From Saccharopolyspora elongata (lineage in GTDB: Bacteria; Actinomycetota; Actinomycetes; Mycobacteriales; Pseudonocardiaceae): 64,000 bases of DNA. Below the pieces are notes generated by a model, which saw only the letters and a list, made by a program, of their open reading frames with translations, was not told the DNA's origin and searched no databases. The position numbers and the translations under genes were made by a program. Below are positions 1 through 64,000 of the stretch, one piece after another; position 1 is the stretch's first letter, and each line of letters opens with the position of its first letter. The stretch spans positions 124,001 to 188,000 of the forward strand of contig NZ_SMKW01000006.1 in NCBI RefSeq assembly GCF_004348985.1. The letters run 5' to 3'.

Positions 1-2
1 GC

Positions 3-1049
<1,047 letters not shown>

Positions 1050-1069
1050 TCACCGCGGACGAGCTCCCC

Positions 1070-1108
1070 GAGGAGCACCTCTGACCCGCCGGGTCAAAGG
1101 TGCTCCTC
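1070..1108 (+). terminator. Hairpin terminator after cysM
   Basis: GAGGAGCACCT (1070-1080) pairs with AGGTGCTCCTC (1098-1108), and TGACCC pairs with GGGTCA inside it. It sits 20 bases after the cysM stop and has no T tract, as is common in high-GC actinomycetes. Confidence 0.6.
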
Positions 1109-1125
1109 ACCTGCGTCGTTCCACA

Positions 1126-1280
1126 GTTTCAATTGAAACCTCTCTCCGAGGGACCGCAATTTCCATTGAAATTGAAGAAGTTGTCCACACCCTTCGGTGT
1201 GTCGGACCCACGACACGCAGGAGACTGTGGACAACCCGCAATTTCCATTGAAATTGGACCTTCGATTTCAATGGAAATTG
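1126..1280. repeat. Cluster of four AT-rich hairpins with two DnaA-box motifs
   Basis: This 155-base stretch fills most of the gap between the convergent cysM and SMP-30 genes. It holds GTTTCAATTGAAAC (1126-1139), CAATTTCCATTGAAATTG twice (1157-1174, 1239-1256) and an inverted near-copy (1263-1280). The last two can also pair with each other as one 17-base stem. TTGTCCACA (1181-1189) and its inverse TGTGGACAA (1226-1234) match the actinobacterial DnaA-box consensus. The hairpin family recurs through the window and a composite copy lies at 35085-35162. Confidence 0.8.
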
Positions 1281-1308
1281 CGGTGCACGGGTCGGGAGTC
1301 TGATGGGG

Positions 1309-2139
1309 TCAGCCGGTGAAGGCGAAGGGGCGGGTGTCGGTGCCGATGTTCGGGAGGACCAGCAGGGCGCCGTCCGCCGCAGCCGGGTCCTGGACGCCGT
1401 CGCGGGCCGTTGTGACGTACAGGTCCGTGAGGTCCGGGCCGCCGAAGCAGCAGTCCGTCGGGCGGCGCGCCGGCAGCTGGATCGTCCGCTCCAGCTCGCC
1501 TTCCGCGGTGTAGCAGCGGATTTCGCCCCGGTTGCGCACCGCGACCCAGATCCGGCCCGCGTCGTCGACGCACAGGCCGCCCGGTTCGCCGTCGACGTCG
1601 CAGAGCGCCCGGCGGTTGTCGGCAGCACCGGCGACGAGGTCGAAATCCAGCACGTCGATGCGTCGCGCCGCGCCGTCCGACAGGTACATCCGGGTGTCGT
1701 CCGGGCTCCAGCCGATGCCGTGCCCGGCGACCAGGTCGGACACCGCGATCTTCGCCGCGCCGTCCGCCGTCACGCGGGCCAGCCAGCCCCCGGCGCCCAG
1801 CGTCGTCGCCCACAGCCGGCCCTTGCGGTCGATCGTCGTCGCCCCGGCCTGGACGCCCTCGCGGGCCCAGTAGGCCAGCCAGGTGCGCTGTTCACCGCCG
1901 GCGTCGTACAGGGCGATGCCTTCGGCCAGGTGCAGCACGAGCCCGCCGCGGCTGCGCGGTTTCGCGGCACCGACCTGCTGGGGCAACCCCATCACGTGAT
2001 CGGCCTGCCCGGGGACGTAGCGGTGCGCGGTGTGGGCGGGCGCGTCGGTCCAGAGCAGCGTGTCGGTGCCGACGTCCCAGGTCGGTGCCTGTCCGGACCG
2101 CGCCTCCGCGGGCACCGCGATGTCGACCTGGGCTTGCAC
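1309..2139 (-). CDS. SMP-30/gluconolactonase family protein
   Basis: 276-residue beta-propeller protein of the SMP-30/gluconolactonase/LRE family. Visible family blocks are the N-terminal GQAPTWD, GLVLHLAEGIALYD, TTIDRKGRLWATT, HGIGWSPDDTRMYLSD, EPGGLCVDDAGRIWVAV and RPTDCCFGGPDLTDLYVTTA, which carry the metal-binding Asn/Asp positions in characterised members. Known members hydrolyse sugar lactones; the substrate here cannot be read from sequence. It starts at a GTG preceded by AAAGG. It interrupts the otherwise conserved cysM-rhomboid gene order and faces cysM, so it was probably inserted into the core block. Confidence 0.85.
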   Translation of the reverse strand: MQAQVDIAVPAEARSGQAPTWDVGTDTLLWTDAPAHTAHRYVPGQADHVMGLPQQVGAAKPRSRGGLVLHLAEGIALYDAGGEQRTWLAYWAREGVQAGATTIDRKGRLWATTLGAGGWLARVTADGAAKIAVSDLVAGHGIGWSPDDTRMYLSDGAARRIDVLDFDLVAGAADNRRALCDVDGEPGGLCVDDAGRIWVAVRNRGEIRCYTAEGELERTIQLPARRPTDCCFGGPDLTDLYVTTARDGVQDPAAADGALLVLPNIGTDTRPFAFTG

Positions 2140-2289
2140 GAGGCACCTTTCGGGGGACGGGCACGACGATCCGGGACTTTACGGGGCGATTCGCGTTGAT
2201 CATGGCTCGGCCCGGTGACGTGCGGCCCACGGCAAATATCGGGGTCATCCCCGAGACCTGGGAGGACTCCGCCGCGTAGCCTCGTTGGT

Positions 2290-2919
2290 GTGAACCGACT
2301 GCCTGAACGCCGCCGGGCTCGAGTGCTGCCCCAGAATCCGCTGCGAGCCGCTGTCGGGATGCTCATCGCCGTCGCGGCGCTCTACGGCATCGAGTTCTAC
2401 GACGTCGCGACCCCTGCTTCGAGCCTCGATGCCTACGGCATCGAGCCGCGGGACGTCGACGGCCTGGGCGGCATCGTGTGGGCGCCGCTGCTGCACGCAG
2501 GGTGGGGACACCTGTGGGCGAACTCGCTGCCGTTCCTGGTGCTCGGCTGGCTGGTGCTGGCCGGCGGGCTGCGGCAGTTCATCGCGGTGACCGCGACGGT
2601 CTGGATCATCGGCGGCATCGGCACCTGGCTGGTCGGCGCACCCGGGGTGCACGTCGGCGCGTCCGGCGTGATCTTCGGCTGGATGGTGTTCCTGCTGCTG
2701 CGCGGCTTCTTCCAGCGCAGCTTCGCGCAGATCCTGGTCGCGGTGGCGCTGTTCTTCTACTGGGGCGGCATGTTGTGGGGCGTGCTGCCCGGCCAGCCCG
2801 GCATCTCCTGGGAGGGCCACCTGTTCGGCGCGCTGGGCGGGGTGCTCGCGGCCTGGTTGGTGGCGCGCAGCACTCGTCGGCAGGTCGCCGAACCCGCGCC
2901 TGGCAAACTGGCCGAGTGA
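2290..2919 (+). CDS. Rhomboid-family intramembrane serine protease (Rv1337 type)
   Basis: 209-residue integral membrane protein with about six hydrophobic segments. It has the rhomboid signatures [10 protein letters not shown] (residues about 69-78), the active-site GASG with Ser near 125, and the partner His in [10 protein letters not shown] near 177. Rhomboids cleave single-pass membrane proteins within the bilayer; the substrate is unknown. The start is taken as GTG at 2290 because the preceding open frame is unlike the family. Its stop overlaps the murI start (GTGA). The order rhomboid-murI-MBL matches mycobacterial Rv1337-Rv1339. Confidence 0.88.
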
Positions 2920-3731
2920 CTGACGCCCCGATCGGGATCTTCGACTCCGGCCTCGGTGGGCTGACCGTGACCCGCGCGGTCATGGACCAGTTGCCGGCCG
3001 AAACGGTGCACTACGTCGGCGACACAGCCAACGCCCCGTACGGCCCGATGCCGCTGGCCGAGATCCGCGCCCGCACCCTCGCGATCACCGACTCGCTGGT
3101 CGACGAGGGCGTGAAGATGCTGGTGATCGCCTGCAACACCGCGTCGGCGGCCTGCCTGCGCGACGCCCGGGAGCGGTACGACATCCCGGTGGTCGAGGTG
3201 GTCCTGCCCGCGGTGCGGCGGGCGGTGGCGACGACCCGCAACGGCCGCGTCGGCGTGATCGGCACCAAGGCCACCATCCACTCCCGCGCCTACGACGACG
3301 CGTTCACCGCCGCCCGGGACATCACGCTCACCACGGTCGCGTGCCCGCGCTTCGTGGAGTTCGTCGAGCGCGGCATCACCAGCGGCAGGCAGATCCTCGG
3401 CCTGGCGCAGAGCTACCTGGATCCGCTGCAGCAGGCCGACGTCGACACCCTGGTGCTCGGCTGCACGCACTACCCGATGCTCACCGGTGTGCTGCAGCTC
3501 GCGATGGGCGACCACGTGACGCTGGTCTCCAGCGCGGAGGAGACGGCCAAGGACGTGCTGCGGGCGCTCACCGAGAACGACCTGCTCGCCGACCCGGAGA
3601 CAGTGCCCGAGCACGAGTTCCGCGCCACCGGCGCGCCGGACCGATTCGCCCGGTTGGCGGCTCGCTTCCTGGGTCCGGCCGTGGTGGCCGATGCCGTTCG
3701 GCCGCTGACCGTGTCAAGCTCCATCGCATGA
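2916..3731 (+). CDS. murI: Glutamate racemase
   Basis: 271-residue glutamate racemase making D-glutamate for peptidoglycan in the cytoplasm. The two catalytic cysteines are in IACNTAS (Cys 73) and LGCTHYP (Cys 183), and the N-terminus [13 protein letters not shown] is diagnostic. It starts at GTG 2916, sharing bases with the rhomboid stop, and its stop overlaps the next start (ATGA), which indicates translational coupling across three genes. Length and motifs are normal for the family. Confidence 0.97.
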
Positions 3732-4498
3732 AGCTGACGATCCTCGGTTGTTCCGGCAGCTTTCCCGGCCCGGACTCGCCGTCGTCCGGATACCTGCTGG
3801 AGTCCGGCGGCACGCGCATCGCGCTCGACCTCGGCAACGGCACGCTGGGCGCGATGCAGCGGTTCGTCGACCCGTTCCAGCTCGACGCGGTGTTCTTCAG
3901 CCACCTGCACCCGGACCACTGCGCGGACTTCGCGGCGCTGACGGTGCTGCGCCGCTACCACCCGAACCCGCCGCACGACCCGACCGCGCGGCGGTTGCGG
4001 GTGATCGCGCCCGAGAACGCCCCGGAGCGGTTCGCGGCCCTCTACGCGCCGGACGCGGCCGAGCGAGCCGAGACCGATCTGTCCGATGTGTTCGAGTTCA
4101 TCCCGATCCCGGCGGAGCCGGTGCGCGTCGGCCCGTTCGAGGTGCAGGCGGTGCCGATGGCGCACCTGTGCGCGTCGTGGGGATTCCGTGTGGCGGCCGA
4201 GGGCAAGGTGCTGGCCTACACCGGTGACACCGGGCCGTGCCCGCAGTTGACCGAGCTCGCCGCGGACGCCGACGTGCTGCTTTCGGAGGCGTCCTGGGCG
4301 AACTTCCCGGACGCGCCCGAGGGCGTGCACCTGTCCGGGCGCCAGGCGGCAGAGGTGGCGAAGGCGGCCCGAGCCCGCCGCCTGCTGCTCACGCACATCG
4401 TGCCGTGGGCGGACCGCGAGGAGATCCTCGCCGAGGCGAAGGCGGCGTTCGACGGCCCGACCGAGCTCGTCGCCGCCGACCGCACCTACGACGTCTGA
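3728..4498 (+). CDS. Metallo-beta-lactamase-fold hydrolase, Rv1339-like (putative cAMP phosphodiesterase)
   Basis: 256-residue MBL-fold protein with the metal motif SHLHPDH (His 59, His 61, Asp 63, His 64), a later His in [11 protein letters not shown], the bridging Asp in YTGDTG and a final His in LLLTHIVPW. The protein and its place after murI match mycobacterial Rv1339, which has been reported as an atypical class II cAMP phosphodiesterase; that activity is inferred here from homology and synteny. RNase Z-like hydrolases share the same motifs and are the main alternative. It is translationally coupled to murI. Confidence 0.85.
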
Positions 4499-4546
4499 CG
4501 GATATTCGGCTGCGTCGCGGCGCCTCGTCTGCCACAGTCAGCCGTC

Positions 4547-4999
4547 GTGGACGACCACCTCGAGCTCCGGCGTGCCGGTGATGCCGATGCGCTCGACATG
4601 GCCAACGTGTGGCTGCGTTCCTTCGCCACCGCGCTGCCGACCGTGCACCGCGCGCATGGGGATGACGAGGTGCGGAGCTGGTTCTCGCATGTCGTCGTGC
4701 CGCAGCACGAATGCTGGGTGGCTGTCGCCGCGGGCTCGGTGGTCGGGCTCCTGGTGTTGGACGGCGCGGAGCTGGACCAGCTCTACCTCGAACCGTCGTG
4801 GCGAGGCCGTGGTCTGGGCGACCGGTTCGCGGACCTGGCCAAGCGGCGGCGTCCCGGGGGACTGGATCTGTGGACGTTCCAGGTCAACGCCCCGGCGCAG
4901 CGGTTCTACGAGCGGCACGGCTTCGTCGAGGTCGAGCGGACCGACGGGCGGCGCAACGAAGAACGAGAACCGGACATCCGATATGCCTGGCGACCGTAG
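4547..4999 (+). CDS. GNAT family N-acetyltransferase
   Basis: 150-residue acetyltransferase. [24 protein letters not shown] is the acetyl-CoA-binding motif A, and the downstream [19 protein letters not shown] block is motif B, both typical of small GNAT enzymes. The GTG start at 4547 follows the MBL gene by 48 bases. The acceptor substrate is unknown. It sits between the MBL gene and rph, which are adjacent in mycobacteria, so it is probably a lineage-specific insertion. Confidence 0.85.
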
Positions 5000-5118
5000 A
5001 CCCTGCCCACGGAATGGCGCCCCACCTGGAGCGAGTGCCGGCGCGGCGCCCGGTTCGTCCGGCCAGGTGCCAGGGGTGGTCGGCGGTGCTGCTGCCGGGC
5101 GGGCTTAGGGTTGGGGGC

Positions 5119-5874
5119 GTGGCACGAGCGGATGGGCGGAGCGACGACCAGCTCCGAGAGGTGCGGATCACGCGCGGATACCAGGACTGGCCGGCCGGTT
5201 CGGTGCTGGTGGAGTTCGGCAAGACCCGGGTGTTGTGCGCGGCCAGCGTCCAGGAGGGCGTCCCGCGCTGGCGGACCGGCTCCGGGCTCGGCTGGGTGAC
5301 CGCCGAGTACGCGATGCTGCCGTCGTCGACGAACACCCGCAGCGCCCGCGAGTCGGTGAAGGGCCGCATCGGCGGCCGCACGCACGAGATCAGCCGGCTG
5401 ATCGGCCGCTCGCTGCGGGCCTGCATCGACCTGGCGGCGCTCGGCGAGAACACCATCACGCTGGACTGCGACGTGATCCAGGCCGACGGCGGCACCCGCA
5501 CCGCCGCGATCACCGGCGCCTACGTGGCGCTGGCCGACGCGGTGACGTGGCTGGGCGCGGCCGGTCGCCTGTCCGACCCGAAGCCGCTGTCCTGCGCGGT
5601 CGCGGCGGTGAGCGTCGGCGTGGTGGACGGCCGGGTGCGGCTGGACCTGCCCTACGAGGAGGACTCCCGCGCCGAGGTGGACATGAACGTGGTGGCCACC
5701 GACCACGGCACCCTGGTGGAGGTGCAGGGCACCGGCGAGGGCGCCACCTACACGCGGTCCACGATGGACAAGATGATCGACTTCGCGCTGGACGGCTGCG
5801 CCAAGCTGGCCGAGCTCCAGTCGGCGGCGCTGGCCGAGCCCTACCCGGGCGAACTCCCGGGGAGCGCGGCATGA
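5119..5874 (+). CDS. rph: Ribonuclease PH
   Basis: 251-residue RNase PH, a phosphate-dependent 3'-5' exoribonuclease that trims tRNA 3' ends. Diagnostic stretches are [16 protein letters not shown] at the N-terminus, [49 protein letters not shown] and the C-terminal [14 protein letters not shown]. The GTG at 5119 gives the standard N-terminus; the frame is open far upstream but that part is not conserved. Its stop overlaps the rdgB start (ATGA), so the pair forms a coupled operon as in mycobacteria. Confidence 0.97.
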
Positions 5875-6476
5875 CGCGAGTGCTGCTGGCCACCCGGAAC
5901 CAGAAGAAGCTGGTGGAACTGCGCCGGATCCTCGCCGCCGAGGGCGTGACCGGCGTGGAGGTCATCGGCCTGGCCGACGTCCCGGAGTTCCCGGAGGCGC
6001 CGGAGACGGGCGCGACGTTCGAGGAGAACGCGGTGGCCAAGGCCGTGGACGCGGCGAAGGCCACCGGCCTGCCGGCGATCGCGGACGATTCGGGCATCGC
6101 GGTCGACGCGCTCAACGGGATGCCGGGAGTCCTGTCGGCCCGCTGGTCGGGCAAGCACGGGGACGACCAGGCGAACCTGGACCTCCTGCTGGGCCAGCTC
6201 GCGGACGTCCCGGACGAGCGCCGCGGGGCGGCGTTCGTGTCGGCGTCGGCGCTGGTGCTGCCGGACGGCGCGGAAACGGTGGTGCGCGGCGAGTGGCGGG
6301 GCACGGTGATCCGGGAAGAGCGCGGGGCCAACGGCTTCGGCTACGACCCGATCTTCGTCCCGGAAGGCGAAACCCGGACCAGCGCGGAACTCTCCCCGGA
6401 GGAGAAGGACGCGGACTCGCACCGAGGCCGGGCACTGCGACTCCTCCTCCCGGCCATCCGCGAACTCGCGGGCTGA
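5871..6476 (+). CDS. rdgB: XTP/dITP diphosphatase (RdgB/HAM1 family)
   Basis: 201-residue house-cleaning pyrophosphatase that hydrolyses non-canonical purine nucleoside triphosphates such as XTP and dITP. It opens with [17 protein letters not shown] and carries [10 protein letters not shown], the catalytic-loop segment [14 protein letters not shown] and [15 protein letters not shown]. It is coupled to rph by a 4-base overlap and ends just before a strong intrinsic terminator, which closes the core block that begins with cysM. Confidence 0.96.
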
Positions 6477-6486
6477 ACGAGGTAAT

Positions 6487-6527
6487 GAAGGGCGCCCCTG
6501 ATGAACGGTCAGGGGCGCCCTTCTTTT
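6487..6527 (+). terminator. Rho-independent terminator after rdgB
   Basis: A 15-base perfect stem, GAAGGGCGCCCCTGA (6487-6501) with TCAGGGGCGCCCTTC (6509-6523), a 7-base loop, and a T-rich tail to 6527. It lies 10 bases after the rdgB stop. Confidence 0.9.
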
Positions 6528-6644
6528 CAGGGATTCGGTGCCGCGACGGAACTTCTCGGCTGGGGGAGGGGAAGATGTTCCGCGTGCACCGCAGGTTCCA
6601 GCGGCATTCCTCCTTTCCGCGTGGGGTGTTCCTGACCGCTCGGG

Positions 6645-7133
6645 TCAGAACTTGACGCGGGGCAGGCGGATGCGGACCGTCTCGGCTTCCTCGGGGACGA
6701 TCCACAACGCCGCGCCCGTTCCTTCTCCGGGCACGCCATGCAGGTCACGTGGCGGTTCGTAGGGCCGGGCGGGTGTGTCTGGCCCGCCTGGCTGTGGGAG
6801 GTCTTTCAGCGCGGTGAGCGCGTCGACGATGCCGCCCCAGTAGTGCCAAACGACCAGGCCAGGCCGGTAGACGTTGCGCCCAGGCGCGTCCACGATCCGC
6901 GCCACCTCGGTGCGTACCTGGCTGCGGACGTGGGCGACATCGGTGAGTCCGTGCTCGTTCCACTGGCGGAAGAGGACGACCACGTGCGGAGCGCCGAGCG
7001 GGCCGAGGACGTGCCGCGCGAAGTCGTGGCGGACGAACCACAGCAGCAGTTCCTCGGCCTCGGCCGGTTCAAGCCCGCGCATCCCACCCGGCTCCTGCGC
7101 TCGCCAATTCGGCTCGGTCCTCCCGAAGTGCAT
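6645..7133 (-). CDS. Hypothetical protein upstream of an XRE/DUF397 set
   Basis: 162-residue protein I do not recognise. The core LEPAEAEELLLWFVRHDFARHVLGPLGAPHVVVLFRQW is well folded in appearance and its wobble positions are GC-rich, so it is probably coding. There is no signal peptide or clear membrane segment. An internal ATG at 7082 (MRGLEPAEAEE) would reduce overlap with the next gene from 65 to 14 bases and may be the true start. It follows 7069-7602 on the same strand, and both are divergent from the XRE regulator. Confidence 0.55.
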   Translation of the reverse strand: MHFGRTEPNWRAQEPGGMRGLEPAEAEELLLWFVRHDFARHVLGPLGAPHVVVLFRQWNEHGLTDVAHVRSQVRTEVARIVDAPGRNVYRPGLVVWHYWGGIVDALTALKDLPQPGGPDTPARPYEPPRDLHGVPGEGTGAALWIVPEEAETVRIRLPRVKF

Positions 7134-7602
7134 GACGTCCAGTGGTGCGAAGCGCGTGCCTGCCCGTTCGCTGCGCGGGAATGCTGGGGATCCGCCGGGC
7201 TTGTCGCATGTCGGGGGCCTGCGACAAGCCCGGCGGAAGAATCGGAGCGGTCATATCGGAATCGGCCTCGGCGGAAGTCGGCCAGCCGAAGTCGTACCGG
7301 AAGACGGCTGGGCTGTCGGCCTCGTCGTAGGTGCGTGGCGTTATGGAATGAAGCGGGTACGCCCGCGCCGGATCGGGTCCCCATGCGTCGGCGTCATCCT
7401 CGTCCGGCCAACAGGGCTCCTCGTCGTCGACCGTGCTGCCGTGGACCCGCGCGATGACGGCGAACGCGGAGAACGCGGGAAGGTAAGCGGAGTGTTGCCC
7501 GCACGTTCCGCCCAAAGTCCAGGCCAGCCCGGCAAAAGCCCCCACGGCGAGCCCCGCAACACCAACCGCCACGACCCAACCAACAGACACCAACACGATC
7601 AC
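7069..7602 (-). CDS. Hypothetical protein with an N-terminal membrane segment
   Basis: 177-residue unrecognised protein, starting at GTG 7602 after CAGGGAG. One hydrophobic segment near residues 5-30 (VSVGWVVAVGVAGLAVGAFAGLAW) is followed by an acidic stretch (DDEEPCWPDEDDADAWGPD). The C-terminal part is doubtful: it is encoded across a perfect 18-base inverted repeat (7191-7237), includes a short duplicated RTGRHALRT/TTGRHALRE unit, and overlaps the next ORF by 65 bases. The real protein may end earlier, or a frameshift may have split one longer gene. Its promoter region contains the paired dyads at 7629-7673. Confidence 0.45.
   Translation of the reverse strand: MIVLVSVGWVVAVGVAGLAVGAFAGLAWTLGGTCGQHSAYLPAFSAFAVIARVHGSTVDDEEPCWPDEDDADAWGPDPARAYPLHSITPRTYDEADSPAVFRYDFGWPTSAEADSDMTAPILPPGLSQAPDMRQARRIPSIPAQRTGRHALRTTGRHALREDRAELASAGAGWDARA
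7191..7237. repeat. Perfect 18-base inverted repeat inside the 7069-7602 ORF
   Basis: TCCGCCGGGCTTGTCGCA (7191-7208) pairs exactly with 7220-7237 across an 11-base loop. A stem this long is unusual within coding sequence and looks like a terminator or inserted palindromic element. Confidence 0.75.
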
Positions 7603-7628
7603 TCCCTGTTCGCTTCCAGCAAGAGAAA

Positions 7629-7673
7629 GATCAGTACTCGTACTGATCAAAGAATCTCGCAGTACCCGTACTG
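7629..7673. promoter_or_regulatory. Two operator-like dyads in the divergent XRE promoter
   Basis: GATCAGTAC-TC-GTACTGATC (7629-7648) and CAGTAC-CC-GTACTG (7660-7673) are perfect dyads sharing the half-site CAGTAC. Their centres are 28 bases apart, and a lone GTACTG half-site follows near 7713. They lie between the divergent hypothetical gene (start 7602) and the XRE gene (start 7733), where an autoregulator would bind. Binding by the XRE protein is inference. Confidence 0.7.
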
Positions 7674-7732
7674 TGTCGACTACCCGATTCGGTGGTTCGG
7701 GACCGTTTCGGTACTGCGCATACAGTGATCGC

Positions 7733-8575
7733 ATGACCCTGCGGAGGTTGATGCTTGGTCGGAGCTTGGCTCAGTGGCGAGAGCTCGCTGGGCTGACCCG
7801 AGAAGAGGTGGCGGCAGAACTGGAGTGCACGACCGGCCGCGTGCGCCACCTTGAAAGTGGGCGGAACGTCCCGACGCGGCCCGACCTCATCGTCTTGTGC
7901 GCCATGTACGGGATTCCGGACGCCGATCGGAAGCTGTTGTTGGCAACGCGGTCGGACGCGCAGAAGCCTGGCTGGTGGCAGACGTATCGGCTGCCGCGAT
8001 GGCTCGTCTCGTACGTGACCTTGGAGACAGATGCGAGTAGCGTCCGCAACTTCGAGGTCGAGTTGATCCCTGGGCTGGTTCAGACCGAGGACTACGCCAG
8101 ACGACTCGAAACCCTCGGTGACCCGGGAGCATCGCAGGCGACGATCGACAACCGGGTCGCCGCCAGAATGCATAGACAGCAGCGGCTTCTGGATGACGGC
8201 CAGCCGCTCGAAGTGAAGCTCCTCATCTCCGAAGCGGCCCTTCAAAGGTGCGCTGCTGACCCGGATGTCGGAAGCGGTCAGCTTGCCCATCTCATCAAGA
8301 TCGGCGAGCGGCCCAACGTCAGTATCAGGATCGTTCCCACGGGCCTCGGGCTGCACCGCGCGATGGCGGGTGGCTTCGCCCTGCTCGACTTTCCGCCGGA
8401 CACCTGGCCGGAGACCGGCTATCAGGAGTATGTGGTGGGCGGCCACCTGGTCGACGATCCTGACGCAGTTTCAACGATGAGTAAGCTGTTCAGCGAGCTG
8501 TGGGACCGTGCTCTGTCCGAGTCCGAAAGTGCCAACGCGATCTCGAAGTGCCAGCTGGCAGGCGAAAGGGAGTAA
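7733..8575 (+). CDS. XRE-family regulator with DUF5753 domain (Scr1-like)
   Basis: 280-residue DNA-binding protein. Residues about 8-60 form the helix-turn-helix (LAQWRELAGLTREEVAAELECTTGRVRHLESGR), and the rest is the DUF5753 region marked by ETDASSVRNFEVELIPGLVQTEDYAR. Such proteins are very numerous in actinomycetes, nearly always next to DUF397 genes, and have been described as antitoxin-like regulators (Scr1/Scr2 in Streptomyces). ATG 7733 is chosen as the start. The stop codon overlaps the DUF397 start (TAATG). Regulation probably acts through the dyads at 7629-7673. Confidence 0.9.
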   Translation: MTLRRLMLGRSLAQWRELAGLTREEVAAELECTTGRVRHLESGRNVPTRPDLIVLCAMYGIPDADRKLLLATRSDAQKPGWWQTYRLPRWLVSYVTLETDASSVRNFEVELIPGLVQTEDYARRLETLGDPGASQATIDNRVAARMHRQQRLLDDGQPLEVKLLISEAALQRCAADPDVGSGQLAHLIKIGERPNVSIRIVPTGLGLHRAMAGGFALLDFPPDTWPETGYQEYVVGGHLVDDPDAVSTMSKLFSELWDRALSESESANAISKCQLAGERE

Positions 8576-8781
8576 TGATGGATCAGACCCAATTACGTTG
8601 GCGGAAGTCCAGTCGCTCGGCTCCGCAGGGACAGTGCGTCGAGGTCGCCGCCAACCTCCCCGGTGTCTGCGCGGTGCGCGACAGCAAGAACCCAGCAGGA
8701 ACACCGCTGGTGTTCGGTGCCTCCGCGTTCGCGACGTTCTTGAATGCCGCCAAAGCCGGACGCTTCGACCGCATTGCATAG
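8575..8781 (+). CDS. DUF397 protein
   Basis: 68-residue DUF397 protein with the family pattern LRWRKSSRSAPQGQCVEVA...VRDSKNPAGTPLVFGASAFATFL. Function is not established; in Streptomyces members have been proposed as toxin-like partners of the upstream XRE protein. It overlaps the XRE stop, with AAAGGGAG just upstream, so it is translationally coupled. A second ATG at 8578 is equally possible. Confidence 0.88.
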   Translation: MMDQTQLRWRKSSRSAPQGQCVEVAANLPGVCAVRDSKNPAGTPLVFGASAFATFLNAAKAGRFDRIA

Positions 8782-8806
8782 ACGCGCGTGGTAGCGAGGG
8801 AAAGCC

Positions 8807-9019
8807 ATGCCGATCAATAACCGTGACACCGGCTGGTTCAAGAGCCGCCGCAGCACCTCGGGAAACGACCAGTGCGTGGAGTGTCGCATCGTCTCCGGGG
8901 CTGGCACTGGCGTCCGTGACTCGAAGGACCGCGATGGCGGTGTCCTCTGGATTCCGCCGTTATCGTGGGCTTCCTTCAGCGAACAGGCCAAGGCGGGCGC
9001 CTTCGATCTGCCGAACTGA
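8807..9019 (+). CDS. Second DUF397 protein
   Basis: 70-residue DUF397 protein (WFKSRRSTSGNDQCVECRIV...VRDSKDRDGGVLWIPPLSWASF), 25 bases after the first and preceded by GAGGGAAAG. The two share only the family pattern, so they are diverged paralogues rather than a recent duplication. A GC-rich hairpin near 9029-9060 may end the operon. Confidence 0.87.
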   Translation: MPINNRDTGWFKSRRSTSGNDQCVECRIVSGAGTGVRDSKDRDGGVLWIPPLSWASFSEQAKAGAFDLPN

Positions 9020-9245
9020 ACGAGCAGCAGTGCAGGTCGGGGCGGCCCCTCGGCCCTGCGCGCGGTTGTGGCGGATGCGGGGCGTGACGAAATGTCGTGG
9101 TAGTGGAACGTTCTGTGATTGAATACGGGGCAATCCTGTTTAAAACGGATTTATTGCGCCGATGTGGCATCTCGTTGTTCTTGCTTTGTTGCTCCCCATG
9201 GCTGGCCGACGGTAGAGAAGGCATTCTCCTGAGTAGGCTGAAAAA

Positions 9246-10439
9246 ATGAGCCGAGGTGTTCGACGGCGGGAATTCGTCCGTTTTCGGGTTTGTGTTGCTG
9301 GTGTTGTTCTCGGGGCATTGGTCGGGATTGCCGGCTGCTCTCCGGGCGGCGGTGGGCAGGATGCCGCGCCGCCTCCGAAGCCCGCGCCGGTCGTCGACAT
9401 CACGGCTGCCGGGGGCGACCAGGTGAACCCCACCACGCCGATCGACGTGCGGGTTCAGAACGGCAAGCTCACCGCCGTCACCGTGACCAATCCCGACGGC
9501 AAGCAGGTCGCCGGGCAGATGGCCGACGGTCGGACGGGCTGGCGCACCACCGAGGTGCTCGCCTACGACAAGGTCTACGACGTGGCCGCCACGGTCGTCG
9601 ACGGCGACGGGACGAGCACCACGCAGCACAAGGCGATCCACACGCTCGCCCCCAAGGCGCAGGCCTACCCGAGCGTGGTCCCGGCGCCCTCCACCCACGA
9701 CGTGGGCGTCGGGCAGCCCATCGTCGTCCGGTTCGACCACGCCATCACCGACCGCGCCGCCGCGGAGAAGGCGCTGCAGATCAGCAGCGCTCCCGACCAG
9801 CCCGGCGGCTGGTACTGGATTTCCGACAAGGAAGTGCACTACCGGCCGCGGGACTACTGGCAGCCGGGCACCAAGATCACGTTGAAGATCAACCTCTACG
9901 GCGTCGACCTGGGCGGCGGGGTTTACGGGGAGACCGACCGCAGCATCGACTTCGCGGTGCACGATTCCTGGATCGCGAAGGCAGACGGCGGCACCGAGCA
10001 GATGCAGATCTTCCACAACGGTCAGCTCGTCAACACGATGCCCATCAGCATGGGCAAGGACATCACTCCGACCCACGTCGGCGCGCACGTCATCTCGGAC
10101 AAGCACCAGAAGTACACGATGGACTCCTGCACCTACGGCGTGTGCCCGCCCGACCCGAAGGCGTACCGGTCCGACGAGTTCTTCGCCGAACGCATCTCCA
10201 ACGACGGCGAGTTCGTGCACGAGAACCCGGCCAGCGTCGCGCAGCAGGGCAGCTCCAACGTCTCGCACGGCTGCATCAACCTCGACCAGGCCAACGCGCA
10301 GTGGTTCTTCGAGCACTTCGGGCTCGGCGACGTCGTCGAGGTCGCCAACTCCGGCGGCCCGGCGCTGCCGGTGTGGGACACCTACGGCGACTGGGCGTTG
10401 TCCTGGGACCAGTGGCAGGCCGGCAGCGCCCTCCACTAG
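9246..10439 (+). CDS. Lipoprotein L,D-transpeptidase (YkuD domain, LdtMt-like)
   Basis: 397-residue exported lipoprotein. A basic N-terminus and hydrophobic segment end in the lipobox GIAGC (Cys 31). Two Ig-like domains follow (about 45-235), then the YkuD catalytic domain with HENPAS and SHGCIN, whose Cys 343 is the nucleophile. These enzymes form 3-3 cross-links in peptidoglycan, and the architecture matches mycobacterial L,D-transpeptidases. It acts outside the membrane. About 225 bases without other features precede it. Confidence 0.92.
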   Translation: MSRGVRRREFVRFRVCVAGVVLGALVGIAGCSPGGGGQDAAPPPKPAPVVDITAAGGDQVNPTTPIDVRVQNGKLTAVTVTNPDGKQVAGQMADGRTGWRTTEVLAYDKVYDVAATVVDGDGTSTTQHKAIHTLAPKAQAYPSVVPAPSTHDVGVGQPIVVRFDHAITDRAAAEKALQISSAPDQPGGWYWISDKEVHYRPRDYWQPGTKITLKINLYGVDLGGGVYGETDRSIDFAVHDSWIAKADGGTEQMQIFHNGQLVNTMPISMGKDITPTHVGAHVISDKHQKYTMDSCTYGVCPPDPKAYRSDEFFAERISNDGEFVHENPASVAQQGSSNVSHGCINLDQANAQWFFEHFGLGDVVEVANSGGPALPVWDTYGDWALSWDQWQAGSALH

Positions 10440-10464
10440 CGGCGGCGTCGGTAGCCTCGTCCGG

Positions 10465-11163
10465 GTGATGGGAGTGGTCGAGCGGATCTGGCGGTACCCG
10501 ATCAAGTCGACCGGCGGTGAGCCGCTGCACCGGGTCGACGTCGATGCGCGGGGGCTGCTCGGGGACCGGCTCTTCGCGGTGCGCGACGCCGAGGGCAAGT
10601 TCGGGTCGGGGAAGAACACCCGCCGCTTCCGGCGGATGCCCGGCCTGCTGGAGCTGCGTTCCCGCTACCTGGACGACGCCGACGAGCCGGAGCTGCTGGA
10701 TCCGCACGGCACGGTCGTCGCGGACCCGACGGCCTACCTCCGCGGCTACCTAGGCCGCGACGACGTCGAGGTGGCGCGCGAGGCGGCCGTCTCCCACTTC
10801 GACCAGCTCCCGCTGAGCGTCCTGACCACCGCCACCCTCGACTGGGTGCGCTCGGCCGCCCCGGGCGTGCCGGTCGACGAGCGGCGCTTCCGGCCGAACC
10901 TCCTGGTTCGCACACCTCCGGGCACCCCGCCCTTCGCGGAGGACGAGTGGTTCGGGAGCAAGGCGCGGATCGGCGGCCTGTGCGTCGAGTTCGTGCGGTC
11001 CAGCGAGCGGTGCGCGATGGTCAACGAGGCCCAGCGGGACCTGCCGCACTCGGCGCAGGTGCTGCGGGCCATCGCCAAGGAGCACGACACCCGCCTGGAC
11101 GCGCTGGCGACGGTCGCGACCCCGGGACCGGTGCAGGTCGGGGACGCCGTCGTGCTCCTCTAG
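10465..11163 (+). CDS. MOSC domain protein
   Basis: 232-residue protein with an N-terminal beta-barrel segment (RIWRYPIKSTGGEPLHRVDVDARGLLGDRLFAVRD) and a C-terminal MOSC domain. The candidate conserved cysteine is in SSERCAMVNEAQR. MOSC proteins bind sulfur carriers or molybdenum cofactor; the reaction here is unknown. It starts at GTG 10465 followed directly by ATG. A second MOSC gene is at 52709-53431. Confidence 0.85.
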   Translation: MMGVVERIWRYPIKSTGGEPLHRVDVDARGLLGDRLFAVRDAEGKFGSGKNTRRFRRMPGLLELRSRYLDDADEPELLDPHGTVVADPTAYLRGYLGRDDVEVAREAAVSHFDQLPLSVLTTATLDWVRSAAPGVPVDERRFRPNLLVRTPPGTPPFAEDEWFGSKARIGGLCVEFVRSSERCAMVNEAQRDLPHSAQVLRAIAKEHDTRLDALATVATPGPVQVGDAVVLL

Positions 11164-11207
11164 CGCCTGCCGCGAAAGCAACGGCCGCCGGTTCCGCTGT
11201 TCAGGTG

Positions 11208-11251
11208 CCGTGTGCACTTTGTGTTGCTATAGCAGCACGAAATGCACACGG
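11208..11251. repeat. GCTATRGC-type hairpin element, copy 1
   Basis: CCGTGTGCACTTTGTG (11208-11223) pairs with 11236-11251 at 14 of 16 positions around TTGCTATAGCAG. It lies between convergent MOSC and carotenoid oxygenase genes. Related copies are at 38210-38257, 42363-42408 and 43644-43689. Confidence 0.8.
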
Positions 11252-11253
11252 GG

Positions 11254-12689
11254 TCAGCTGCCCGTCGGGACCCAGTTGCCGTGGAAGCCGTTGGGGACCC
11301 GGTCCGGGAGCCGGACCTCGGCCACCGTCTCCAGGGTTTCCGCGTCCAGCAGGAGCAGGTCGCTGCGCTCCTCCGCCGCCGAAAAACGCAGGCCATCAAG
11401 ACTCCGTCGTCCTCCGCCGCGTCCGGGGTCCTCGGCTCGAAGACGAACTCGCCGACCTGGTCGCCCTCGCCGAAGCTGCGGGTTTCCGTCTTCCCGGTCG
11501 TCATGTCGTGCTTGAGCAGGGTGTCGTCGCCGACCGCGTAGCCGTAGCGGTGGCGCTTGCCGACCAGCCGCTCGTCCACGCGCGGGAACTCCTGCAGGCG
11601 GTCGTCGAGGCGCTCCTCCCGGACCCGCCCGGACTTGAAGTCCACCGTCCAGCGGTCCAGCGTCGGGGCTCCCTCGGACGGGCCCTGCAGGTCCGCGTCG
11701 AAGACCTTCGCGTGCCGCACGATCTCCAGCACGAGGCCCGTTTCGGTCTCGTAGGCGTTCAGCGGGTGGAAGACGTAGCACGGCTCGACGTCGAACCAGC
11801 GGACGTCGCGCGCACCGCCGGAGCGCGGCATCACGCCGATCCGCGCCGGGTAGCGCGGGTTCCAGCGGTACGGGAACGACTGGTTCGCCGGGGTGAAGCG
11901 CGCCATCCGCGCCGTGATCGGGTCCGGCACCCGGACCCGGCCGATCAGCGCGGACACCACCAGCTGGGCCGGGCGGCGCAGCCACACCGGAACGGCGCCC
12001 TCGACCGCCTGGCGCGCGTCGAAGCTCACCGGCAGGTCGTAGAACACCACGTGGTTCTCGGTCAGCGAGAAGTCGTGCATCATCGGGCTGCCGGACACGG
12101 CCACGTCGACCGTGCGCCGGGCGCGCCCGTCCGCCCCGATCACCGAGTACTGCACCGTGTTGCCGCGGCCGAAGAAGTACGACACCGCGTGCAGTTCGCC
12201 GGTTTCCGGATCGCGCTTGGGGTGCGCGGTGTAGCCGCCCGGCAGCGTGCCGTCGAAGTCGCACGGGCCGACGGTGTCCAGCTCGTCGGTCAGCTCGTAG
12301 TTCGTCGCCCCGGCCTCGACCAGGGCGAGCGTGCGCCCGGCGTGGCCGATGATGTTGGTGTTCGCGCCGAGGACGTCGAGGCCGGCGCGGGGGTTGCGGG
12401 GGCGCGGCGGTTCGCCGAGCGCCTGGGTGACGGCGGGGGAGCGGACCCAGCGGTTGCGGTACCACTCGGCCTTCCCGTCGCGGAGCCGGATGCCGTGCAC
12501 CATCCCGTCGCCCATGAACCAGTTGTAGGTGTCCGGGTCGATCTCGGAGATCGGGTTGGGGCCGTTGCGCAGGTAGCGGCCGTCGAGGTGGTCGGGGATC
12601 TCGCCGATGACGGGCAGGGCGGTGCAGGAGCGCTCCTGCCGGATCGGTGCGTAGTTGCCCTGCGTGAACGGGTTTTCCATGGTGAACAC
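11254..12689 (-). pseudogene. Carotenoid oxygenase (retinal pigment epithelial family), frameshifted near the 3' end
   Basis: Carotenoid cleavage dioxygenase, about 478 residues if the frame is restored. Three iron-ligand histidine regions are in the main frame: GGYTAHPKRD, SGSPMMHDFSLTENH and YVFHPLNAYE. At the A5 run 11382-11386 (T5 on the coding strand) the frame breaks. The expected tail, with ERSDLLLLDAETLETVAEVRL and the fourth histidine in GFHGNWVP, continues in the -1 frame to a stop at 11254. One extra base in the run would restore it. As written, translation runs on to 11160 with unrelated residues and lacks the fourth ligand. Sequencing error in the homopolymer is possible. AGGAGGG precedes the ATG at 12689. 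Confidence 0.85.
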
Positions 12690-12706
12690 CCTCCTGCGAG
12701 GTTGTG

Positions 12707-12736
12707 TAACGCCGTTATGAAACGGTAACGGCGTTA
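12707..12736. promoter_or_regulatory. Tandem TAACGNCGTTA operators upstream of the carotenoid oxygenase
   Basis: TAACG-C-CGTTA (12707-12717) and TAACG-G-CGTTA (12726-12736) are perfect dyads with centres 19 bases apart, immediately upstream of the oxygenase start. Short paired dyads of this kind are typical of TetR-type repressor sites. No matching regulator is adjacent, so the binding protein is unknown. Confidence 0.7.
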
Positions 12737-12833
12737 TCGAACAGGAGCAACGGCCGATCGGGGCCGGATCGCGGTGTGATGCCGCTCGCCCCGGTGTGAA
12801 CTTGAGTCGTTCCAGAAGCTAACTTCAGCAGTC

Positions 12834-13592
12834 GTGTTCACGGATTGGCTCGAACTGGCGCTGCTCGTCGTCGTCGGCTTCCTGTCCGGCGCGATCAACG
12901 CCGTGGCCGGCGGCGGATCCCTGCTGGTCTTCCCGGCCCTGCTGGCGACCGGGATGTCGCCGCTGGTGGCCAACGTGACTAACTCGGTGGCGCAGGGGCC
13001 CGGATTCGTCGGAGCCGCGATCAGCCAGCGCAAGGACCTCACCGGCACGCCGCGGCGGGTGTGGCTGACCACGGTGGCCGCGGCCGTCGGATCGGCGCTG
13101 GGCTGCGTGCTGCTGATGGTCCTGCCGGGCAAGGTGTTCGACGCCGTGGTGCCCGCGCTGGTGGGGCTGTCCGCCGTGCTGATGGCATTCCAGAACACCA
13201 TCCGCAAGTGGCTGGGCACGCCCGGCGAGGACGCCCCGGACCGCACCGTGCTGCTGACGGTGGGAATCTTCCTGGCTTCGATCTACGGCGGCTACTTCGG
13301 CGGCGCGCGCAGCGTCATCCTGATCGCGATCCTGGTGCTGGCCGCCACCGACACCATGCGGCGGCTCAACGCGCTGAAGAGCTGGCTGGGGATGATCGGC
13401 AGCGCCGTGACGCTGGTCGTCTACGCGCTGATCGCGCCGGTGGACTGGATCGCGGTGCTGATGCTGGTGCCCACCACGGTGCTCGGCGGCTTCATCGGCG
13501 GGAAGCTGGCCCAGAAGCTGCCGTCGAACCTGCTGCGCTACCTGGTGGTGGTGATCGCCGCCGGAGTGGCGATCTACATGGCCCTCGACTGA
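12834..13592 (+). CDS. TauE/SafE family membrane transporter
   Basis: 252-residue membrane protein with seven to eight hydrophobic segments and the two family repeats: GFLSGAINAVAGGGSLLVFPALLATGMSP at the N-terminus and ASIYGGYFGGARSVILIAILVL in the second half. Members export or import sulfonates, sulfite or other small anions; the substrate here is not clear. It is divergent from the carotenoid oxygenase and has a GTG start. Confidence 0.88.
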   Translation: MFTDWLELALLVVVGFLSGAINAVAGGGSLLVFPALLATGMSPLVANVTNSVAQGPGFVGAAISQRKDLTGTPRRVWLTTVAAAVGSALGCVLLMVLPGKVFDAVVPALVGLSAVLMAFQNTIRKWLGTPGEDAPDRTVLLTVGIFLASIYGGYFGGARSVILIAILVLAATDTMRRLNALKSWLGMIGSAVTLVVYALIAPVDWIAVLMLVPTTVLGGFIGGKLAQKLPSNLLRYLVVVIAAGVAIYMALD

Positions 13593-13594
13593 CG

Positions 13595-13749
13595 GGTTCC
13601 AATTTTAGGCAAAATCGGAACCACCTGAGCCGTGGCGAGGCTCGCGTGGGCGCCGGGGAAGCTTCCCAATTTTAGGCAAAATCGGAAATCCCCGAGCCGT
13701 GGCGAGGCCCGTGTGGACGGGCGGGCTCCAATTTCAGGCGAAATCGGAG
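13595..13749. repeat. Three tandem AT-rich hairpins with a shared GC-rich spacer
   Basis: Hairpins at 13595-13622, 13663-13687 and 13726-13749 have the core AATTTTAGGCAAAATC or AATTTCAGGCGAAATC. The spacers share GAGCCGTGGCGAGGC. The unit period is 67 then 61 bases. The array fills the gap between convergent TauE and peroxiredoxin genes. Confidence 0.85.
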
Positions 13750-13789
13750 GGGGCTTCGGAGGGCACCGGCCGGGTCGGTGCCCAACGGA

Positions 13790-14263
13790 TCAGACCCCGA
13801 GGTCCTTGCGGAGCCGGTCCACGTGGCCCGTCGCCTTCACGTTGTACAGCGCCTTGGCGATCTTGCCCTCCGGGTCCACCACGAAGGTCGACCGGATCAC
13901 GCCCTGCACCGTCTTGCCGTAGTTCTGCTTCTCGCCGAACGCGCCCCACGCCGTCATCACGGACTTGTCCGCGTCCGCCAGCAGCGGGAAGGTCAGGCCC
14001 TCCTCGTCGCGGAACTTCGCCAGCTTCGCCGGCTGGTCCGGGGAGATCCCGAGGACGTCGAAGCCCGCGTCGTTGAGCACCGCCAGGCTGTCCCGGAAGT
14101 CGCAGGCCTCCTTGGTGCAGCCGGGCGTGCTCGCCGCCGGGTAGAAGTAGACCACCACGGACCGGCCGCGGTAGTCGCCCAGGGACACGGTGTTGCCGTC
14201 GGCGTCCTGCAGCGCGAATTCGGGTGCCTTGTCGCCGGTCGAGAGTCGATTCTGTTCGCTCAT
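13790..14263 (-). CDS. bcp: Thioredoxin-dependent peroxiredoxin (Bcp/PrxQ)
   Basis: 157-residue Bcp-type peroxiredoxin that reduces peroxides with thioredoxin. The peroxidatic Cys is in STPGCTKEACDFRD (Cys 49), with the resolving Cys five residues later (Cys 54), as in atypical 2-Cys PrxQ. The start is the ATG at 14263 (MSEQNRLSTGDKAPEF); the open frame upstream is not conserved in appearance. Confidence 0.95.
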   Translation of the reverse strand: MSEQNRLSTGDKAPEFALQDADGNTVSLGDYRGRSVVVYFYPAASTPGCTKEACDFRDSLAVLNDAGFDVLGISPDQPAKLAKFRDEEGLTFPLLADADKSVMTAWGAFGEKQNYGKTVQGVIRSTFVVDPEGKIAKALYNVKATGHVDRLRKDLGV

Positions 14264-14316
14264 GCTCCCGACGCTATCCGATGCTCCCGACCGGCTCGTG
14301 GCCGGTGAAGCGACCA

Positions 14317-14484
14317 TCACTCGCGGGCGAGCTCGCCGGTCGCCGGGGTCAGCTGCGAGACCTGGGTGATCTGCGGCCCGGCCGGCGTCTGATCCGCTGT
14401 CGCGAGAAACCCGCCGACGAGCAGTCCGGCGACCGCAGAGGCGGTCAGGGCCAGCGCGCAGGTGGTGTACAGGCGGATGGACAC
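14317..14484 (-). CDS. Small exported or membrane protein
   Basis: 55-residue protein starting at GTG 14484, with GGAAGG upstream. It begins SIRLYTTCALALTASAVAGLLVGGFLA, a signal-peptide or single membrane segment, followed by a short polar tail rich in Thr and Gln. I do not recognise a family. The ribosome binding site and position 53 bases ahead of bcp on the same strand support it being real. Confidence 0.5.
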   Translation of the reverse strand: MSIRLYTTCALALTASAVAGLLVGGFLATADQTPAGPQITQVSQLTPATGELARE

Positions 14485-14669
14485 CGCGATTTCCTTCCGG
14501 TGGCAGGGGATTGGCGACGATGGAACGTCGACGTGATGCTGATCGACTTCGCCGCCCGGTTCGTTACCGATGTCCCCCGTACGGGTTATCGGCGGTTTCG
14601 AGTTGCAGGTCGCGGGCACCCCGCGTAGACGGGTGGGTGGCCCGCTCCACCGACCGCCGGAGGATCACC

Positions 14670-16403
14670 ATGCCCACCGTCGCCGACCAGTTCATCGAAG
14701 TGCTCGTGCAAGCAGGCGTCCGCCGGATCTACGGCATCGTCGGGGACAGCCTCAACCCGGTGGTCGATGCGGTTCGCCGCACCGACGGCATCGAGTGGGT
14801 GCACGTGCGCCACGAGGAGACCGCGGCGTTCGCGGCCAGCGCCGAGGCGCAGCTGACCGGGCGGCTGGCGGTGTGCGCGGGCAGTTGCGGGCCGGGCAAC
14901 CTGCACCTGATCAACGGCCTGTTCGACGCGCACCGCAGCGGCGCCCCGGTGCTGGCGCTCGCCTCGCACATCCCGTCCGAGCAGATCGGGACCGGGTTCT
15001 TCCAGGAAACCCATCCCGAGGAGCTGTTCAACGAGTGCAGCCACTTCTGCGAGCTGCTCTCGCAGCCCGAGCAGATGCCGCGCCTGCTGCGCACCGCGAT
15101 CCAGACCGCGTCCGGCCGGCGCGGGGTCTCGGTGCTGGTGCTGCCGGGCGACGTCGCGCAGAAGTCGGCCGCCCGGCCCACCGGCCGCGGCATCGTCGAG
15201 TGCGAGCCGCCCGTCGTGGTGCCGTCGGAGGACCAGGTGGCCGCGCTCGCGGAGAAGCTGAACGCCGCCCAGCGGCCGATGTTGTTCTGCGGTTCGGGGA
15301 CTCGCGGCGCGCACCGGGAGGTCATGGAGCTCGCCGGGCGGCTGAACGCGCCGGTCGGGCATGCGCTGCGGGGCAAGGAATGGATCCAGTACGACAACCC
15401 CTTCGACGTCGGGATGAGCGGGCTGCTCGGCTACGGCGCCTGCTACGACGCGATGCACCGCGCGGACCTGGTCGTGCTGCTGGGCACCGACTTCCCGTAC
15501 GACAACTTCCTGCCGCAGGCCAACACCGTGCAGGTGGACATCGAACCCGCGCACCTGGGGCGGCGCACGGTCCTGGACCTGGCCGTGCACGGCGACGTCG
15601 GGGAGACCATCCGCGCCGTGCTGCCGCGCGTTTCGCAGAAGGCGGACCGGTCCTTCCTGGACCGGATGCTGCGCGAGCACGCAGGCCAGCTGGAGCGCGT
15701 CGTCGACGCCTACACGCGGAACGTCGAGACGCAGGTGCCGATCCACCCGGAGTACGTCGCCGACGTCCTCGACGACCTCGCCGCCGACGACGCCGTGTTC
15801 ACAGTGGACACCGGGATGTGCAACGTGTGGGCGGCCCGCTACATCACGCCGAACGGCCGGCGGCGGGTGCTCGGCTCCTTCGTGCACGGTTCGATGGCCA
15901 ACGCGCTGCCGCAGGCCATCGGGGCGCAGATCGCCGATCCGGGGCGCCAGGTGATCTCGATGTCCGGCGATGGCGGGCTGTCCATGCTGCTCGGCGACCT
16001 GCTGACGCTGCGCACCCACCGGTTGCCGGTGAAGGTCGTGGTCTTCAACAACTCCTCGCTGGGCATGGTGAAGCTGGAGATGCTGGTCGACGGGCTGCCC
16101 GACTTCGGCACCGACCACGACCACGTCGACTTCGCCGCGCTGGCCGCGGCCGCCGGGATGCACTCGGTGCGGGTGGAGAAGCCCGGCGAGGTGCGCGACG
16201 CGCTGGCCGACGCGTTGGGCCGGCCGGGTCCGGCGCTGGTGGACGTGGTGACCGATCCCAACGCGCTGTCGATCCCGCCGCGCATCACCGGTGACCAGGT
16301 GAAGGGGTTCGCGCTCGCAGTCAGCCGCACGGTCCTCTCCGGCGGAGTGGGCAAGATGGTGCAGCTCGCGCGCAGCAACCTGCGCAACGTGCCGCGGCCG
16401 TAG
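14670..16403 (+). CDS. Thiamine pyrophosphate enzyme, PoxB-like pyruvate oxidase/dehydrogenase
   Basis: 577-residue ThDP-dependent enzyme with the three standard domains. The N-terminal PYR domain has the glutamate in HVRHEETAAFAASAEA, the middle domain binds FAD or is vestigial, and the C-terminal domain has the ThDP motif GDGGLSML through VVVFNN. The best resemblance is to pyruvate:quinone oxidoreductase (PoxB), which converts pyruvate to acetate at the membrane. Other family members (acetolactate synthase-like) remain possible. ATG 14670 follows GGAGGATCACC. Confidence 0.85.
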   Translation: MPTVADQFIEVLVQAGVRRIYGIVGDSLNPVVDAVRRTDGIEWVHVRHEETAAFAASAEAQLTGRLAVCAGSCGPGNLHLINGLFDAHRSGAPVLALASHIPSEQIGTGFFQETHPEELFNECSHFCELLSQPEQMPRLLRTAIQTASGRRGVSVLVLPGDVAQKSAARPTGRGIVECEPPVVVPSEDQVAALAEKLNAAQRPMLFCGSGTRGAHREVMELAGRLNAPVGHALRGKEWIQYDNPFDVGMSGLLGYGACYDAMHRADLVVLLGTDFPYDNFLPQANTVQVDIEPAHLGRRTVLDLAVHGDVGETIRAVLPRVSQKADRSFLDRMLREHAGQLERVVDAYTRNVETQVPIHPEYVADVLDDLAADDAVFTVDTGMCNVWAARYITPNGRRRVLGSFVHGSMANALPQAIGAQIADPGRQVISMSGDGGLSMLLGDLLTLRTHRLPVKVVVFNNSSLGMVKLEMLVDGLPDFGTDHDHVDFAALAAAAGMHSVRVEKPGEVRDALADALGRPGPALVDVVTDPNALSIPPRITGDQVKGFALAVSRTVLSGGVGKMVQLARSNLRNVPRP

Positions 16404-16422
16404 GCCGCCGTTTCGCGACCGA

Positions 16423-16459
16423 GCGGCGCCCCGTCCTGCGAGCCAGGGCGGGGCGCCGC
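16423..16459 (+). terminator. GC-rich hairpin after the PoxB-like gene
   Basis: GCGGCGCCCCG (16423-16433) pairs perfectly with CGGGGCGCCGC (16449-16459), 20 bases after the stop. The rest of the gap to the next gene shows no further feature. Confidence 0.6.
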
Positions 16460-16629
16460 CGTGTTCGCGCCGCGCGGTTTCGCTTGCCCGCCACGGCGAA
16501 CGTGAGCCCGGCAAGCCGCAATTCGGGTGACGCCCATTCGGCGCAATCCCTGGAATATGCCGGTAACCCTTCTGTCGTAAGGGTGATGGGGTGGTGACGC
16601 AATGTGGGGTTGCGTGGAGTATGGGGATC

Positions 16630-17478
16630 ATGACAGTCAGTCCCACGGTGCGGCGTCGTCGTCTCGCCGCCGAATTGCGGCGGCTGCGGGCGCAGGCCGA
16701 GGTCACCCAGCAGCAGGCCGCCACCCACCTCGGTTGCACGCAGGCGAAGATCGGGCGCTTCGAAACCGCGAAGCGGTCGCCTTCGGTCGGTGATGTCTCG
16801 GCATTGCTGGACTTCTACGGGGTGGACGGGGCCGAGCGGGATCAGCTGATCAACCTGGCGCGAGATGCCAGGAAGCGCGGATGGTGGCATTCGTACAGCG
16901 ATGTCCTGCCGGAGTGGTACGAGACCTATGTGGGGCTCGAAGCCGAAGCTTCGTCAATTGACACGTACGAGTCCGAGGCCATTCCCGGACTGCTCCAAAC
17001 GCGTGAATACGCCTATGCGCTGACCAAGGCCACGCTCATTCGGGCGGATGATTCGGAAATTACTCGAAGAGTAGATCTCCGAATACAGCGCCAGCAGCGG
17101 GTCGTCGGGGCGAACCCGCTGGAGCTGTGGGCGGTCGTCGGGGAAGCGGCGTTGCGCCGGTGCGTCGGTGGCAACGGCGTGTTGCGCCGCCAGCTGGAAC
17201 ACGTGCTCAAGCTGGTGGAAATGCCGCACGTGACGCTGCAGGTGATGCCGTTGGACGCGGGTGCCCATCCCGCCCAGGCCGGTCCGTTCGTCATCCTGCG
17301 CTACTCGAATAACGTCGATCCGGACGTGGTTTATCTGGAAACACATGTGGGCGGGCTTTACCTCGAAAGGGAGATCGAGCTATCGAACTACGTGATGATG
17401 ATGGACCATTTACGCGCGCATGCGGTAGACCCTGAGGGTTCCGTGAAACTCCTCCAACAACGTATAGGAGAGCTGTAG
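16630..17478 (+). CDS. XRE-family regulator with DUF5753 domain, second copy
   Basis: 282-residue HTH plus DUF5753 protein. The HTH is RRLRAQAEVTQQQAATHLGCTQAKIGRFETAKRSPS, and the DUF5753 marker is EAEASSIDTYESEAIPGLLQTREYAYAL. It is clearly diverged from the copy at 7733-8575. ATG 16630 is preferred; ATG 16621 is an alternative. It sits directly against a DUF397 gene. No dyad as clear as that at 7629 is seen upstream. Confidence 0.9.
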   Translation: MTVSPTVRRRRLAAELRRLRAQAEVTQQQAATHLGCTQAKIGRFETAKRSPSVGDVSALLDFYGVDGAERDQLINLARDARKRGWWHSYSDVLPEWYETYVGLEAEASSIDTYESEAIPGLLQTREYAYALTKATLIRADDSEITRRVDLRIQRQQRVVGANPLELWAVVGEAALRRCVGGNGVLRRQLEHVLKLVEMPHVTLQVMPLDAGAHPAQAGPFVILRYSNNVDPDVVYLETHVGGLYLEREIELSNYVMMMDHLRAHAVDPEGSVKLLQQRIGEL

Positions 17479-17670
17479 ATGTCAAGCATCACCGACTGGC
17501 GCACCAGCACCCGCACCCAGGGGCAGGGCCAGTGCGTCGAAGTCGGCTTCGGTTCCGACCACGTCGGAGTTCGCGACACCAAGAATCGCGCCGCCGGTCA
17601 GCTCACCGTTGCGGTGCAGCGCTGGCACGAGTTCGTGCGCGGCCTGAAGCACGGTTGCTTCGACTCCTGA
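17479..17670 (+). CDS. DUF397 protein paired with the second XRE regulator
   Basis: 63-residue DUF397 protein (WRTSTRTQGQGQCVEVGFG...VGVRDTKNRAAGQLTVAVQRWHEFV). Its ATG follows the XRE stop without a gap, and AGGAGAG lies 7 bases upstream. Function is unknown. Confidence 0.88.
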   Translation: MSSITDWRTSTRTQGQGQCVEVGFGSDHVGVRDTKNRAAGQLTVAVQRWHEFVRGLKHGCFDS

Positions 17671-17676
17671 CCAGCA

Positions 17677-17708
17677 GTGGCTCCGCTCCCGGGGAAGAGC
17701 GGAGCCAC
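17677..17708. terminator. Bidirectional hairpin terminator
   Basis: GTGGCTCCGCTC (17677-17688) pairs with GAGCGGAGCCAC (17697-17708), a perfect 12-base stem with an 8-base loop, between the convergent DUF397 and PH-domain genes. Confidence 0.75.
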
Positions 17709-17733
17709 CATCACCGAACCGGTTCCCGGCAGG

Positions 17734-19296
17734 TCAGCCCCGTTGCAGGAACGGCGCGAGCAGACCCGGGACCGCCTCTTCCGCCAGCCGCAGCCCCGTC
17801 TCGGTGCTCACGTCCGGCACCTCGTAGACGCTGTTCCCGGCCGCTGTCGTCGCGCCGATGGTCAACAGGTCCGAGCGCCGCTGGAACACGGTCCTCCTGA
17901 TGCGCCAGCCGATGATCCCCTCTCGCTGCAGCGCGACGGTGCGGCGAATCCCGGTGCCGGAGCGGGCGATCAGGTAGCGATCGGTGATCGCGTGACCGAG
18001 GTTGCGGTAGGCGTCCAGCGCGAAACCGATCGCCACCGCGACCGCGACCACCCCCACGGCCACGGTCGCCGCGACCGGCAACCAGCCGATCACCGCCGCC
18101 GCCACGGCCGCCGCGATGAACGGGACGGCCGAAACGAGCGCCCAGGTGATGCGCCGCCGCAGCGCGGCGCGCGGGTGCCGGTGCAGTTCGCCGCCGAAGG
18201 GCGTTTCCCTTTCCCGCAGGACCTCGGCGGCCACCCGGTGCGTCTCCGCGCGGGGAGCCGGCGGCAGCAGCGTCTTGTTGTCCGGCTGGTGTTCTTCCTG
18301 CTTCTGGTTCAGCCCGGTGGCCACGGCGTGCAGCCGCGCACCGCGGGCCCAGCGCAGCAGCAGCGGCTCCGCCAGCTCGACGCCGCGCAGGCGGCGTTCC
18401 TCCAGCGAGACCGACCGCGTGGTGAGCAGCCCGCGCTTCACCCGCAGCGTGTCGCCCCGTTCCCGGGTCAGCCGGAAGCCCCACCACATCTCCACGGACA
18501 GCGCGATGGCGCCGAGCACGCCGACGACCAGGGCGATGGCGGCCCCGACCCCGATGACCAGCCACAGCGACGTCGCCTGCACGGCCTGCCCGAGGCTTTC
18601 GAAGACGCCGAACGACTTCAGCAGGTCCTTGAACGACCCGATGCCCGAGGCGATCGCGCCCCAGACGATCAGCATGAACGACAGGGTCAGCGCGGAGAAG
18701 CGGAACCACGTTGGGTTGAGGCGGGCGAGCGTGGCCTCGCCGACCTCGGTGCTCGCCGTGGTGCTGCCGCCTCCGGTGCTCGCCGCGATGCTCGGCATGG
18801 TGACCGGCTCGCGGTAAGCCACGGTGTCCGAAGTGGACGAACTGCCGAAGAGCAGTTCCTGGCGCAGGGATTCGGCGTGGTGGCGCGAGATCGCGTCGAG
18901 CTTGAGCTCGCTGGCGTCGCTGGCCTGACCGCCGGTGCCCACCTTCACCGTGGTGATGCCGAACAGCCGGCGGCCCGGGTCCGCCGTGAGGTCGACGCTG
19001 CGGATCCGCTCACGCGGGATCCAGCGGTGGTTCCGGGTCAGGACGCCGTGGCGCAGCTCGAAGCGCTCGTCGGTGATCCGGTACCAGGTGAGCCACCACT
19101 CCGCCGCGCTGAACCCGGCGATCAGCACCGCGCCGCCGATCCAGATCAGCGCGGTGACCAGCAGGGTCGTGGGCTCGGCGTCCGACAGGAACATGATCCC
19201 CGCGGTCGGCACCAGCGGCGCCAGCACCAGGACCGCGGCGGCCGCGACGGTCTTCGGGTCCAGGCGCCGCCACTGCCCGTCGATGACGCTGCTCAT
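17734..19296 (-). CDS. Membrane protein with repeated bacterial PH (bPH2/YdbT-like) domains
   Basis: 520-residue membrane protein with three bPH2 units, each following a hydrophobic pair. Visible blocks are WYRITDERFELRHGVLTRNHRWIPRERIRSVDL, GFRLTRERGDTLRVKRGLLTTRSVSLEERRLRGVEL and DRYLIARSGTGIRRTVALQREGIIGW. This is the architecture of YdbT/YdbS-type proteins, whose role is not established. ATG 19296 overlaps the stop of the upstream PH-domain gene, so the two are coupled and likely form a complex. Confidence 0.87.
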   Translation of the reverse strand: MSSVIDGQWRRLDPKTVAAAAVLVLAPLVPTAGIMFLSDAEPTTLLVTALIWIGGAVLIAGFSAAEWWLTWYRITDERFELRHGVLTRNHRWIPRERIRSVDLTADPGRRLFGITTVKVGTGGQASDASELKLDAISRHHAESLRQELLFGSSSTSDTVAYREPVTMPSIAASTGGGSTTASTEVGEATLARLNPTWFRFSALTLSFMLIVWGAIASGIGSFKDLLKSFGVFESLGQAVQATSLWLVIGVGAAIALVVGVLGAIALSVEMWWGFRLTRERGDTLRVKRGLLTTRSVSLEERRLRGVELAEPLLLRWARGARLHAVATGLNQKQEEHQPDNKTLLPPAPRAETHRVAAEVLRERETPFGGELHRHPRAALRRRITWALVSAVPFIAAAVAAAVIGWLPVAATVAVGVVAVAVAIGFALDAYRNLGHAITDRYLIARSGTGIRRTVALQREGIIGWRIRRTVFQRRSDLLTIGATTAAGNSVYEVPDVSTETGLRLAEEAVPGLLAPFLQRG

Positions 19297-19808
19297 GTGG
19301 CATCTCCCGGGGTGGCCTGCGTGGTGGCCGTCAGGTGCTCGACGAGCGAAGCGGCGACGTCCCGGTCGAGGCCGGCGATCGTCAGCGGGCCGGCGGCGGA
19401 CGCCGTGGTGACCGTGACGCTGGACAGCTTGAACAGCTGCTGCAGCGGGCCCCGCACGGTGTCCACCGTCTGGATCCGGGACATCGGCGCGATGCGCCAT
19501 TCCTGGCTCAGCCAGCCCTCGGCCGTGTAGACGGCGTCCTCGGTGGTTTCCCAGCGGTGCACGCGGTACCGCCATTGCGGCATCACCAGCACGTAGGGCA
19601 CGCCGAGCACGGCGACCACGACGAGCGAGAGCAGCAGCCAGAACCGCGCGGGCGGGATGAACACCGCCGTGACCGCCAGCGCGATCAGCAGCGGGGCGAC
19701 GAGAACCAGGGCCTGCGTCGCCCACCAGCCGATGGCGCGGCGCTCGACCCGGTTGCGCGGTGGCCGGAGCCGGAGCCCGGCGGAGTTCGTGTTCGTTCGG
19801 GCGGCCAC
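19293..19808 (-). CDS. Bacterial PH-domain membrane protein (YdbS-like)
   Basis: 171-residue protein with two membrane segments (about 25-70), then a bPH2 domain: YRVHRWETTEDAVYTAEGWLSQEWRIAPMSRIQTVDTVRGPLQQLFKLSSVTV. The GTG at 19808 follows GAGGGGCC. It precedes the larger three-unit protein with a 4-base overlap, matching the YdbS-YdbT arrangement known from Bacillus. Confidence 0.87.
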   Translation of the reverse strand: MAARTNTNSAGLRLRPPRNRVERRAIGWWATQALVLVAPLLIALAVTAVFIPPARFWLLLSLVVVAVLGVPYVLVMPQWRYRVHRWETTEDAVYTAEGWLSQEWRIAPMSRIQTVDTVRGPLQQLFKLSSVTVTTASAAGPLTIAGLDRDVAASLVEHLTATTQATPGDAT

Positions 19809-19933
19809 TGTCGGCCCCTCTCTGTTTCGCCTTGCTGTGGCCATTCTCGCAGCGTGCATCCCCGCGGCCGGACGGTTCCCGGTTTCCCGGCGCGCCGGGG
19901 CCGGGCCGGGGGACCGGTTCGGTGTCGGCCGGT

Positions 19934-21406
19934 TCACAGCGACTTGACCTCCGGCCAGATCTCCGTCCACGCGGCGAGTTTCCCGGTGCAGAGCCAGATC
20001 GGGATCTGGCCGCCGCCCACCTGGCGGACGTCGGAGAACCGCGTCCGCAGCGCGGTCGGGTCGCCGACCAGGAGCACGGTTTCGATCTGCTCGGTCGGCG
20101 GCGGGAAGTAGCCGTAGCCGCGGTGCGGGCTGTAGACCTCGGGCAATTCGTGTTGCGCCCTACCGACTTCGACCATCGAGGCCACGACGTAGCTGTCGGC
20201 GAGGATCGCGGTGCGCTGCTGCTGCTCCGGCGGCAGCGCGGCATACGCGGCCGCCGAGTCGCGGGCCAGCGAATCCGCCGCCGGCACCCCGAACATCGAG
20301 CTCATGGCCGTGGACGCGAACAGCATGTAGCCCGCCGCCGCGGCCGACAGCGCGAAGGCCGGCCAAGCCGTCCAGCCGAACCGGGTACGCCGGGATTCCC
20401 GGCGGCGCTGGAAGGCGACGGCTCCCGCGGCCAGCGACACGCCGTAGAGGCCGATCAGGTAGTACGGACGCGCGGCGGTCGCGACGAAGAACACGTACAG
20501 CAGCACGGTGGTGACGGCGAAGAACCGGTACGACCGCAGCTCGGGAGAGCGCATGAGCCGCCACAGGCCGACGAGGAACAGCGCAACACCGGCGACACCG
20601 GCGTAGAGCACGAGGCTCACGGCGGTACCGCTGCGGCCACCGGAGAGCATCGGCGACTCGGCCGCGACGATCGCGCCCATCTGGAGCTGCGGCCAGCCGT
20701 TGAACGCCTGCCAGAGCACCGTCGGCAGGGCGATCAGCGCCGCGATGCCGACGCCGCCCCAGAACATCGGGCGGCGCAGGATGTCCCGCGGGCCGACCAG
20801 GAGCACGCTGACCAGCAGGGCCACGCACAGGATCGCGACCTGGAACTTCATCTGCATGTTGATGCCGAGCAGCACGCCGAACAGCAGCAGCAGTCGATCG
20901 TCCGGGCGACCCAGGTCGCGCAGCCGGACCCAGCGCACCAAGCACCACGTGAGCGCGAGCCACAACAGCGGTTCGAAGGTGTAGGGCGTGACCCAGTGCC
21001 CGACCAGCGCGGTCCACAGCCCGGTGGCCCCGGCCGCGCCGGCCAGCGCCTGGGCCCGCCGGTCGCCGCCGAACTCGCGGGCGAGCAGCGCGGTCAGCAC
21101 GACGATCGCGGCGGTCGCGAGCACCGCGGGCAGCCGCAGCACCGGCATCATCCCCGGGGCGAGCCAGTCCATCGCCGCCGCGATCAGCGGCGCCAGCGGA
21201 GGCTGGTCGACGTAGCCCCAGTCCGGGTGGTACTTCCCGGCCGCGAGCATGTAGGCCTCGTCGATCCAGAATCCGCCGAACGAGCTGAAGGCCAGGTGGG
21301 CGGCGGCGACGAGGCCGGCGATGGTGAACACCGGGCCCTTCGCCAGCGGTGGCAGCTCGGCGCGGGTCGGCGGTGGTTGTTGCGGGCTGAGCAGCTGGGC
21401 GCTCAT
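19934..21406 (-). CDS. Glycosyltransferase family 39-type membrane protein
   Basis: 490-residue polytopic protein with roughly ten membrane segments. The first extracytoplasmic loop holds the acidic FWIDEAYMLAAGKYHPDWGYVDQPPLAPLIA, characteristic of the GT39/PMT-2 (ArnT-like) superfamily that transfers sugars from polyprenyl phosphates outside the membrane. Donor and acceptor are unknown. The C-terminal 130 residues form a soluble domain. It is divergent from the histidine kinase at 21603. Confidence 0.85.
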   Translation of the reverse strand: MSAQLLSPQQPPPTRAELPPLAKGPVFTIAGLVAAAHLAFSSFGGFWIDEAYMLAAGKYHPDWGYVDQPPLAPLIAAAMDWLAPGMMPVLRLPAVLATAAIVVLTALLAREFGGDRRAQALAGAAGATGLWTALVGHWVTPYTFEPLLWLALTWCLVRWVRLRDLGRPDDRLLLLFGVLLGINMQMKFQVAILCVALLVSVLLVGPRDILRRPMFWGGVGIAALIALPTVLWQAFNGWPQLQMGAIVAAESPMLSGGRSGTAVSLVLYAGVAGVALFLVGLWRLMRSPELRSYRFFAVTTVLLYVFFVATAARPYYLIGLYGVSLAAGAVAFQRRRESRRTRFGWTAWPAFALSAAAAGYMLFASTAMSSMFGVPAADSLARDSAAAYAALPPEQQQRTAILADSYVVASMVEVGRAQHELPEVYSPHRGYGYFPPPTEQIETVLLVGDPTALRTRFSDVRQVGGGQIPIWLCTGKLAAWTEIWPEVKSL

Positions 21407-21602
21407 CGACTTCCCCCAGGTCTCGACTGGACTGTGCCTCCATTGAAACCGGGTTGATCATCTTGCCGACACTGCGCTTCGTAGCGGTTCGGGCGACCGA
21501 AAGTTGCGGCTCCGGGAGGCCGGTGCAACTTTCGTCTACGCCTGCCCGTCGCGAGTGGGTTCTTCGCCGGTTCCGAACATCCGGTTAACTACCGTGTTCC
21601 AC

Positions 21603-22865
21603 GTGAAGCGCCCGTTGTGGCGGCTGTTGTGGAACTCCAAGCGGGAGGCCGCGTTCGACGTGTGCCTCGTGATCGGGTTGCACCTGCTCGGCCGCGTTCT
21701 CGAAGCCCTCTACCCGTCGGAGACGCCGCCCGAGGTGTACGACTGGATCGGCGGGCTGTGGGTGAACAACCTGCTGATGACCCTGCTGGACATCACGTTG
21801 CTGGCCCGGCGGCGTTTCCCGGTGGCCATCATGGCCGTGACCACGGTGCTCTCGTTCGCGCAGGTGCTGCTGATCGAGTTCGGCCCCGGCCCGCTGCTGG
21901 CGATCAACCAGCACGACGACCCGTGGGTCCCGGGCCTGACACCGTGGGTCGTCTACGCCGTCGCGGCCTACACCGAGGGCCGCACCAGGCGGTTCCTCGC
22001 CTGGGACATGGTCGCCATCGTCACCGTGATCGCGATCCGGCCGTGGGATCCGAACTTCCGGGACCTCTTGGTCGTCTCGGTGTTGTGGACGATCTTCCCG
22101 GCCGTCCTGGGGCTCTACATCGGCGCGCGTCGCCGGCTGGTGAAGGCGTTGCGGGAACGCGTCGAGCGGGCCGAGTACGAGCAGGAGCTGCTCGCCGAGC
22201 AGGCCCGGGCGGACGAGCGGACGCGGCTGGCCACCGAGATGCACGACGTGGTCACGCACCGGGTCAGCCTCATGGTGCTGCAGGCCGGCGCGCTGGGGGT
22301 GGCGGCCAAGGACCCGGAGATCAGGCAGGCCGCCGAGGAGCTGCGCACCAGCGGCTGCGAAGCGCTAGAGGAGCTGCGGGATCTCGTCGGCGTGCTGCGG
22401 CGCGGCTCCGTCGAGGACGAGGGCCTGCCCGCCTCGGCCCCGCCGACCGAGGTGCCGGACCTGTCGGAGCTGATCGGGCGGTCCGAGGCGGTCGGGGTGC
22501 CCGTCGAGTTCACTGTGGACGGTGATCCGACGATGGTCTCGTCGGCGGTCGGCCGGACCGCCTACCGCGTGGTGCAGGAGGCGCTGACGAACGTCCACAA
22601 GCACGCGTTCGGCTCGCGGGTGAGCGTGCACGTGATCTACAGCGACGACCGGCTGCGGCTGGTCATCCGCAACACCGAGCCGCCGGTCCGCGCCGCGGCG
22701 GACCTGGCGGGCAGCGGCTCGGGATCAGGCCTGCTCGGGTTGCAGCAGCGGGTGGAGCTGGTCGGCGGGACGTTCCACGCCCGGGCCGGCGGCGACGGTG
22801 GCTTCGAGGTGGATGTGATACTCCCTGCGTACGTGCCCACGGGGGAGGCGGTCGGCGATGAGTGA
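21603..22865 (+). CDS. NarL-type sensor histidine kinase
   Basis: 420-residue membrane histidine kinase with about five hydrophobic segments in residues 15-175, then a HisKA_3 dimerisation domain with the phospho-acceptor in ATEMHDVVTHRVSLM (His 214). The HATPase domain contains VVQEALTNVHKHA and GSGLLGLQQRVELVGG. The start is a GTG at 21603; a GTG at 21594 is also in frame. Its last 8 bases overlap the response regulator. The signal is unknown. Confidence 0.9.
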   Translation: MKRPLWRLLWNSKREAAFDVCLVIGLHLLGRVLEALYPSETPPEVYDWIGGLWVNNLLMTLLDITLLARRRFPVAIMAVTTVLSFAQVLLIEFGPGPLLAINQHDDPWVPGLTPWVVYAVAAYTEGRTRRFLAWDMVAIVTVIAIRPWDPNFRDLLVVSVLWTIFPAVLGLYIGARRRLVKALRERVERAEYEQELLAEQARADERTRLATEMHDVVTHRVSLMVLQAGALGVAAKDPEIRQAAEELRTSGCEALEELRDLVGVLRRGSVEDEGLPASAPPTEVPDLSELIGRSEAVGVPVEFTVDGDPTMVSSAVGRTAYRVVQEALTNVHKHAFGSRVSVHVIYSDDRLRLVIRNTEPPVRAAADLAGSGSGSGLLGLQQRVELVGGTFHARAGGDGGFEVDVILPAYVPTGEAVGDE

Positions 22866-23517
22866 TCCGATCCGGGTCGTCGTGGTGGACGACGAGCCGA
22901 TGGTCTGCGCGCACCTGCGCACCATCCTCGGTTCGGCCGAGGACATCGAGGTCGTCGACGACGCGCAGGACGGCGCGGCAGCCGTCGAGTGCGTGGTGCG
23001 GCACCGGCCGCACGTGGTGCTGATGGACCTGCGGATGCCGGGCGTGGACGGGCTGACCGGGATCGAGCGGATCTGCAAGCTGCCCGATCCGCCCGCCGTG
23101 GTGGCGCTGACGACCTTCGACGCCGACAAGTACGTGCTGCGCGCGCTGCGGGCCGGGGCGGCGGGATTCCTGGTCAAGTCGACGCCGCCGGAGGACCTGA
23201 TCGGCCTGGTGCGGGTCGCCGCCGACGGGCACACCGTGCTCTCCCAGGAGGCGAAGAAGCGGCTGCTCGCGGCGTCGGGCGAGGAGCAGAGCAGCCGGCA
23301 GCGGGCGGTGGAGCTGGTGCGCGACCTGACCGATCGCGAGATCGAGGTGCTCACCTGCCTGGGGCAGGGGCTGTCCAACGCGCAGATCGCCGAGCGGCTG
23401 TTCCTGTCGGAGGCGACGGTGAAGAGCTACGTGTCGCGGATGCTGGTGAAGCTGTCCTGCGCGAACCGGCTCCAGGCCGGGCTGCTCGCCTACGACGCGG
23501 GCCTGGTGCCGAGGTAG
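22858..23517 (+). CDS. LuxR/NarL-family response regulator
   Basis: 219-residue response regulator. The receiver domain has the acidic pair in VVDDEP, the phospho-acceptor Asp 57 in VLMDLRMPG and the Lys in LVKSTPP. The C-terminal LuxR HTH is LTDREIEVLTCLGQGLSNAQIAERLFLSEATVKSYVSRMLVKL. It is co-transcribed with the kinase by an 8-base overlap. Targets are not evident from the neighbours. Confidence 0.94.
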   Translation: MSDPIRVVVVDDEPMVCAHLRTILGSAEDIEVVDDAQDGAAAVECVVRHRPHVVLMDLRMPGVDGLTGIERICKLPDPPAVVALTTFDADKYVLRALRAGAAGFLVKSTPPEDLIGLVRVAADGHTVLSQEAKKRLLAASGEEQSSRQRAVELVRDLTDREIEVLTCLGQGLSNAQIAERLFLSEATVKSYVSRMLVKLSCANRLQAGLLAYDAGLVPR

Positions 23518-24134
23518 GCCGTCCGAGGTGGTTGGGGGCGTTACGCCGACAGGTTTAACGATCAACCGATCGGGCTCCCCCGATTGGCTCTGGAATATTC
23601 CATCGGAAAAAAGGTAAACCAGACGTGGCACGTTCCGATCGAGGCGGTCGGGGCCTCGGAGCGAGCCAGCCGTCGGTTCGGGGATCGACGGCGACACCGG
23701 TCGGAGGGGTCCGGCCGAGGTTGGGGTGTCCCCGGTGCAAATCGGGGTGCACCGGGGACATTTCCATGCGCGCCAGGACGATTCGTGCTCCCGGCGCCGG
23801 AAATGCCGAGTCTTGCGAGGAATTCGCGAACCGTTCGCCTGTCGGCTGATGGGCGTTCGCGCTAGCCGGCCTGCGGTGCGTGCCGAATCCGCCCTGATGG
23901 CAACGAAAAGTAGCCAAGCCGGTTGACGAGCACCGCCCCTTGATGTAGGACGATTGGTTTCCGATTGTGGAAAGTGGTTGCGCGGACTGGTTAAAACGGC
24001 AAATACGGAGGCTTTCCCGGTACGGGGGGCGCCGATATCGTTCCGATCAAGTTCGTCGCTGTGCGTAACGGTTCGGCGGAAGGCAGGCCGCCGAGGCGAA
24101 TTCGCCAGCGACCATCGGGACAAGGAGTGCAACC
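23518..24134. other. 617-base intergenic region with two palindromes
   Basis: No convincing gene. It contains the perfect palindrome TGGAATATTCCA (23591-23602) and a perfect 13-base inverted repeat, TGTCCCCGGTGCA (23727-23739) with 23748-23760 around an 8-base loop. The hairpin may terminate the two-component operon or belong to a leader or small RNA. The last 200 bases are relatively AT-rich and probably hold the protease promoter. Confidence 0.6.
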
Positions 24135-24923
24135 ATGGTCGATGCCCCACGTCGCCTGGCCCGGCTCGCCGGAGTCGCCGCGATCGCCGTCGCCGGTCTG
24201 ACGACGGCTTCCGTCGCGCAAGCCCAGCCGTCGGACGTCAGCCCGTTCATCGTCGGCGGCGAAGACGCCAACATCGCCGACCACCCGTTCACCGTCGCGC
24301 TGGTGACCCCGGACGGTCAGCAGTTCTGCGGCGGCTCGCTGGTCGCCCCGGACAAGGTCCTCACCGCCGCGCACTGCACCGTCGGCTCGCAGCCGACGGA
24401 CATCAACGTGGTCAGCGGCCGCACCGTGATCAGCTCGGACGAGGGCACCGTCTCGAAGGTGACCAACGTCTGGGTGCACCCCGAGTACCAGGACGCCGCG
24501 CAGGGCTTCGACGTCTCGGTCCTCACCCTCGAGGCCCCGGTGCAGGAGGCGCCGATCGAGCTGGCCACGGCCGACGACCCGGGCTACGCGCCGGACAGCC
24601 AGGCGACGATCCTGGGCTGGGGCAACACCACCGAGGGCGGCCAGCAGGCCGACAACCTGCAGAAGGCCACCGTGCCGGTCGTCTCCGACGAGACCTGCAG
24701 CGGCGCGTACGGCGAGTACAACAAGGACGCCATGGTGTGCGCCGGCGTGCCGGAAGGCGGCGTGGACACCTGCCAGGGCGACTCGGGCGGCCCGATGGTC
24801 GTGGACAACAAGCTGATCGGCGTCACGTCGTGGGGCGAGGGCTGCGCCCGCCCGGGCAAGCCGGGCGTGTACGCCCGCGTCGGTGCCTACCACGACGACA
24901 TCGCGGCGCAGATCGGTTCCTGA
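24135..24923 (+). CDS. Secreted trypsin-like serine protease (S1 family)
   Basis: 262-residue secreted protease. An N-terminal signal peptide ends near AQA (residues 1-30), a short propeptide follows, and mature enzyme would begin at IVGGEDA (39). The catalytic triad is His 80 (LTAAHC), Asp 126 (FDVSVLTL) and Ser 217 (GDSGGP). Asp 211, six residues before the serine, predicts cleavage after Lys or Arg as in trypsin. Six cysteines fit three disulfides. It resembles Streptomyces and Saccharopolyspora extracellular trypsins. Confidence 0.94.
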   Translation: MVDAPRRLARLAGVAAIAVAGLTTASVAQAQPSDVSPFIVGGEDANIADHPFTVALVTPDGQQFCGGSLVAPDKVLTAAHCTVGSQPTDINVVSGRTVISSDEGTVSKVTNVWVHPEYQDAAQGFDVSVLTLEAPVQEAPIELATADDPGYAPDSQATILGWGNTTEGGQQADNLQKATVPVVSDETCSGAYGEYNKDAMVCAGVPEGGVDTCQGDSGGPMVVDNKLIGVTSWGEGCARPGKPGVYARVGAYHDDIAAQIGS

Positions 24924-24933
24924 CCCCGATCCC

Positions 24934-25019
24934 GTGAGCGGTGACGGCCGCCCTCGAGGCCCGTCACCCCTCACGACCAGCAGTGGACGAGCCGTGGGCG
25001 GTGCGCCGCCCACGGCTCG
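24934..25019. terminator. Two hairpin terminators between protease and ileS
   Basis: A first hairpin pairs GTGACGG with CCGTCAC (within 24934-24974). A second is a perfect 14-base stem, CGAGCCGTGGGCGG (24988-25001) with 25006-25019 and a TGCG loop. The second ends one base before the ileS stop codon. They serve the two convergent genes. Confidence 0.8.
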
Positions 25020-28000
25020 CTACTCGGGATCGGCCTTGCGCAGCCAGACCGACAGGCCGAGCTCGGCGTCGGAGTGCTCGGCGAAATCCCCGGCGGGAGC
25101 GGGGGTTTCGCCGATTTCGACGGCCAGCACTGCGGCGGCGATCTCCCCGGCATGGGCCTGCAGCGCCTCGCGCAGCTCGCCGGTCGCCCGCCAGCGCAAC
25201 GCGATCCGGTCGGTGATGTCGAGCCCGTCCCGCTTGCGGCAGTCCTGCACGAAGCGGATCGCCTCGCGGGCCAGCCCCGCGCGCCTGAGCTCCGGCGTGA
25301 TCGCGGTGTCCAGCGCGATGGTCACCTCGCGCTGCGATTCCACCACCCAGCCGGTGCGCGGCACCTCGCTGATGATCACGTCGTCGCCGGTGACCGGTTC
25401 GGCCTGCCCCTCGACCTCGATCGTCGCCCGGCCCGTCGCGCGCAGCTCCCGGGCCAGCTCGCCCGGATCGGCGGCGCCGACGGCCGCCGCGGCCTGCTGC
25501 GTGCGGTTGCCGAACCGCCTGCCCAGGGCGCGGAAGTTCGGCTTCACCGACACGTCCAGCACCTCACCGGCGCCGCCGAGCGGCTCGATGTGCCGCACGT
25601 TGAGCTCGTCGGCCAGGTCGGCGAGCAGCTCCGCCGGCAGCGCGGCGCTGACCAGCGCGCGGCCCAGCGGCTGGCGCACCTTGATGCCGCTGCTCTTGCG
25701 CGCCGCGCGGCCCGCCTCGGCCAGCCGGCGCTCGACGTCCACTTCGGACAGCAGGACGTCGTCGACCAGCGCGGGATCCGGTTCCGGCCAGGTGGCGAGG
25801 TGCACCGATTCCGGCGCGCCCGGCCGGCCCGGGCGGACGACGTCCTGCCACACCTGCTCGGTGATGAACGGCACGAACGGCGCGAGCAGCCTGGTCAGCA
25901 CGTCCAGGCAGTCGTACAGGGTGCGCAGGGCGTTGCGGTCGCCGTCCCAGAAGCGCTGCCGCGAGCGGCGGACGTACCAGTTCGACAGGTCATCGACGAA
26001 CTCCGCCAGCGCCCGCCCGGCGCCCGCGGTGTCGTAATCCTCCAGCCGCGCGTCGACCTCGTCGGCCAGCCGGTTGACCCGCGCGAGCACCCAGCGGTCC
26101 AGGGCCGGGCGCCCGGCTGGCGGATCGGCGTCCGCCGGGATCCAGTCGACGAGCGAGGCGTAGCGGCTGAAGAACGACGCGGTGTTCCAGTACGTCATGA
26201 GCACCTTGCGGACGATCTCCTGCAGCGGCCCGTGTCCCACCCGCCGCGCCGACCAGGGCGAACCCGTGCAGAGCATGAACCACCGCAGGGCGTCGGCGCC
26301 GTGCGCCTCCATCAGCGGCAGCGGTTCCAGCACGTTGCCGAGGTGTTTGCTCATCTTCCGGCCGTCCTCGGCCATGATATGCCCCAGGCACACGACGTTC
26401 TCGTACGCGGAGCGGTCGAACAGCAGCGTGCCGACCGCCATCAGGGTGTAGAACCAGCCGCGGGTCTGGTCGATCGCCTCGCAGATGTACTGCGCCGGAT
26501 AGGTCCTCGCCAGCTCCGCGACGCTGCCGGGCGCGTGCGGATAACCGAGCTGCGCGAAGGGCATCGAGCCCGAGTCGAACCACGCGTCGACGACCTCGGG
26601 AACCCGCGCCGCGGAGCGCCGGCAGGCCGGGCAGGGGAACTCGATCTCGTCCAGGTAGGGGCGGTGCGGGTCGAGGTCCGCGAAGTCCTGGCCGGTCAGC
26701 CCGCCGAGCTCGGCGCGGGAACCGATCGCCGTGACGTGACCCTCCGGGCACCGCCACAGCGGCAGCGGCGTGCCCCAGTAGCGGCTGCGCGACAGCGCCC
26801 AGTCGACGTTGTTGTCCAGCCAGTTCCCGTAGCGGCCGTGCTTGACGTTCGGCGGGAACCAGTTCGTGCGCTCGTTCTCCCGCTGCAGCGCTTCCCGGAT
26901 CGCCGTGGTGCGGATGTACCAGGCCAGCTGCGCGTAGTACATCAGCGGCGTGTGGCAGCGCCAGCAGTGCGGGTACGGGTGCTCGAAAGTGCTGTAGCGG
27001 AACAGCAGATCCCGGTGCTGGAGGTCTTCGACCAGCACCGCGTCGGCCTCCTTGAAGAACATCCCGCCGACCAGCGGGACCTCGGCGGCGAACCGGCCGT
27101 CGCCGCCGACCGGGTTCACCACCGGCAGGTCGTTCTCGCGGCAGACGGCCAGGTCGTCGGCGCCGAAGGCGGGCGCCTGGTGCACCAGGCCGGTGCCGTC
27201 CTCCGTGGACACGTACTCGGCGAGCACCACGCGGTGCGCGTCCGGGATGTCGACCAGGTCGAACGGCCGCCGGTACCGCAGCCCGGCCAGCTCGGTGCCC
27301 CGCAGCGTCGCGAGCACCTCGCCGTCCGCGCCCAGCACCGCCTCGACCAGCGGCGCGGCCACCACGAAGGTGCCGCGCACGGTGCGCACCACCTGGTAGT
27401 CGACCTCCGGGTGCACCGCGACCGCGGTGTTGGACACCAGCGTCCACGGCGTGGTCGTCCAGATCAGCAGGTCGGCGTTCCGGTGCCCGGCGACCGGGCC
27501 GTCGACCGGGAACCGCACGTAGGCCGAGGGGTCGTGCACGTTCTCGTAGCCCTGCGCCACCTCGTGGTCGGACAGCGTCGTCTCGTCGCGCGGGCAGTAC
27601 GGCGCCACCCGGTAGTCCTCGACCAGCAGCCCCGCGTCGAAGATCTGCTTCAGCGCCCACCACGCGCTGTCCACGTAGCCCGGCGACATCGTCCAGTAGG
27701 CCTCGGACAGGTCGATCCAGTAGCCCATCCGCCGCGTCACGGCCTCGAACTCGCCGACGTAGCGCTGCACCGACTCCCGGCAGCGGGCGTTGAACTCGGC
27801 GATGCCGATGCGCTCGATGTCCCGCTTGCCGCTGATGCCGAGCTCCTTCTCGACGGCCAGCTCCACCGGCAGCCCGTGGCAGTCCCAGCCCGCGCGGCGC
27901 GGCACGGAGCAGCCCTTCATCGTCTTGAACCGCGGGAAGACGTCCTTGAACGCCCGCGCCTCGACGTGGTGCGTGCCGGGCGTCCCGTTCGCCGTCGGCG

Positions 28001-28157
28001 GACCCTCGTAGAACACCCAGCGCGGACCGCCGGCGGACTGAGCGAGGCTGCGCTCGAACACCTCGCGGTCGCGCCACCACTCGATGATGCGCCGCTCCAT
28101 TGCGGGCAGTTCGATCGAGGGCTCGACCGGCCGAAACGGCGTTTCAGGCTGCTGCAT
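25020..28157 (-). CDS. ileS: Isoleucyl-tRNA synthetase, type 2 (eukaryote-like)
   Basis: 1045-residue class I aminoacyl-tRNA synthetase. The HIGH-like site is in PPTANGTPGTHHVEAR, the KMSKS site is DGRKMSKHLGN, and GWDCHGLPVELAVEKELG is typical of IleRS. Length and sequence match the type-2 form of mycobacteria and other actinomycetes, a form associated with low mupirocin sensitivity. The motif usually written YCPRCGT in relatives reads YCPRDET here, so one possible zinc ligand is absent. ATG 28157 is chosen because upstream frame sequence is not conserved. It is divergent from psuG. Confidence 0.96.
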   Translation of the reverse strand: MQQPETPFRPVEPSIELPAMERRIIEWWRDREVFERSLAQSAGGPRWVFYEGPPTANGTPGTHHVEARAFKDVFPRFKTMKGCSVPRRAGWDCHGLPVELAVEKELGISGKRDIERIGIAEFNARCRESVQRYVGEFEAVTRRMGYWIDLSEAYWTMSPGYVDSAWWALKQIFDAGLLVEDYRVAPYCPRDETTLSDHEVAQGYENVHDPSAYVRFPVDGPVAGHRNADLLIWTTTPWTLVSNTAVAVHPEVDYQVVRTVRGTFVVAAPLVEAVLGADGEVLATLRGTELAGLRYRRPFDLVDIPDAHRVVLAEYVSTEDGTGLVHQAPAFGADDLAVCRENDLPVVNPVGGDGRFAAEVPLVGGMFFKEADAVLVEDLQHRDLLFRYSTFEHPYPHCWRCHTPLMYYAQLAWYIRTTAIREALQRENERTNWFPPNVKHGRYGNWLDNNVDWALSRSRYWGTPLPLWRCPEGHVTAIGSRAELGGLTGQDFADLDPHRPYLDEIEFPCPACRRSAARVPEVVDAWFDSGSMPFAQLGYPHAPGSVAELARTYPAQYICEAIDQTRGWFYTLMAVGTLLFDRSAYENVVCLGHIMAEDGRKMSKHLGNVLEPLPLMEAHGADALRWFMLCTGSPWSARRVGHGPLQEIVRKVLMTYWNTASFFSRYASLVDWIPADADPPAGRPALDRWVLARVNRLADEVDARLEDYDTAGAGRALAEFVDDLSNWYVRRSRQRFWDGDRNALRTLYDCLDVLTRLLAPFVPFITEQVWQDVVRPGRPGAPESVHLATWPEPDPALVDDVLLSEVDVERRLAEAGRAARKSSGIKVRQPLGRALVSAALPAELLADLADELNVRHIEPLGGAGEVLDVSVKPNFRALGRRFGNRTQQAAAAVGAADPGELARELRATGRATIEVEGQAEPVTGDDVIISEVPRTGWVVESQREVTIALDTAITPELRRAGLAREAIRFVQDCRKRDGLDITDRIALRWRATGELREALQAHAGEIAAAVLAVEIGETPAPAGDFAEHSDAELGLSVWLRKADPE

Positions 28158-28226
28158 CCCTATATGCTCACACCTTCCCCGGCCGCGGACCGGGGGAAAG
28201 CTCCCGCGAGACGGCTGGAGGGTGCG

Positions 28227-29138
28227 ATGTCGCTGCCGGTGGTGTCCGACGAGGTCCGGCGGGCCGTCGCCGAGGGGCGGCCGGTCGTGGCGCTGGAATC
28301 GACGATCATCACCCACGGGCTGCCGCGCCCGGACAACGGCGAGGTGGCGCGGGCCGCCGAGCGGCAGATCCGCGAGGCCGGGGTGGTGCCCGCGACGATC
28401 GGCGTCGTCGACGGAGTCGCGACGGTCGGCCTGACCGGCGCGCAGCTCGACCGGCTGGCCGGCGACCGCGCAGCGGCTAAGGCGAGCGTTCGGGACCTGC
28501 CCGTCGCGGCGGCGAAGCGCCGCAACGCCGGGACCACCGTCGCGGCGACGTCGTTCCTGGCGCACCGCGCGGGTATCCGCGTGTTCGCCACCGGCGGGCT
28601 CGGCGGGGTGCACCACGGCGCGGCGACGAGCTTCGACGAGTCGGCCGACCTGGTGACCCTGGCCGCCACGCCGCTGGTCGTGGTCAGCGCCGGGGTGAAG
28701 TCCATTTTGGACGTCGCAGCAACGCTGGAACGGCTGGAGACGCTGAACATCCCGGTGCTCGGCTACCGGACGTCGCGCTTCCCGGGCTTCTACGTCGCCG
28801 ATTCCGGCCACGAGATCGAGTACTCGGCCGACACGCCGGAAGAGGTCGCGGCGGCGGTGGCGGCCAGGGATGAGCTGGGCCTGCGCTCGGCGGTCCTGGT
28901 GGCCAACCCGGTTCCGGCGGACGAGCAGCTCGACCCGGCCCTGCACGACCGGGCGCTGGCCGAGGCGTGGGAGGAAGCCCGGCGGCAGGGCGTCGGCGGC
29001 CACGACATCACGCCGTTCCTGCTCGACCGGATCCGCAGCGCCACCGGCGGGCGCAGCCTGGCGGTCAACATCGCGGTCTACCGGAACAACATCGAGCTGG
29101 CCACCGCGATCGCCACCGCCCTCGCCGAGGCCTCGTAG
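28227..29138 (+). CDS. psuG: Pseudouridine-5'-phosphate glycosidase
   Basis: 303-residue PsuG, which splits pseudouridine 5'-phosphate into uracil and ribose 5-phosphate. Diagnostic stretches are VALESTIITHGLPRPDN, GGTTVAAT-type AGTTVAATSFLAHRAGI, FATGGLGGVHHGA and VSAGVKSILD. GGAGGG precedes ATG 28227. No pseudouridine kinase (psuK) is adjacent, which is common in actinomycetes. Only 69 bases separate it from the divergent ileS. Confidence 0.94.
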   Translation: MSLPVVSDEVRRAVAEGRPVVALESTIITHGLPRPDNGEVARAAERQIREAGVVPATIGVVDGVATVGLTGAQLDRLAGDRAAAKASVRDLPVAAAKRRNAGTTVAATSFLAHRAGIRVFATGGLGGVHHGAATSFDESADLVTLAATPLVVVSAGVKSILDVAATLERLETLNIPVLGYRTSRFPGFYVADSGHEIEYSADTPEEVAAAVAARDELGLRSAVLVANPVPADEQLDPALHDRALAEAWEEARRQGVGGHDITPFLLDRIRSATGGRSLAVNIAVYRNNIELATAIATALAEAS

Positions 29139-29145
29139 GGGAGGC

Positions 29146-29167
29146 GGCGGTTTCGCGCGAAACCGCC
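29146..29167. repeat. AT-core hairpin after psuG
   Basis: A perfect 22-base palindrome, GGCGGTTTCGC followed by its complement, 8 bases after the psuG stop. It belongs to the TTTC-N4-GAAA hairpin family and may act as a terminator. Confidence 0.8.
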
Positions 29168-29368
29168 ATCCCGCTCCCGCGCCGCCTGCCGCGGGCCGGG
29201 TGCCCTCGGCGGGCGGGATGTTCCGGAGTCCGAAAGTGCTCGCAGGCCCGCCGGAGCAGCGCAGTTGGGTCGCTTGGACGAGCTGCGCGGTCCCGGCTCG
29301 CCCGCTGTACTGTTCAGTAGGTCGTGCGGGGGTCAGCGCGGCGGCAACGGAGCAGGAGGAAACTCGGC

Positions 29369-30157
29369 GTGAAGGCGGAATCGGCCACCGCTGAACAGGC
29401 GGGCAGTGGGCAGAACGTGGTCAAGTCCGCCGACCGCGCGCTGGTGATCCTGGAGCTGCTCTCCCGCGGCCGGCACCGGCTCAGCGACATCGCCGAAATC
29501 CTCAAGCTGCCGCTGTCCAGCGTGCACGGCCTGCTCGGCACCCTGGTGCACCGCGGCTTCGCCGAGTTCGACCAGACCACCCGCACCTACGGGCTCGGGT
29601 TGAAGGCGTGGACCGTCGGCCAGGGCTACACCGGGCACCGCGACATCGTCGGCCTGGCGCTGCCACTGATGGAGCAGCTCGCGCAGCAGACGGGCGAGAC
29701 GGTGCAGCTGTCCCGGCTGGACGGCACCGAGAACGTCTACATCGCCATCGCCGAGTCACCGCAGCCGATGAAGCTGGTGTCCGCGGTCGGCATGCGGCTG
29801 CCCGCGCACGCCGTCGGGCTGGGGAAGGCGTTGCTGGCCGGGCTGCCGGGCGACGAGCTGGAGCGCCGGTACCGCGGCGTGCAGCTGGAGCGCTTCACGG
29901 AGAACACCGTCACCGAGCCGGCCGAGCTGCTGGCCGAGGTGGAGCAGGCCCGCGTCCGCGGTTACGCCGTCGACGACGAGGAGTACATCATCGGCTGCCG
30001 CTGCGTCGCGATGCCGATCCACGACCACTCCGGCGCGGTGGTGGCGGCCATGTCGGTCTCCGCGCCGACGCCGCGCTGCGGGCCGGACTGGACCGACGAG
30101 ACCCGCGCCCCGCTGTCCACTGTGGTCTCCTCCGTGGAGCAGCAGCTCCGCCGCTGA
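29369..30157 (+). CDS. IclR-family transcriptional regulator
   Basis: 262-residue IclR regulator. The winged HTH is ADRALVILELLSRGRHRLSDIAEILKLPLSSVHGLLGTL, and the C-terminal effector domain has GETVQLSRLDG, RLPAHAVGLGKALLA and GYAVDDEEYIIGCRCVAMPI. The GTG at 29369 follows AGGAGGA. It has no obvious structural partner: psuG lies upstream on the same strand and a dioxygenase faces it. Confidence 0.92.
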   Translation: MKAESATAEQAGSGQNVVKSADRALVILELLSRGRHRLSDIAEILKLPLSSVHGLLGTLVHRGFAEFDQTTRTYGLGLKAWTVGQGYTGHRDIVGLALPLMEQLAQQTGETVQLSRLDGTENVYIAIAESPQPMKLVSAVGMRLPAHAVGLGKALLAGLPGDELERRYRGVQLERFTENTVTEPAELLAEVEQARVRGYAVDDEEYIIGCRCVAMPIHDHSGAVVAAMSVSAPTPRCGPDWTDETRAPLSTVVSSVEQQLRR

Positions 30158-30194
30158 TCAGGCTTCGCGAGCCGGCATCTCCGAGGCTCCGGAA

Positions 30195-30264
30195 GGATGG
30201 CGTTTTCGCGCGAAAACGCCATCCGGCACGCGTGGGGAGCGGCGATTTCGCGCGAAATCGCCGC
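30195..30264. repeat. Two adjacent AT-core hairpins between convergent genes
   Basis: A perfect 30-base palindrome at 30195-30224 (left arm GGATGGCGTTTTCGC) and a perfect 26-base palindrome at 30239-30264 (left arm GCGGCGATTTCGC). Both belong to the TTTC-N4-GAAA family. The second abuts the dioxygenase stop codon at 30266. Confidence 0.88.
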
Positions 30265-30265
30265 C

Positions 30266-31048
30266 TCACGAGCCGAACTGGACGGAGCGCTTGGCCAGGC
30301 CCCACCAGAAGCCGTCGATGGCGATCTTCTGCCGGTCGAGGTCCGAGCCGGCGGCGCCCAGCGTGACGAACAGCGGGGCGAAGTGCTCCGTGCGCGGGTG
30401 CGCCAGGCGGCCCGCCGGGGCCTTGCGCTCGAAGTCGAGCAGCGCGTCGACGTCGCGGGCCTCCAGTGCCCGCTTGCCCCAGTCGTCGAACTCCGTCGAC
30501 CAGCTCGGGGTGGTCTCGGCGCGCAGCGCCGCGAGGTTGTGGGTGAAGAAGCCGCTGCCCACGATGAGCACGCCTTCGTCGCGCAGCGGCTCGAGCGCCT
30601 GGCCGATGCGCATCAGGCGCTCCGGCTCCAGCGTCGGCATGGAGATCTGCAGCACCGGCACGTCGGCGTCGGGGTACATCTCCTTCAGCGGCACGTAGGC
30701 GCCGTGGTCGAGCCCGCGCTCCGGGAAGTCCTGCACCGGGGTGTCCGGGCCGCGCAGCAGTGAGCGCACCCGCGCGGCGAGTTCCGGGGCGCCGGGCGCG
30801 GCGTATTGGACCGAGTAGTAGTGCTCGGGGAAGCCCCAGAAGTCGTACACCAGCGGCACGGTCGTCGTGGCGCCGATCGCCAGCGGGGCCTCCTCCCAGT
30901 GCGCCGAGATGATCAGGATGGCCTTCGGCTTCGGCAGATCGCGCGACCAGGCGGCGAGCTGCCCGGGCCACTGCGGGTCGTCGGCCAGCGGCGGGGCGCC
31001 GTGGCTGAGGTAGAGGGCGGGCATCCGGCCCGTCGCCGGAGCGGTCAT
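30266..31048 (-). CDS. Extradiol ring-cleavage dioxygenase, LigB/DODA type
   Basis: 260-residue class III extradiol dioxygenase-like protein. It has ALYLSHGAPPL with a metal-ligand His, LIISAHWEE, GLDHGAYVPL and VGSGFFTHNL, the conserved His set of the DODA/YgiD group. Relatives open DOPA or other catechols; the substrate here is not known. It shares a promoter region with the divergent marR gene, which carries two identical operator dyads. Confidence 0.88.
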   Translation of the reverse strand: MTAPATGRMPALYLSHGAPPLADDPQWPGQLAAWSRDLPKPKAILIISAHWEEAPLAIGATTTVPLVYDFWGFPEHYYSVQYAAPGAPELAARVRSLLRGPDTPVQDFPERGLDHGAYVPLKEMYPDADVPVLQISMPTLEPERLMRIGQALEPLRDEGVLIVGSGFFTHNLAALRAETTPSWSTEFDDWGKRALEARDVDALLDFERKAPAGRLAHPRTEHFAPLFVTLGAAGSDLDRQKIAIDGFWWGLAKRSVQFGS

Positions 31049-31061
31049 GGCGAGCCTCCTC

Positions 31062-31111
31062 GTTCGAATTTGAACTACACCCCGAACATACGCTGTTGTT
31101 CGAATTTGAAC
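31062..31111. promoter_or_regulatory. Two identical MarR-type operators
   Basis: GTTCGAATTTGAAC occurs at 31062-31075 and 31098-31111, centres 36 bases apart, exactly between the divergent dioxygenase and marR starts. Each copy is a dyad with TTC/GAA arms. Binding by the adjacent MarR protein is a strong inference. Confidence 0.85.
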
Positions 31112-31128
31112 AAGCTAGGCTGGTGGGC

Positions 31129-31590
31129 ATGACGGAACCGCGCTGGCTGGATGCCGAGGAGATGGCCGCCTGGAACGCCTTCCTGGAGGCGAGCAACCTG
31201 GTCGCCCGGCGGGTCGAGCAGCAGCTGCGCGAGCAGGCCGGGCTGTCGCACCCGCAGTACGAGATCCTGGTCCGGCTCGCCGCCGAGCCCGACGGCGAGA
31301 TGCGCATGACCGAGCTCGCCCAGCGGGTGGTGACGTCGAAGAGCGGCCTGACGTACCAGGTCACACAGCTGGAGAAGGCGGATCTGGTGCGCCGCCGGAC
31401 CTGTGACACCGACGACCGCGGCGTCATCGCCGGGCTCACCGACGCCGGCCGGGAGAAGCTGAGCGAGGCCGCGCCCGGCCACGTCGAGCTGGTCCGGGCG
31501 AACCTCATCGATGTGCTCAGCCGCGACCAGCTGCGCGCCATCGCGACCGGGCTGGGCGCGGTGACCCGCGCGCTCCGCGAGCGGCCTTGA
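31129..31590 (+). CDS. MarR-family regulator of the divergent dioxygenase
   Basis: 153-residue MarR protein with the winged helix MRMTELAQRVVTSKSGLTYQVTQLEKADLVRRRTCDTDDRGVIAGLTDAGRE. ATG 31129 is taken as the start; an ATG at 31096 would place coding sequence over the second operator. It probably represses itself and the dioxygenase through the two GTTCGAATTTGAAC sites. The ligand is likely a phenolic compound, by family habit only. Confidence 0.92.
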   Translation: MTEPRWLDAEEMAAWNAFLEASNLVARRVEQQLREQAGLSHPQYEILVRLAAEPDGEMRMTELAQRVVTSKSGLTYQVTQLEKADLVRRRTCDTDDRGVIAGLTDAGREKLSEAAPGHVELVRANLIDVLSRDQLRAIATGLGAVTRALRERP

Positions 31591-31828
31591 CGGAGCGCTC
31601 GCGTCCCTGATCAAATTTTCAGGACACCGAAGTCTCTTCTGGTATGTGAAGACGCATGCCTGCCCGTGGGGTATTGCCTTCTGGACCGGTTCCGTGGAAA
31701 GTCTGAGGGCTGCCGTGCCGATGGGCTCGGGGCGCCCTGCGCCCCACCCGGCCGCCCGGACGCTGCGGCAGGACCGAAGGAAGTTGCGTGGCACAGCACG
31801 ACCGCCACGCGCATTTCGAAGGAGAGAG

Positions 31829-32692
31829 ATGAAGTTTCTGAGGTTGGGTCCGGTGGGGGCCGAGCGCCCGCACGTGGCGGACGACCAGGGCCGGGTGTTC
31901 GAATTGAGCCCGATCACCGACGACATCGACGGGGACTTCCTGGCCGGCGACGGCATCCAGCGGGCCCGCGCGGCGTTGGCCGCCGGCGAACTCCCGGCGG
32001 TCGACGACCCCGGTGACGGCACCGGCCTGCGGGTCGGCGCGCCGATCGCGCGGCCGATGGCGGTGCTGTGCATCGGCCAGAACTACGCCGCGCACGCCGC
32101 CGAGTCCGGCTCGGCCCCGCCGGAGGTGCCGATCCTGTTCTTCAAGCACCCGAACACGGTCGTCGGGCCGTACGACGAGGTGCTGATCCCGCGCGGCGCC
32201 GAGCAGACCGACTGGGAGGTGGAGCTGGGCATCGTGATCGGCCGCCGGGCCCGCTACCTGGACAGCGCTGAGGAGGCGCTCGCCAGCATCGCCGGGTTCG
32301 TGGTGTCCAACGACGTGTCCGAGCGGGCGTTCCAGAAGGACCACTCCGGCGGGCAGTGGTCCAAGGGCAAGTGCTGCGAGACCTTCAACCCGGTCGGCCC
32401 GTGGCTGGTCCCGGCCGACGAGATCGCCGATCCGCAGGCGCTGCGGCTGCGGACGTTCGTCAACGGCGAGGCGCGGCAGGACTCCAGCACGTCGGACATG
32501 ATCTTCGGCGTGGCGGAGATCATCCGGCACCTCTCGCAGTACCTGACGCTGGAGCCGGGCGACCTGGTCAACACCGGCACGCCGGAAGGCGTGGCGCTGT
32601 CCGGGAAGTTCCCGTACCTGGCCGCGGGCGACGTGATGGAGCTGGAGATCGAGGGTCTCGGCCGCCAGCGCCAGCAGCTCAAGTCGGCCTGA
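31829..32692 (+). CDS. Fumarylacetoacetate hydrolase family protein
   Basis: 287-residue FAH-family enzyme. Metal-binding and catalytic blocks are visible: CIGQNYAAHAAE, DWEVELGIVIGRRARY (Glu ligands), GFVVSNDVSERAFQ and LVNTGTPEGVALS. Such enzymes hydrolyse or decarboxylate beta-keto acids from aromatic breakdown; specificity is unknown. ATG 31829 follows GAAGGAGAGAG. A long perfect hairpin follows at 32779-32828. Confidence 0.93.
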   Translation: MKFLRLGPVGAERPHVADDQGRVFELSPITDDIDGDFLAGDGIQRARAALAAGELPAVDDPGDGTGLRVGAPIARPMAVLCIGQNYAAHAAESGSAPPEVPILFFKHPNTVVGPYDEVLIPRGAEQTDWEVELGIVIGRRARYLDSAEEALASIAGFVVSNDVSERAFQKDHSGGQWSKGKCCETFNPVGPWLVPADEIADPQALRLRTFVNGEARQDSSTSDMIFGVAEIIRHLSQYLTLEPGDLVNTGTPEGVALSGKFPYLAAGDVMELEIEGLGRQRQQLKSA

Positions 32693-32695
32693 GGG

Positions 32696-32722
32696 CCTGT
32701 TTCCAGGCTCGTTCTGCGTGGC
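32696..32722. repeat. 27-base repeat shared with 52664-52690
   Basis: The sequence beginning CCTGTTTCCAGGCTCG recurs in inverted orientation at 52664-52690 with one mismatch. Its first 12 bases form a small dyad, CCTG-TTTC-CAGG. Confidence 0.7.
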
Positions 32723-32778
32723 TGCTCCGCTTCAAAGGCAAGATCGATTCCAACTGCGCTAACGGGTTCTGACACGAG

Positions 32779-32828
32779 AAAGACGGCGACCCGGCACCGA
32801 ACCCCCTCGGTGCCGGGTCGCCGTCTTT
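32779..32828. terminator. 22-base perfect-stem bidirectional terminator
   Basis: The arm 32779-32800 (beginning AAAGACGGCGACCC) pairs perfectly with 32807-32828 around a 6-base loop. The A and T runs at the two ends suit termination in both directions between the convergent FAH and membrane-protein genes. Confidence 0.9.
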
Positions 32829-32877
32829 CGTGGAATTCCGCTGCGCCGACCCCCAGTGCGACGCTGCTGATTCCAGA

Positions 32878-33468
32878 TCAGGCCGCCAGCTTGCGCGCCT
32901 TCGCGTAGCGGTTGTTGGCCGGCAGCCAGCACAGCACGACCGCGATCACCGCGGTCGCCAGGCCGATGTAGCCCGTGGCGTTCAGCAGCGCCGGGCCGCC
33001 GTCGTCGAACGCCGCCGCCAGGCCGCCGATCAGCGACAGGATCGCGAAGATGGTGACCAGCACGCGCGACCAGGTCGAACCCTTGATCGCGAACAGGGTG
33101 AACAGCAGCAGCGGCGCGGCGAAGACGATCAGCAGGAACGCCTTGAAGATCAGCCCGGCGTGCGCGAGCGAGACCACCGAGTCCCACTGGTCAACGGACT
33201 TGGCGAGATCGATGGCTTCCTGGGGGTTGTCGGTGCCCATGGTCTCCATGACCACGTCCAGGTCGAGGAGCGAGGGGTTGGCGAGGGCGACGTCGGTCGC
33301 GTAGGCGTCGGCGACGTCGCGGCCGCCTGCGAACAGGTAGATCGCGCCGATCAGGCCGGATAACGCCGAGATTCCGGAGATGACCACCAGCGCCAGCAGC
33401 GTGGCGGGCTTCTTCAACGCGGTCTGGACGGGGCCGCCCGCCGGGGGAGCGGTCTGGGAGTACGTCAC
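32878..33468 (-). CDS. Four-segment integral membrane protein
   Basis: 196-residue membrane protein with hydrophobic segments near residues 25-45, 95-115, 125-145 and 160-180. I do not recognise a named family. The GTG at 33468 is chosen because GGAGAAAC precedes it; a longer open frame upstream is not protein-like. The loop DVVMETMGTDNPQEAIDLAKSVDQW lies between the first two segments. Confidence 0.75.
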   Translation of the reverse strand: MTYSQTAPPAGGPVQTALKKPATLLALVVISGISALSGLIGAIYLFAGGRDVADAYATDVALANPSLLDLDVVMETMGTDNPQEAIDLAKSVDQWDSVVSLAHAGLIFKAFLLIVFAAPLLLFTLFAIKGSTWSRVLVTIFAILSLIGGLAAAFDDGGPALLNATGYIGLATAVIAVVLCWLPANNRYAKARKLAA

Positions 33469-34009
33469 GGCTGTTTCTCCTTGCCAGGGTTCATGAAAGG
33501 GGGGTCGGTGGGGGGGCCGCGGGGCGCGATCACCTCGGCCGGCGGCTGCGGTGCCGCCGGGTGGTCGTGACCCGTTTCCGGGCGGAGCATCCGTCTGGGG
33601 AGCCGGTAGCCGTGTCGACCACCGCGCGTCGCTCCCGCTGTCCGACGCGATTCCGCGCAGCGCGAGCCCACGCGCTGCTGAAACGAGCCTCGTCCGACGC
33701 CGCGCCCGGACAGGGCGCAGCGGTGGTGATGCGCATGGTGCTTCGCGAATCCTCTCCAAGCGGGTTGCGGTGCTCACGCCACCGCAGGGCCCGCGTCCGT
33801 GCGAATTGCCCCGAGCTGACCGGTCGGTGCGAACCGAACCGGGCGGTCGTCGAAGGACCGCTGTTGGGGCGAGGCAGATCATTACACCGCGCCGCAACGG
33901 ATTCCAGCACTTTCCGGAAAAATTCCGCAGATCATTAGTTCTGGCACGCAGATCAGTTCGGCGCACTACACTCCGGCGCGGGAAAGGGATAGAGAGAGGG
34001 ACGCATGCC
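33469..34009. other. 541-base divergent intergenic region
   Basis: No convincing gene. Close to the LysR-like start, CGCAGATCA is repeated at 33926-33934 and 33947-33955, a period of 21 bases or two helical turns. A TTTCCGGAAA palindrome is at 33911-33920. These suit regulation of the downstream gene. Confidence 0.6.
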
Positions 34010-35083
34010 GTGCCGTTAGCCGGAACCGCCAGCCTGCCCGCGACCGACCTGCGCAGCCGCCTGCTGCAATCACCGTCCGCTTTGCTGGACACCACAATGG
34101 ACCAGATGCGGACGCTGGTCCTGGTGCACGAGTTGGGAACGGCGCTGGCAGCAGCGCGTTCGCTCGGGCGCGAGCAGTCCAGCGTGCAGAAGCAGCTGGA
34201 CACCTTGAACCGGAACTTCACGCAGCTGTGCGGAGAACCGCTCGTCGTCAAGCAGGGGCGCGGGAAGAAGGTGCTGTTCACCGCCTCCGGCGAAGCGTTC
34301 GTGGAGATCGCGCGGGACACCTTGGGCGATTGGCTCGACGGGGTCCGCGAAACGCGACGACTTCGTGGCGAAACGGTTACTGTCGGCACCACTCGCTTCA
34401 CTCTCGGTTTCCTTGCCAATGCGGGTGAACACGTCGCCGAGGAATTCCAGGATCGTGGAATCGATTTGCGCGTCACGCACTTGCGGACCCGCGAGTTGTT
34501 GGATGCGTTGCGGACGAAGCAGGCGGACCTCGTCTGCGGCAGCGCGCTGGTGTCCGAGGACGACGCCGTGCTGGCCGAATTCGACGTGATGGAGTGGCGG
34601 CGCAGCGGGCTGAGCCTGGTCACCAACTTATCCGGAGAACAGTTGCCGAACCGCGCGTTGCGCGCGAGTGAACTCCACGCGGTGCCGCTGGTGGTTCCGG
34701 CGAGCGGGCTGATCTCCGGGTTCCTGCACGGGTGGTTCGGCACCGACTTCCGGGACAAGCTCGACATCGCCGCCGAGATCGACGACGTCCGCTACGGGTT
34801 CGACCTGCTGCGCTCGGAACTGTTGCACGGCTGCATGATCGTGACGCAGGGCGTGGGCGAGGCGGCCGGTGACGGGCGGCTGCCCGAAGGTCAGGGCCTG
34901 CGCACCATCGAGCTGATCAACGACGTCGGCCCGAAGATGCAGGTGCTGGTGGGCGCCTTCACGCGCCGCGGGGAGCGGCAGGGCTACTACGCCGAGCACC
35001 CGCTGAACCTGCTGTGGACGGCCCTGGAGCTGGAGAACGCCAAGTGGAAGAGCGGCGAGGTCGCCACCGCCAAGGCATCCTGA
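34010..35083 (+). CDS. LysR-like transcriptional regulator
   Basis: 357-residue regulator. An N-terminal LysR-type HTH (TLVLVHELGTALAAARSLGREQSSVQKQLDTLNRNF) is followed by a substrate-binding-like domain that begins TVTVGTTRFTLGFLANAG. It resembles a set of actinomycete proteins that I know only as uncharacterised LysR-family regulators. The GTG at 34010 follows AGAGAGGG; an ATG lies at residue 30. No structural gene is clearly paired with it. Confidence 0.8.
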   Translation: MPLAGTASLPATDLRSRLLQSPSALLDTTMDQMRTLVLVHELGTALAAARSLGREQSSVQKQLDTLNRNFTQLCGEPLVVKQGRGKKVLFTASGEAFVEIARDTLGDWLDGVRETRRLRGETVTVGTTRFTLGFLANAGEHVAEEFQDRGIDLRVTHLRTRELLDALRTKQADLVCGSALVSEDDAVLAEFDVMEWRRSGLSLVTNLSGEQLPNRALRASELHAVPLVVPASGLISGFLHGWFGTDFRDKLDIAAEIDDVRYGFDLLRSELLHGCMIVTQGVGEAAGDGRLPEGQGLRTIELINDVGPKMQVLVGAFTRRGERQGYYAEHPLNLLWTALELENAKWKSGEVATAKAS

Positions 35084-35084
35084 C

Positions 35085-35162
35085 GCAATTTCAATGGAAA
35101 TCAGAGGTCCGATTTCCATTGAAATTGCGGGAGTTGTCCACAGGTCGGGGGAGTTGTCCACA
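35085..35162. repeat. Composite element: paired AT-rich hairpins plus two DnaA boxes
   Basis: GCAATTTCAATGGAAAT (35085-35101) is the complement of ATTTCCATTGAAATTGC (35112-35128), so each arm can fold alone or both can pair as a 17-base stem. TTGTCCACA follows at 35134-35142 and 35154-35162. The arrangement repeats that at 1238-1282, begins one base after the LysR-like stop and is within a 255-base gap. Confidence 0.85.
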
Positions 35163-35338
35163 GGGTCCTGCGGTCGGTTCCGGTCGGTGCTGGTCGGTGC
35201 CGGGTGTCACCGGTTGTCGTTGGTGCTCCCGGGGTTTCGTGCTGGGCCGTTCGGGTCGAGCGAACGTGAAAGGCTTTCGGTTTTGCTTCGGGGTGGCTAG
35301 CGTCCGGACTCGGCGATGACCGACCGAGAGGACCTGGC

Positions 35339-38176
35339 ATGCCGCGACGTTCGCGCTGCCTGGCCGCGCTCAGCGCCGCGGCAGTCGTCGGTTCCCTGGT
35401 GCTCGCGCCGGCTTCGACCGCCGAGCCGATCCCGGACCCCGCCCCGGACTACTGCCGGGAGCAGTGCCACCACATCCTGCCGCCCGGCCAGAACGGCAAC
35501 GCGACCTTCGCCGAGCTCGTCGCGCACATGCTGCTGGGTACCCGGCCGCCGCACTCCGACGACCAGCTCGCCAAGTACGACCGCCTCGCCGGCGGTTACC
35601 GCGAGCTGACGACGGGAACCATCGACGACTTCTTCAACGACAACTCCTTCGGTGTGCGGCCCGATGACGTCGAGCGGACCTACCGGCCGCGCGAGGATGT
35701 CACCATCGTCCGGGACAAGACCGCCGGGATCCCGCACATCTACGGCACCACGCGATCCGGCACGGCCTACGGCGCGGGCTACGCGACCGCCGAGGACAAG
35801 CTGTTCCTGATGGACGCGATGCGCCGAGCGGGGCGCGGCGAGGTGACGCCGTTCGCCGGTGGTGCGCCGGCCAACCGCCAGCTGGAGCAGCAGTTCTTCA
35901 CCGTCTCGCCGTACACCGAGCAGGAGCTGCAGCAGCAGATCGACACCGTCGCGCGGTACGGCGAGCGCGGGCGCCAGGCCCTCGAAGACGCGAAGTCCTA
36001 TGTGGACGGTATCAACGAGTACATCGAGAAGTCCTACAACGGGCGCTATTTCCCCGGTGAGTACGTCGCCACCGGGCACGTCGACCCGATCACCAACGCC
36101 GGGCGGATCGAGCAGTTCAGGCTCACGGACCTGGTCGTGCTGGCGTCGCTGGTCGGCGCCCAGTTCGGCGGTGGCGGTGGCAACGAGGTGCAGAACGCCG
36201 TCGCGCGGATGTCGCTGCACGAGCGGTTCGGTCCGGAGCGCGGTGAGCAGATCTGGGCGGCCTTCCGCGTCGAGAACGATCCAGAAGCGATCAGCACCAT
36301 CCACGATGGACAGTCGTTCCCCTACGGTGGAACGCCGGCGGACCCGCGCGGCGTCGTGCTGCCCGATCCCGGCTCGGTGTCCGCGCAGCAGCTGATCTTC
36401 GACCCGACCGGATCGGCCGTCGAGGCCGCCGAACCGGCCACCCGGGCGGAATCGAGCAACCCGCCACCGGCCACCGACGACCCGGTGGAGAGCCTGCGCG
36501 GCATCTTCGACGACGGCGTGGTGCCCGGCGGCATGGGGCAGGCGCGCGGCATGTCCAACGCGCTCGTCGTCTCCGGCGCGCACACCGAGAGCGGCCACCC
36601 GGTGGCCGTCTTCGGGCCGCAGACCGGCTACTTCTCGCCGCAGCTGCTGACCCTGCAGGAACTCCAGGGCCCCGGCATCTCGTCGAAGGGCGCGTCCTTC
36701 GCCGGGCTGAGCTTCTACACGCTGCTCGGCCGCGGCCAGGACTACGCCTGGAGCGCGACCACCGCATCGCAGGACATGATCGATTCCTACGCCGTCGAGC
36801 TGTGCGAACCCGACGGCCGCCCGGCCACGAAGGACTCGAACTTCTACCGCTTCCGCGGCGAATGCCTGGCGATGCAGACCGTCGAGCGCAAGAACGCCTG
36901 GCAGCCGAACCTCGGCGACGACACCCCGCAGGGCTCCTACCGCCTGGTGTCCTTCCGCACCCGCTACGGCCCGGTGACGCACCGGGCGACGGTCGACGGG
37001 CAGCCGGTGGCGTTCGCGCGGGCCCGTTCGACGTTCCTGCACGAGGTCGACTCGATCATCGGGTTCCAGAAGTTCAACGACCCGGGCGCGATCACCTCGG
37101 CCGCGGATTTCCAGCGCGCCGCCCACGACATCAACTACACGTTCAACTGGTTCTACGCCGACGCCACCGACACGGCGTACTTCAACTCCGGGGCGAACGT
37201 GGTGCGCAAGCCCGACGTCGACCCGAGCATGCCGATCGCCGGCGACCCGGATTTCGAGTGGCAGGGCTGGAACCCGGCGGACAACACCGCGGCCTACGCC
37301 CCGTTCCACGAGCACCCGAACTCGATCAACCAGGACTACTACATCAGCTGGAACAACAAGCAGGCGCCCGGCACCGCGGGCGACAAGGCGGAGAAGGGCG
37401 CGGTGCAGCGGGGCGACCTGCTCGACCGCCGCGTCGCCGAGCACATCGCGTCGGGCGGCAAGTTCAGCCGCGTCACGCTGACGCAGGCGATGGCCGACGC
37501 GGGCGTCACCGACCTGCGCGCCGAACGGGTGCTCCCGGACCTGCTGCGGCTCATCGACAGCCAACCGGTCACCGACCCGGAGACCGCGGCGCTGGTCGAC
37601 CGGCTGCGCGCGTGGCTCGTCGACGGCGGCAAGCGGGTGGAAACCTCGCCGGGCAGCGAGGAGTACGCGCACGCCGAGGCGATCGAGCTGCTCGACGCGT
37701 GGTGGCCGCGGCTGGTGCGCGGCGAGTTCGAGCCGGCCGTAGGCGCCGACGCCTACCGGGCGATGACGGACATGATGCAGATCAACGAGTCGCCATCGGG
37801 CTGGCAGAACGGCGAGCCCGGCCTGCACGTCGGCCAGGGCCACCAGGGTTCGGCGTTCCAGTTCGGCTGGTTCGGGCAGGTGTCCAAGGACATCCGCGCG
37901 GTGCTGGGCGAGCCGGTGCCCGGCGGGTTCGGCGAGCCGCTGTGCGGCGGCGGTGACGCCGGGGCGTGCCGGCAGATGCTGCTGGACACCCTGCGGCAGG
38001 CCGCGGAGACCCCGGCGACGGACACCTATCCCGGTGACGCGGACTGCAAGCCCGGCGACCAGTGGTGCGCGGACGCCATCCTGCAGACCAAGATCGGCGG
38101 CATCAGCCAGCAGAAGATCAACTGGCAGAACCGTCCGACGTACCAACAGGTCGTCGAATTCCCCACCCACCGCTGA
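35339..38176 (+). CDS. Secreted penicillin-acylase family Ntn-hydrolase
   Basis: 945-residue exported enzyme. A signal peptide covers about residues 1-28. The alpha-chain region has VTIVRDKTAGIPHIYGTTRSGTAYGAGYATAEDKLFLMD. The predicted self-cleavage site is before Ser 406 in ARGMSNALVVSG, giving the beta-chain N-terminal serine nucleophile. Relatives deacylate penicillins, acyl-homoserine lactones or lipopeptides; the substrate is not predictable. The residue before the serine is Met rather than the usual Gly. Confidence 0.9.
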   Translation: MPRRSRCLAALSAAAVVGSLVLAPASTAEPIPDPAPDYCREQCHHILPPGQNGNATFAELVAHMLLGTRPPHSDDQLAKYDRLAGGYRELTTGTIDDFFNDNSFGVRPDDVERTYRPREDVTIVRDKTAGIPHIYGTTRSGTAYGAGYATAEDKLFLMDAMRRAGRGEVTPFAGGAPANRQLEQQFFTVSPYTEQELQQQIDTVARYGERGRQALEDAKSYVDGINEYIEKSYNGRYFPGEYVATGHVDPITNAGRIEQFRLTDLVVLASLVGAQFGGGGGNEVQNAVARMSLHERFGPERGEQIWAAFRVENDPEAISTIHDGQSFPYGGTPADPRGVVLPDPGSVSAQQLIFDPTGSAVEAAEPATRAESSNPPPATDDPVESLRGIFDDGVVPGGMGQARGMSNALVVSGAHTESGHPVAVFGPQTGYFSPQLLTLQELQGPGISSKGASFAGLSFYTLLGRGQDYAWSATTASQDMIDSYAVELCEPDGRPATKDSNFYRFRGECLAMQTVERKNAWQPNLGDDTPQGSYRLVSFRTRYGPVTHRATVDGQPVAFARARSTFLHEVDSIIGFQKFNDPGAITSAADFQRAAHDINYTFNWFYADATDTAYFNSGANVVRKPDVDPSMPIAGDPDFEWQGWNPADNTAAYAPFHEHPNSINQDYYISWNNKQAPGTAGDKAEKGAVQRGDLLDRRVAEHIASGGKFSRVTLTQAMADAGVTDLRAERVLPDLLRLIDSQPVTDPETAALVDRLRAWLVDGGKRVETSPGSEEYAHAEAIELLDAWWPRLVRGEFEPAVGADAYRAMTDMMQINESPSGWQNGEPGLHVGQGHQGSAFQFGWFGQVSKDIRAVLGEPVPGGFGEPLCGGGDAGACRQMLLDTLRQAAETPATDTYPGDADCKPGDQWCADAILQTKIGGISQQKINWQNRPTYQQVVEFPTHR

Positions 38177-38209
38177 GGGGTGCCCGGAGCGGCGTTCATG
38201 CAGGTCCGG

Positions 38210-38257
38210 GGCCGTGCGTGTTTTGTGCTGCTATGGCGACACAAAGTACGCACGGCC
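38210..38257. repeat. GCTATRGC-type hairpin element, copy 2
   Basis: GGCCGTGCGTG (from 38210) through TTTTGTG pairs with 38240-38257 around CTGCTATGGCGA. A reduced fifth copy with core GTTGCTATGGCTAC lies at 38283-38308. Both are between the acylase and the M20 gene. Confidence 0.8.
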
Positions 38258-38370
38258 GGAGTGAGCAGCGGAAACACCGAAAGTCCAGGGTTGCTATGGC
38301 TACCCGACGGCCGGGTGTGGTGCGGGCGGATGATCGCGCATACCGTGAGGTCCGACGAACGGAGGGCGCT

Positions 38371-39630
38371 GTGGGCGATCTTGAGGCCGTGTTGGGCCGA
38401 CTCGACGACATCCGGGCTGATCTCACCGAGCTGTACAAGGACCTGCACGCGAACCCGGAGCTGTCCTTCGCCGAGCACCGGACGGCCGCCGAGGTCGCAC
38501 GCCGGCTGGAAGCGCTGGGCCTGGAGGTCACCACCGAGGTGGGGCGCACCGGCGTGGTCGGCGTGCTCCGCAACGGCGACGGGCCGACGGTGCTGCTGCG
38601 CGCGGACTTCGACGCGCTGCCCGTCCTGGAGCAGACCGGCCTCGACTACGCCAGCACCTGCCGCGGCACCGACCCGGACGGCAACGACGTCCCGGTGATG
38701 CACGCCTGCGGCCACGACATGCACGTCACCTGCCAGCTCGGCGCGCTGGACCTGCTGGTCGCGGCCCGCGACCGGTGGGCGGGCACGATCGTCGCGGTGT
38801 TCCAGCCCGCGGAGGAGATCGGGGCCGGTGCGCAGGCGATGATCGACGACGGCTTCCTCGACCGTTTCCCGAAGCCGGACGTGTGCCTTGGCCAGCACGT
38901 CTTCCCGTTCGAGGCGGGTGCGGTCGGCATGATCAGCGGTCCCAGCATGTCCGCCGCCGACGGCCTGAAGGTCACCATGTTCGGGCGCGGCGCGCACGGT
39001 TCCCAGCCGCAGAACGCCATCGACCCGGTCGTGATGGCCTCGGCGACCGTGATGCGCCTGCAAACCGTCGTGTCCCGGGAGGTCGCCCCGAGCGATACCG
39101 CGGTGGTCACCGTGGGCTCGATCAAGGCGGGCACGAAGGACAACATCATCCCCGACCAGGCCGAACTGCGGGTCAACATCCGCTCCTTCGACGAGCGGGT
39201 CCGGGAACACGTGATCGCGGCCGTGCAGCGCATCGTGCGCGCCGAGGCGATCGCCGCCGGGGCCGAGCGCGAGCCGGAGTTCGAGCGGCTCACGGACTTC
39301 CCGGTGCTGGTGAACGATCCCGACGTCACCGGCCGGACGACGGCGGCGCTGCGCAAGGAGCTCGGCGATGACCGGGTGCAAGAACTGCCGCCGGTGGTCG
39401 GCAGCGAGGACGTCGGCCTCTTCGGCACCGCGGCGGGCGTGCCGACCTGCTACTGGTTCTTCGGCGGCACCGACCGGGAGAAGTGGCTGGCGGCGAAGGA
39501 CGCGGGCACCCTCAACCGGGACATCCCGTCCAACCACTCGCCGTTCTTCGCCCCGGTCGTCGAGCCGACCCTGACGACCGGCGTGACGGCGATGACCATG
39601 GCGGCCCTGGAGTGGCTGGCGAAGAGCTGA
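38371..39630 (+). CDS. M20D-family amidohydrolase
   Basis: 419-residue metallo-amidohydrolase of the hippurate hydrolase/IAA-amino acid hydrolase group. Metal ligands are seen in MHACGHDMH, QPAEE and near LGQHVFP, and a dimerisation domain begins at KVTMFGRGAHGSQPQNAIDPV. The GTG at 38371 follows GGAGGG. It cleaves N-acyl amino acids by family habit. It follows the penicillin-acylase-like gene on the same strand, which may be a functional link in acyl-amide breakdown, but 194 bases separate them. Confidence 0.9.
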   Translation: MGDLEAVLGRLDDIRADLTELYKDLHANPELSFAEHRTAAEVARRLEALGLEVTTEVGRTGVVGVLRNGDGPTVLLRADFDALPVLEQTGLDYASTCRGTDPDGNDVPVMHACGHDMHVTCQLGALDLLVAARDRWAGTIVAVFQPAEEIGAGAQAMIDDGFLDRFPKPDVCLGQHVFPFEAGAVGMISGPSMSAADGLKVTMFGRGAHGSQPQNAIDPVVMASATVMRLQTVVSREVAPSDTAVVTVGSIKAGTKDNIIPDQAELRVNIRSFDERVREHVIAAVQRIVRAEAIAAGAEREPEFERLTDFPVLVNDPDVTGRTTAALRKELGDDRVQELPPVVGSEDVGLFGTAAGVPTCYWFFGGTDREKWLAAKDAGTLNRDIPSNHSPFFAPVVEPTLTTGVTAMTMAALEWLAKS

Positions 39631-39633
39631 CCG

Positions 39634-39665
39634 TTCGGCGCGGTTTCCGCTGAAACCGCGCCGAA
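39634..39665. terminator. Perfect 14-base hairpin between convergent genes
   Basis: TTCGGCGCGGTTTC (39634-39647) pairs with 39652-39665 around CGCT. It belongs to the TTTC-N4-GAAA family and probably terminates the M20 and DinB genes. Confidence 0.8.
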
Positions 39666-39679
39666 TCCGGCCGCCGCGG

Positions 39680-40222
39680 TCACGTGCCGGTGGCGCCGTC
39701 GATGCGTTCGCGCAGCATGTCGGCGTGGCCGTTGTGGCGGGCGTACTCGGCCAGCAGGTTGAACATGACCCAGCGCAGCGAGATCGGCTCGCCGGTGGAG
39801 TGGCGGATGCCGGTGTCGTCCAGCGAGGCGGCCGCGGCGACGATCTCGCGGGACCTCGCGCACTCCGCCCGCCAGGTCTCCAGCGCGGCCGCGAAATCGC
39901 CGCCCAGGTCGTCGAAGTCCTGGTCCGGATCGTCGTCGGAGTAGTACAGCATCGGCACGTCCTCCTGGGCGAACTGGATGCGGAACCACCACCGCTCGAC
40001 CCCGGCGAGGTGCCGCACCAGGCCGTGCAGCGAAATCCCGGAAGGCTCGACGAGCCGGGCGGAGAGCTGCGCGGCCGGCACATCGGCGCACTTCAGGGCC
40101 AGGGTTTCCCGGTGCCAATCCAGGAAAGCGCTGAGCGTCTCCAGCTCGTTGCCGGTCCGCGGCGGCTCGGCCCGATCACCGCCGGCCCACCGAGGCGAAG
40201 TGCTGACTGGGACTTCCGACAC
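39680..40222 (-). CDS. DinB-superfamily protein (DUF664)
   Basis: 180-residue four-helix-bundle protein. The DinB/DUF664 His positions are in LSAFLDWHRETLALKC, LHGLVRHLAGVERWWF and NLLAEYARHNGHADMLRE. Members include mycothiol- or bacillithiol-dependent enzymes, but the function here is unknown. GTG 40222 follows GGAGGG. The tetR gene is 65 bases upstream on the same strand, so they may be co-transcribed. Confidence 0.88.
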   Translation of the reverse strand: MSEVPVSTSPRWAGGDRAEPPRTGNELETLSAFLDWHRETLALKCADVPAAQLSARLVEPSGISLHGLVRHLAGVERWWFRIQFAQEDVPMLYYSDDDPDQDFDDLGGDFAAALETWRAECARSREIVAAAASLDDTGIRHSTGEPISLRWVMFNLLAEYARHNGHADMLRERIDGATGT

Positions 40223-40287
40223 GATGCCCTCCAATCGAAGAACCGAACCTTCCCACCGCCCTCTGACACTCCAGGCCGTTGGGTCGG

Positions 40288-40869
40288 TCACCGGCGTGGG
40301 GTCGGGTCGGTGAGGAGGGCTTCGACCAGGTCGGCCGGGGGTGGGCTGGGTTGGTCGGTGAAGTGGGTGAAGAACGCCGACTGGAGGCAGGCGCCGAGCA
40401 GGAGCGCCGCCAGGGCTGCCGGGTTCGCTTGCCGGTCGATCGCTCCCGCCCGCTGCTCGGCCGCGAGGTAGGCCGCGAGCTTCTCGCGCACCACGTTGGG
40501 CCCCATGTTCCGTTCCTGCAGCGCGGTTCGGTGGGCCGCCAGCAGGGCCGGTTCGGAGAACAGGGACGCCGCGATCGGGAACGTGTCGGTGTAGAAGTCG
40601 ATCGCTTCGGCCGCGACCTCCTCCAGCGTTTCCCGCACGGACCCGCGTCCCGCGCGCTCGTCCAGCGCGGCGAGCAGCTCGTGGATGTTGCTGGGCACGC
40701 GTTCCATCAGGACGCCGAGGAACAGGTCGGTCTTGTCGCGGAAGTGCTTGTACAGCGCGGCTTCCGAGTAGCCGGCCTCCTTGGCGATCTCCTTGGTGGT
40801 GGCGCGGGCGAGGCCGCGGGTGCGCATCACGTGCGCTGCGGCATCGAGCATCCGGTCGCGAGTTCCCAC
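40288..40869 (-). CDS. TetR-family repressor
   Basis: 193-residue TetR protein with HTH TRDRMLDAAAHVMRTRGLARATTKEIAKEAGYSEAALYKHFRDK. GTG 40869 with GAGAGG upstream is preferred. A GTG at 40905 would put the first codons inside the operator arm and add residues MNTHQL, which also appear at the start of the divergent frame purely because the DNA is palindromic. It likely represses itself and the divergent NAD(P)-binding protein. Confidence 0.92.
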   Translation of the reverse strand: MGTRDRMLDAAAHVMRTRGLARATTKEIAKEAGYSEAALYKHFRDKTDLFLGVLMERVPSNIHELLAALDERAGRGSVRETLEEVAAEAIDFYTDTFPIAASLFSEPALLAAHRTALQERNMGPNVVREKLAAYLAAEQRAGAIDRQANPAALAALLLGACLQSAFFTHFTDQPSPPPADLVEALLTDPTPRR

Positions 40870-40888
40870 GGCGCACCTCTCGTTGACA

Positions 40889-40937
40889 AGTTGGTGTGTG
40901 TTCACCCACCATAATGGTTAGTGAACACTCACCAACT
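40889..40937. promoter_or_regulatory. Large TetR operator dyad
   Basis: AGTTGGTGTGTGTTCAC (40889-40905) and GTGAACACTCACCAACT (40921-40937) are complementary at 16 of 17 positions with a 15-base AT-rich spacer. The dyad is centred at 40913 between the divergent tetR and NAD(P)-binding genes. Confidence 0.85.
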
Positions 40938-40953
40938 CGATGGGGTGCGGAAC

Positions 40954-41583
40954 ATGCGGATCACGATCTTCGGGGCGACCGGCGGCACCGGGAAGCACCT
41001 GCTCGAACAGGCCTGCGCGGCGGGGCACGAGGTCACCGCCGTGGTGCGGGACCCGGCGCGGCTCGCCCACGACCACCCGGGGCTGACCGTGGTGACCGCC
41101 GACGTGATGGACCCCGCCGCGATCCGGCCGCATGTGGCCGGGCGGGACGCGGTGATCTCGGCGATCGGCTCGCGCGACCTGAAGCCGAGCACCATCCAGA
41201 CCGACAGCACCAGGAGCATCCTCGACGCGATGGCCGCCGCCGGTGCGCGCCGGTTCCTCGTGGTCAGCAACTGCGGCATGCTCTCCGATGGCGACGGCCC
41301 GGTGATCAAGCACGTGGTCAAGCCGATCCTGTGGCGCATCCTCCGGAACCCCTGGACGGACATGGGTCACATGGAGGAGGTCGTCCGGGCCAGCGGGCTG
41401 GACTGGACGATCATCCGGCCGCCGCAGCTCACCAACGGCCCGCGCACCGGCCGGTACCGGACGGCGGTCGACCGGAACGTGCGCGGCGCCAAGCGGATCT
41501 CGCGGGCGAACGTCGCCGACTGCCTGCTGCGCGAGCTCGCCGATCCGGGCTCGGTGGGCAAGGCGATCGCGGTCGCCAACTGA
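40954..41583 (+). CDS. NAD(P)-binding NmrA/atypical SDR protein
   Basis: 209-residue Rossmann-fold protein. ITIFGATGGTGKHLLEQACAAGHEVTAVVR is the NAD(P)-binding motif, and VSAIGSRDLK, RFLVVSNCGML and LDWTIIRPPQLTNGPRTG fit atypical short-chain dehydrogenases. ATG 40954 is chosen over a GTG at 40921 that lies in the operator. Function is likely redox-related and under the divergent TetR. It runs into a convergent gene only 6 bases later. Confidence 0.9.
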   Translation: MRITIFGATGGTGKHLLEQACAAGHEVTAVVRDPARLAHDHPGLTVVTADVMDPAAIRPHVAGRDAVISAIGSRDLKPSTIQTDSTRSILDAMAAAGARRFLVVSNCGMLSDGDGPVIKHVVKPILWRILRNPWTDMGHMEEVVRASGLDWTIIRPPQLTNGPRTGRYRTAVDRNVRGAKRISRANVADCLLRELADPGSVGKAIAVAN

Positions 41584-41589
41584 ACCCGG

Positions 41590-42294
41590 CTACTTCGTGA
41601 CCAGCCCGATGTCGAGGTTCGGGATCTGGTTGATCTTGCCGTCGGTCAGCGCGACGACGGCGATGGCGGTGCCGTCGGCCGGGTCGGCGTCGGAGTCGGT
41701 CTCCGGTGCGCCGACGTGCCGCGGCGAGAATCCCATGCCCTCGGGCGGGACGAAGCGCAGGACGTAGGTGCTGGTGCCCTGGTTCGGCATCGCGTAGTGC
41801 CCGGTGCCGTCGCTGCCGCTGCCCCACCTGCCGATCCAGAACCGGATACCGGGCAGCAGCGGCTCGTCCGCCTGGCGTTGCCCGTCGGCGTTGAGGTCGT
41901 GCCAGGTGACGCCGGTGATGTCGCTGCCGAGCTTGCCGAAGTCGGCGGTGCTGGTGCCGCCGGGATGCACCTCGACGACGACCTCGTCCGGCGTGGTCAT
42001 CTCGTAGCCGATCGGATTGATGCCGACCCGGTACCGGCCGGGCGGTACGCCCGGAATCTCGTACGTGGCATCGGGATTCGTCCCGACCGTCGCCACCCAG
42101 CTGCCGTCCAGGTGGTACAGCCCGACCGCGTTGCTGCCGCTCGGTTCGCCGGGCTGCCGGACGCCGTCGGCGTTGCGGTCGAAGTAGTGCAGCCCGCGGA
42201 CGGTCCCGGTCGGCGGCTCGGCTGCCGCCGGCATCGCCGTTCCCAGCAGCGCCAACGCGCTCGCCGCCACGAAAACCGCGCCTCTTCCCGTCAT
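41590..42294 (-). CDS. Secreted protein with two SdrD B-like domains
   Basis: 234-residue exported protein with signal peptide ending near AAAEP. Two B-like repeats follow: VRGLHYFDRNADGVRQPGEP and ITGVTWHDLNADGQRQADEP. Their Asp-rich loops match calcium-binding SdrD B/Cna-B type domains of surface proteins. There is no sorting signal or membrane anchor at the C-terminus, so it is probably released or wall-associated. ATG 42294 is used; GTG 42297 directly precedes it. Confidence 0.82.
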   Translation of the reverse strand: MTGRGAVFVAASALALLGTAMPAAAEPPTGTVRGLHYFDRNADGVRQPGEPSGSNAVGLYHLDGSWVATVGTNPDATYEIPGVPPGRYRVGINPIGYEMTTPDEVVVEVHPGGTSTADFGKLGSDITGVTWHDLNADGQRQADEPLLPGIRFWIGRWGSGSDGTGHYAMPNQGTSTYVLRFVPPEGMGFSPRHVGAPETDSDADPADGTAIAVVALTDGKINQIPNLDIGLVTK

Positions 42295-42362
42295 CACGCC
42301 TCCGCTCGCAGTGGGTACCCGTTCTGCGTCGAAGACGCGCTCCACCTGGTCGCGGTTGCCTG

Positions 42363-42408
42363 GTCGTGAGTGTTTTCGGCTGCTATGGCGACCAGGAACG
42401 CTCACGAC
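42363..42408. repeat. GCTATRGC-type hairpin element, copy 3
   Basis: GTCGTGAG (42363-42370) pairs with CTCACGAC (42401-42408), with imperfect inner pairing around CTGCTATGGCGA. It lies between two genes on the minus strand. Confidence 0.7.
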
Positions 42409-42421
42409 TCGCGTTCCCGGT

Positions 42422-43018
42422 TCAGCGGCGGACGCGGTAGGTGATGTGCGTGACCAGCGAGGCAGGACGTGCCGAAACCAGTTCCAGGTCCAGCGCGGGC
42501 ACGCCGTCGAACAGCCGCTCGCCGGCGCCGAGCGTGACGGGGGCGATGTGGGTGCGCAGCTCGTCGATGAGCCCGGCGCCGAGGTACTGGTTGATCGTGG
42601 CCGCGCCGCCGGAGATCGCGACATCGCGGTCGCCCGCGGCCTTCTTGGCCTGGTCGAGCGCGGATTCGAGGCCGTCGGTGACGAAGGTGAAGGTGGTGCC
42701 GCCGGCCATGGCCAGGGGCTCGCGCGCGTGGTGGGTGAGCACGAAGACCGGGGCGTGGTACGGCGGTTCGTCGCCCCACCAACCCGTCCAGTCCAGGTCC
42801 CACTCGCCGCGGATCGGCCCGAACATGTTGCGCCCCATGATGTAGGCGCCGGCCGCGGTGACCGCGTCCATCTCGGCCTTGTTCTCGTCGCCGGTCTCGA
42901 ACATCCAGCGGTGCAGCTGGTCGACCGGGCCGTCGCCGAAGGGCTTGTCGTGGCTCTGGCCGGGCCCGGCGACGTACCCGTCGGCCGAAACGGTGATGTC
43001 GCAAACCACCTTGGACAT
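42422..43018 (-). CDS. RibD/dihydrofolate-reductase family protein
   Basis: 198-residue RibD C-terminal/DHFR-like reductase: MSKVVCDITVSADGYVAG at the N-terminus, AYIMGRNMFGPIRGEW, and the NADPH loop ISGGAATINQYLGAGLIDEL. The substrate is not known. The ATG at 43018 follows GGAGAAC. It is divergent from an HxlR regulator that probably controls it. Confidence 0.9.
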   Translation of the reverse strand: MSKVVCDITVSADGYVAGPGQSHDKPFGDGPVDQLHRWMFETGDENKAEMDAVTAAGAYIMGRNMFGPIRGEWDLDWTGWWGDEPPYHAPVFVLTHHAREPLAMAGGTTFTFVTDGLESALDQAKKAAGDRDVAISGGAATINQYLGAGLIDELRTHIAPVTLGAGERLFDGVPALDLELVSARPASLVTHITYRVRR

Positions 43019-43128
43019 GGGTTCTCCAGTGTTCGTCGTCCTATCCGATTGCGTTTTGCAACCGGCAGTGGGACCATATGCAGAACCAGATGCGGAGTGC
43101 AAGCGGTTTCTGATCGAAGGAGGTTTCG

Positions 43129-43623
43129 GTGAAGGACGAGCGCCGATCCGGATGCCCGATCAACCTCGCCGTCGAGGTGCTCGGCGACAAGTGGTCGCTG
43201 GTCGTCATCCGGGACATGATGTTCGGCAACCGCAGGCACTTCCGCGAGCTGCTGAACAACTCCGAGGAAGGCATCGCCTCGAACATCCTCGCGTCGCGGC
43301 TGCAGCGCCTCGTCGAGAACGGACTGGTGTCGAAGGCCGCCGACCCGAGCCACAAGCAGAAGGTGATCTACAGCCTCACCGAGACCGCCATCCAGCTCGT
43401 CCCGGTCATGGCGCACCTCGGCGCCTGGGGACGCCGCCACCTGCCGGTGACGCGCGAGCTGGCCATCCGCGCCGAACTGCTCGAACGGGGCGGCCCCGAG
43501 CTGTGGGACGAGTTCATGGACGAGTTGCGGGAGCAGCACCTGGGCATCCCGCGGCCGGCCGGAACCGAATCGGTCTTCGCCCGCCTGCGCGCCGCCTACG
43601 AGGCGGAACTCGCGCGAGAGTAG
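43129..43623 (+). CDS. HxlR-family transcriptional regulator
   Basis: 164-residue HxlR regulator. It has the hallmark Cys-Pro near the N-terminus (RRSGCPINLAVEVLGDKWSLVVIRDMMFGNRRHFRELL) and a winged helix ending in LVSKAADPSHKQKVIYSLTE. GTG 43129 follows GAAGGAGG. In the 110-base divergent gap, TTGCAACCGG and GTGCAAGCGG may be direct-repeat half-sites. Oxidation sensing through the Cys is known for some relatives. Confidence 0.92.
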   Translation: MKDERRSGCPINLAVEVLGDKWSLVVIRDMMFGNRRHFRELLNNSEEGIASNILASRLQRLVENGLVSKAADPSHKQKVIYSLTETAIQLVPVMAHLGAWGRRHLPVTRELAIRAELLERGGPELWDEFMDELREQHLGIPRPAGTESVFARLRAAYEAELARE

Positions 43624-43643
43624 CGACGTTGGTGCCGCCGGTG

Positions 43644-43689
43644 GCCGTGCGTACTTCGTGCTGCCATAGCGACACAAAGTACGCACGGC
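43644..43689. repeat. GCTATRGC-type hairpin element, copy 4
   Basis: GCCGTGCGTACTTCGTG (43644-43660) pairs with 43673-43689 at 16 of 17 positions around CTGCCATAGCGA. It is the best-paired copy of the family. Confidence 0.85.
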
Positions 43690-43700
43690 GCGGCCGGCCC

Positions 43701-43813
43701 GGCGGTCAGCCGTGCGCGTGCTGGCCCGCCCGGTGTGGGTGCAGGTCAAGCAGCCGAGCACCGAGGTGGCGCGGGCCGGCGAGGTCCTCGCCTCTCTGTC
43801 CATCACGCCCTGA
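43701..43813 (+). pseudogene. Possible C-terminal gene remnant
   Basis: A short open frame reading RVLARPVWVQVKQPSTEVARAGEVLASLSITP ends at TGA 43811. The composition looks protein-like and it has no start or upstream continuation past the hairpin at 43644-43689. It may be the tail of a lost gene at the left edge of the rearranged region. The family is unknown. Confidence 0.3.
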
Positions 43814-43824
43814 CCGCGCCCGTT

Positions 43825-43865
43825 GATGCCGGTTGGGCATCTATTCCCCACCGAATCGGTATTGG
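43825..43865 (+). promoter_or_regulatory. LysR-type operator upstream of the CoA-transferase fragment
   Basis: GATGCC-N5-GGCATC (43825-43841) is a perfect T-N11-A LysR-type dyad, followed by GTATTGG at 43859-43865. The same two elements at the same 34-base offset precede the transporter gene (46494-46534). Confidence 0.7.
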
Positions 43866-43930
43866 TCCGGGCGCGCGCGAATGTGCAAGGCTCGCAACGT
43901 GATTCGGCCAGCTGCAACGGAGGGGCGAAC

Positions 43931-44413
43931 GTGCCGACCGACAAGACACTGAGCCTTGCCGAGGCGATAACCCGGCACGTCCGCGACGGGCAGACGGTGG
44001 CGTTGGAGGGCTTCGGCCACCTGGTCCCGGCCGCCGCCGCGCACGAGATCATCCGGCAGGGCGTCACCGGCCTGACCCTGGCGCGGATGACCGGCGACAC
44101 GCTCGTGGACCAGCTGCTGGCGGCCGGGTGCGTGACCAAGCTGATCTCGTCGTTCGTCGGCAACAGTTCCGCCGGGTCGCTGCACGAGCTGCGGCGGCGC
44201 ATCGAGCACCACGATCCGGAGCCGCTGGAGTTCGAGGAGTACAGCCACGGCGGCATGGTCGCCCGCTACGCCGCCGGCGCCGCCAAGCTGCCGTTCGCGC
44301 CGATCCGCTCCTACACCGGCAGCGACCTCGTCGCGCTGAACCCGCAGATCAAGAGCGTCACCGATCCCTACGGCGGCGGCGAGATCCACGTGGTGCCCGC
44401 GCGTCGGTGCTAG
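43931..44413 (+). pseudogene. CoA-transferase subunit A, truncated by a TnpB element
   Basis: 5' fragment of a family I CoA-transferase alpha subunit (CtfA/PcaI/GctA-like). It keeps TLSLAEAITRHVRDGQTVALEGFGHLVPAAAAHEIIRQG and runs to DPYGGGEIHVVPA, where relatives continue with about 100 more residues. It then meets foreign sequence and stops at 44413 (160 residues). The catalytic glutamate is normally on the beta subunit, which is missing here. GTG 43931 is used as the start. The fragment is presumably non-functional. Confidence 0.8.
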
Positions 44414-44547
44414 AACTACCGATGCTCGATACGAGCTCGCACAGGATTTCGAGTTGAGGGTGTTTCGTCTTTCAGGGGCTATTGGCTTGCGCGTCCCTGT
44501 CAGCCTTGATCGGTAACCTGCCCACAGTGAAGGTGAGGTGATCAACG

Positions 44548-45768
44548 CTGCAGCTGCGTTACCGGTACCGGCTCTACCCTGCCCCAGGGCAAATGCAGGC
44601 TCTTGCCCAATCGTTCGGGTGCGCGCGCGTGGTCTACAACGACGCTGTGGCAGCGCGTCGTGCCGCGTGGTTGGCGGGTGAGGAGTACCCGACATCGGGG
44701 GCACTGCAGAAGCGGTTGATTACCGAAGCAAAACGCACTCCCGAGCGGGCGTGGCTGGCGAACGTGCAGCATTCGATGCTGCAGCAGGCCGTTCGGGACT
44801 GCGATATGGCCTACAAGAACTTCTTCGATTCGCTCGCAGGCAGGCGAGTGGGCCGGAGGATGGGTGTGCCTCGGTTTAAGTCGCGACGCGACAAGAGGCA
44901 GACGATCCGATTCCAGGCCAACGGGTTCCGAATACTGGACAATGGCAGGTTGCGGTTGGGGAAGATCGGTGACATCAAGGTTGCTTGGTCACGGAACCTG
45001 CCCAGCGTCCCGAAGACCGTCACGGTGATCAAAACCGCTGATGACCGCTATTTCGCGTCGTTCGTGGTCGAGGTCGGTGACGAAACCGCCGATCCTGTGC
45101 TCGACGAATGCGGAAACGAGATCGAGGCTGGCCTCGACCTGGGCTTGTCTGTGTTCGCCGTCGACGATCAGGGACGGCGGATCGAGAACCCGAGGTTCCT
45201 GCGGCAGGCGGAGAGAAAGCTCAAACGCGCACAACGGCAAATGTCGCGTAAGCAGAAAGGCAGCAATAACCGCGCCAAGGCCAGGCAGCGCCTGGCCAGG
45301 CAGCACGCCAAGGTAGCCGATGCTCGGTCGGACTGGCTGCACCAGGAAACGACCAGGCTCGTTCGTGAGAACCAAGCGATCTACCTGGAAGACTTGGCTG
45401 TGTCCGGTTTGGCCCGTACCCGGTTGGCCGGGAGCGTGCACGACGCATCGTGGGGCAGCTTCCGCAAGCTGCTGGAAGAGAAATGCGCCCGCGCCGGCCG
45501 AGCGCTGGTAGTGGTCGACCGGTGGTTCCCTAGTACGAAGACTTGCTCTGCCTGCGGACACGCGAAGGGTGCTATGCCGCTAGACGAGCGGGTGTTCCGG
45601 TGCGAGAAGTGCCCGCTTGTGTTGGACCGTGACGTGAACGCAGCTTGTAACATCCTCGCCGCTGGACGGGCGGAGAGGTTAAACGCCTGTGGACCCGATG
45701 TAAGACCCCCTACCGGGGCGGTTGGGGTTGAAGCAGGAACCCAGCGAAGCGCCGCTAAAGCGCAGTAG
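44548..45768 (+). CDS. tnpB: TnpB RNA-guided nuclease (IS1341/OrfB type)
   Basis: 406-residue TnpB if translation begins at CTG 44548 (reading LQLRYRYRLYPAPGQ, the canonical family N-terminus); the first ATG, at 44593, would remove 15 conserved residues. RuvC catalytic residues are present: Asp 197 in AGLDLGLSVFAVD, Glu 281 in IYLEDLAVSGL and Asp 362 in DRDVNAACNI. The zinc ribbon CSACGH...CEKC has all four cysteines (333, 336, 352, 355). The protein looks intact. TnpB enzymes cut DNA guided by an RNA from the element right end. Confidence 0.92.
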   Translation: MQLRYRYRLYPAPGQMQALAQSFGCARVVYNDAVAARRAAWLAGEEYPTSGALQKRLITEAKRTPERAWLANVQHSMLQQAVRDCDMAYKNFFDSLAGRRVGRRMGVPRFKSRRDKRQTIRFQANGFRILDNGRLRLGKIGDIKVAWSRNLPSVPKTVTVIKTADDRYFASFVVEVGDETADPVLDECGNEIEAGLDLGLSVFAVDDQGRRIENPRFLRQAERKLKRAQRQMSRKQKGSNNRAKARQRLARQHAKVADARSDWLHQETTRLVRENQAIYLEDLAVSGLARTRLAGSVHDASWGSFRKLLEEKCARAGRALVVVDRWFPSTKTCSACGHAKGAMPLDERVFRCEKCPLVLDRDVNAACNILAAGRAERLNACGPDVRPPTGAVGVEAGTQRSAAKAQ

Positions 45769-45800
45769 AATCTCCGGCCTTCAGCCGGGGAGGACGTCAA
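45690..45800 (+). ncRNA. Putative omega-RNA scaffold at the element right end
   Basis: In TnpB elements the guide scaffold overlaps the tnpB 3' end and extends to the right border. Here GCGC-N7-GCGC (45749-45763) and the terminal hairpin 45772-45792 could form it. The guide would then be the flank beginning AAGGTCCTGAAGTCC, which is lysR sequence. The 5' boundary is a guess. Confidence 0.4.
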
Positions 45801-46481
45801 AAGGTCCTGAAGTCCGTCGAGGAGGCGGCCGCGGTGGCGGCGTCGGCGGCGCACGGCGAGATCGGGACGGTGCGCATCGGCGTCGGCGGCGTCGGGCCGC
45901 TGGCGTGCCTGCCGGGCCTGGTGAAGCGGCTCAACGCGGAGAAGCCAGGGATCGAGCTGGTCGTCGTCGGCCAGGTGTACTCGCAGGCGGGGTTCGACTT
46001 GGTCGCCGACGGCAGCCTCGACCTCGCCTTCGTCCGGCTGCCCGCGGTCCGCGAAGGCGTTTCGACGCGGGTGGTGTTCGACGAACAGCTGATCCTGGCG
46101 GTGGCGCCCGACCACCCGTTGGCCGGGGCCGAGTCCGTGGCGCTCGCCGAGCTGGCCGAGGAGCGGTTCATCGCCTACCCGCCCGGCGGCGTGTCCAGCC
46201 TCCGCGACCTGATGGTGCACGCCTGCGTGGACGCCGGTTTCACGCCCCGGATCGTCCAGTACGGACCCGAGACGAGCACCATCATGGCGATGGTCGCCGC
46301 CGGGCTCGGGGTGACGCTGACCGTCACCTCGGTGATCGACGTGATCAGCAACGTCGTCTTCGTGCCGCTGGCCGGCCGGCCGTACCGGACGCAGGAGGCC
46401 ATCGCGTGGAGCCAGGAGCATCTCTCCCCGGCGGCAGCGGCGGTGCTGCGGATCGCCGAGGAGGTGCTCCCGACCCCGTGA
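45801..46481 (+). pseudogene. LysR-type regulator, 5' end missing
   Basis: 3' fragment of a LysR-family gene. It begins at the element border in linker sequence (VLKSVEEAAAVAASAAHGEIGTVRIGVGG) and retains the whole substrate-binding domain to the stop at 46481, about 226 residues. The N-terminal helix-turn-helix of about 65 residues and any start codon are absent. A GTG at 45834 could start a domain-only protein, but without DNA binding. It probably once controlled the promoters at 43825 and 46494. Confidence 0.82.
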
Positions 46482-46493
46482 ACGCCCGGAATT

Positions 46494-46534
46494 GATGCCG
46501 GCGGTGTATCAGTCCGCGACAAATCTTGTATTGG
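46494..46534 (+). promoter_or_regulatory. LysR-type operator upstream of the MHS transporter
   Basis: TTGATGCCGG and GTATTGG recur here with exactly the same spacing as upstream of the CoA-transferase fragment. The dyad GATGCC-N5-TGTATC (46494-46510) is weaker than the left copy. It starts 10 bases after the lysR fragment stop. Confidence 0.65.
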
Positions 46535-46663
46535 ACGAGACGAAGTTCCGCCTGCGAGGCTTCTCCTCCAGTGGCAGCAGTCACATCGACCTGTCCTCGA
46601 CCGCCCGCGGGCGGAGAACCCCTGTGCCGCACGGGGTTTCCTCAGCGTGGAGGAGCGCATCTC

Positions 46664-48025
46664 TTGAGCACCGTGATTCCCCCGGCCGCGTCGCGCGCGG
46701 ACGGCGACGAGCTCATCGTCCCGCCGGCCGATCTGCGCCGCGCGGCCGTGTCCTCGTGGCTCGGTTCCGCCTTGGAGTACATGGACTTCACCCTGTACAC
46801 CCTGGCGGCGGCGTTGGTGTTCGGCCCGCTGTTCTTCCCCGAGCAGTCCCCGGCGGTGGCGCTGATCGCGAGCTTCGGCGTCTACGGCTCGGGCTTCCTG
46901 ATCCGCCCGGTGGGCAGGCTGTTCTTCGGCCGGGTCGGTGACCGGCACGGGCGCAAGGTCGTGCTCATCGCCACGCTGGCGATGATGGGCCTGGCCACCG
47001 CCGGAATCGGTCTGCTGCCGACCTACGCGCAGATCGGCGTCTGGGCGCCGCTGCTGCTGACCGTGCTGCGCCTGGTCCAGGGCTTCGGCGCGGGCGCGGA
47101 GCTCGCCGGCGCGTCGCTGCTGATGGTCGAGTCCGCCCCGAAGCACAAGCGCGGTTTCTTCGGCTCGGTCGTCGCGATGGGCACCAACTCCGGCATCTTC
47201 CTGGCGACGGTGCTGTGGTTGTCGCTGTCGCAGATGCCCAAGGAGCAGTTCATGAGCTGGGGCTGGCGGGTGCCGTTCCTGCTGAGCCTGGTCACCACGT
47301 TCGTCGCGCTGTACCTGCGGACGTCGGTGAAGGAATCGCCGGTGTTCGAGGAACTGCGCCGCCGCCGCGAGGCGCAGAAGCACGAGGCCAAGCACGGCGG
47401 CGTGTGGCGGGACGTCGCGAAGGCGAAGAAGCCGTTCCTGCTGTCGCTGGCCATCCGGGTCTCCGAGAACGGCGCGGTCTACCTGGTCAAGGGCTTCCTG
47501 GTCGGCTACACGGCCTCGACGCTCGGCCTCGCGGGCAGCGTCGCGACGACCGGAGTGATGATCGGGACGGTGATCGGTTTCGCGACGGTGCCGCTGTTCG
47601 GCAAGCTCAGCGACCGGTACGGCCGGCGGCCGGTCTTCCTGGCGTTCGCGGTGTTCCAGCTGCTGTTCGCGGTGCCGGCGCTGGCGCTGATCCACACGGA
47701 GAACCCGGTGATCATCGCGATCGTGTTCGCGGTCTTCGTTGGCGGGCCGCTGCCGAACCTCTACGGCGTGGAGTCCCCTTGGCTGGTCGAGATGTTCGGC
47801 GCCAAGCACCGCTACACGTTCATGTCGACGGTCAAGGAGGTCGGCGCCGTCCTGTCGGGCGGCCTGGCCCCGATCCTCACCGCCGGGGTGATGGCGGCGG
47901 CGGGCCCGGCGTGGTGGCCGATCGCGGTGATCATGCTCGCCTACGCGGCGATCGGCGTCCTCGGAGCCTGGCTGGCCCCGGAGACGAAGGACCGCGACCT
48001 GTCGGCGGAAGCCGACGCCTGCTGA
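46664..48025 (+). CDS. MFS transporter, metabolite:H+ symporter (MHS) family
   Basis: 453-residue 12-segment transporter. Family signatures are SWLGSALEYMDFTLYTLAAALVF, IRPVGRLFFGRVGDRHGRKVVL, RLVQGFGAGAELAGA and GKLSDRYGRRPVF. MHS members carry organic acids such as shikimate, ketoglutarate, dicarboxylates or aromatic acids. A TTG start at 46664, 8 bases after GGAGGAG, is preferred; GTG 46673 is an alternative. The gene appears intact and probably imported the substrate of the disrupted CoA-transferase pathway. Confidence 0.9.
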   Translation: MSTVIPPAASRADGDELIVPPADLRRAAVSSWLGSALEYMDFTLYTLAAALVFGPLFFPEQSPAVALIASFGVYGSGFLIRPVGRLFFGRVGDRHGRKVVLIATLAMMGLATAGIGLLPTYAQIGVWAPLLLTVLRLVQGFGAGAELAGASLLMVESAPKHKRGFFGSVVAMGTNSGIFLATVLWLSLSQMPKEQFMSWGWRVPFLLSLVTTFVALYLRTSVKESPVFEELRRRREAQKHEAKHGGVWRDVAKAKKPFLLSLAIRVSENGAVYLVKGFLVGYTASTLGLAGSVATTGVMIGTVIGFATVPLFGKLSDRYGRRPVFLAFAVFQLLFAVPALALIHTENPVIIAIVFAVFVGGPLPNLYGVESPWLVEMFGAKHRYTFMSTVKEVGAVLSGGLAPILTAGVMAAAGPAWWPIAVIMLAYAAIGVLGAWLAPETKDRDLSAEADAC

Positions 48026-48059
48026 CCGGCAACACGATCTCGAACGCCTGAGCCCGGGC

Positions 48060-48153
48060 GTGTCCGTGTTCGTGCAGTTTCAATTGAAACTGCACGAACA
48101 CGGACACTCTGCACGGGGCACCACCCTGCGGGGATTCCTGTTTCAACTGAAAC
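48060..48153. repeat. 48-base perfect palindrome and a second AT-core hairpin
   Basis: 48060-48107 is perfectly self-complementary, with arm GTGTCCGTGTTCGTGCAG then TTTCAA up to the centre. GTTTCAACTGAAAC follows at 48140-48153. Both belong to the TTTC-N4-GAAA family and lie between the transporter and the convergent monooxygenase remnant. Confidence 0.88.
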
Positions 48154-48181
48154 TGCACCACATCTGTGCAACGAGGACCGG

Positions 48182-48965
48182 TCAGTCCGGGCCCCGCCGG
48201 CCCGTGCTCACGTCGACGTCCAGCGAGATGCCGTTCTTGGCGCGGTTCAGGGACTCCTCCGGTGCGGGACCGTCGGGGTTCTCGGTCGCCAGGGCCTGGT
48301 TGAGCGCGACGAACGGGCGCATCCTCCGCTCGTAGGCGGCGAAGGCGGCGGTGTGGTCGATGTCGGACCGGCCCAATTCGTCGGCGAGCACGTACGCGCC
48401 GACGAGGGCCAGGCTGGTGCCCTGGCCGGACAGCACCGAGGCGCAATACCCGGCGTCGCCGAGCAGCGCTACCCGGCCAGTCGTCCACCGGTCCATGCGG
48501 ATCTGGGACATCACGTCGAAGTAGAAGTCCGGTGCCTCCGCCATCGCCGACAGCAGCTTCGGGACTTCCCATCCGAGACCGGCAAGCCGCTCGGCCACGA
48601 TCTGCTTCTGCTGTTCGGTGTCCCGGTAGTCGTAGGTCACCGGCTCGGACATGAAGCCGAGGGTGACCCGCAGCTCGGTGTTGTCGCGCACCGGGTAGAC
48701 GCCGCCACCGGCACCCGAAGTCCCGTCCCGGAACCACACCTGCCAGTTGTCCAGGCCCAGGACGTTGGCCATCGGGAAGATCGCCAGGTACTGGCCGAGA
48801 TGCGTGCTGAACTGCTGCTCCGGCCCGAAGACAAGCCGACGGACCGTGGAGTGCAGGCCGTCCGCGTCCCGCGCTCGCGAAGCCGAACCGGCCTCGTAGC
48901 GACCGGAAACCTCCGTCGGCGTCTTTGATGGACAGAAGGACTTGGTCTCCGGTGTTGTGCGGCGA
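48182..48965 (-). pseudogene. FAD-dependent monooxygenase, N-terminally truncated
   Basis: Remnant of a PHBH-fold aromatic monooxygenase. The middle motif RDADGLHSTVRRLVFGPE (a degraded GADG-x-S-x-VR) and the FAD motif GRVALLGDAGYCASVLSGQGTSLALVGAYVLADEL are present, but the N-terminal FAD-binding GxGxxG domain is missing. Upstream residues TGDQVLLSIKDADGG appear in a different frame, suggesting a further frameshift near 48910. An ATG at 48772 could express 196 residues. It stops where the epoxide hydrolase promoter begins. Confidence 0.72.
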
Positions 48966-48991
48966 GCACTTTCCCCGCGACTGGACGATTT

Positions 48992-49014
48992 CTTAGGTCC
49001 GCAGGTGGCCTAAG
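48992..49014. promoter_or_regulatory. Inverted repeat upstream of the epoxide hydrolase
   Basis: CTTAGG (48992-48997) and CCTAAG (49009-49014) flank an 11-base spacer, ending 20 bases before the ATG at 49035. This is a plausible operator; the regulator is unknown. Confidence 0.45.
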
Positions 49015-49034
49015 CGGCTCGTAGCGTCCGGAGC

Positions 49035-50186
49035 ATGACGAAACAGCACGACGTACGCCCCTTCCGCATCGAAATCCCGCAGGAGCAGCTCGACGACCTG
49101 CGGGCGCGGCTGGCCGGCACCCGGTGGCCCGACGAGCTGCCCGGGGTCGGGTGGAGCCGCGGCGTCCCGGTCGGCTACCTCAAAGAACTCGTCGAGCACT
49201 GGCGCACCGAGTACGACTGGCGCGCCCACGAGGCAGAACTCAACGCGCACCCGCAGTTCGTCACCGCCATCGACGGGCAGAACATCCACTTCCTGCACGT
49301 GCGCTCGCCGGAACCGGACGCCACGCCGCTGGTCCTGCTGCACGGCTGGCCGGGCGGGGTCGTGGACTTCCTCGACGTCATCGGGCCGCTGTCGGATCCC
49401 CGCTCGCACGGCGGCGATCCGGCCGATGCCTTCCACCTGGTGATCCCGTCACTGCCCGGGTTCGGGTTCTCCACGCCGCTGGCCGGGCCCGGGATGAACG
49501 TGGCGCGGATGGCCGGACTGCTGGCGCGGCTGATGGCCCGGCTCGGGTACGACGGCTACGGCGTGCAGGGCTACGACGCGGGCGCGTGGGTCGGCCCGGC
49601 GATGGGCAAGCACGACCCGGACCACGTCGTCGGCGTCCACGTCAACGCCCTGCTCGCGTTCCCGGCCGGCATCGACGGCGAGATGGACGGCCTGACCGAG
49701 GTCGAGCAGCTGCGCTGGGAGGCGATGCAGAACTTCAACGACGGCTACCTGCAGTGCAATTCGAAGCGACCGCAGACGGTCGGCTACGGGCTGCACGACT
49801 CACCGGCCGGCCAGCTGGCCTGGATCGTGGAGAAGTTCAAGGAGCTCACCGACCCGCCGGAAGGCCTGCCGGAGGAGAGCATCGACCGCGACCGGATGCT
49901 CACCGACGTCTCGCTGTACTGGCTGACGGGAACGGCGACATCGGCGGCGCAGATCTACTACGAGGAGATCTCGGCGGCCGACTGGAGCGCGGAGCCGGCG
50001 GGCAAGGGCACGGTGCCGACGGGCGTGCTGGTCTCGAACCACGACGTGACGATTCGCCGCTGGGCGGAGCGGGACCACAACATCGTGCACTGGACGGAAC
50101 TGGAGAAGGGCGGCCACTTCCTCGCGATGGAAAACCCGGAAGCCCTGGTCGAAGACGTCCGGACCTTCTTCCGCAACCTCCGCTGA
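49035..50186 (+). CDS. Epoxide hydrolase (EHN-domain alpha/beta hydrolase)
   Basis: 383-residue epoxide hydrolase. The N-terminal EHN domain spans about 5-110, with the oxyanion-hole motif HGWPGG at 103-108. The nucleophile Asp 181 is in [10 protein letters not shown] (most relatives read GGDWG), and the catalytic His is in [11 protein letters not shown] near 363. It converts epoxides to diols in the cytoplasm; the substrate is unknown. A CTTAGG inverted repeat lies just upstream. Confidence 0.92.
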
Positions 50187-50203
50187 ACCCGGCGCGGCGG
50201 GGT

Positions 50204-51037
50204 TCAGCCTGCGCCGATCTCGAGGTCGGCGACGACGCCGTAGTGATCGCTCGCCCAGATCCCCTCGGTGGGCTCGTCGAAGGCGAGCTCGACCGAACGC
50301 ACGCGGCAGTGGGCGTCCGGATGCTGGTGCCACGAGCCGATGAACACGTAGTCGATCCGCCGGCGGTGGTGGGGCTGGCGCACGGCCAGATCGATGACGT
50401 CGCGAGCGTTCGGGTTGTCGACCGTCCACGTGTGCCCGGGCGAGGTGCCGGCGACGGCCCAGGCGTCGTGGTAGTGGACGCTTCGCCCGCCGAGGGACTG
50501 CAGGCCGCTGAGGTAGCGGATGCTGGCGGCCTCGGGCGCGGCGTTGAAGTCGCCGGCGATGATCGTCGGTAGGGCTCGGCGGTGCCGGGCGTCGAGATCG
50601 GTGAGGGCGATCGCCTGCTGTTCGCGGACCTGCTCGGCGTCGAGGCGCCACGCGGCGGTCGTGCCGATGAAGAGGAGCTCTCCCTCCGAGGGAGTGGGCA
50701 CCGCGACGGCCAAGGTGCACCACGGCACGTCGGCTGCCCCGGCCAATCGCATGTCGAGGACCTCGCGCACGGCGTGCGGCCAGCGGGTGGCGACGGCGCT
50801 CCCGCCGTAGCGGTCGATCCACGGCGGTTCGTACGACATGACATCGCTCTGGTGGGTGCCGTGCAGGCCCGTGTCGGCGAGGAGTTCGTCGAGCTGCCTG
50901 CGTTCGGGTGTCTGCACGACCTCCTGGAAGGCGACGAGGTCCGGGTCGAGGCGCCGCAGCTCGCGGTTGATGTGCTCGGTTCGTCGCGGGTCGCCCTGGA
51001 CGTTCTGGACGTTGATGGTGAGCACCCGGAGCTCCAT
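50204..51037 (-). CDS. Endonuclease/exonuclease/phosphatase family protein
   Basis: 277-residue EEP-superfamily metal-dependent hydrolase. The motifs are LTINVQNVQGD at the N-terminus, VAFQEVVQ (metal Glu), IIAGDFNAAPEA (GDFN), RRIDYVFIGS and WASDHYGVVADL (SDHYG). There is no signal peptide. It could act on nucleic acid, a phosphoinositide or another phosphodiester. It is divergent from a marR gene with paired operators between them. Confidence 0.9.
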   Translation of the reverse strand: MELRVLTINVQNVQGDPRRTEHINRELRRLDPDLVAFQEVVQTPERRQLDELLADTGLHGTHQSDVMSYEPPWIDRYGGSAVATRWPHAVREVLDMRLAGAADVPWCTLAVAVPTPSEGELLFIGTTAAWRLDAEQVREQQAIALTDLDARHRRALPTIIAGDFNAAPEAASIRYLSGLQSLGGRSVHYHDAWAVAGTSPGHTWTVDNPNARDVIDLAVRQPHHRRRIDYVFIGSWHQHPDAHCRVRSVELAFDEPTEGIWASDHYGVVADLEIGAG

Positions 51038-51066
51038 GGAGTCGCGCTCGCTTTCCGGCAGTAGTG

Positions 51067-51127
51067 GTCAACTGGTTGACGATTGGTCATGCTGGTCGAC
51101 GGCTCCCGTTTTTGTCAACGAGTTGAC
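51067..51127. promoter_or_regulatory. Two MarR-type operators between EEP hydrolase and marR
   Basis: GTCAAC-TG-GTTGAC (51067-51080) and GTCAAC-GA-GTTGAC (51114-51127) are perfect dyads with identical arms, centres 47 bases apart. The second ends one base before a TACACT -10-like sequence (51128-51133), 6 bases from the marR GTG. Confidence 0.85.
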
Positions 51128-51139
51128 TACACTCGGCTC

Positions 51140-51604
51140 GTGTCTTCCTCCGAGTTGTCGTTGGCCGGAGCCCTCTCCCGGGCGTTCGCGGTCGTGTACG
51201 GCCTGATCGCCGATGGCCTGCGCGAGGACGGCTTCCGGGACCACTCCCCGGCGCAAGGCGTCAACGTCCTGCGGAACCTGGGCGAGGAGCCCCGGTCGGT
51301 CGGCCGGTTGGCCAGCATGACCGGCGTCTCGAAGCAGGCGATCAGCCGCCAGGTCGCCGGGCTCGAGCGCGCCGGCTACGTCCGCACCGAACCCGATCCC
51401 GCCGACGGCCGCGGCCGCCTGGTCCACCTGACCGACCGGGGGAGGGAAGAGCGGGAGGTGGCCCAGGAACGGGTCGCCCGGCTTCGGGAGCGCCTGGAGC
51501 GGGAGCTGGGGCCTGACGAGACGGAGACGTTCCTCCGCGGCCTCGAAGTGATCATCGGCTGGGGCGACCGGGAAAAGGCGGCCAAGCCGGATCGCGGCAC
51601 CTGA
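51140..51604 (+). CDS. MarR-family transcriptional regulator
   Basis: 154-residue MarR protein with the winged helix RSVGRLASMTGVSKQAISRQVAGLERAGYVRTEPDPADGRGRLVHLTDRG. GTG 51140 is preferred. There is no ribosome binding site and a TACACT -10-like box ends at 51133, so the mRNA is probably leaderless, as is common in actinomycetes. It likely represses itself and the divergent EEP gene through the GTCAAC-N2-GTTGAC sites. Confidence 0.9.
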   Translation: MSSSELSLAGALSRAFAVVYGLIADGLREDGFRDHSPAQGVNVLRNLGEEPRSVGRLASMTGVSKQAISRQVAGLERAGYVRTEPDPADGRGRLVHLTDRGREEREVAQERVARLRERLERELGPDETETFLRGLEVIIGWGDREKAAKPDRGT

Positions 51605-52008
51605 CGCCGTTTCGAACCGGCCACAGTGGACCCACGCCGCGATGCGTGGCGGGTTCGGCGGTGCCAGTCCGCGTTCACGGTGCAGTGTCGTTTCGGCGCA
51701 CACCGAAACGATGCGGTCCTACGGTGGCCGACATGTCATCGCAGGGGTAGCGTTCGTCGATCTCAGCCAGCGGAGGCGAAGTAGGAATAGTGGCCGCCGA
51801 TCTCGGCTGGCAGAGGCGCAGCGGGGATAGCGGTCTCGCCGATCGGAGTGCTGGTCCATGAGCAGGCCGGGAACGCTCCGCACGGCAGGGAGCGGACGAA
51901 AGGCGGCCACCGCACCGTGGGGGTCCGCGGGGGCTCGGCCCCCGCGATGAAATGACGAGACGATGAAGGTCTGCGCTCTCCGCAGACGCACTCCAGGCAA
52001 TCGGATCG
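51605..52008. other. 404-base intergenic region with a direct repeat and two hairpins
   Basis: No gene is seen. A 33-base imperfect direct repeat is at 51758-51790 and 51798-51830 (both begin CGATCTC and end GGRATAG). CGCGGGGGC-TCG-GCCCCCGCG (51926-51946) and GTCTGCG-N5-CGCAGAC (51969-51987) are hairpins; the latter is 22 bases downstream of the tRNA and probably terminates or aids its processing. Confidence 0.65.
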
Positions 52009-52082
52009 TGGGGCCGGAGGGACTCGAACCCTCACTGGCTAGGACCTAAACCTAGTGCCTCTGCCAATTGGGCTACGGCCCC
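52009..52082 (-). tRNA. tRNA with anticodon UAG (Leu by code) but class I shape
   Basis: 74-base cloverleaf. The acceptor is GGGGCCG/CGGCCCC with discriminator A, the D-arm is GCCCAATTGGCAGAGGC, and the anticodon stem is CTAGG/CCTAG with loop TTTAGGT giving UAG. The variable region is only CCAGT, and the T-arm is GAGGG-TTCGAGT-CCCTC. CCA is not encoded. A UAG anticodon reads CUA (leucine), but bacterial tRNA-Leu normally has a long variable arm, which this lacks. Confidence 0.9.
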
Positions 52083-52227
52083 GCACGGCACAGCCTAGCG
52101 GGTGGGGTGATCTTGGCGGGAGGCGCGTTCCCGACCGGGTTGCGGGCGCGACACGCGAACCGCTGGTGCGTGGCCGGTTCGGCGGTGCTCTACGGTGTCA
52201 GCAGCCAGGTGAACGTGAGGAGGACAC

Positions 52228-52449
52228 GTGGCCCGTGATCCAGACGCCATCGAGCGCGACATCGAGCAGGCGCGTGAAGCGCTGGCCAGCACGCTGGACC
52301 AACTGAGCGTCAAGGCGAACCCGAAGCGCTTCGTCGAGTACGGCAAGTCCAGCCTGCAGGAGAAGCTCAGCGATCCGAGGGTGCGCTACGTGCTGATCGG
52401 CGTCGGTGCTCTCGTCACCGTTGCGGTGGTGCGCAAGCTGTTCCGCTGA
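52228..52449 (+). CDS. DUF3618 protein
   Basis: 73-residue protein. A polar N-terminal helix (RDPDAIERDIEQAREALASTLDQLSVKANPKRF) is followed by a C-terminal membrane segment (VRYVLIGVGALVTVAVVRKLF). This is the DUF3618 pattern, common in actinomycetes and of unknown function, probably a tail-anchored membrane protein. The GTG at 52228 follows GAGGAGG. Confidence 0.88.
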   Translation: MARDPDAIERDIEQAREALASTLDQLSVKANPKRFVEYGKSSLQEKLSDPRVRYVLIGVGALVTVAVVRKLFR

Positions 52450-52708
52450 GGCCCGTGGGCCTCTTGGATTGAGGCGGTGTGCGGTAGGGCGGGTTCTGAA
52501 GCGGCGCAGCCGCTTAGCCCGCCCTCGCAGCTTGCACCGCCGCGGGTTCTCAGGGGTCTTCTCGCGAGGACAGCCCCGACGTGGTGAATTGGCATTCATG
52601 ATGTCGGGGACCCCACAGCGAGAAGGCGCCTGTAATTCCCGCAGGGGGGCCGCTACCCGCTCCGCCACGCAAAACGAGCCTGGAAACAGGGTTTGCGACC
52701 CAAAACAC
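52450..52708. repeat. Large structured repeat region with nested hairpins
   Basis: GGGCGGG and CCCGCCC enclose AAGCGGC-GCA-GCCGCTT (52499-52515); GCTTGCACCGCC follows at 52530-52541. Next comes a larger nested palindrome in which CTTCTCGC pairs with GCGAGAAG (about 52557-52626), enclosing CCCCGAC and GTCGGGG. The 27-base repeat shared with 32696-32722 ends the region (52664-52690). The AAGCGGC hairpin plus GCTTGCACCGCC pair recurs at 57588-57632. No protein is encoded. Confidence 0.75.
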
Positions 52709-53431
52709 TCACGACTCTTGCTGCTGCACCGCGTCGCCTACTCGGACTTCGCCGGGTTTGGTGACGCGCATGATCACGCCGAACTTGTTGTCGTGGCGGT
52801 CGATGAGGTGGGTCTGCAGTTCCCGCCAGCGCTCGCGGCCGTCGGCGTCCCAGCTGGGGACCGCGCAGCGGATGCACGGCCCGGAGTGATCCCCGGTCAC
52901 CGCCAGTTCCACGTCGCCCACGGTGAGCACGGTGCCGTGCTCCCAGGTTTCCTCGGCGAAGGCCGGCAGATCGGTGGTCACGTGGATGTTCGTGCGGAAC
53001 CGGCGGAGATCGACGTCGGCGCCCAGCTCGTCGGAGAGCCCCACCCGGGAGGCTTCGAAGGTCACGAGCACGGTCGGCCCGCGATCCTGCTGCCCGTCCG
53101 CGGCGTGCAGGCTCAGCGGGATGTCCAGCGATCCGGTGAGGGCGTCGGCGAGCTTCGGGTCCGTCCAGGACCAGTCCGCGCCGTCCGGGCCGCGCAGGTT
53201 CGGCGGTTCGGTCGGGTCGGCGGTGTCGCCGTAGCTCGCCGACCAGCTCAGCATGACCGCGTTCTGCCGTACCGTCAGCACCTTGCCCGAACGCTTGGCG
53301 CGCTCGTCGAGCAGCGCGTAGGCGCGGTCGCCTGCCATGCCGCGGTCGTCGAACCGGGCCGCTTCGACGCGCTCACCGCGCAGCGACTTCACCGGCCACC
53401 GATTGAGCTCCGTCACCGATCCCCGCGCCAC
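52709..53431 (-). CDS. MOSC domain protein (second copy)
   Basis: 240-residue protein with an N-terminal MOSC_N beta-barrel (VTELNRWPVKSLRGERVEAARFDDRGMAGDRAYALLD) and a C-terminal MOSC domain. The conserved Cys region is GDHSGPCIRCAVPSWDADG. The GTG at 53431 is chosen because the preceding ATG at 53443 is followed at once by GGAGGT, which looks like the ribosome binding site for the GTG. Function is likely sulfur or molybdenum-cofactor related, unproven. Confidence 0.85.
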   Translation of the reverse strand: MARGSVTELNRWPVKSLRGERVEAARFDDRGMAGDRAYALLDERAKRSGKVLTVRQNAVMLSWSASYGDTADPTEPPNLRGPDGADWSWTDPKLADALTGSLDIPLSLHAADGQQDRGPTVLVTFEASRVGLSDELGADVDLRRFRTNIHVTTDLPAFAEETWEHGTVLTVGDVELAVTGDHSGPCIRCAVPSWDADGRERWRELQTHLIDRHDNKFGVIMRVTKPGEVRVGDAVQQQES

Positions 53432-53503
53432 GCAGACCTCCATTCACCGCGTGGCCCCACCCTAGCGCGTGGCCCTGATGCTCCGACTCGTGCGAACCGG
53501 GGA

Positions 53504-54169
53504 TCATCGCCGGGGCGCGGCGCTGTGGAGCAGCGGTAGCAGGGCCTCGTGCAGCAGCCGGTCGACGAAACCGGTGTCCAGCGGTTCGTCGGCGAGCATC
53601 AGGCGGTAGATCAGGCTGGCTCCGGCGAGTTCGACGACCGTGTCGATCGGCGAGTCGGCGCGGATCTCGCCGCGCTGCACGCCGCGCTCGATGATGCGGC
53701 GCAGCATGTCGCGCTGCGGCAGCAGGAAGGACTCGCGGAACGCCGCGGCCAGTTCGGGCTCGTGGGGGAGCTCGCCGACCAGCGCCTGCGCCGCCTTGCC
53801 GACCGGGCCGGTCAGGAACGACGCGAAGCTGCGGAGGAACTCGCCGAGGTCGGCCTCGATGGTGCCCTGGTCGGGTTCCGGGATGCTGCGGCGCACCAGC
53901 TGGGTGCAGGTGTCGATGACCAGGTCGAGCTTGGAGTCCCACCGGCGGTAGATGGTGGCCTTGCCCGCCCGCGCGTGGGCGGCGACGGCGTCCATGGTCA
54001 ACGCCCGGTACCCGACGTCGGCCAGCACCTCCATCGCGGCCTGGCGCAGCGCCGCGTCGCGGGTGGCATCGCGCGGGCGCCCCCGGCCGCTGGCCGGCCG
54101 GTTCGTTTCGACGCTGGCCAACGCTGGTTCCTCCTCGCGTGCACTGCTCGCCGCTTTCACACCGGACAT
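53504..54169 (-). CDS. TetR-family transcriptional regulator
   Basis: 221-residue TetR protein. A 25-residue polar N-terminal tail precedes the HTH DAALRQAAMEVLADVGYRALTMDAVAAHARAGKATIYRRWDSKLDL, and a TetR_C-type effector domain follows (LPHEPELAAAFRESFLLPQRDMLRRIIERG). ATG 54169 is preferred. A small gene (54226-54528) lies 57 bases upstream on the same strand. Confidence 0.9.
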   Translation of the reverse strand: MSGVKAASSAREEEPALASVETNRPASGRGRPRDATRDAALRQAAMEVLADVGYRALTMDAVAAHARAGKATIYRRWDSKLDLVIDTCTQLVRRSIPEPDQGTIEADLGEFLRSFASFLTGPVGKAAQALVGELPHEPELAAAFRESFLLPQRDMLRRIIERGVQRGEIRADSPIDTVVELAGASLIYRLMLADEPLDTGFVDRLLHEALLPLLHSAAPRR

Positions 54170-54225
54170 CCTAAGGTCCGCGCCGCTTTCGTCCACTGTG
54201 CACGCAATCGGGATGTTCCGCGCGG

Positions 54226-54528
54226 TCACCTGGCGCCGCGCGCGTGGCCCGTCGCGGCGGCCATGGCGCTGCGGGTCGCCTCGTCGGACAGACCGTGCCT
54301 GGCCTGCAGGTATGCGCTGGTGAAGGCGAAGCCGTCGCCATCGAGCAGGTGGATCACGACGCGACCCGCCTTGCCGGGCGCGAGCTGCTCGATGAACTGG
54401 TCGGCCTGGTCGCGCGCCGCGATCAGGCCCGGCGCCCGGGCCGTCCGGCGATCGGCGCCGGTCGTGACCGTGACCAGCCAGTCGTCGCCGTCCGGGACGT
54501 AGTCGGCCGTGATGTGTCCGCTTGCCAT
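54226..54528 (-). CDS. Small uncharacterised protein
   Basis: 100-residue protein starting at ATG 54528 with GGAGGC upstream. The N-terminal half (ITADYVPDGDDWLVTVTTGADRRTARAPGLIAARDQADQFIEQL) has the beta-beta-beta-alpha look of HicB-like folds, but no HicA partner is adjacent. I cannot assign a function. Confidence 0.7.
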   Translation of the reverse strand: MASGHITADYVPDGDDWLVTVTTGADRRTARAPGLIAARDQADQFIEQLAPGKAGRVVIHLLDGDGFAFTSAYLQARHGLSDEATRSAMAAATGHARGAR

Positions 54529-54649
54529 GAATGCCTCCGCCTCCGGCGCGCTCGGGCGTTCGTGTGACGTCGCGGACCGGCGAGGGCTGCGTCGATCGCT
54601 GTCGCCGCTGGGCAGCCGCTGGCAGGCCGGTCGCGCGTGGCCGTCGACT

Positions 54650-55225
54650 TTACGGGTTGCGCCGGGCGAGGTCTTCAGGACGGTCGATGTCGAAGCCCGC
54701 CGACACGTCGTCGCAGGCCACCAGCGCGACTTCGCGGCCCTTGAGGTAGCCGCGGGCGCCGGCGTCGCCGGTGGCGGCCGCGCGGGCCCCGGCCCAGTGG
54801 TCGCGGCCGAACAGCACGGGGTGGGTGCGCGCGCCGTCGTGCGCGGCGGCGGCCAGTGCGCTCCGGCTCGCGAGCGCGGCGACGCGCCGCACGGCTTCCG
54901 GGCTGATGCCGGGCATGTCGACCGGCAGCACGAGGGCGGCGTCGGCATCGGTCGGGGCGAGCGCGTCGAGCGCGGTGCGCAGCGACGAGCCCATGCCGGT
55001 GGCCCAGTCCGGGTTGACCACGGCCGTCGCGCCGGTCAGCTCCGCCCGTTCGCGGACCTCGTCCGCGGCGGCGCCGAGGACGACCACGACGGGCGCGCAG
55101 CCGCCCGCGGCGAGCACTCGCACGGCCCGGTCCACCAGCAGCGATCCGCGGTACTCCACCAGCGCCTTCGGCATCCCGAAGCGACGTCCGGCACCGGCGG
55201 CCAACACGACTCCCGCGACTCCCAC
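54650..55225 (-). CDS. MocA/MobA-like molybdenum cofactor nucleotidyltransferase
   Basis: 191-residue NTP-transferase. GVVLAAGAGRRFGMPKALVEYRG is the nucleotide-binding loop, and ALVLPVDMPGISPEAVRR carries the metal-binding Asp. MocA adds CMP to molybdopterin for xanthine-dehydrogenase-type enzymes, which fits its place beside the purine-oxidation cluster. MobA or a generic nucleotidyltransferase is less likely by context. The start is taken as GTG 55225. Confidence 0.85.
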   Translation of the reverse strand: MGVAGVVLAAGAGRRFGMPKALVEYRGSLLVDRAVRVLAAGGCAPVVVVLGAAADEVRERAELTGATAVVNPDWATGMGSSLRTALDALAPTDADAALVLPVDMPGISPEAVRRVAALASRSALAAAAHDGARTHPVLFGRDHWAGARAAATGDAGARGYLKGREVALVACDDVSAGFDIDRPEDLARRNP

Positions 55226-55253
55226 GCACGCACCGTACCCATCCGGAGACCGC

Positions 55254-55290
55254 GGTGGAGGGCGCCTCTCGGGGAAAGGCGCCCTCCACC
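55254..55290 (-). terminator. Hairpin terminator after the purine permease
   Basis: GGTGGAGGGCGCCT (55254-55267) pairs perfectly with AGGCGCCCTCCACC (55277-55290), 21 bases beyond the permease stop and ahead of the mocA-like gene. Confidence 0.75.
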
Positions 55291-55311
55291 TGGTTCCTGG
55301 TCGAGTGGCAG

Positions 55312-56757
55312 CTACTCGACCAGGGCCTCGATGCCCTCTACGCCGAAGTAGAAGGCGAAGACGATCGCCAGGACGCCGACGAGCCAGCCGATCTCGCGCA
55401 CCTTGCCGCGGGCGATCTTGATGACCGCGAACGCGACGAGGCCCGCGCCGATGCCGTTGGTGATCATGTAGGTGAACGGGATCACCGCGATGGTCAGGAA
55501 CGCCGGGATCACGTAGTCCGGGTCGTCCCAGGGGATGTGCCGGACCTGGGCCATCATCAGCGCCCCGACGATCACCAGCGCGGGCGCGGCGGCCTGCGCC
55601 GGCACCACCGCCGCCAGCGGCGTGAACAGCAGCGCCGCGCAGAACAGCAGGCCGGTGACCACGCTGGCCAGGCCGGTGCGCGCGCCTTCGGCGACGCCGG
55701 TGGCCGACTCCAGGAACACCGTGTTCGGCGACGAGCCGGTGAGCCCGCCCGCCGCGGCGGCGACGCCGTCCACGGCCAGGATCCGGCCCATGCCTTCGAC
55801 CTTGCCGTCCTTCACCAGCCCGGCCTCGGAGGAGACGCTGGTGATGGTGCCCATCGCGTCGAAGAACCCGGACAGCACGAGGGTGAACAGGAAGACGGTG
55901 GCCGCGATGCCGCCGGCCGCGGCGAACCCGCCGAACAGGTCGACGTCGCCGAACAGGCTGAAGTCGGGGCTGCCGACGACGTGGTCGGGCAGCTCGGGCA
56001 CGATCGTGCCCCACTGCTTCGGGTCGATGGCGAACGCCGCGTTCGCCGCGATCGCCAGCACCGTGCTCACCGCGATGCCGATGAGGATCGCGCCGGGCAC
56101 CCGCCGCGCCAGCAGCACCAGCATGATCAGGAGGCTCACGCAGAAGATCGCGATCGGCACCCCGATCAGGTGCCCCTCGGTGCCCTGACCCATCTGGACC
56201 GGCACCGTGGTGTTGGCCGCGTCCGGCTTCCGGGTCACGAATCCCGAGCTGACCAGGCCGATCAGCGCGATGTAGAGGCCGATGCCGACGGTGAGCGCGG
56301 TCTTCAGCGCGGCCGGGATGGCGTTGATGATCTTCTCCCGGACGCCGCTGATGGCCAGGACGACGATCACGATGCCTTCGAGCACCACCAGCCCGAAGGC
56401 CTGCGCCCAGGTCATGGCGGGCGCGATGGTGAAGGCGACGACGGCGTTGACGCCCAGCCCGGAGGCCAGGGCCAGCGGCGCGTTGCCGACCAGGCCCATC
56501 ACGATGGTCATCACGCCGGCGGTGGCCGCGGTGGCCGTCGTCAGCTGCTCGGGCGTCAGCTCGGCGCCGGTCGCGTCCGCGGACGCGCCGAGGATCAGCG
56601 GGTTGAGCATCACGATGTAGGCCATCGCGACGAACGTGGTCAGGCCGCCGCGCAGTTCGCGGGAGAAGGTGGAACCGCGGGCGGTGATGCGGAAGAAGCG
56701 ATCTAATCCGGAAGCGCCGGCGTCGGCGGATCTTTCCGGTTGCACTTGCTGGGTCAT
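55312..56757 (-). CDS. Purine permease, NCS2 (AzgA-like) family
   Basis: 481-residue transporter with about 13 membrane segments. It has the AzgA-type N-terminus (RFFRITARGSTFSRELRGGLTTFVAMAYIVMLNPLIL), ASGLGVNAVVAFTI, and the segment GGLTGSSPNTVFLESATGVAEGARTGLASV typical of the adenine/guanine/hypoxanthine branch. It should import purine bases for the deaminase and dehydrogenase encoded next to it. ATG 56757 follows GGGAGGA. Confidence 0.93.
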   Translation of the reverse strand: MTQQVQPERSADAGASGLDRFFRITARGSTFSRELRGGLTTFVAMAYIVMLNPLILGASADATGAELTPEQLTTATAATAGVMTIVMGLVGNAPLALASGLGVNAVVAFTIAPAMTWAQAFGLVVLEGIVIVVLAISGVREKIINAIPAALKTALTVGIGLYIALIGLVSSGFVTRKPDAANTTVPVQMGQGTEGHLIGVPIAIFCVSLLIMLVLLARRVPGAILIGIAVSTVLAIAANAAFAIDPKQWGTIVPELPDHVVGSPDFSLFGDVDLFGGFAAAGGIAATVFLFTLVLSGFFDAMGTITSVSSEAGLVKDGKVEGMGRILAVDGVAAAAGGLTGSSPNTVFLESATGVAEGARTGLASVVTGLLFCAALLFTPLAAVVPAQAAAPALVIVGALMMAQVRHIPWDDPDYVIPAFLTIAVIPFTYMITNGIGAGLVAFAVIKIARGKVREIGWLVGVLAIVFAFYFGVEGIEALVE

Positions 56758-57072
56758 GAGTCCTCCCATGCCGGTGGGCGCCCCCGCGCGGCACCCGGAT
56801 TCGGTGCCGCCCGGACTTGTTTCCGGCGTTTTCCGGGCAGGGGAGGGCCCGGCGGGAATTCGCCGAAATCGGTGCGGGGCATTTGATCGATTGGTTTTCG
56901 CTGTCCCGGATCGGTTCATCGGGACGGCGGGCGGGCCCAGCTCCGGCGCAACAGCGGGGAACTGTCGGTGTGGCCCGTCCGCAGGCTTCGGGCGACCCGG
57001 TCGTCGCTACCGATGCCTCTGCTCAGGACGTCGTTGTCGGAATCTTCTTGCTGGCGGAGGAATTGCTGCGGT
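56758..57072. other. 315-base intergenic region
   Basis: No gene is seen. A hairpin pairs GTCCC-GAT with ATC-GGGAC (56903-56925, one bulge) and may terminate the guanine deaminase transcript or form part of the permease promoter. Confidence 0.5.
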
Positions 57073-57561
57073 TCAGTAGTCGACGCGGTCGGTCTTGCCG
57101 CGCCAGGCGTCGAAGGCGGCGTTGCGGTCGGTCATCTCCACCCGGACGACGGGCGTCGGGCATTTCGTCTCGGGATCCTTGAACGCGTCGTAGAAGGCGC
57201 GGTCGTCGAAGCCCGCATCGGCGGCGTCGTCCCGGTCGGCGGCGAACAGCACCCGGTCGACCCGCGCCCACAGCGCCGAGGCCAGGCACATCGGGCACGG
57301 TTCGCACGAGGTCACCAGCACGCAGCCGTCCAGCTTGAAGGTGCCCAGCGCCCGGCAGGCGTTGCGGATCGCGGTCACCTCGGCGTGCGCGGTCGGGTCG
57401 AGGTCGACGGTCACCTTGTTGGTGCCCGTCGCGATGATCTCGCCGTCCCGGACGATCAACGCGCCGAAGGGGCCGCCGCCACTGTCCACATTGGTCTTGG
57501 CGAGATCGATGGCCTGCGCCATCCAGTCCTGCTCGGCGCCCGTTGCGACGTCCACGGACAT
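57073..57561 (-). CDS. Guanine deaminase-type nucleoside/base deaminase
   Basis: 162-residue CMP/dCMP-deaminase-fold enzyme. The zinc site is HAE (His 59, Glu 61) and PCPMC (Cys 89, Cys 92). The C-terminal CPTPVVRVEMTDRNAAFDAW resembles Bacillus-type guanine deaminase (GuaD). With the adjacent permease and xanthine dehydrogenase, conversion of guanine to xanthine is the likely role; tRNA adenosine deaminase is less likely. ATG 57561 follows AGGAGG. Confidence 0.9.
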   Translation of the reverse strand: MSVDVATGAEQDWMAQAIDLAKTNVDSGGGPFGALIVRDGEIIATGTNKVTVDLDPTAHAEVTAIRNACRALGTFKLDGCVLVTSCEPCPMCLASALWARVDRVLFAADRDDAADAGFDDRAFYDAFKDPETKCPTPVVRVEMTDRNAAFDAWRGKTDRVDY

Positions 57562-57587
57562 TGCTTTCCTCCTATGATCTTTTCAGT

Positions 57588-57632
57588 AAGCGGCGGGAGC
57601 CGCTTGAGGTGTGGGACTCGGCTTGCACCGCC
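57588..57632. repeat. Second copy of the AAGCGGC hairpin and GCTTGCACCGCC motif
   Basis: AAGCGGC-GGGA-GCCGCTT (57588-57605) is followed 15 bases later by GCTTGCACCGCC (57621-57632), matching 52499-52541 in order and spacing. Confidence 0.7.
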
Positions 57633-57683
57633 ACGCAAATCACTCTGAATTTCTCGCCGGGTTTTCCGGATTACTTTGGGTTG

Positions 57684-57714
57684 CTGGGGCGGCGGCCCGG
57701 CACCGCCGCCCCAG
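57684..57714 (-). terminator. Terminator of the xanthine dehydrogenase operon
   Basis: CTGGGGCGGCGG (57684-57695) pairs perfectly with CCGCCGCCCCAG (57703-57714), beginning 10 bases past the dehydrogenase stop. Confidence 0.8.
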
Positions 57715-57723
57715 CTGGTCTGG

Positions 57724-60030
57724 TCACACGATGTGCTCGGGGGCTACCGGGGTGTGGAGGAGTTCCTTGCCGGTGGCGGCGCGGATGGCGGCCACCACGG
57801 CGGGCGTGGTGGAGATCGTCGGCGGCTCGCCCACCCCGCGCTGCCCGTAGACCGCGTTGGGGTCGGCGCGTTCGATCACGTCGATCTCCATCGGCGGCGT
57901 GTCGAGGATCGTGGGGATCAGGTAGTCGGTGAAGGAGGGGTTGCGGATGTGCCCGTCCACGACCTTGATCTCCTCCATCACGGCCAGCCCCATGCCCTGC
58001 GCGGTGCCGCCCTGGATCTGGCCGATCACCGCGTCCGGGTTGATCGCCTTGCCGACGTCCTGGGAGCAGGCCAGCTGCACGACCTTGACCAGGCCGAGAT
58101 CCAGGTCGACGTCGACCACCGCGCGGTGCGCGGAGAACGCGTGCTGCACGTGCACCCGGTCGCTGCGGCCGTTCTCGTCCATCGGGAAGGTCTCCCGGTG
58201 GTGGTACTCGCGGGTTTCCTCGATGACGTCGTCGCCGAGCACCTCCACGAGGTCGGCCAGCACGCCGTGGGCCTCGGACACGACCTTGCCGCCCTGCAGG
58301 GACAGCAGCGCCGGTTCGACGTCGTAGCGCTCGGCGACCCGGGCGAACAGCGCCTCCCGCACCGCGTCGCAGGCCGCCTTGACGGCACTGCCGGTGACCA
58401 GCGTCTGCCGCGAGGCGGAGCTGGAGCCGGCCGGGCCGACGCTGGTGTCGTTCGGGTGGATGGTCACCCGCTCGACGCCGAGCTCCGACCGCGCGATCTG
58501 CTGCTGCACCGTCACCAGGCCCTGCCCGACCTCGGCCGCGGCGGTGTGCACCATGGCGGCCGGCTCACCGCCGAGGGCCTGCAACCGCACCCGCGCGGTC
58601 GAGAAGTCGTCGGCGCCTTCGGCGTAGCAGATGTTCTTGATCGTCACGCCGTAGCCGACGCCGCGCACCACGCCTTCGCCGTGCGTGGTGTTGGACGCCC
58701 CGCCGGGCATGTCCCGGATGTCCACCGGCCCGGTGCGCTCGTCGGGCATCGGCAGGTCCCGCACGCGCGCCAGCAGCTCGGCCACCGGCGCCGGGAAGTC
58801 CAGCACCTGACCGGTCGGGATCGAGTCGCCCTGCTCGATGGCGTTGGCGATGCGCACGTCGACCGGGTCCATGCCCAGCGCGTCGGCGAGCTTGTCCATT
58901 TGGGACTCGTACGCGAAAGTCGGCTGCACCGCGCCGAGTCCGCGCATCGCGCCGCACGGCGGGTTGTTGGTGTAGAGCCCCCAACCCTCGATGTCGACGT
59001 TCGGCACCTTGTACGGCCCGGCGCCGAGCGTGGTGCCGTTGCCGACCACGACGGGCGTCTTCGAGGCGTACGCGCCGCCGTCGAAGTACTGCCGCGCCTT
59101 GACGTACACGAGCTCGCCGTCGCGGGTGGCTCCGTGCTCGTAGTACATCTTGGCCGGGTGCCGGTGCACGTGGCCGTAGAACGACTCCTCGCGGTTGTAG
59201 ACCATCTTGACCGGTTTGCCCAGGTGCAGCGCCAGCATGCACACGTGCACCTGGATGGACAGGTCCTCGCGGCCGCCGAACGCGCCGCCGACGCCGGACA
59301 TGGTCATCCGCACCTTCTCCGGCGGCAGCCCGAGCGCCCGCGCGGTCTGCCGGAGGTCGGAGTGCAGGTCCTGGGTCGCCAGGTACAGGTCGACGCCGCC
59401 GTCCTCGGACGGGATGGCCAGCCCGGACTCGGGCCCCAGGAACGCCTGGTCCTGCATCCCGACGGTGTACACGCCGGAGACCACGACGTCGGCCGTCGCG
59501 TTCGGGTCGCCCTTGACGATCTTCTGGTGCCGCACCACGTTGCCGTCCGGGTGCAGCTTCGGCAGCGTGTCGTCGTGCGCGACGCGCTCGGCGTCGAGCA
59601 CCGGCTCCAGCACCTCGTAGTCGACGACGATCTTCTCCAGCGCGCGCCGCGCCGTCTCCGGGTGATCGGCCGCGACCAGTGCGACCGCCTCGCCCTTGTA
59701 GCGCACCACGTCGGAGGCCAGTACCGGCTGGTCGGCGTACTTCAGGCCGAAGCAGTTGTCGCCGGGCACGTCCTCGGCGGTGAGCACGGTCTGCACGCCG
59801 GCCATCGCCATCGCCGGCCCGATGTCGATCGAACGGATCCGGGCGTGCGGGTGCGGGCTGCGCAAGGTCGCGCCCCACAGCATGTCCTCGGCCCACAGGT
59901 CCGAGGAGTAGGCGAACTCACCGCGCACCTTGATGGTGCCGTCCGGGCGCAGGGGAGATTCGCCGATGCCGCCGCCGATGGCGTCGTTGAGCTCCTGAGG
60001 ACTGCGAGCAGGCGCATGGCTGCTGCTCAT
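57724..60030 (-). CDS. Xanthine dehydrogenase, molybdopterin-binding subunit
   Basis: 768-residue catalytic subunit. It has the XDH small N-terminal domain (GTIKVRGEFAYSSDLWAEDMLWGATLRSPHPHARI) and the molybdopterin segments GVGGAFGGREDLS, CGAMRGLGAVQPTFAYE and AAEVGQGLVTVQQQIA. The active-site Glu is near the C-terminus in GQRGVGEPPTI. It oxidises hypoxanthine and xanthine together with the FeS and FAD subunits encoded upstream. ATG 60030 overlaps the stop of the amidohydrolase gene. Confidence 0.94.
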   Translation of the reverse strand: MSSSHAPARSPQELNDAIGGGIGESPLRPDGTIKVRGEFAYSSDLWAEDMLWGATLRSPHPHARIRSIDIGPAMAMAGVQTVLTAEDVPGDNCFGLKYADQPVLASDVVRYKGEAVALVAADHPETARRALEKIVVDYEVLEPVLDAERVAHDDTLPKLHPDGNVVRHQKIVKGDPNATADVVVSGVYTVGMQDQAFLGPESGLAIPSEDGGVDLYLATQDLHSDLRQTARALGLPPEKVRMTMSGVGGAFGGREDLSIQVHVCMLALHLGKPVKMVYNREESFYGHVHRHPAKMYYEHGATRDGELVYVKARQYFDGGAYASKTPVVVGNGTTLGAGPYKVPNVDIEGWGLYTNNPPCGAMRGLGAVQPTFAYESQMDKLADALGMDPVDVRIANAIEQGDSIPTGQVLDFPAPVAELLARVRDLPMPDERTGPVDIRDMPGGASNTTHGEGVVRGVGYGVTIKNICYAEGADDFSTARVRLQALGGEPAAMVHTAAAEVGQGLVTVQQQIARSELGVERVTIHPNDTSVGPAGSSSASRQTLVTGSAVKAACDAVREALFARVAERYDVEPALLSLQGGKVVSEAHGVLADLVEVLGDDVIEETREYHHRETFPMDENGRSDRVHVQHAFSAHRAVVDVDLDLGLVKVVQLACSQDVGKAINPDAVIGQIQGGTAQGMGLAVMEEIKVVDGHIRNPSFTDYLIPTILDTPPMEIDVIERADPNAVYGQRGVGEPPTISTTPAVVAAIRAATGKELLHTPVAPEHIV

Positions 60031-61523
60031 GCGGACACCTCCCGGGTGCGGATCCGGGCGCTCGCCCGGTCGAGTTCGTGGGTGAGTTCGGCCTCCGACA
60101 CCGGCATCAGCCGGCCGTCGTCGACCACGACGCTGCCGCCGCGCAGCAGCCGCTCCAGCTTCGGCAGGCGGCCGAGCACCAGGGCGGCCACCGGGTCGGC
60201 GATGCCCGTGTGGTCGATGCCGCCGAGCCGCCAGACCGCGATGTCGGCGAGCTTCCCGTGCTCCAGCGAACCCAGCTCGTCGTCGCGGCCGAGGCACCGC
60301 GCGCCGCCGCGGGTGGCGAGCCGCAGCGCGTCGCGGACCGACAGCGCCTCCGGCCCGTAGCGGGCGCGGGCGGTCAGCAGGGCCTGGTGCATCTCCTCGC
60401 CGAGGCCGCCGGCCTCGTTGGAGGCGACCCCGTCGACCCCCAGTCCGACGGGGGCACCGGCGTCCAGCAGCGGCCGCACCGGCGCGATCCCGGCGCCGAG
60501 CCGGCCGTTGGAGGTGGGGCAGTGCGCCGCGCCGGTGCCGGTCTCGCCGAGCCGGGCGATGCCCTCCTCGGACAGGTGGATCGTGTGCGCCAGCCACACG
60601 TCCGGCCCGAGCCAGCCCAGGTCGTCGGCGTACTCGACCGGCGTGCGGCCGTACTCGGCCCGGCACTGCTCCTCCTCGTCGGTGGTCTCGGCGAGGTGGG
60701 TGTGCAGCCGGACCCCGTTGCGGCGCGCCAACTCCGCGGCCTGGCGCATCAGGTCGGTGCTGACCGAGAACGGCGAGCACGGCCCCACCGCGACGCGCAC
60801 CTGCGCGCCCGGGTTCGGGTCGTGGAACCGGTCGATCGCCTCCTGGGTGCCGGCCAGCGCGGCGTCGAGGTCCTCGACGACCGAGTCCGGCGGCAGGCCG
60901 CCGTGCGAGCGGCCCCGGTCCATCGAGCCGCGCACCGCGTGCAGCCGCACGCCGATCCGCTCGGCCGCCGCGACCACGGCGCCGAACACGTCGCCGCCGC
61001 CGCGCGGGAAGACGTAGTGGTGGTCGGCGGCGGTGGTGCAGCCGGACAGGGCCATCCGGGCCAGGCCCGCCGACGCGGCGGCGTGCGTGATCTCCTCGTC
61101 GATGCCCGCCCAGACCGGGTACAGCTCGGTCAACCAGCCGAACAGCGTCGCGTCCGCCGCGTAGCCGCGGGTGGCCCACTGGTACAGGTGGTGGTGGGTG
61201 TTGATCAGGCCGGGAGTGACCAGGCAGCCGGACGCATCGATGCGCCGTACCGGGCCCTGCTGGGCCGGCGCGGAACCGGGGCCGACCGCGACGATGCGGT
61301 CACCCTCGACGACGACGTGGCCCTCGCCGAACTCGGTGCCCGAGTCGTCGACGGTGACCACGGTGCCGCCCTCGATGATGACAGTCCCGCCTCTCCGCGA
61401 TTCACAGCGGTGGTCGCGTTCGGGATTGATCTCGCGTTCGGCGGTTTCTTGTGGCTGGGTTGCGTCACGGTCCCCTGAGGTGCGGTTGGGAGGGGGTGGG
61501 GTTGACGCAGGGTTGCTGCTCAT
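60027..61523 (-). CDS. 8-oxoguanine deaminase-like amidohydrolase
   Basis: 498-residue metal-dependent amidohydrolase of the AtzB/TrzN/SsnA group. The metal ligands are in TPGLINTHHHLYQW, the His of VRLHTHLAETTDEE, and GLGVDGVASNEAG. Relatives beside xanthine dehydrogenase genes are 8-oxoguanine deaminases, which is the inferred role; guanine deaminase or chlorotriazine hydrolase activity is possible. A 47-residue Pro/Arg/Glu-rich extension precedes the usual start of the fold (GTVIIEGGTVVTVDD), and no better start is available. It overlaps both neighbours. Confidence 0.88.
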   Translation of the reverse strand: MSSNPASTPPPPNRTSGDRDATQPQETAEREINPERDHRCESRRGGTVIIEGGTVVTVDDSGTEFGEGHVVVEGDRIVAVGPGSAPAQQGPVRRIDASGCLVTPGLINTHHHLYQWATRGYAADATLFGWLTELYPVWAGIDEEITHAAASAGLARMALSGCTTAADHHYVFPRGGGDVFGAVVAAAERIGVRLHAVRGSMDRGRSHGGLPPDSVVEDLDAALAGTQEAIDRFHDPNPGAQVRVAVGPCSPFSVSTDLMRQAAELARRNGVRLHTHLAETTDEEEQCRAEYGRTPVEYADDLGWLGPDVWLAHTIHLSEEGIARLGETGTGAAHCPTSNGRLGAGIAPVRPLLDAGAPVGLGVDGVASNEAGGLGEEMHQALLTARARYGPEALSVRDALRLATRGGARCLGRDDELGSLEHGKLADIAVWRLGGIDHTGIADPVAALVLGRLPKLERLLRGGSVVVDDGRLMPVSEAELTHELDRASARIRTREVSA

Positions 61524-62005
61524 GAGTGAGCCTTGCCCGATGTCGTCTTCTTCTTGGCGGCGAGCCGGACAGCATCCATGATTTTCTCGTAACCGGTGCA
61601 GCGGCACAGGTTCCCGGCCAGCGACTCGCGGATCTCCGCGTCGGACGGGTCCGGCTTCCGGTTCAGCAGGTCGTGCGTCTGCACGAGCAGGCCCGGCGTG
61701 CAGAAGCCGCACTGCACGGCGCCGGCTTCGACGAACGCCTCCTGCACCTCGTCCAGCTTCTCGCCGTCGGCGAGGCCTTCCACGGTGCGCACCTCGCGGC
61801 CCTCGGCCTGCCCGGCCGCGATCAGGCACGAACAGGCTGGCACACCGTCCATGTAGACCGTGCAGGAACCGCATTCGCCCTGCTCGCAAGCGTTCTTCGA
61901 GCCCGGCAGGCCCAGCCGCTCGCGCAGCACGTACAGCAGGCTCTCGCCCTCCCACACGCCGTCGGCCTCGTGCGGTTGTCCGTTGACGGTGAACTTCAGG
62001 CGCAT
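61520..62005 (-). CDS. Xanthine dehydrogenase, 2Fe-2S subunit
   Basis: 161-residue iron-sulfur subunit. The plant-type cluster is ligated by Cys 40, 45, 48 and 60 (CEQGECGSC and C), and the second cluster by Cys 99, 102, 134 and 136 (CGFC, CRC). It passes electrons from the molybdenum subunit to the FAD subunit. ATG 62005 overlaps the FAD-subunit gene by 10 bases, and its stop overlaps the amidohydrolase start. Confidence 0.95.
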   Translation of the reverse strand: MRLKFTVNGQPHEADGVWEGESLLYVLRERLGLPGSKNACEQGECGSCTVYMDGVPACSCLIAAGQAEGREVRTVEGLADGEKLDEVQEAFVEAGAVQCGFCTPGLLVQTHDLLNRKPDPSDAEIRESLAGNLCRCTGYEKIMDAVRLAAKKKTTSGKAHS

Positions 62006-62865
62006 TCCTGCCTCCCGGAACAGTGGTCGTCCCAGACCCAGGACAGGGTCCGGCGGGCCATCACGGCCAGCGCGTGGCGGCGGTAGTCGGCGGTGCCGCG
62101 CACGTCGTCGATCGGCGACGCGGCCTGCGCGACCAGCTCGCCGAAGCGGCGGGCCACCGACTCCTCCAACGGCCGCCGCTGCTCCCAGTCGAGCTCGGCG
62201 CTCAGGAACTCCTCGGCAGCTAGCGCGCGCAGCGGCGTTGGGGCGGCCGAGCCGATCCCGGTGCCGACCTGCTTGCGGTCTGGGTGCAGCGCGATCGCGA
62301 AGGTGCACACCGCGATGACCATCGCGTTGCGGGTGCCGACCTTGGAGAACTGCTGCGCGCCGGTCGCCGGGGCGATGTGCACGGCGGCGATCAGCTCGTC
62401 CTCGGCCAGCGCGTTGCGCTTGACGCCGGTGAAGAACTCCGTCGCCGGGATCAGCCGCTTGCCGCGCACCGACTCGACCTCGATCCGCGCGTCGGAGGCC
62501 AGCAGCGGCGGGTGGCCGTCGCCGGCGGGCGAGGCGGAGCCGAGGTTGCCGCCGAGGGTGCCGCGGTTGCGGATCTGCGGCGAGCCGACGGTGCGGCTGG
62601 CGATGGCCAGGCCCGGCACCCGGTCGCCGAGCTCGGTGATCAGGTCGGTGTAGGGCAGGCCCGCGCCGATGCGCAGCTCCCCGTCCGCCTCGGACCAGCC
62701 GGTCAGCTCCGGGACGCCGGTGAGGTCGAGCAGCGTGCTGGGGCGGCGGTGATCGAAGTTGATCTCGACCATCACGTCGGTGCCGCCGGCGATCGGCGTC
62801 GCATCCGGATGCGCGGCCTTGGCTTCGAGCGCCTCCCGCCACGAGGCGGGGCGGAGGAATTCCAC
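61996..62865 (-). CDS. Xanthine dehydrogenase, FAD-binding subunit
   Basis: 289-residue FAD subunit (CoxM-like). PIAGGTDVMVEI and SPQIRNRGTLGGNLGSASPAGD are the FAD-binding loops, with a C-terminal CO_deh_flav_C domain. The GTG at 62865 gives the standard N-terminus MEFLRPASW. It is the first gene of the operon FAD-FeS-amidohydrolase-Mo and is divergent from pucR. Confidence 0.94.
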   Translation of the reverse strand: MEFLRPASWREALEAKAAHPDATPIAGGTDVMVEINFDHRRPSTLLDLTGVPELTGWSEADGELRIGAGLPYTDLITELGDRVPGLAIASRTVGSPQIRNRGTLGGNLGSASPAGDGHPPLLASDARIEVESVRGKRLIPATEFFTGVKRNALAEDELIAAVHIAPATGAQQFSKVGTRNAMVIAVCTFAIALHPDRKQVGTGIGSAAPTPLRALAAEEFLSAELDWEQRRPLEESVARRFGELVAQAASPIDDVRGTADYRRHALAVMARRTLSWVWDDHCSGRQECA

Positions 62866-63104
62866 GGTTGTACTCCTTGTCACGGCCGGTGAAAAGGTGT
62901 GAGTCAGTACACAGCCGGGGAGCAGTCGGTGACTAGCGGTGGAAGGCCCGAAAAAGCCTTTCGGTGGGCGGACGGGAGTTGTATGTTTCTCCAAACGCGC
63001 GGAGCCGCGGTGCGCCGTTCGGGCCATCCCGCCGAAACATCGCGGAGCTCCGCACCGGGAACAGGTGGCTGCCTCGCGCCGGCAGCGGGATCCGAGGTGC
63101 GCAG
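62866..63104. promoter_or_regulatory. Divergent promoter region of the purine operon and pucR-like gene
   Basis: 239 bases between the two starts. It contains AAGGC-N8-GCCTT near 62952-62969; otherwise no clear dyad is seen. By family practice the PucR protein would bind here, but I cannot point to its site. Confidence 0.4.
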
Positions 63105-64000
63105 GTGCAGCTGAACGACCTTCTCGCCGATCCGGAACTCGGACTGGTGCTGCTCAACGGCGCGGAGGAGATGGCCCGCCCGGTCCGCGGCGTCTACATC
63201 ACCGACCTGCTGGATCCCCGGCGCTACCTGCACGGCGGCGAGCTGGTGCTCAGCGGCCTGATGTGGCGCAACGAGCCGGCCGATTCGGAGGCGTTCGTCG
63301 CCGCGCTGGTCGACGCCGGGGTGGCGGGTCTCGCCGCGGGCACCGCGCGCCTCGGTCACGCCCCGCCGGACCTGGTCGAAGCGTGCCGACGGCACGGCCT
63401 GCCCGCCTTCGAGGTGCCGCTGACGGTCAGCTTCAACACGCTCGCCGACCGCATCCAGCGCCGCTCCGCTCCGCGCCGCGAGCTGGTCTCCGCGGTCGCC
63501 GGCGGCGCCGACCTCGACCAGGTGCTGCGGATGGCGGCCGACGAGCTCGGCACCGACTGCTGGGTGCTGTCCGCGGCTGGCTGGATCGTCGGCGGCACCG
63601 CCGACCTGCCGGAGGAAACCCGCTGCGCGGCGCTGCGCGAGTTCGCGACCGGCCGCCTCCCGCGCACCGTGCGGCCGGGCGACGCGCACGTGCTGTGGCC
63701 GGTGGAGTCCGGCATCGAGCCGCCCGCTGCCGGCTGGTTCGTGCTGGCGCGCGGCGACGTCGCCGACTGGGACGAGGAGAAGGAAGCCATCGCCACCGAC
63801 CTGAGCACGGTCGTGGCGCTGCTGCGCGCGCGGGTGGACGAGGCCCGCCGGATCGCGGGCCGCTCGGTGGAAGCGGCCCTGCGGCGGCTGCTCGACGGCA
63901 CCTCCACGCAGGCCGAGGTCGCGGCGCGGCTGGAGACCGCGGGACTGCCGACCGACGAGCCGCTGCGGGCGGTCGCGCTCAGCGTCGGCGACCCGGCCGA
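63105..64000 (+). CDS. PucR-family purine catabolism regulator (partial, runs off the window)
   Basis: At least 298 residues with no stop before the window ends. The N-terminal PucR domain is visible ([49 protein letters not shown]). It is followed by a GAF-like middle region (GADLDQVLRMAADELGTDCWVL) and the start of the usual RSVEAALRRLLDG segment. The C-terminal HTH_30 should lie beyond 64000. The GTG at 63105 with GAGG upstream is preferred. It is divergent from the xanthine dehydrogenase operon, which it probably controls. Confidence 0.88.
   Translation, partial: MQLNDLLADPELGLVLLNGAEEMARPVRGVYITDLLDPRRYLHGGELVLSGLMWRNEPADSEAFVAALVDAGVAGLAAGTARLGHAPPDLVEACRRHGLPAFEVPLTVSFNTLADRIQRRSAPRRELVSAVAGGADLDQVLRMAADELGTDCWVLSAAGWIVGGTADLPEETRCAALREFATGRLPRTVRPGDAHVLWPVESGIEPPAAGWFVLARGDVADWDEEKEAIATDLSTVVALLRARVDEARRIAGRSVEAALRRLLDGTSTQAEVAARLETAGLPTDEPLRAVALSVGDPA

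Follow-up and report, generated by a model that had tools for sequence, protein, structure and literature searches.

The locus and its sister counterpart

We analysed a 64,000-nt window of Saccharopolyspora elongata (contig C228 of genome G000, a 10.3-Mb draft of 277 contigs with an assembly completeness of 98.7%), with w denoting positions in this window. Within it, a TnpB-encoding element is flanked on the left by the 5′ part of a CoA-transferase alpha subunit gene (ctfA) and on the right by the 3′ part of a lysR gene, and an intact transporter gene follows downstream:

43931..44402, + strand: ctfA remnant, first 157 codons of the CoA-transferase alpha subunit
44399..44402, no strand assigned: junction 1, GCGC microhomology
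44403..44442, + strand: remnant of the ctfB-lysR spacer, 40 bp, ending in CTCGCAC
44436..44442, + strand: junction 2, CTCGCAC adjoining the element
44443..45800, + strand: TnpB-only element of IS200/IS605 type (IS1341-like), 1,358 bp, its right end placed exactly and its left end within a few bases
44473..44499, + strand: possible left-end hairpin, CAGGG...CCCTG, from the minimum-energy fold
44548..45768, + strand: tnpB, 406 codons from a CTG start
45765..45800, + strand: right end of the element, consisting of GAATC, a hairpin and GACGTCAA
45801..45820, + strand: native lysR sequence starting with codon 70, presumed to correspond to guide and target
45801..46481, + strand: lysR remnant from sister codon 70, effector-binding domain only
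46664..48025, + strand: intact MFS metabolite/H+ symporter gene of the same cluster

The ctfA remnant matches PF01144 (E 7.9e-18) and is 97% identical to the longer ctfA of a sister species, and its frame runs on to a TAG within the spacer sequence, for 160 codons in total. The lysR remnant retains PF03466 (E 3.6e-42) and 97% identity to the sister LysR. The transporter carries MFS_1 and Sugar_tr matches, with its ORF listed by the ORF tool from a TTG at 46526; the sister copy matches TIGR00883 at E 2.5e-114, a score under the curated cut-off, and the NCBIfam scores of the CoA-transferase subunits likewise lie under theirs.

The sister species, from the same genus (G008, locus L019 on contig C127), aligns with w41001-48030, with interruptions, at about 97% identity over the ctfA remnant and the lysR-transporter segment. 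Its element-free cluster holds ctfA, ctfB, lysR and the MFS gene, all intact and on one strand (306, 255 and 295 codons for the first three), with the ctfB start codon and the ctfA stop codon sharing bases in ATGA. Domain matches and this alignment confirm the first-pass annotation, which had placed TnpB between the 5′ part of ctfA and the 3′ part of lysR. The comparison with a relative that it proposed turned up the intact ctfA-ctfB-lysR-MFS order without the element, showing that the DNA it supposed lost, including the remainder of ctfA, the helix-turn-helix part of lysR and ctfB, whose loss it had called probable, is indeed gone. At E <= 1e-60, this lysR has homologs in 2 of the 22 genus genomes, namely the window genome and the sister with its intact copy; naturally short, adjacent ctfA and lysR genes without the element were not found among them. 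In a wider family sample, 22 of 386 genomes gave lysR matches at E <= 1e-55, and those listed besides the window copy and the sister are 48-50% identical. Contig C11 of the window genome carries another lysR/ctfA pair in a divergent gene order that is seen in many genus genomes.

Comparison of the window with the sister gave dN/dS values of 0.012/0.078 for the ctfA remnant, 0.016/0.110 for the lysR remnant and 0.012/0.059 for the transporter (4, 7 and 11 amino-acid changes). Because the ratio is about 0.15 in both remnants and 0.20 in the intact transporter, most of the divergence seems older than the inactivation, subject to these small counts, and the ratios, drawn from few changes, suggest that ctfA and lysR were inactivated recently.

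Two losses separated by native sequence

Relative to the sister, 1,263 bp comprising the 3′ part of ctfA, the whole of ctfB and part of the spacer are gone. The joint falls on GCGC, which occurs at both sister breakpoints (rc 3517-3520 and 4780-4783). Beyond it stand 40 bp derived from the sequence just before the lysR start in the sister (rc 4784-4823); 36 of the 40 positions are identical, a match equalled by 0 of 200 shuffles, and the divergence of 4/40 exceeds the 3-4% of the adjacent remnants, on few sites.

A further 220 bp are missing between this spacer remnant and lysR codon 70; they held the last part of the spacer and lysR from its start through codon 69. The pentamer CGCAC is found at both breakpoints: the sister reads CTCGCAC/CAGG in the spacer and GCGCAC/AAGG in lysR, with GCGCAC directly before codon 70. 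One of the two copies is the sequence expected immediately to the left of the insertion. CGCAC is frequent: the sister locus contains it 22 times in 8,001 bases, and besides the two breakpoint copies a third lies within the lost 220 bp. Of the 1,483 bp lost, 220 bp contact the element. One simple deletion is rejected, because 40 bp of native spacer separate the GCGC scar from the element.

The TnpB element

The element is a TnpB-only, IS1341-type member of the IS200/IS605 family. Its first 33 nt are unlike the native continuation of the sister sequence (a similarity equalled by 1,382 of 2,000 shuffles), and the left end as a whole, which includes the possible hairpin, folds no more stably than shuffled sequence (z -0.43). 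At the right end the hairpin reaches z -2.45, and the pattern is common to homologs: 16 of 20 homolog rows have a hairpin followed by GTCAA and 4 lack it, where the pattern itself was picked from the homolog comparison and one locus is counted doubly as L010 and L021, and probably another as L024 and L029. This end is presumed to be the 3′ end of the guide-RNA scaffold, and the 20 nt that follow it, by analogy with ISDra2, to correspond to guide and target. From codon 70 onward, the window reads AAG GTC CTG AAG (K V L K) and the sister AAG GTG ATG AAG (K V M K); since lysR thus resumes at codon 70, differing from the sister by a silent and a conservative substitution, the position of the right junction is exact. 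No target duplication was seen, in a locus whose left flank the 220-bp loss has altered. An Rfam scan of w43600-46700 gave no match at gathering score, and two lower matches were taken as chance. One copy of the element was found in the genome, in addition to a 36-base match to another TnpB.

The protein matches NF040570 (guided_TnpB) at E 5.7e-100, above the cut-off, and contains OrfB_IS605, Cas12f1-like_TNB and HTH_OrfB_IS605 domains; scores for NF038281 (IS200_TnpB) and NF038280 (IS607_TnpB) are both under cut-off. Numbered from the CTG at 44548, the RuvC residues D197, E281 and D362 are kept and align with those of ISDra2 TnpB, as are the zinc-ribbon cysteines C333, C336, C352 and C355 (CxxC...CxxC), so that the catalytic triad and four zinc ligands named in the first-pass annotation are present as claimed. 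Among solved structures matched by sequence, an AI-designed nuclease (9yyg) ranked best, followed by natural ISDra2 TnpB (8bf8; chain A, E 1.4e-61, query 5-394), for which mutation of D191 is reported to have blocked cleavage (PMC8612924). Two features had been missed in that annotation, the 40-bp spacer remnant and the CTG start of tnpB. The next in-frame ATG lies at 44593 (codon 16), and every one of the 15 homolog rows that reach the first residue starts with ATG or GTG, the other 5 of the 20 falling short of it. TnpB may be expressed at a low level.

The element has no room for a tnpA gene, with 105 bp between its left end and the tnpB CTG; a tnpA-like signature lies upstream in homologs L026, L029 and L030. 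Elsewhere in the window genome, the Y1 transposase domain PF01797 gave 4 match rows in 3 places, one copy being split over two frames and two carrying in-frame stops. Because all of these copies are broken, no transposase able to move the element was found in this assembly. With no tnpA of its own, no intact Y1 transposase found in the genome and CTG as the start of tnpB, the element now appears stranded. At one of the three places (L069, 454-975), the Y1 domain split over two frames lies beside what by eye is an opposite-strand TnpB-like start; this is a further IS200/IS605 copy undergoing decay in the window genome.

Homologous elements and the target motif

Searches for closer relatives of the element, with the window itself set aside, gave none in 21 genus genomes at E <= 1e-30; relatives are carried by 9 of 389 family genomes (1e-60) and by 5 of 396 order genomes (1e-100), the best at 72% nucleotide identity, and at these cut-offs the searched genomes held no element more than 80% identical. 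Plasmid relatives of TnpB numbered 24 records at 1e-100, the best at 61% protein identity among the 10 of 24 listed, and the one plasmid neighbourhood that was inspected added nothing. Five named loci carry a related TnpB, and among them those of Halosaccharopolyspora (70% protein identity) and Actinopolyspora (71%) come nearest. At L027 (contig C7 of G107), the tnpB match of a homologous element begins at residue 42 and neither a start nor a left end could be recognised; this element, too, may have lost sequence on its left side.

The closest homolog, L009, from a genome of the same family (G033), is 72% identical in nucleotide sequence and measures 1,356 bp between comparable ends, against 1,358 bp here. 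It is a precise insertion in a DUF2332 gene, with flanks that end in CTCAC and start with AGCAACGG; joined, they form one frame that matches PF10094 (E 2.6e-81, best stretch 3-203) across the site. L009 thus resembles the window element in length, in its right end and in a left flank ending in CAC; unlike it, L009 is clean, with no flanking loss, a different host gene and an ATG start. Of 20 loci scanned for left ends, 9 gave sites, which were convincing solely in L009, L036 and L037. In the last two, TTGAC precedes similar left ends (continuity of the L036 host gene was assessed by eye), which argues that the motif differs between branches and that CGCAC is not family-wide. With one close homolog (L009, CTCAC) as its support, CGCAC may be the target-adjacent motif of the window element.

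The parallels with ISDra2 extend to TnpB architecture, the RuvC triad, the zinc ribbon, a right-end hairpin and, probably, insertion 3′ of a short motif. For ISDra2 that motif is given as TTGAT (PMC8612924), compared with the candidates CGCAC and CTCAC for the window element and L009, and is described as both receiving the insertion and licensing TnpB cleavage (PMC8612924, PMC2806898). Unlike ISDra2, the window element lacks tnpA, starts tnpB with CTG and has lost 220 bp at its left end.

Origin of the arrangement

The explanation that we consider probable combines a TnpB-only insertion at lysR codon 70, a repeat-mediated deletion to the left of this insertion and a separate 1,263-bp deletion, all within a decaying gene cluster. 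A second CoA-transferase cluster (ctfA-ctfB-lysR-transporter) would be undergoing loss in this lineage. The element would have inserted in lysR before codon 70, 3′ of CGCAC as the target-adjacent motif, leaving its right-end GTCAA directly against native AAGGTC. A 220-bp deletion from the lysR CGCAC to the spacer CGCAC would then have taken the lysR start and DNA-binding part, so that the left end of the element would come to adjoin the spacer CGCAC. Separately, the 1,263-bp deletion across the 4-bp GCGC repeat would account for the missing ctfA end and the complete absence of ctfB. With a single strain to go by, the sequence of events and the repeat-mediated process are both inferred, and the two deletions, lying 40 bp apart, may be non-independent.

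Short-repeat (microhomology) deletions occur in decaying genes, and the window likewise has 4-bp and 5-bp repeats at its two breakpoint pairs; unlike in ordinary microhomology deletions, one breakpoint here coincides with the edge of a mobile element. That coincidence would fit a motif-to-motif replacement, in which the transposase, in one event on single-stranded DNA, couples the left end with the CGCAC of the spacer and the right end with the sequence 3′ of the lysR CGCAC, replacing the 220 bp that lay between, since both 220-bp breakpoints then fall at element ends and at the same pentamer. A normal insertion preceded or followed by a repeat-mediated deletion yields an identical product, however, the motif is thinly supported, and the part of the literature consulted describes no such event, which leaves this replacement improbable. 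The general form of the idea, that IS200/IS605-type insertion can replace the DNA between two copies of a target motif and thereby produce left-flank deletions as a transposition by-product, we regard as slightly more doubtful still. If true, it would be a simple IS200/IS605 route to flanking deletions, and the present case is compatible with it and with repeat-mediated deletion alike. The order could also be reversed, with the 220-bp deletion occurring first and the element entering the single CGCAC left at the joint: the final sequence is the same and the element ends are compatible; against it, the insertion would have to hit an existing joint exactly, a hit made likelier by the motif that remained there. 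This variant, unlikely yet with an appreciable chance, differs from our preferred explanation in order alone, so that the likelihoods assigned to the two overlap and those given here do not sum to certainty.

The first-pass annotation had read the locus as an insertion-linked deletion, and its finding of loss stands. Its single event, which would have removed everything from ctfA to lysR, draws on both losses lying on one side of the element and within one cluster; against it, the 40 bp of native spacer and the separate GCGC scar intervene, so that only the 220 bp adjoin the element and a complex event such as template switching would be needed. We give this account a small chance. An assembly chimera at a mobile element would be conceivable in a draft of 277 contigs, yet both flanks follow the sister gene order, one copy of the element was found in the genome and the junctions lie inside a 201-kb contig, making an artefact very improbable indeed. 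Under the preferred combination of insertion and two deletions, the locus represents ordinary gene decay around an element of known kind. The case separates the insertion of an element from the losses that flank it: the sister locus reveals a pair of scars, although from the window by itself a single one would be supposed.

Observations upstream of the cluster

A near-perfect palindrome about 46 bp long, lying upstream of ctfA at w43643-43692 (fold z -3.76), is a dispersed repeat with at least 58 match rows in the window genome and at least 62 in the sister, both strands counted. The sister carries a gene for a TetR-like regulator between the HxlR gene and ctfA; in its place the window has about 200 bp (w43616-43817), which include the palindrome and a stretch of 29 bp that matches the sister, and this difference is the third event of gain or loss in the cluster. 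About 370 bp of the stretch holding a RibD_C-domain gene (w42422-43102) are without counterpart in the sister locus. Between the HxlR gene and ctfA, a short open stretch at w43721-43813 (LARPVWVQVKQPSTEVARAGEVLASLSITP) looks, by eye, like the tail of a lost gene.
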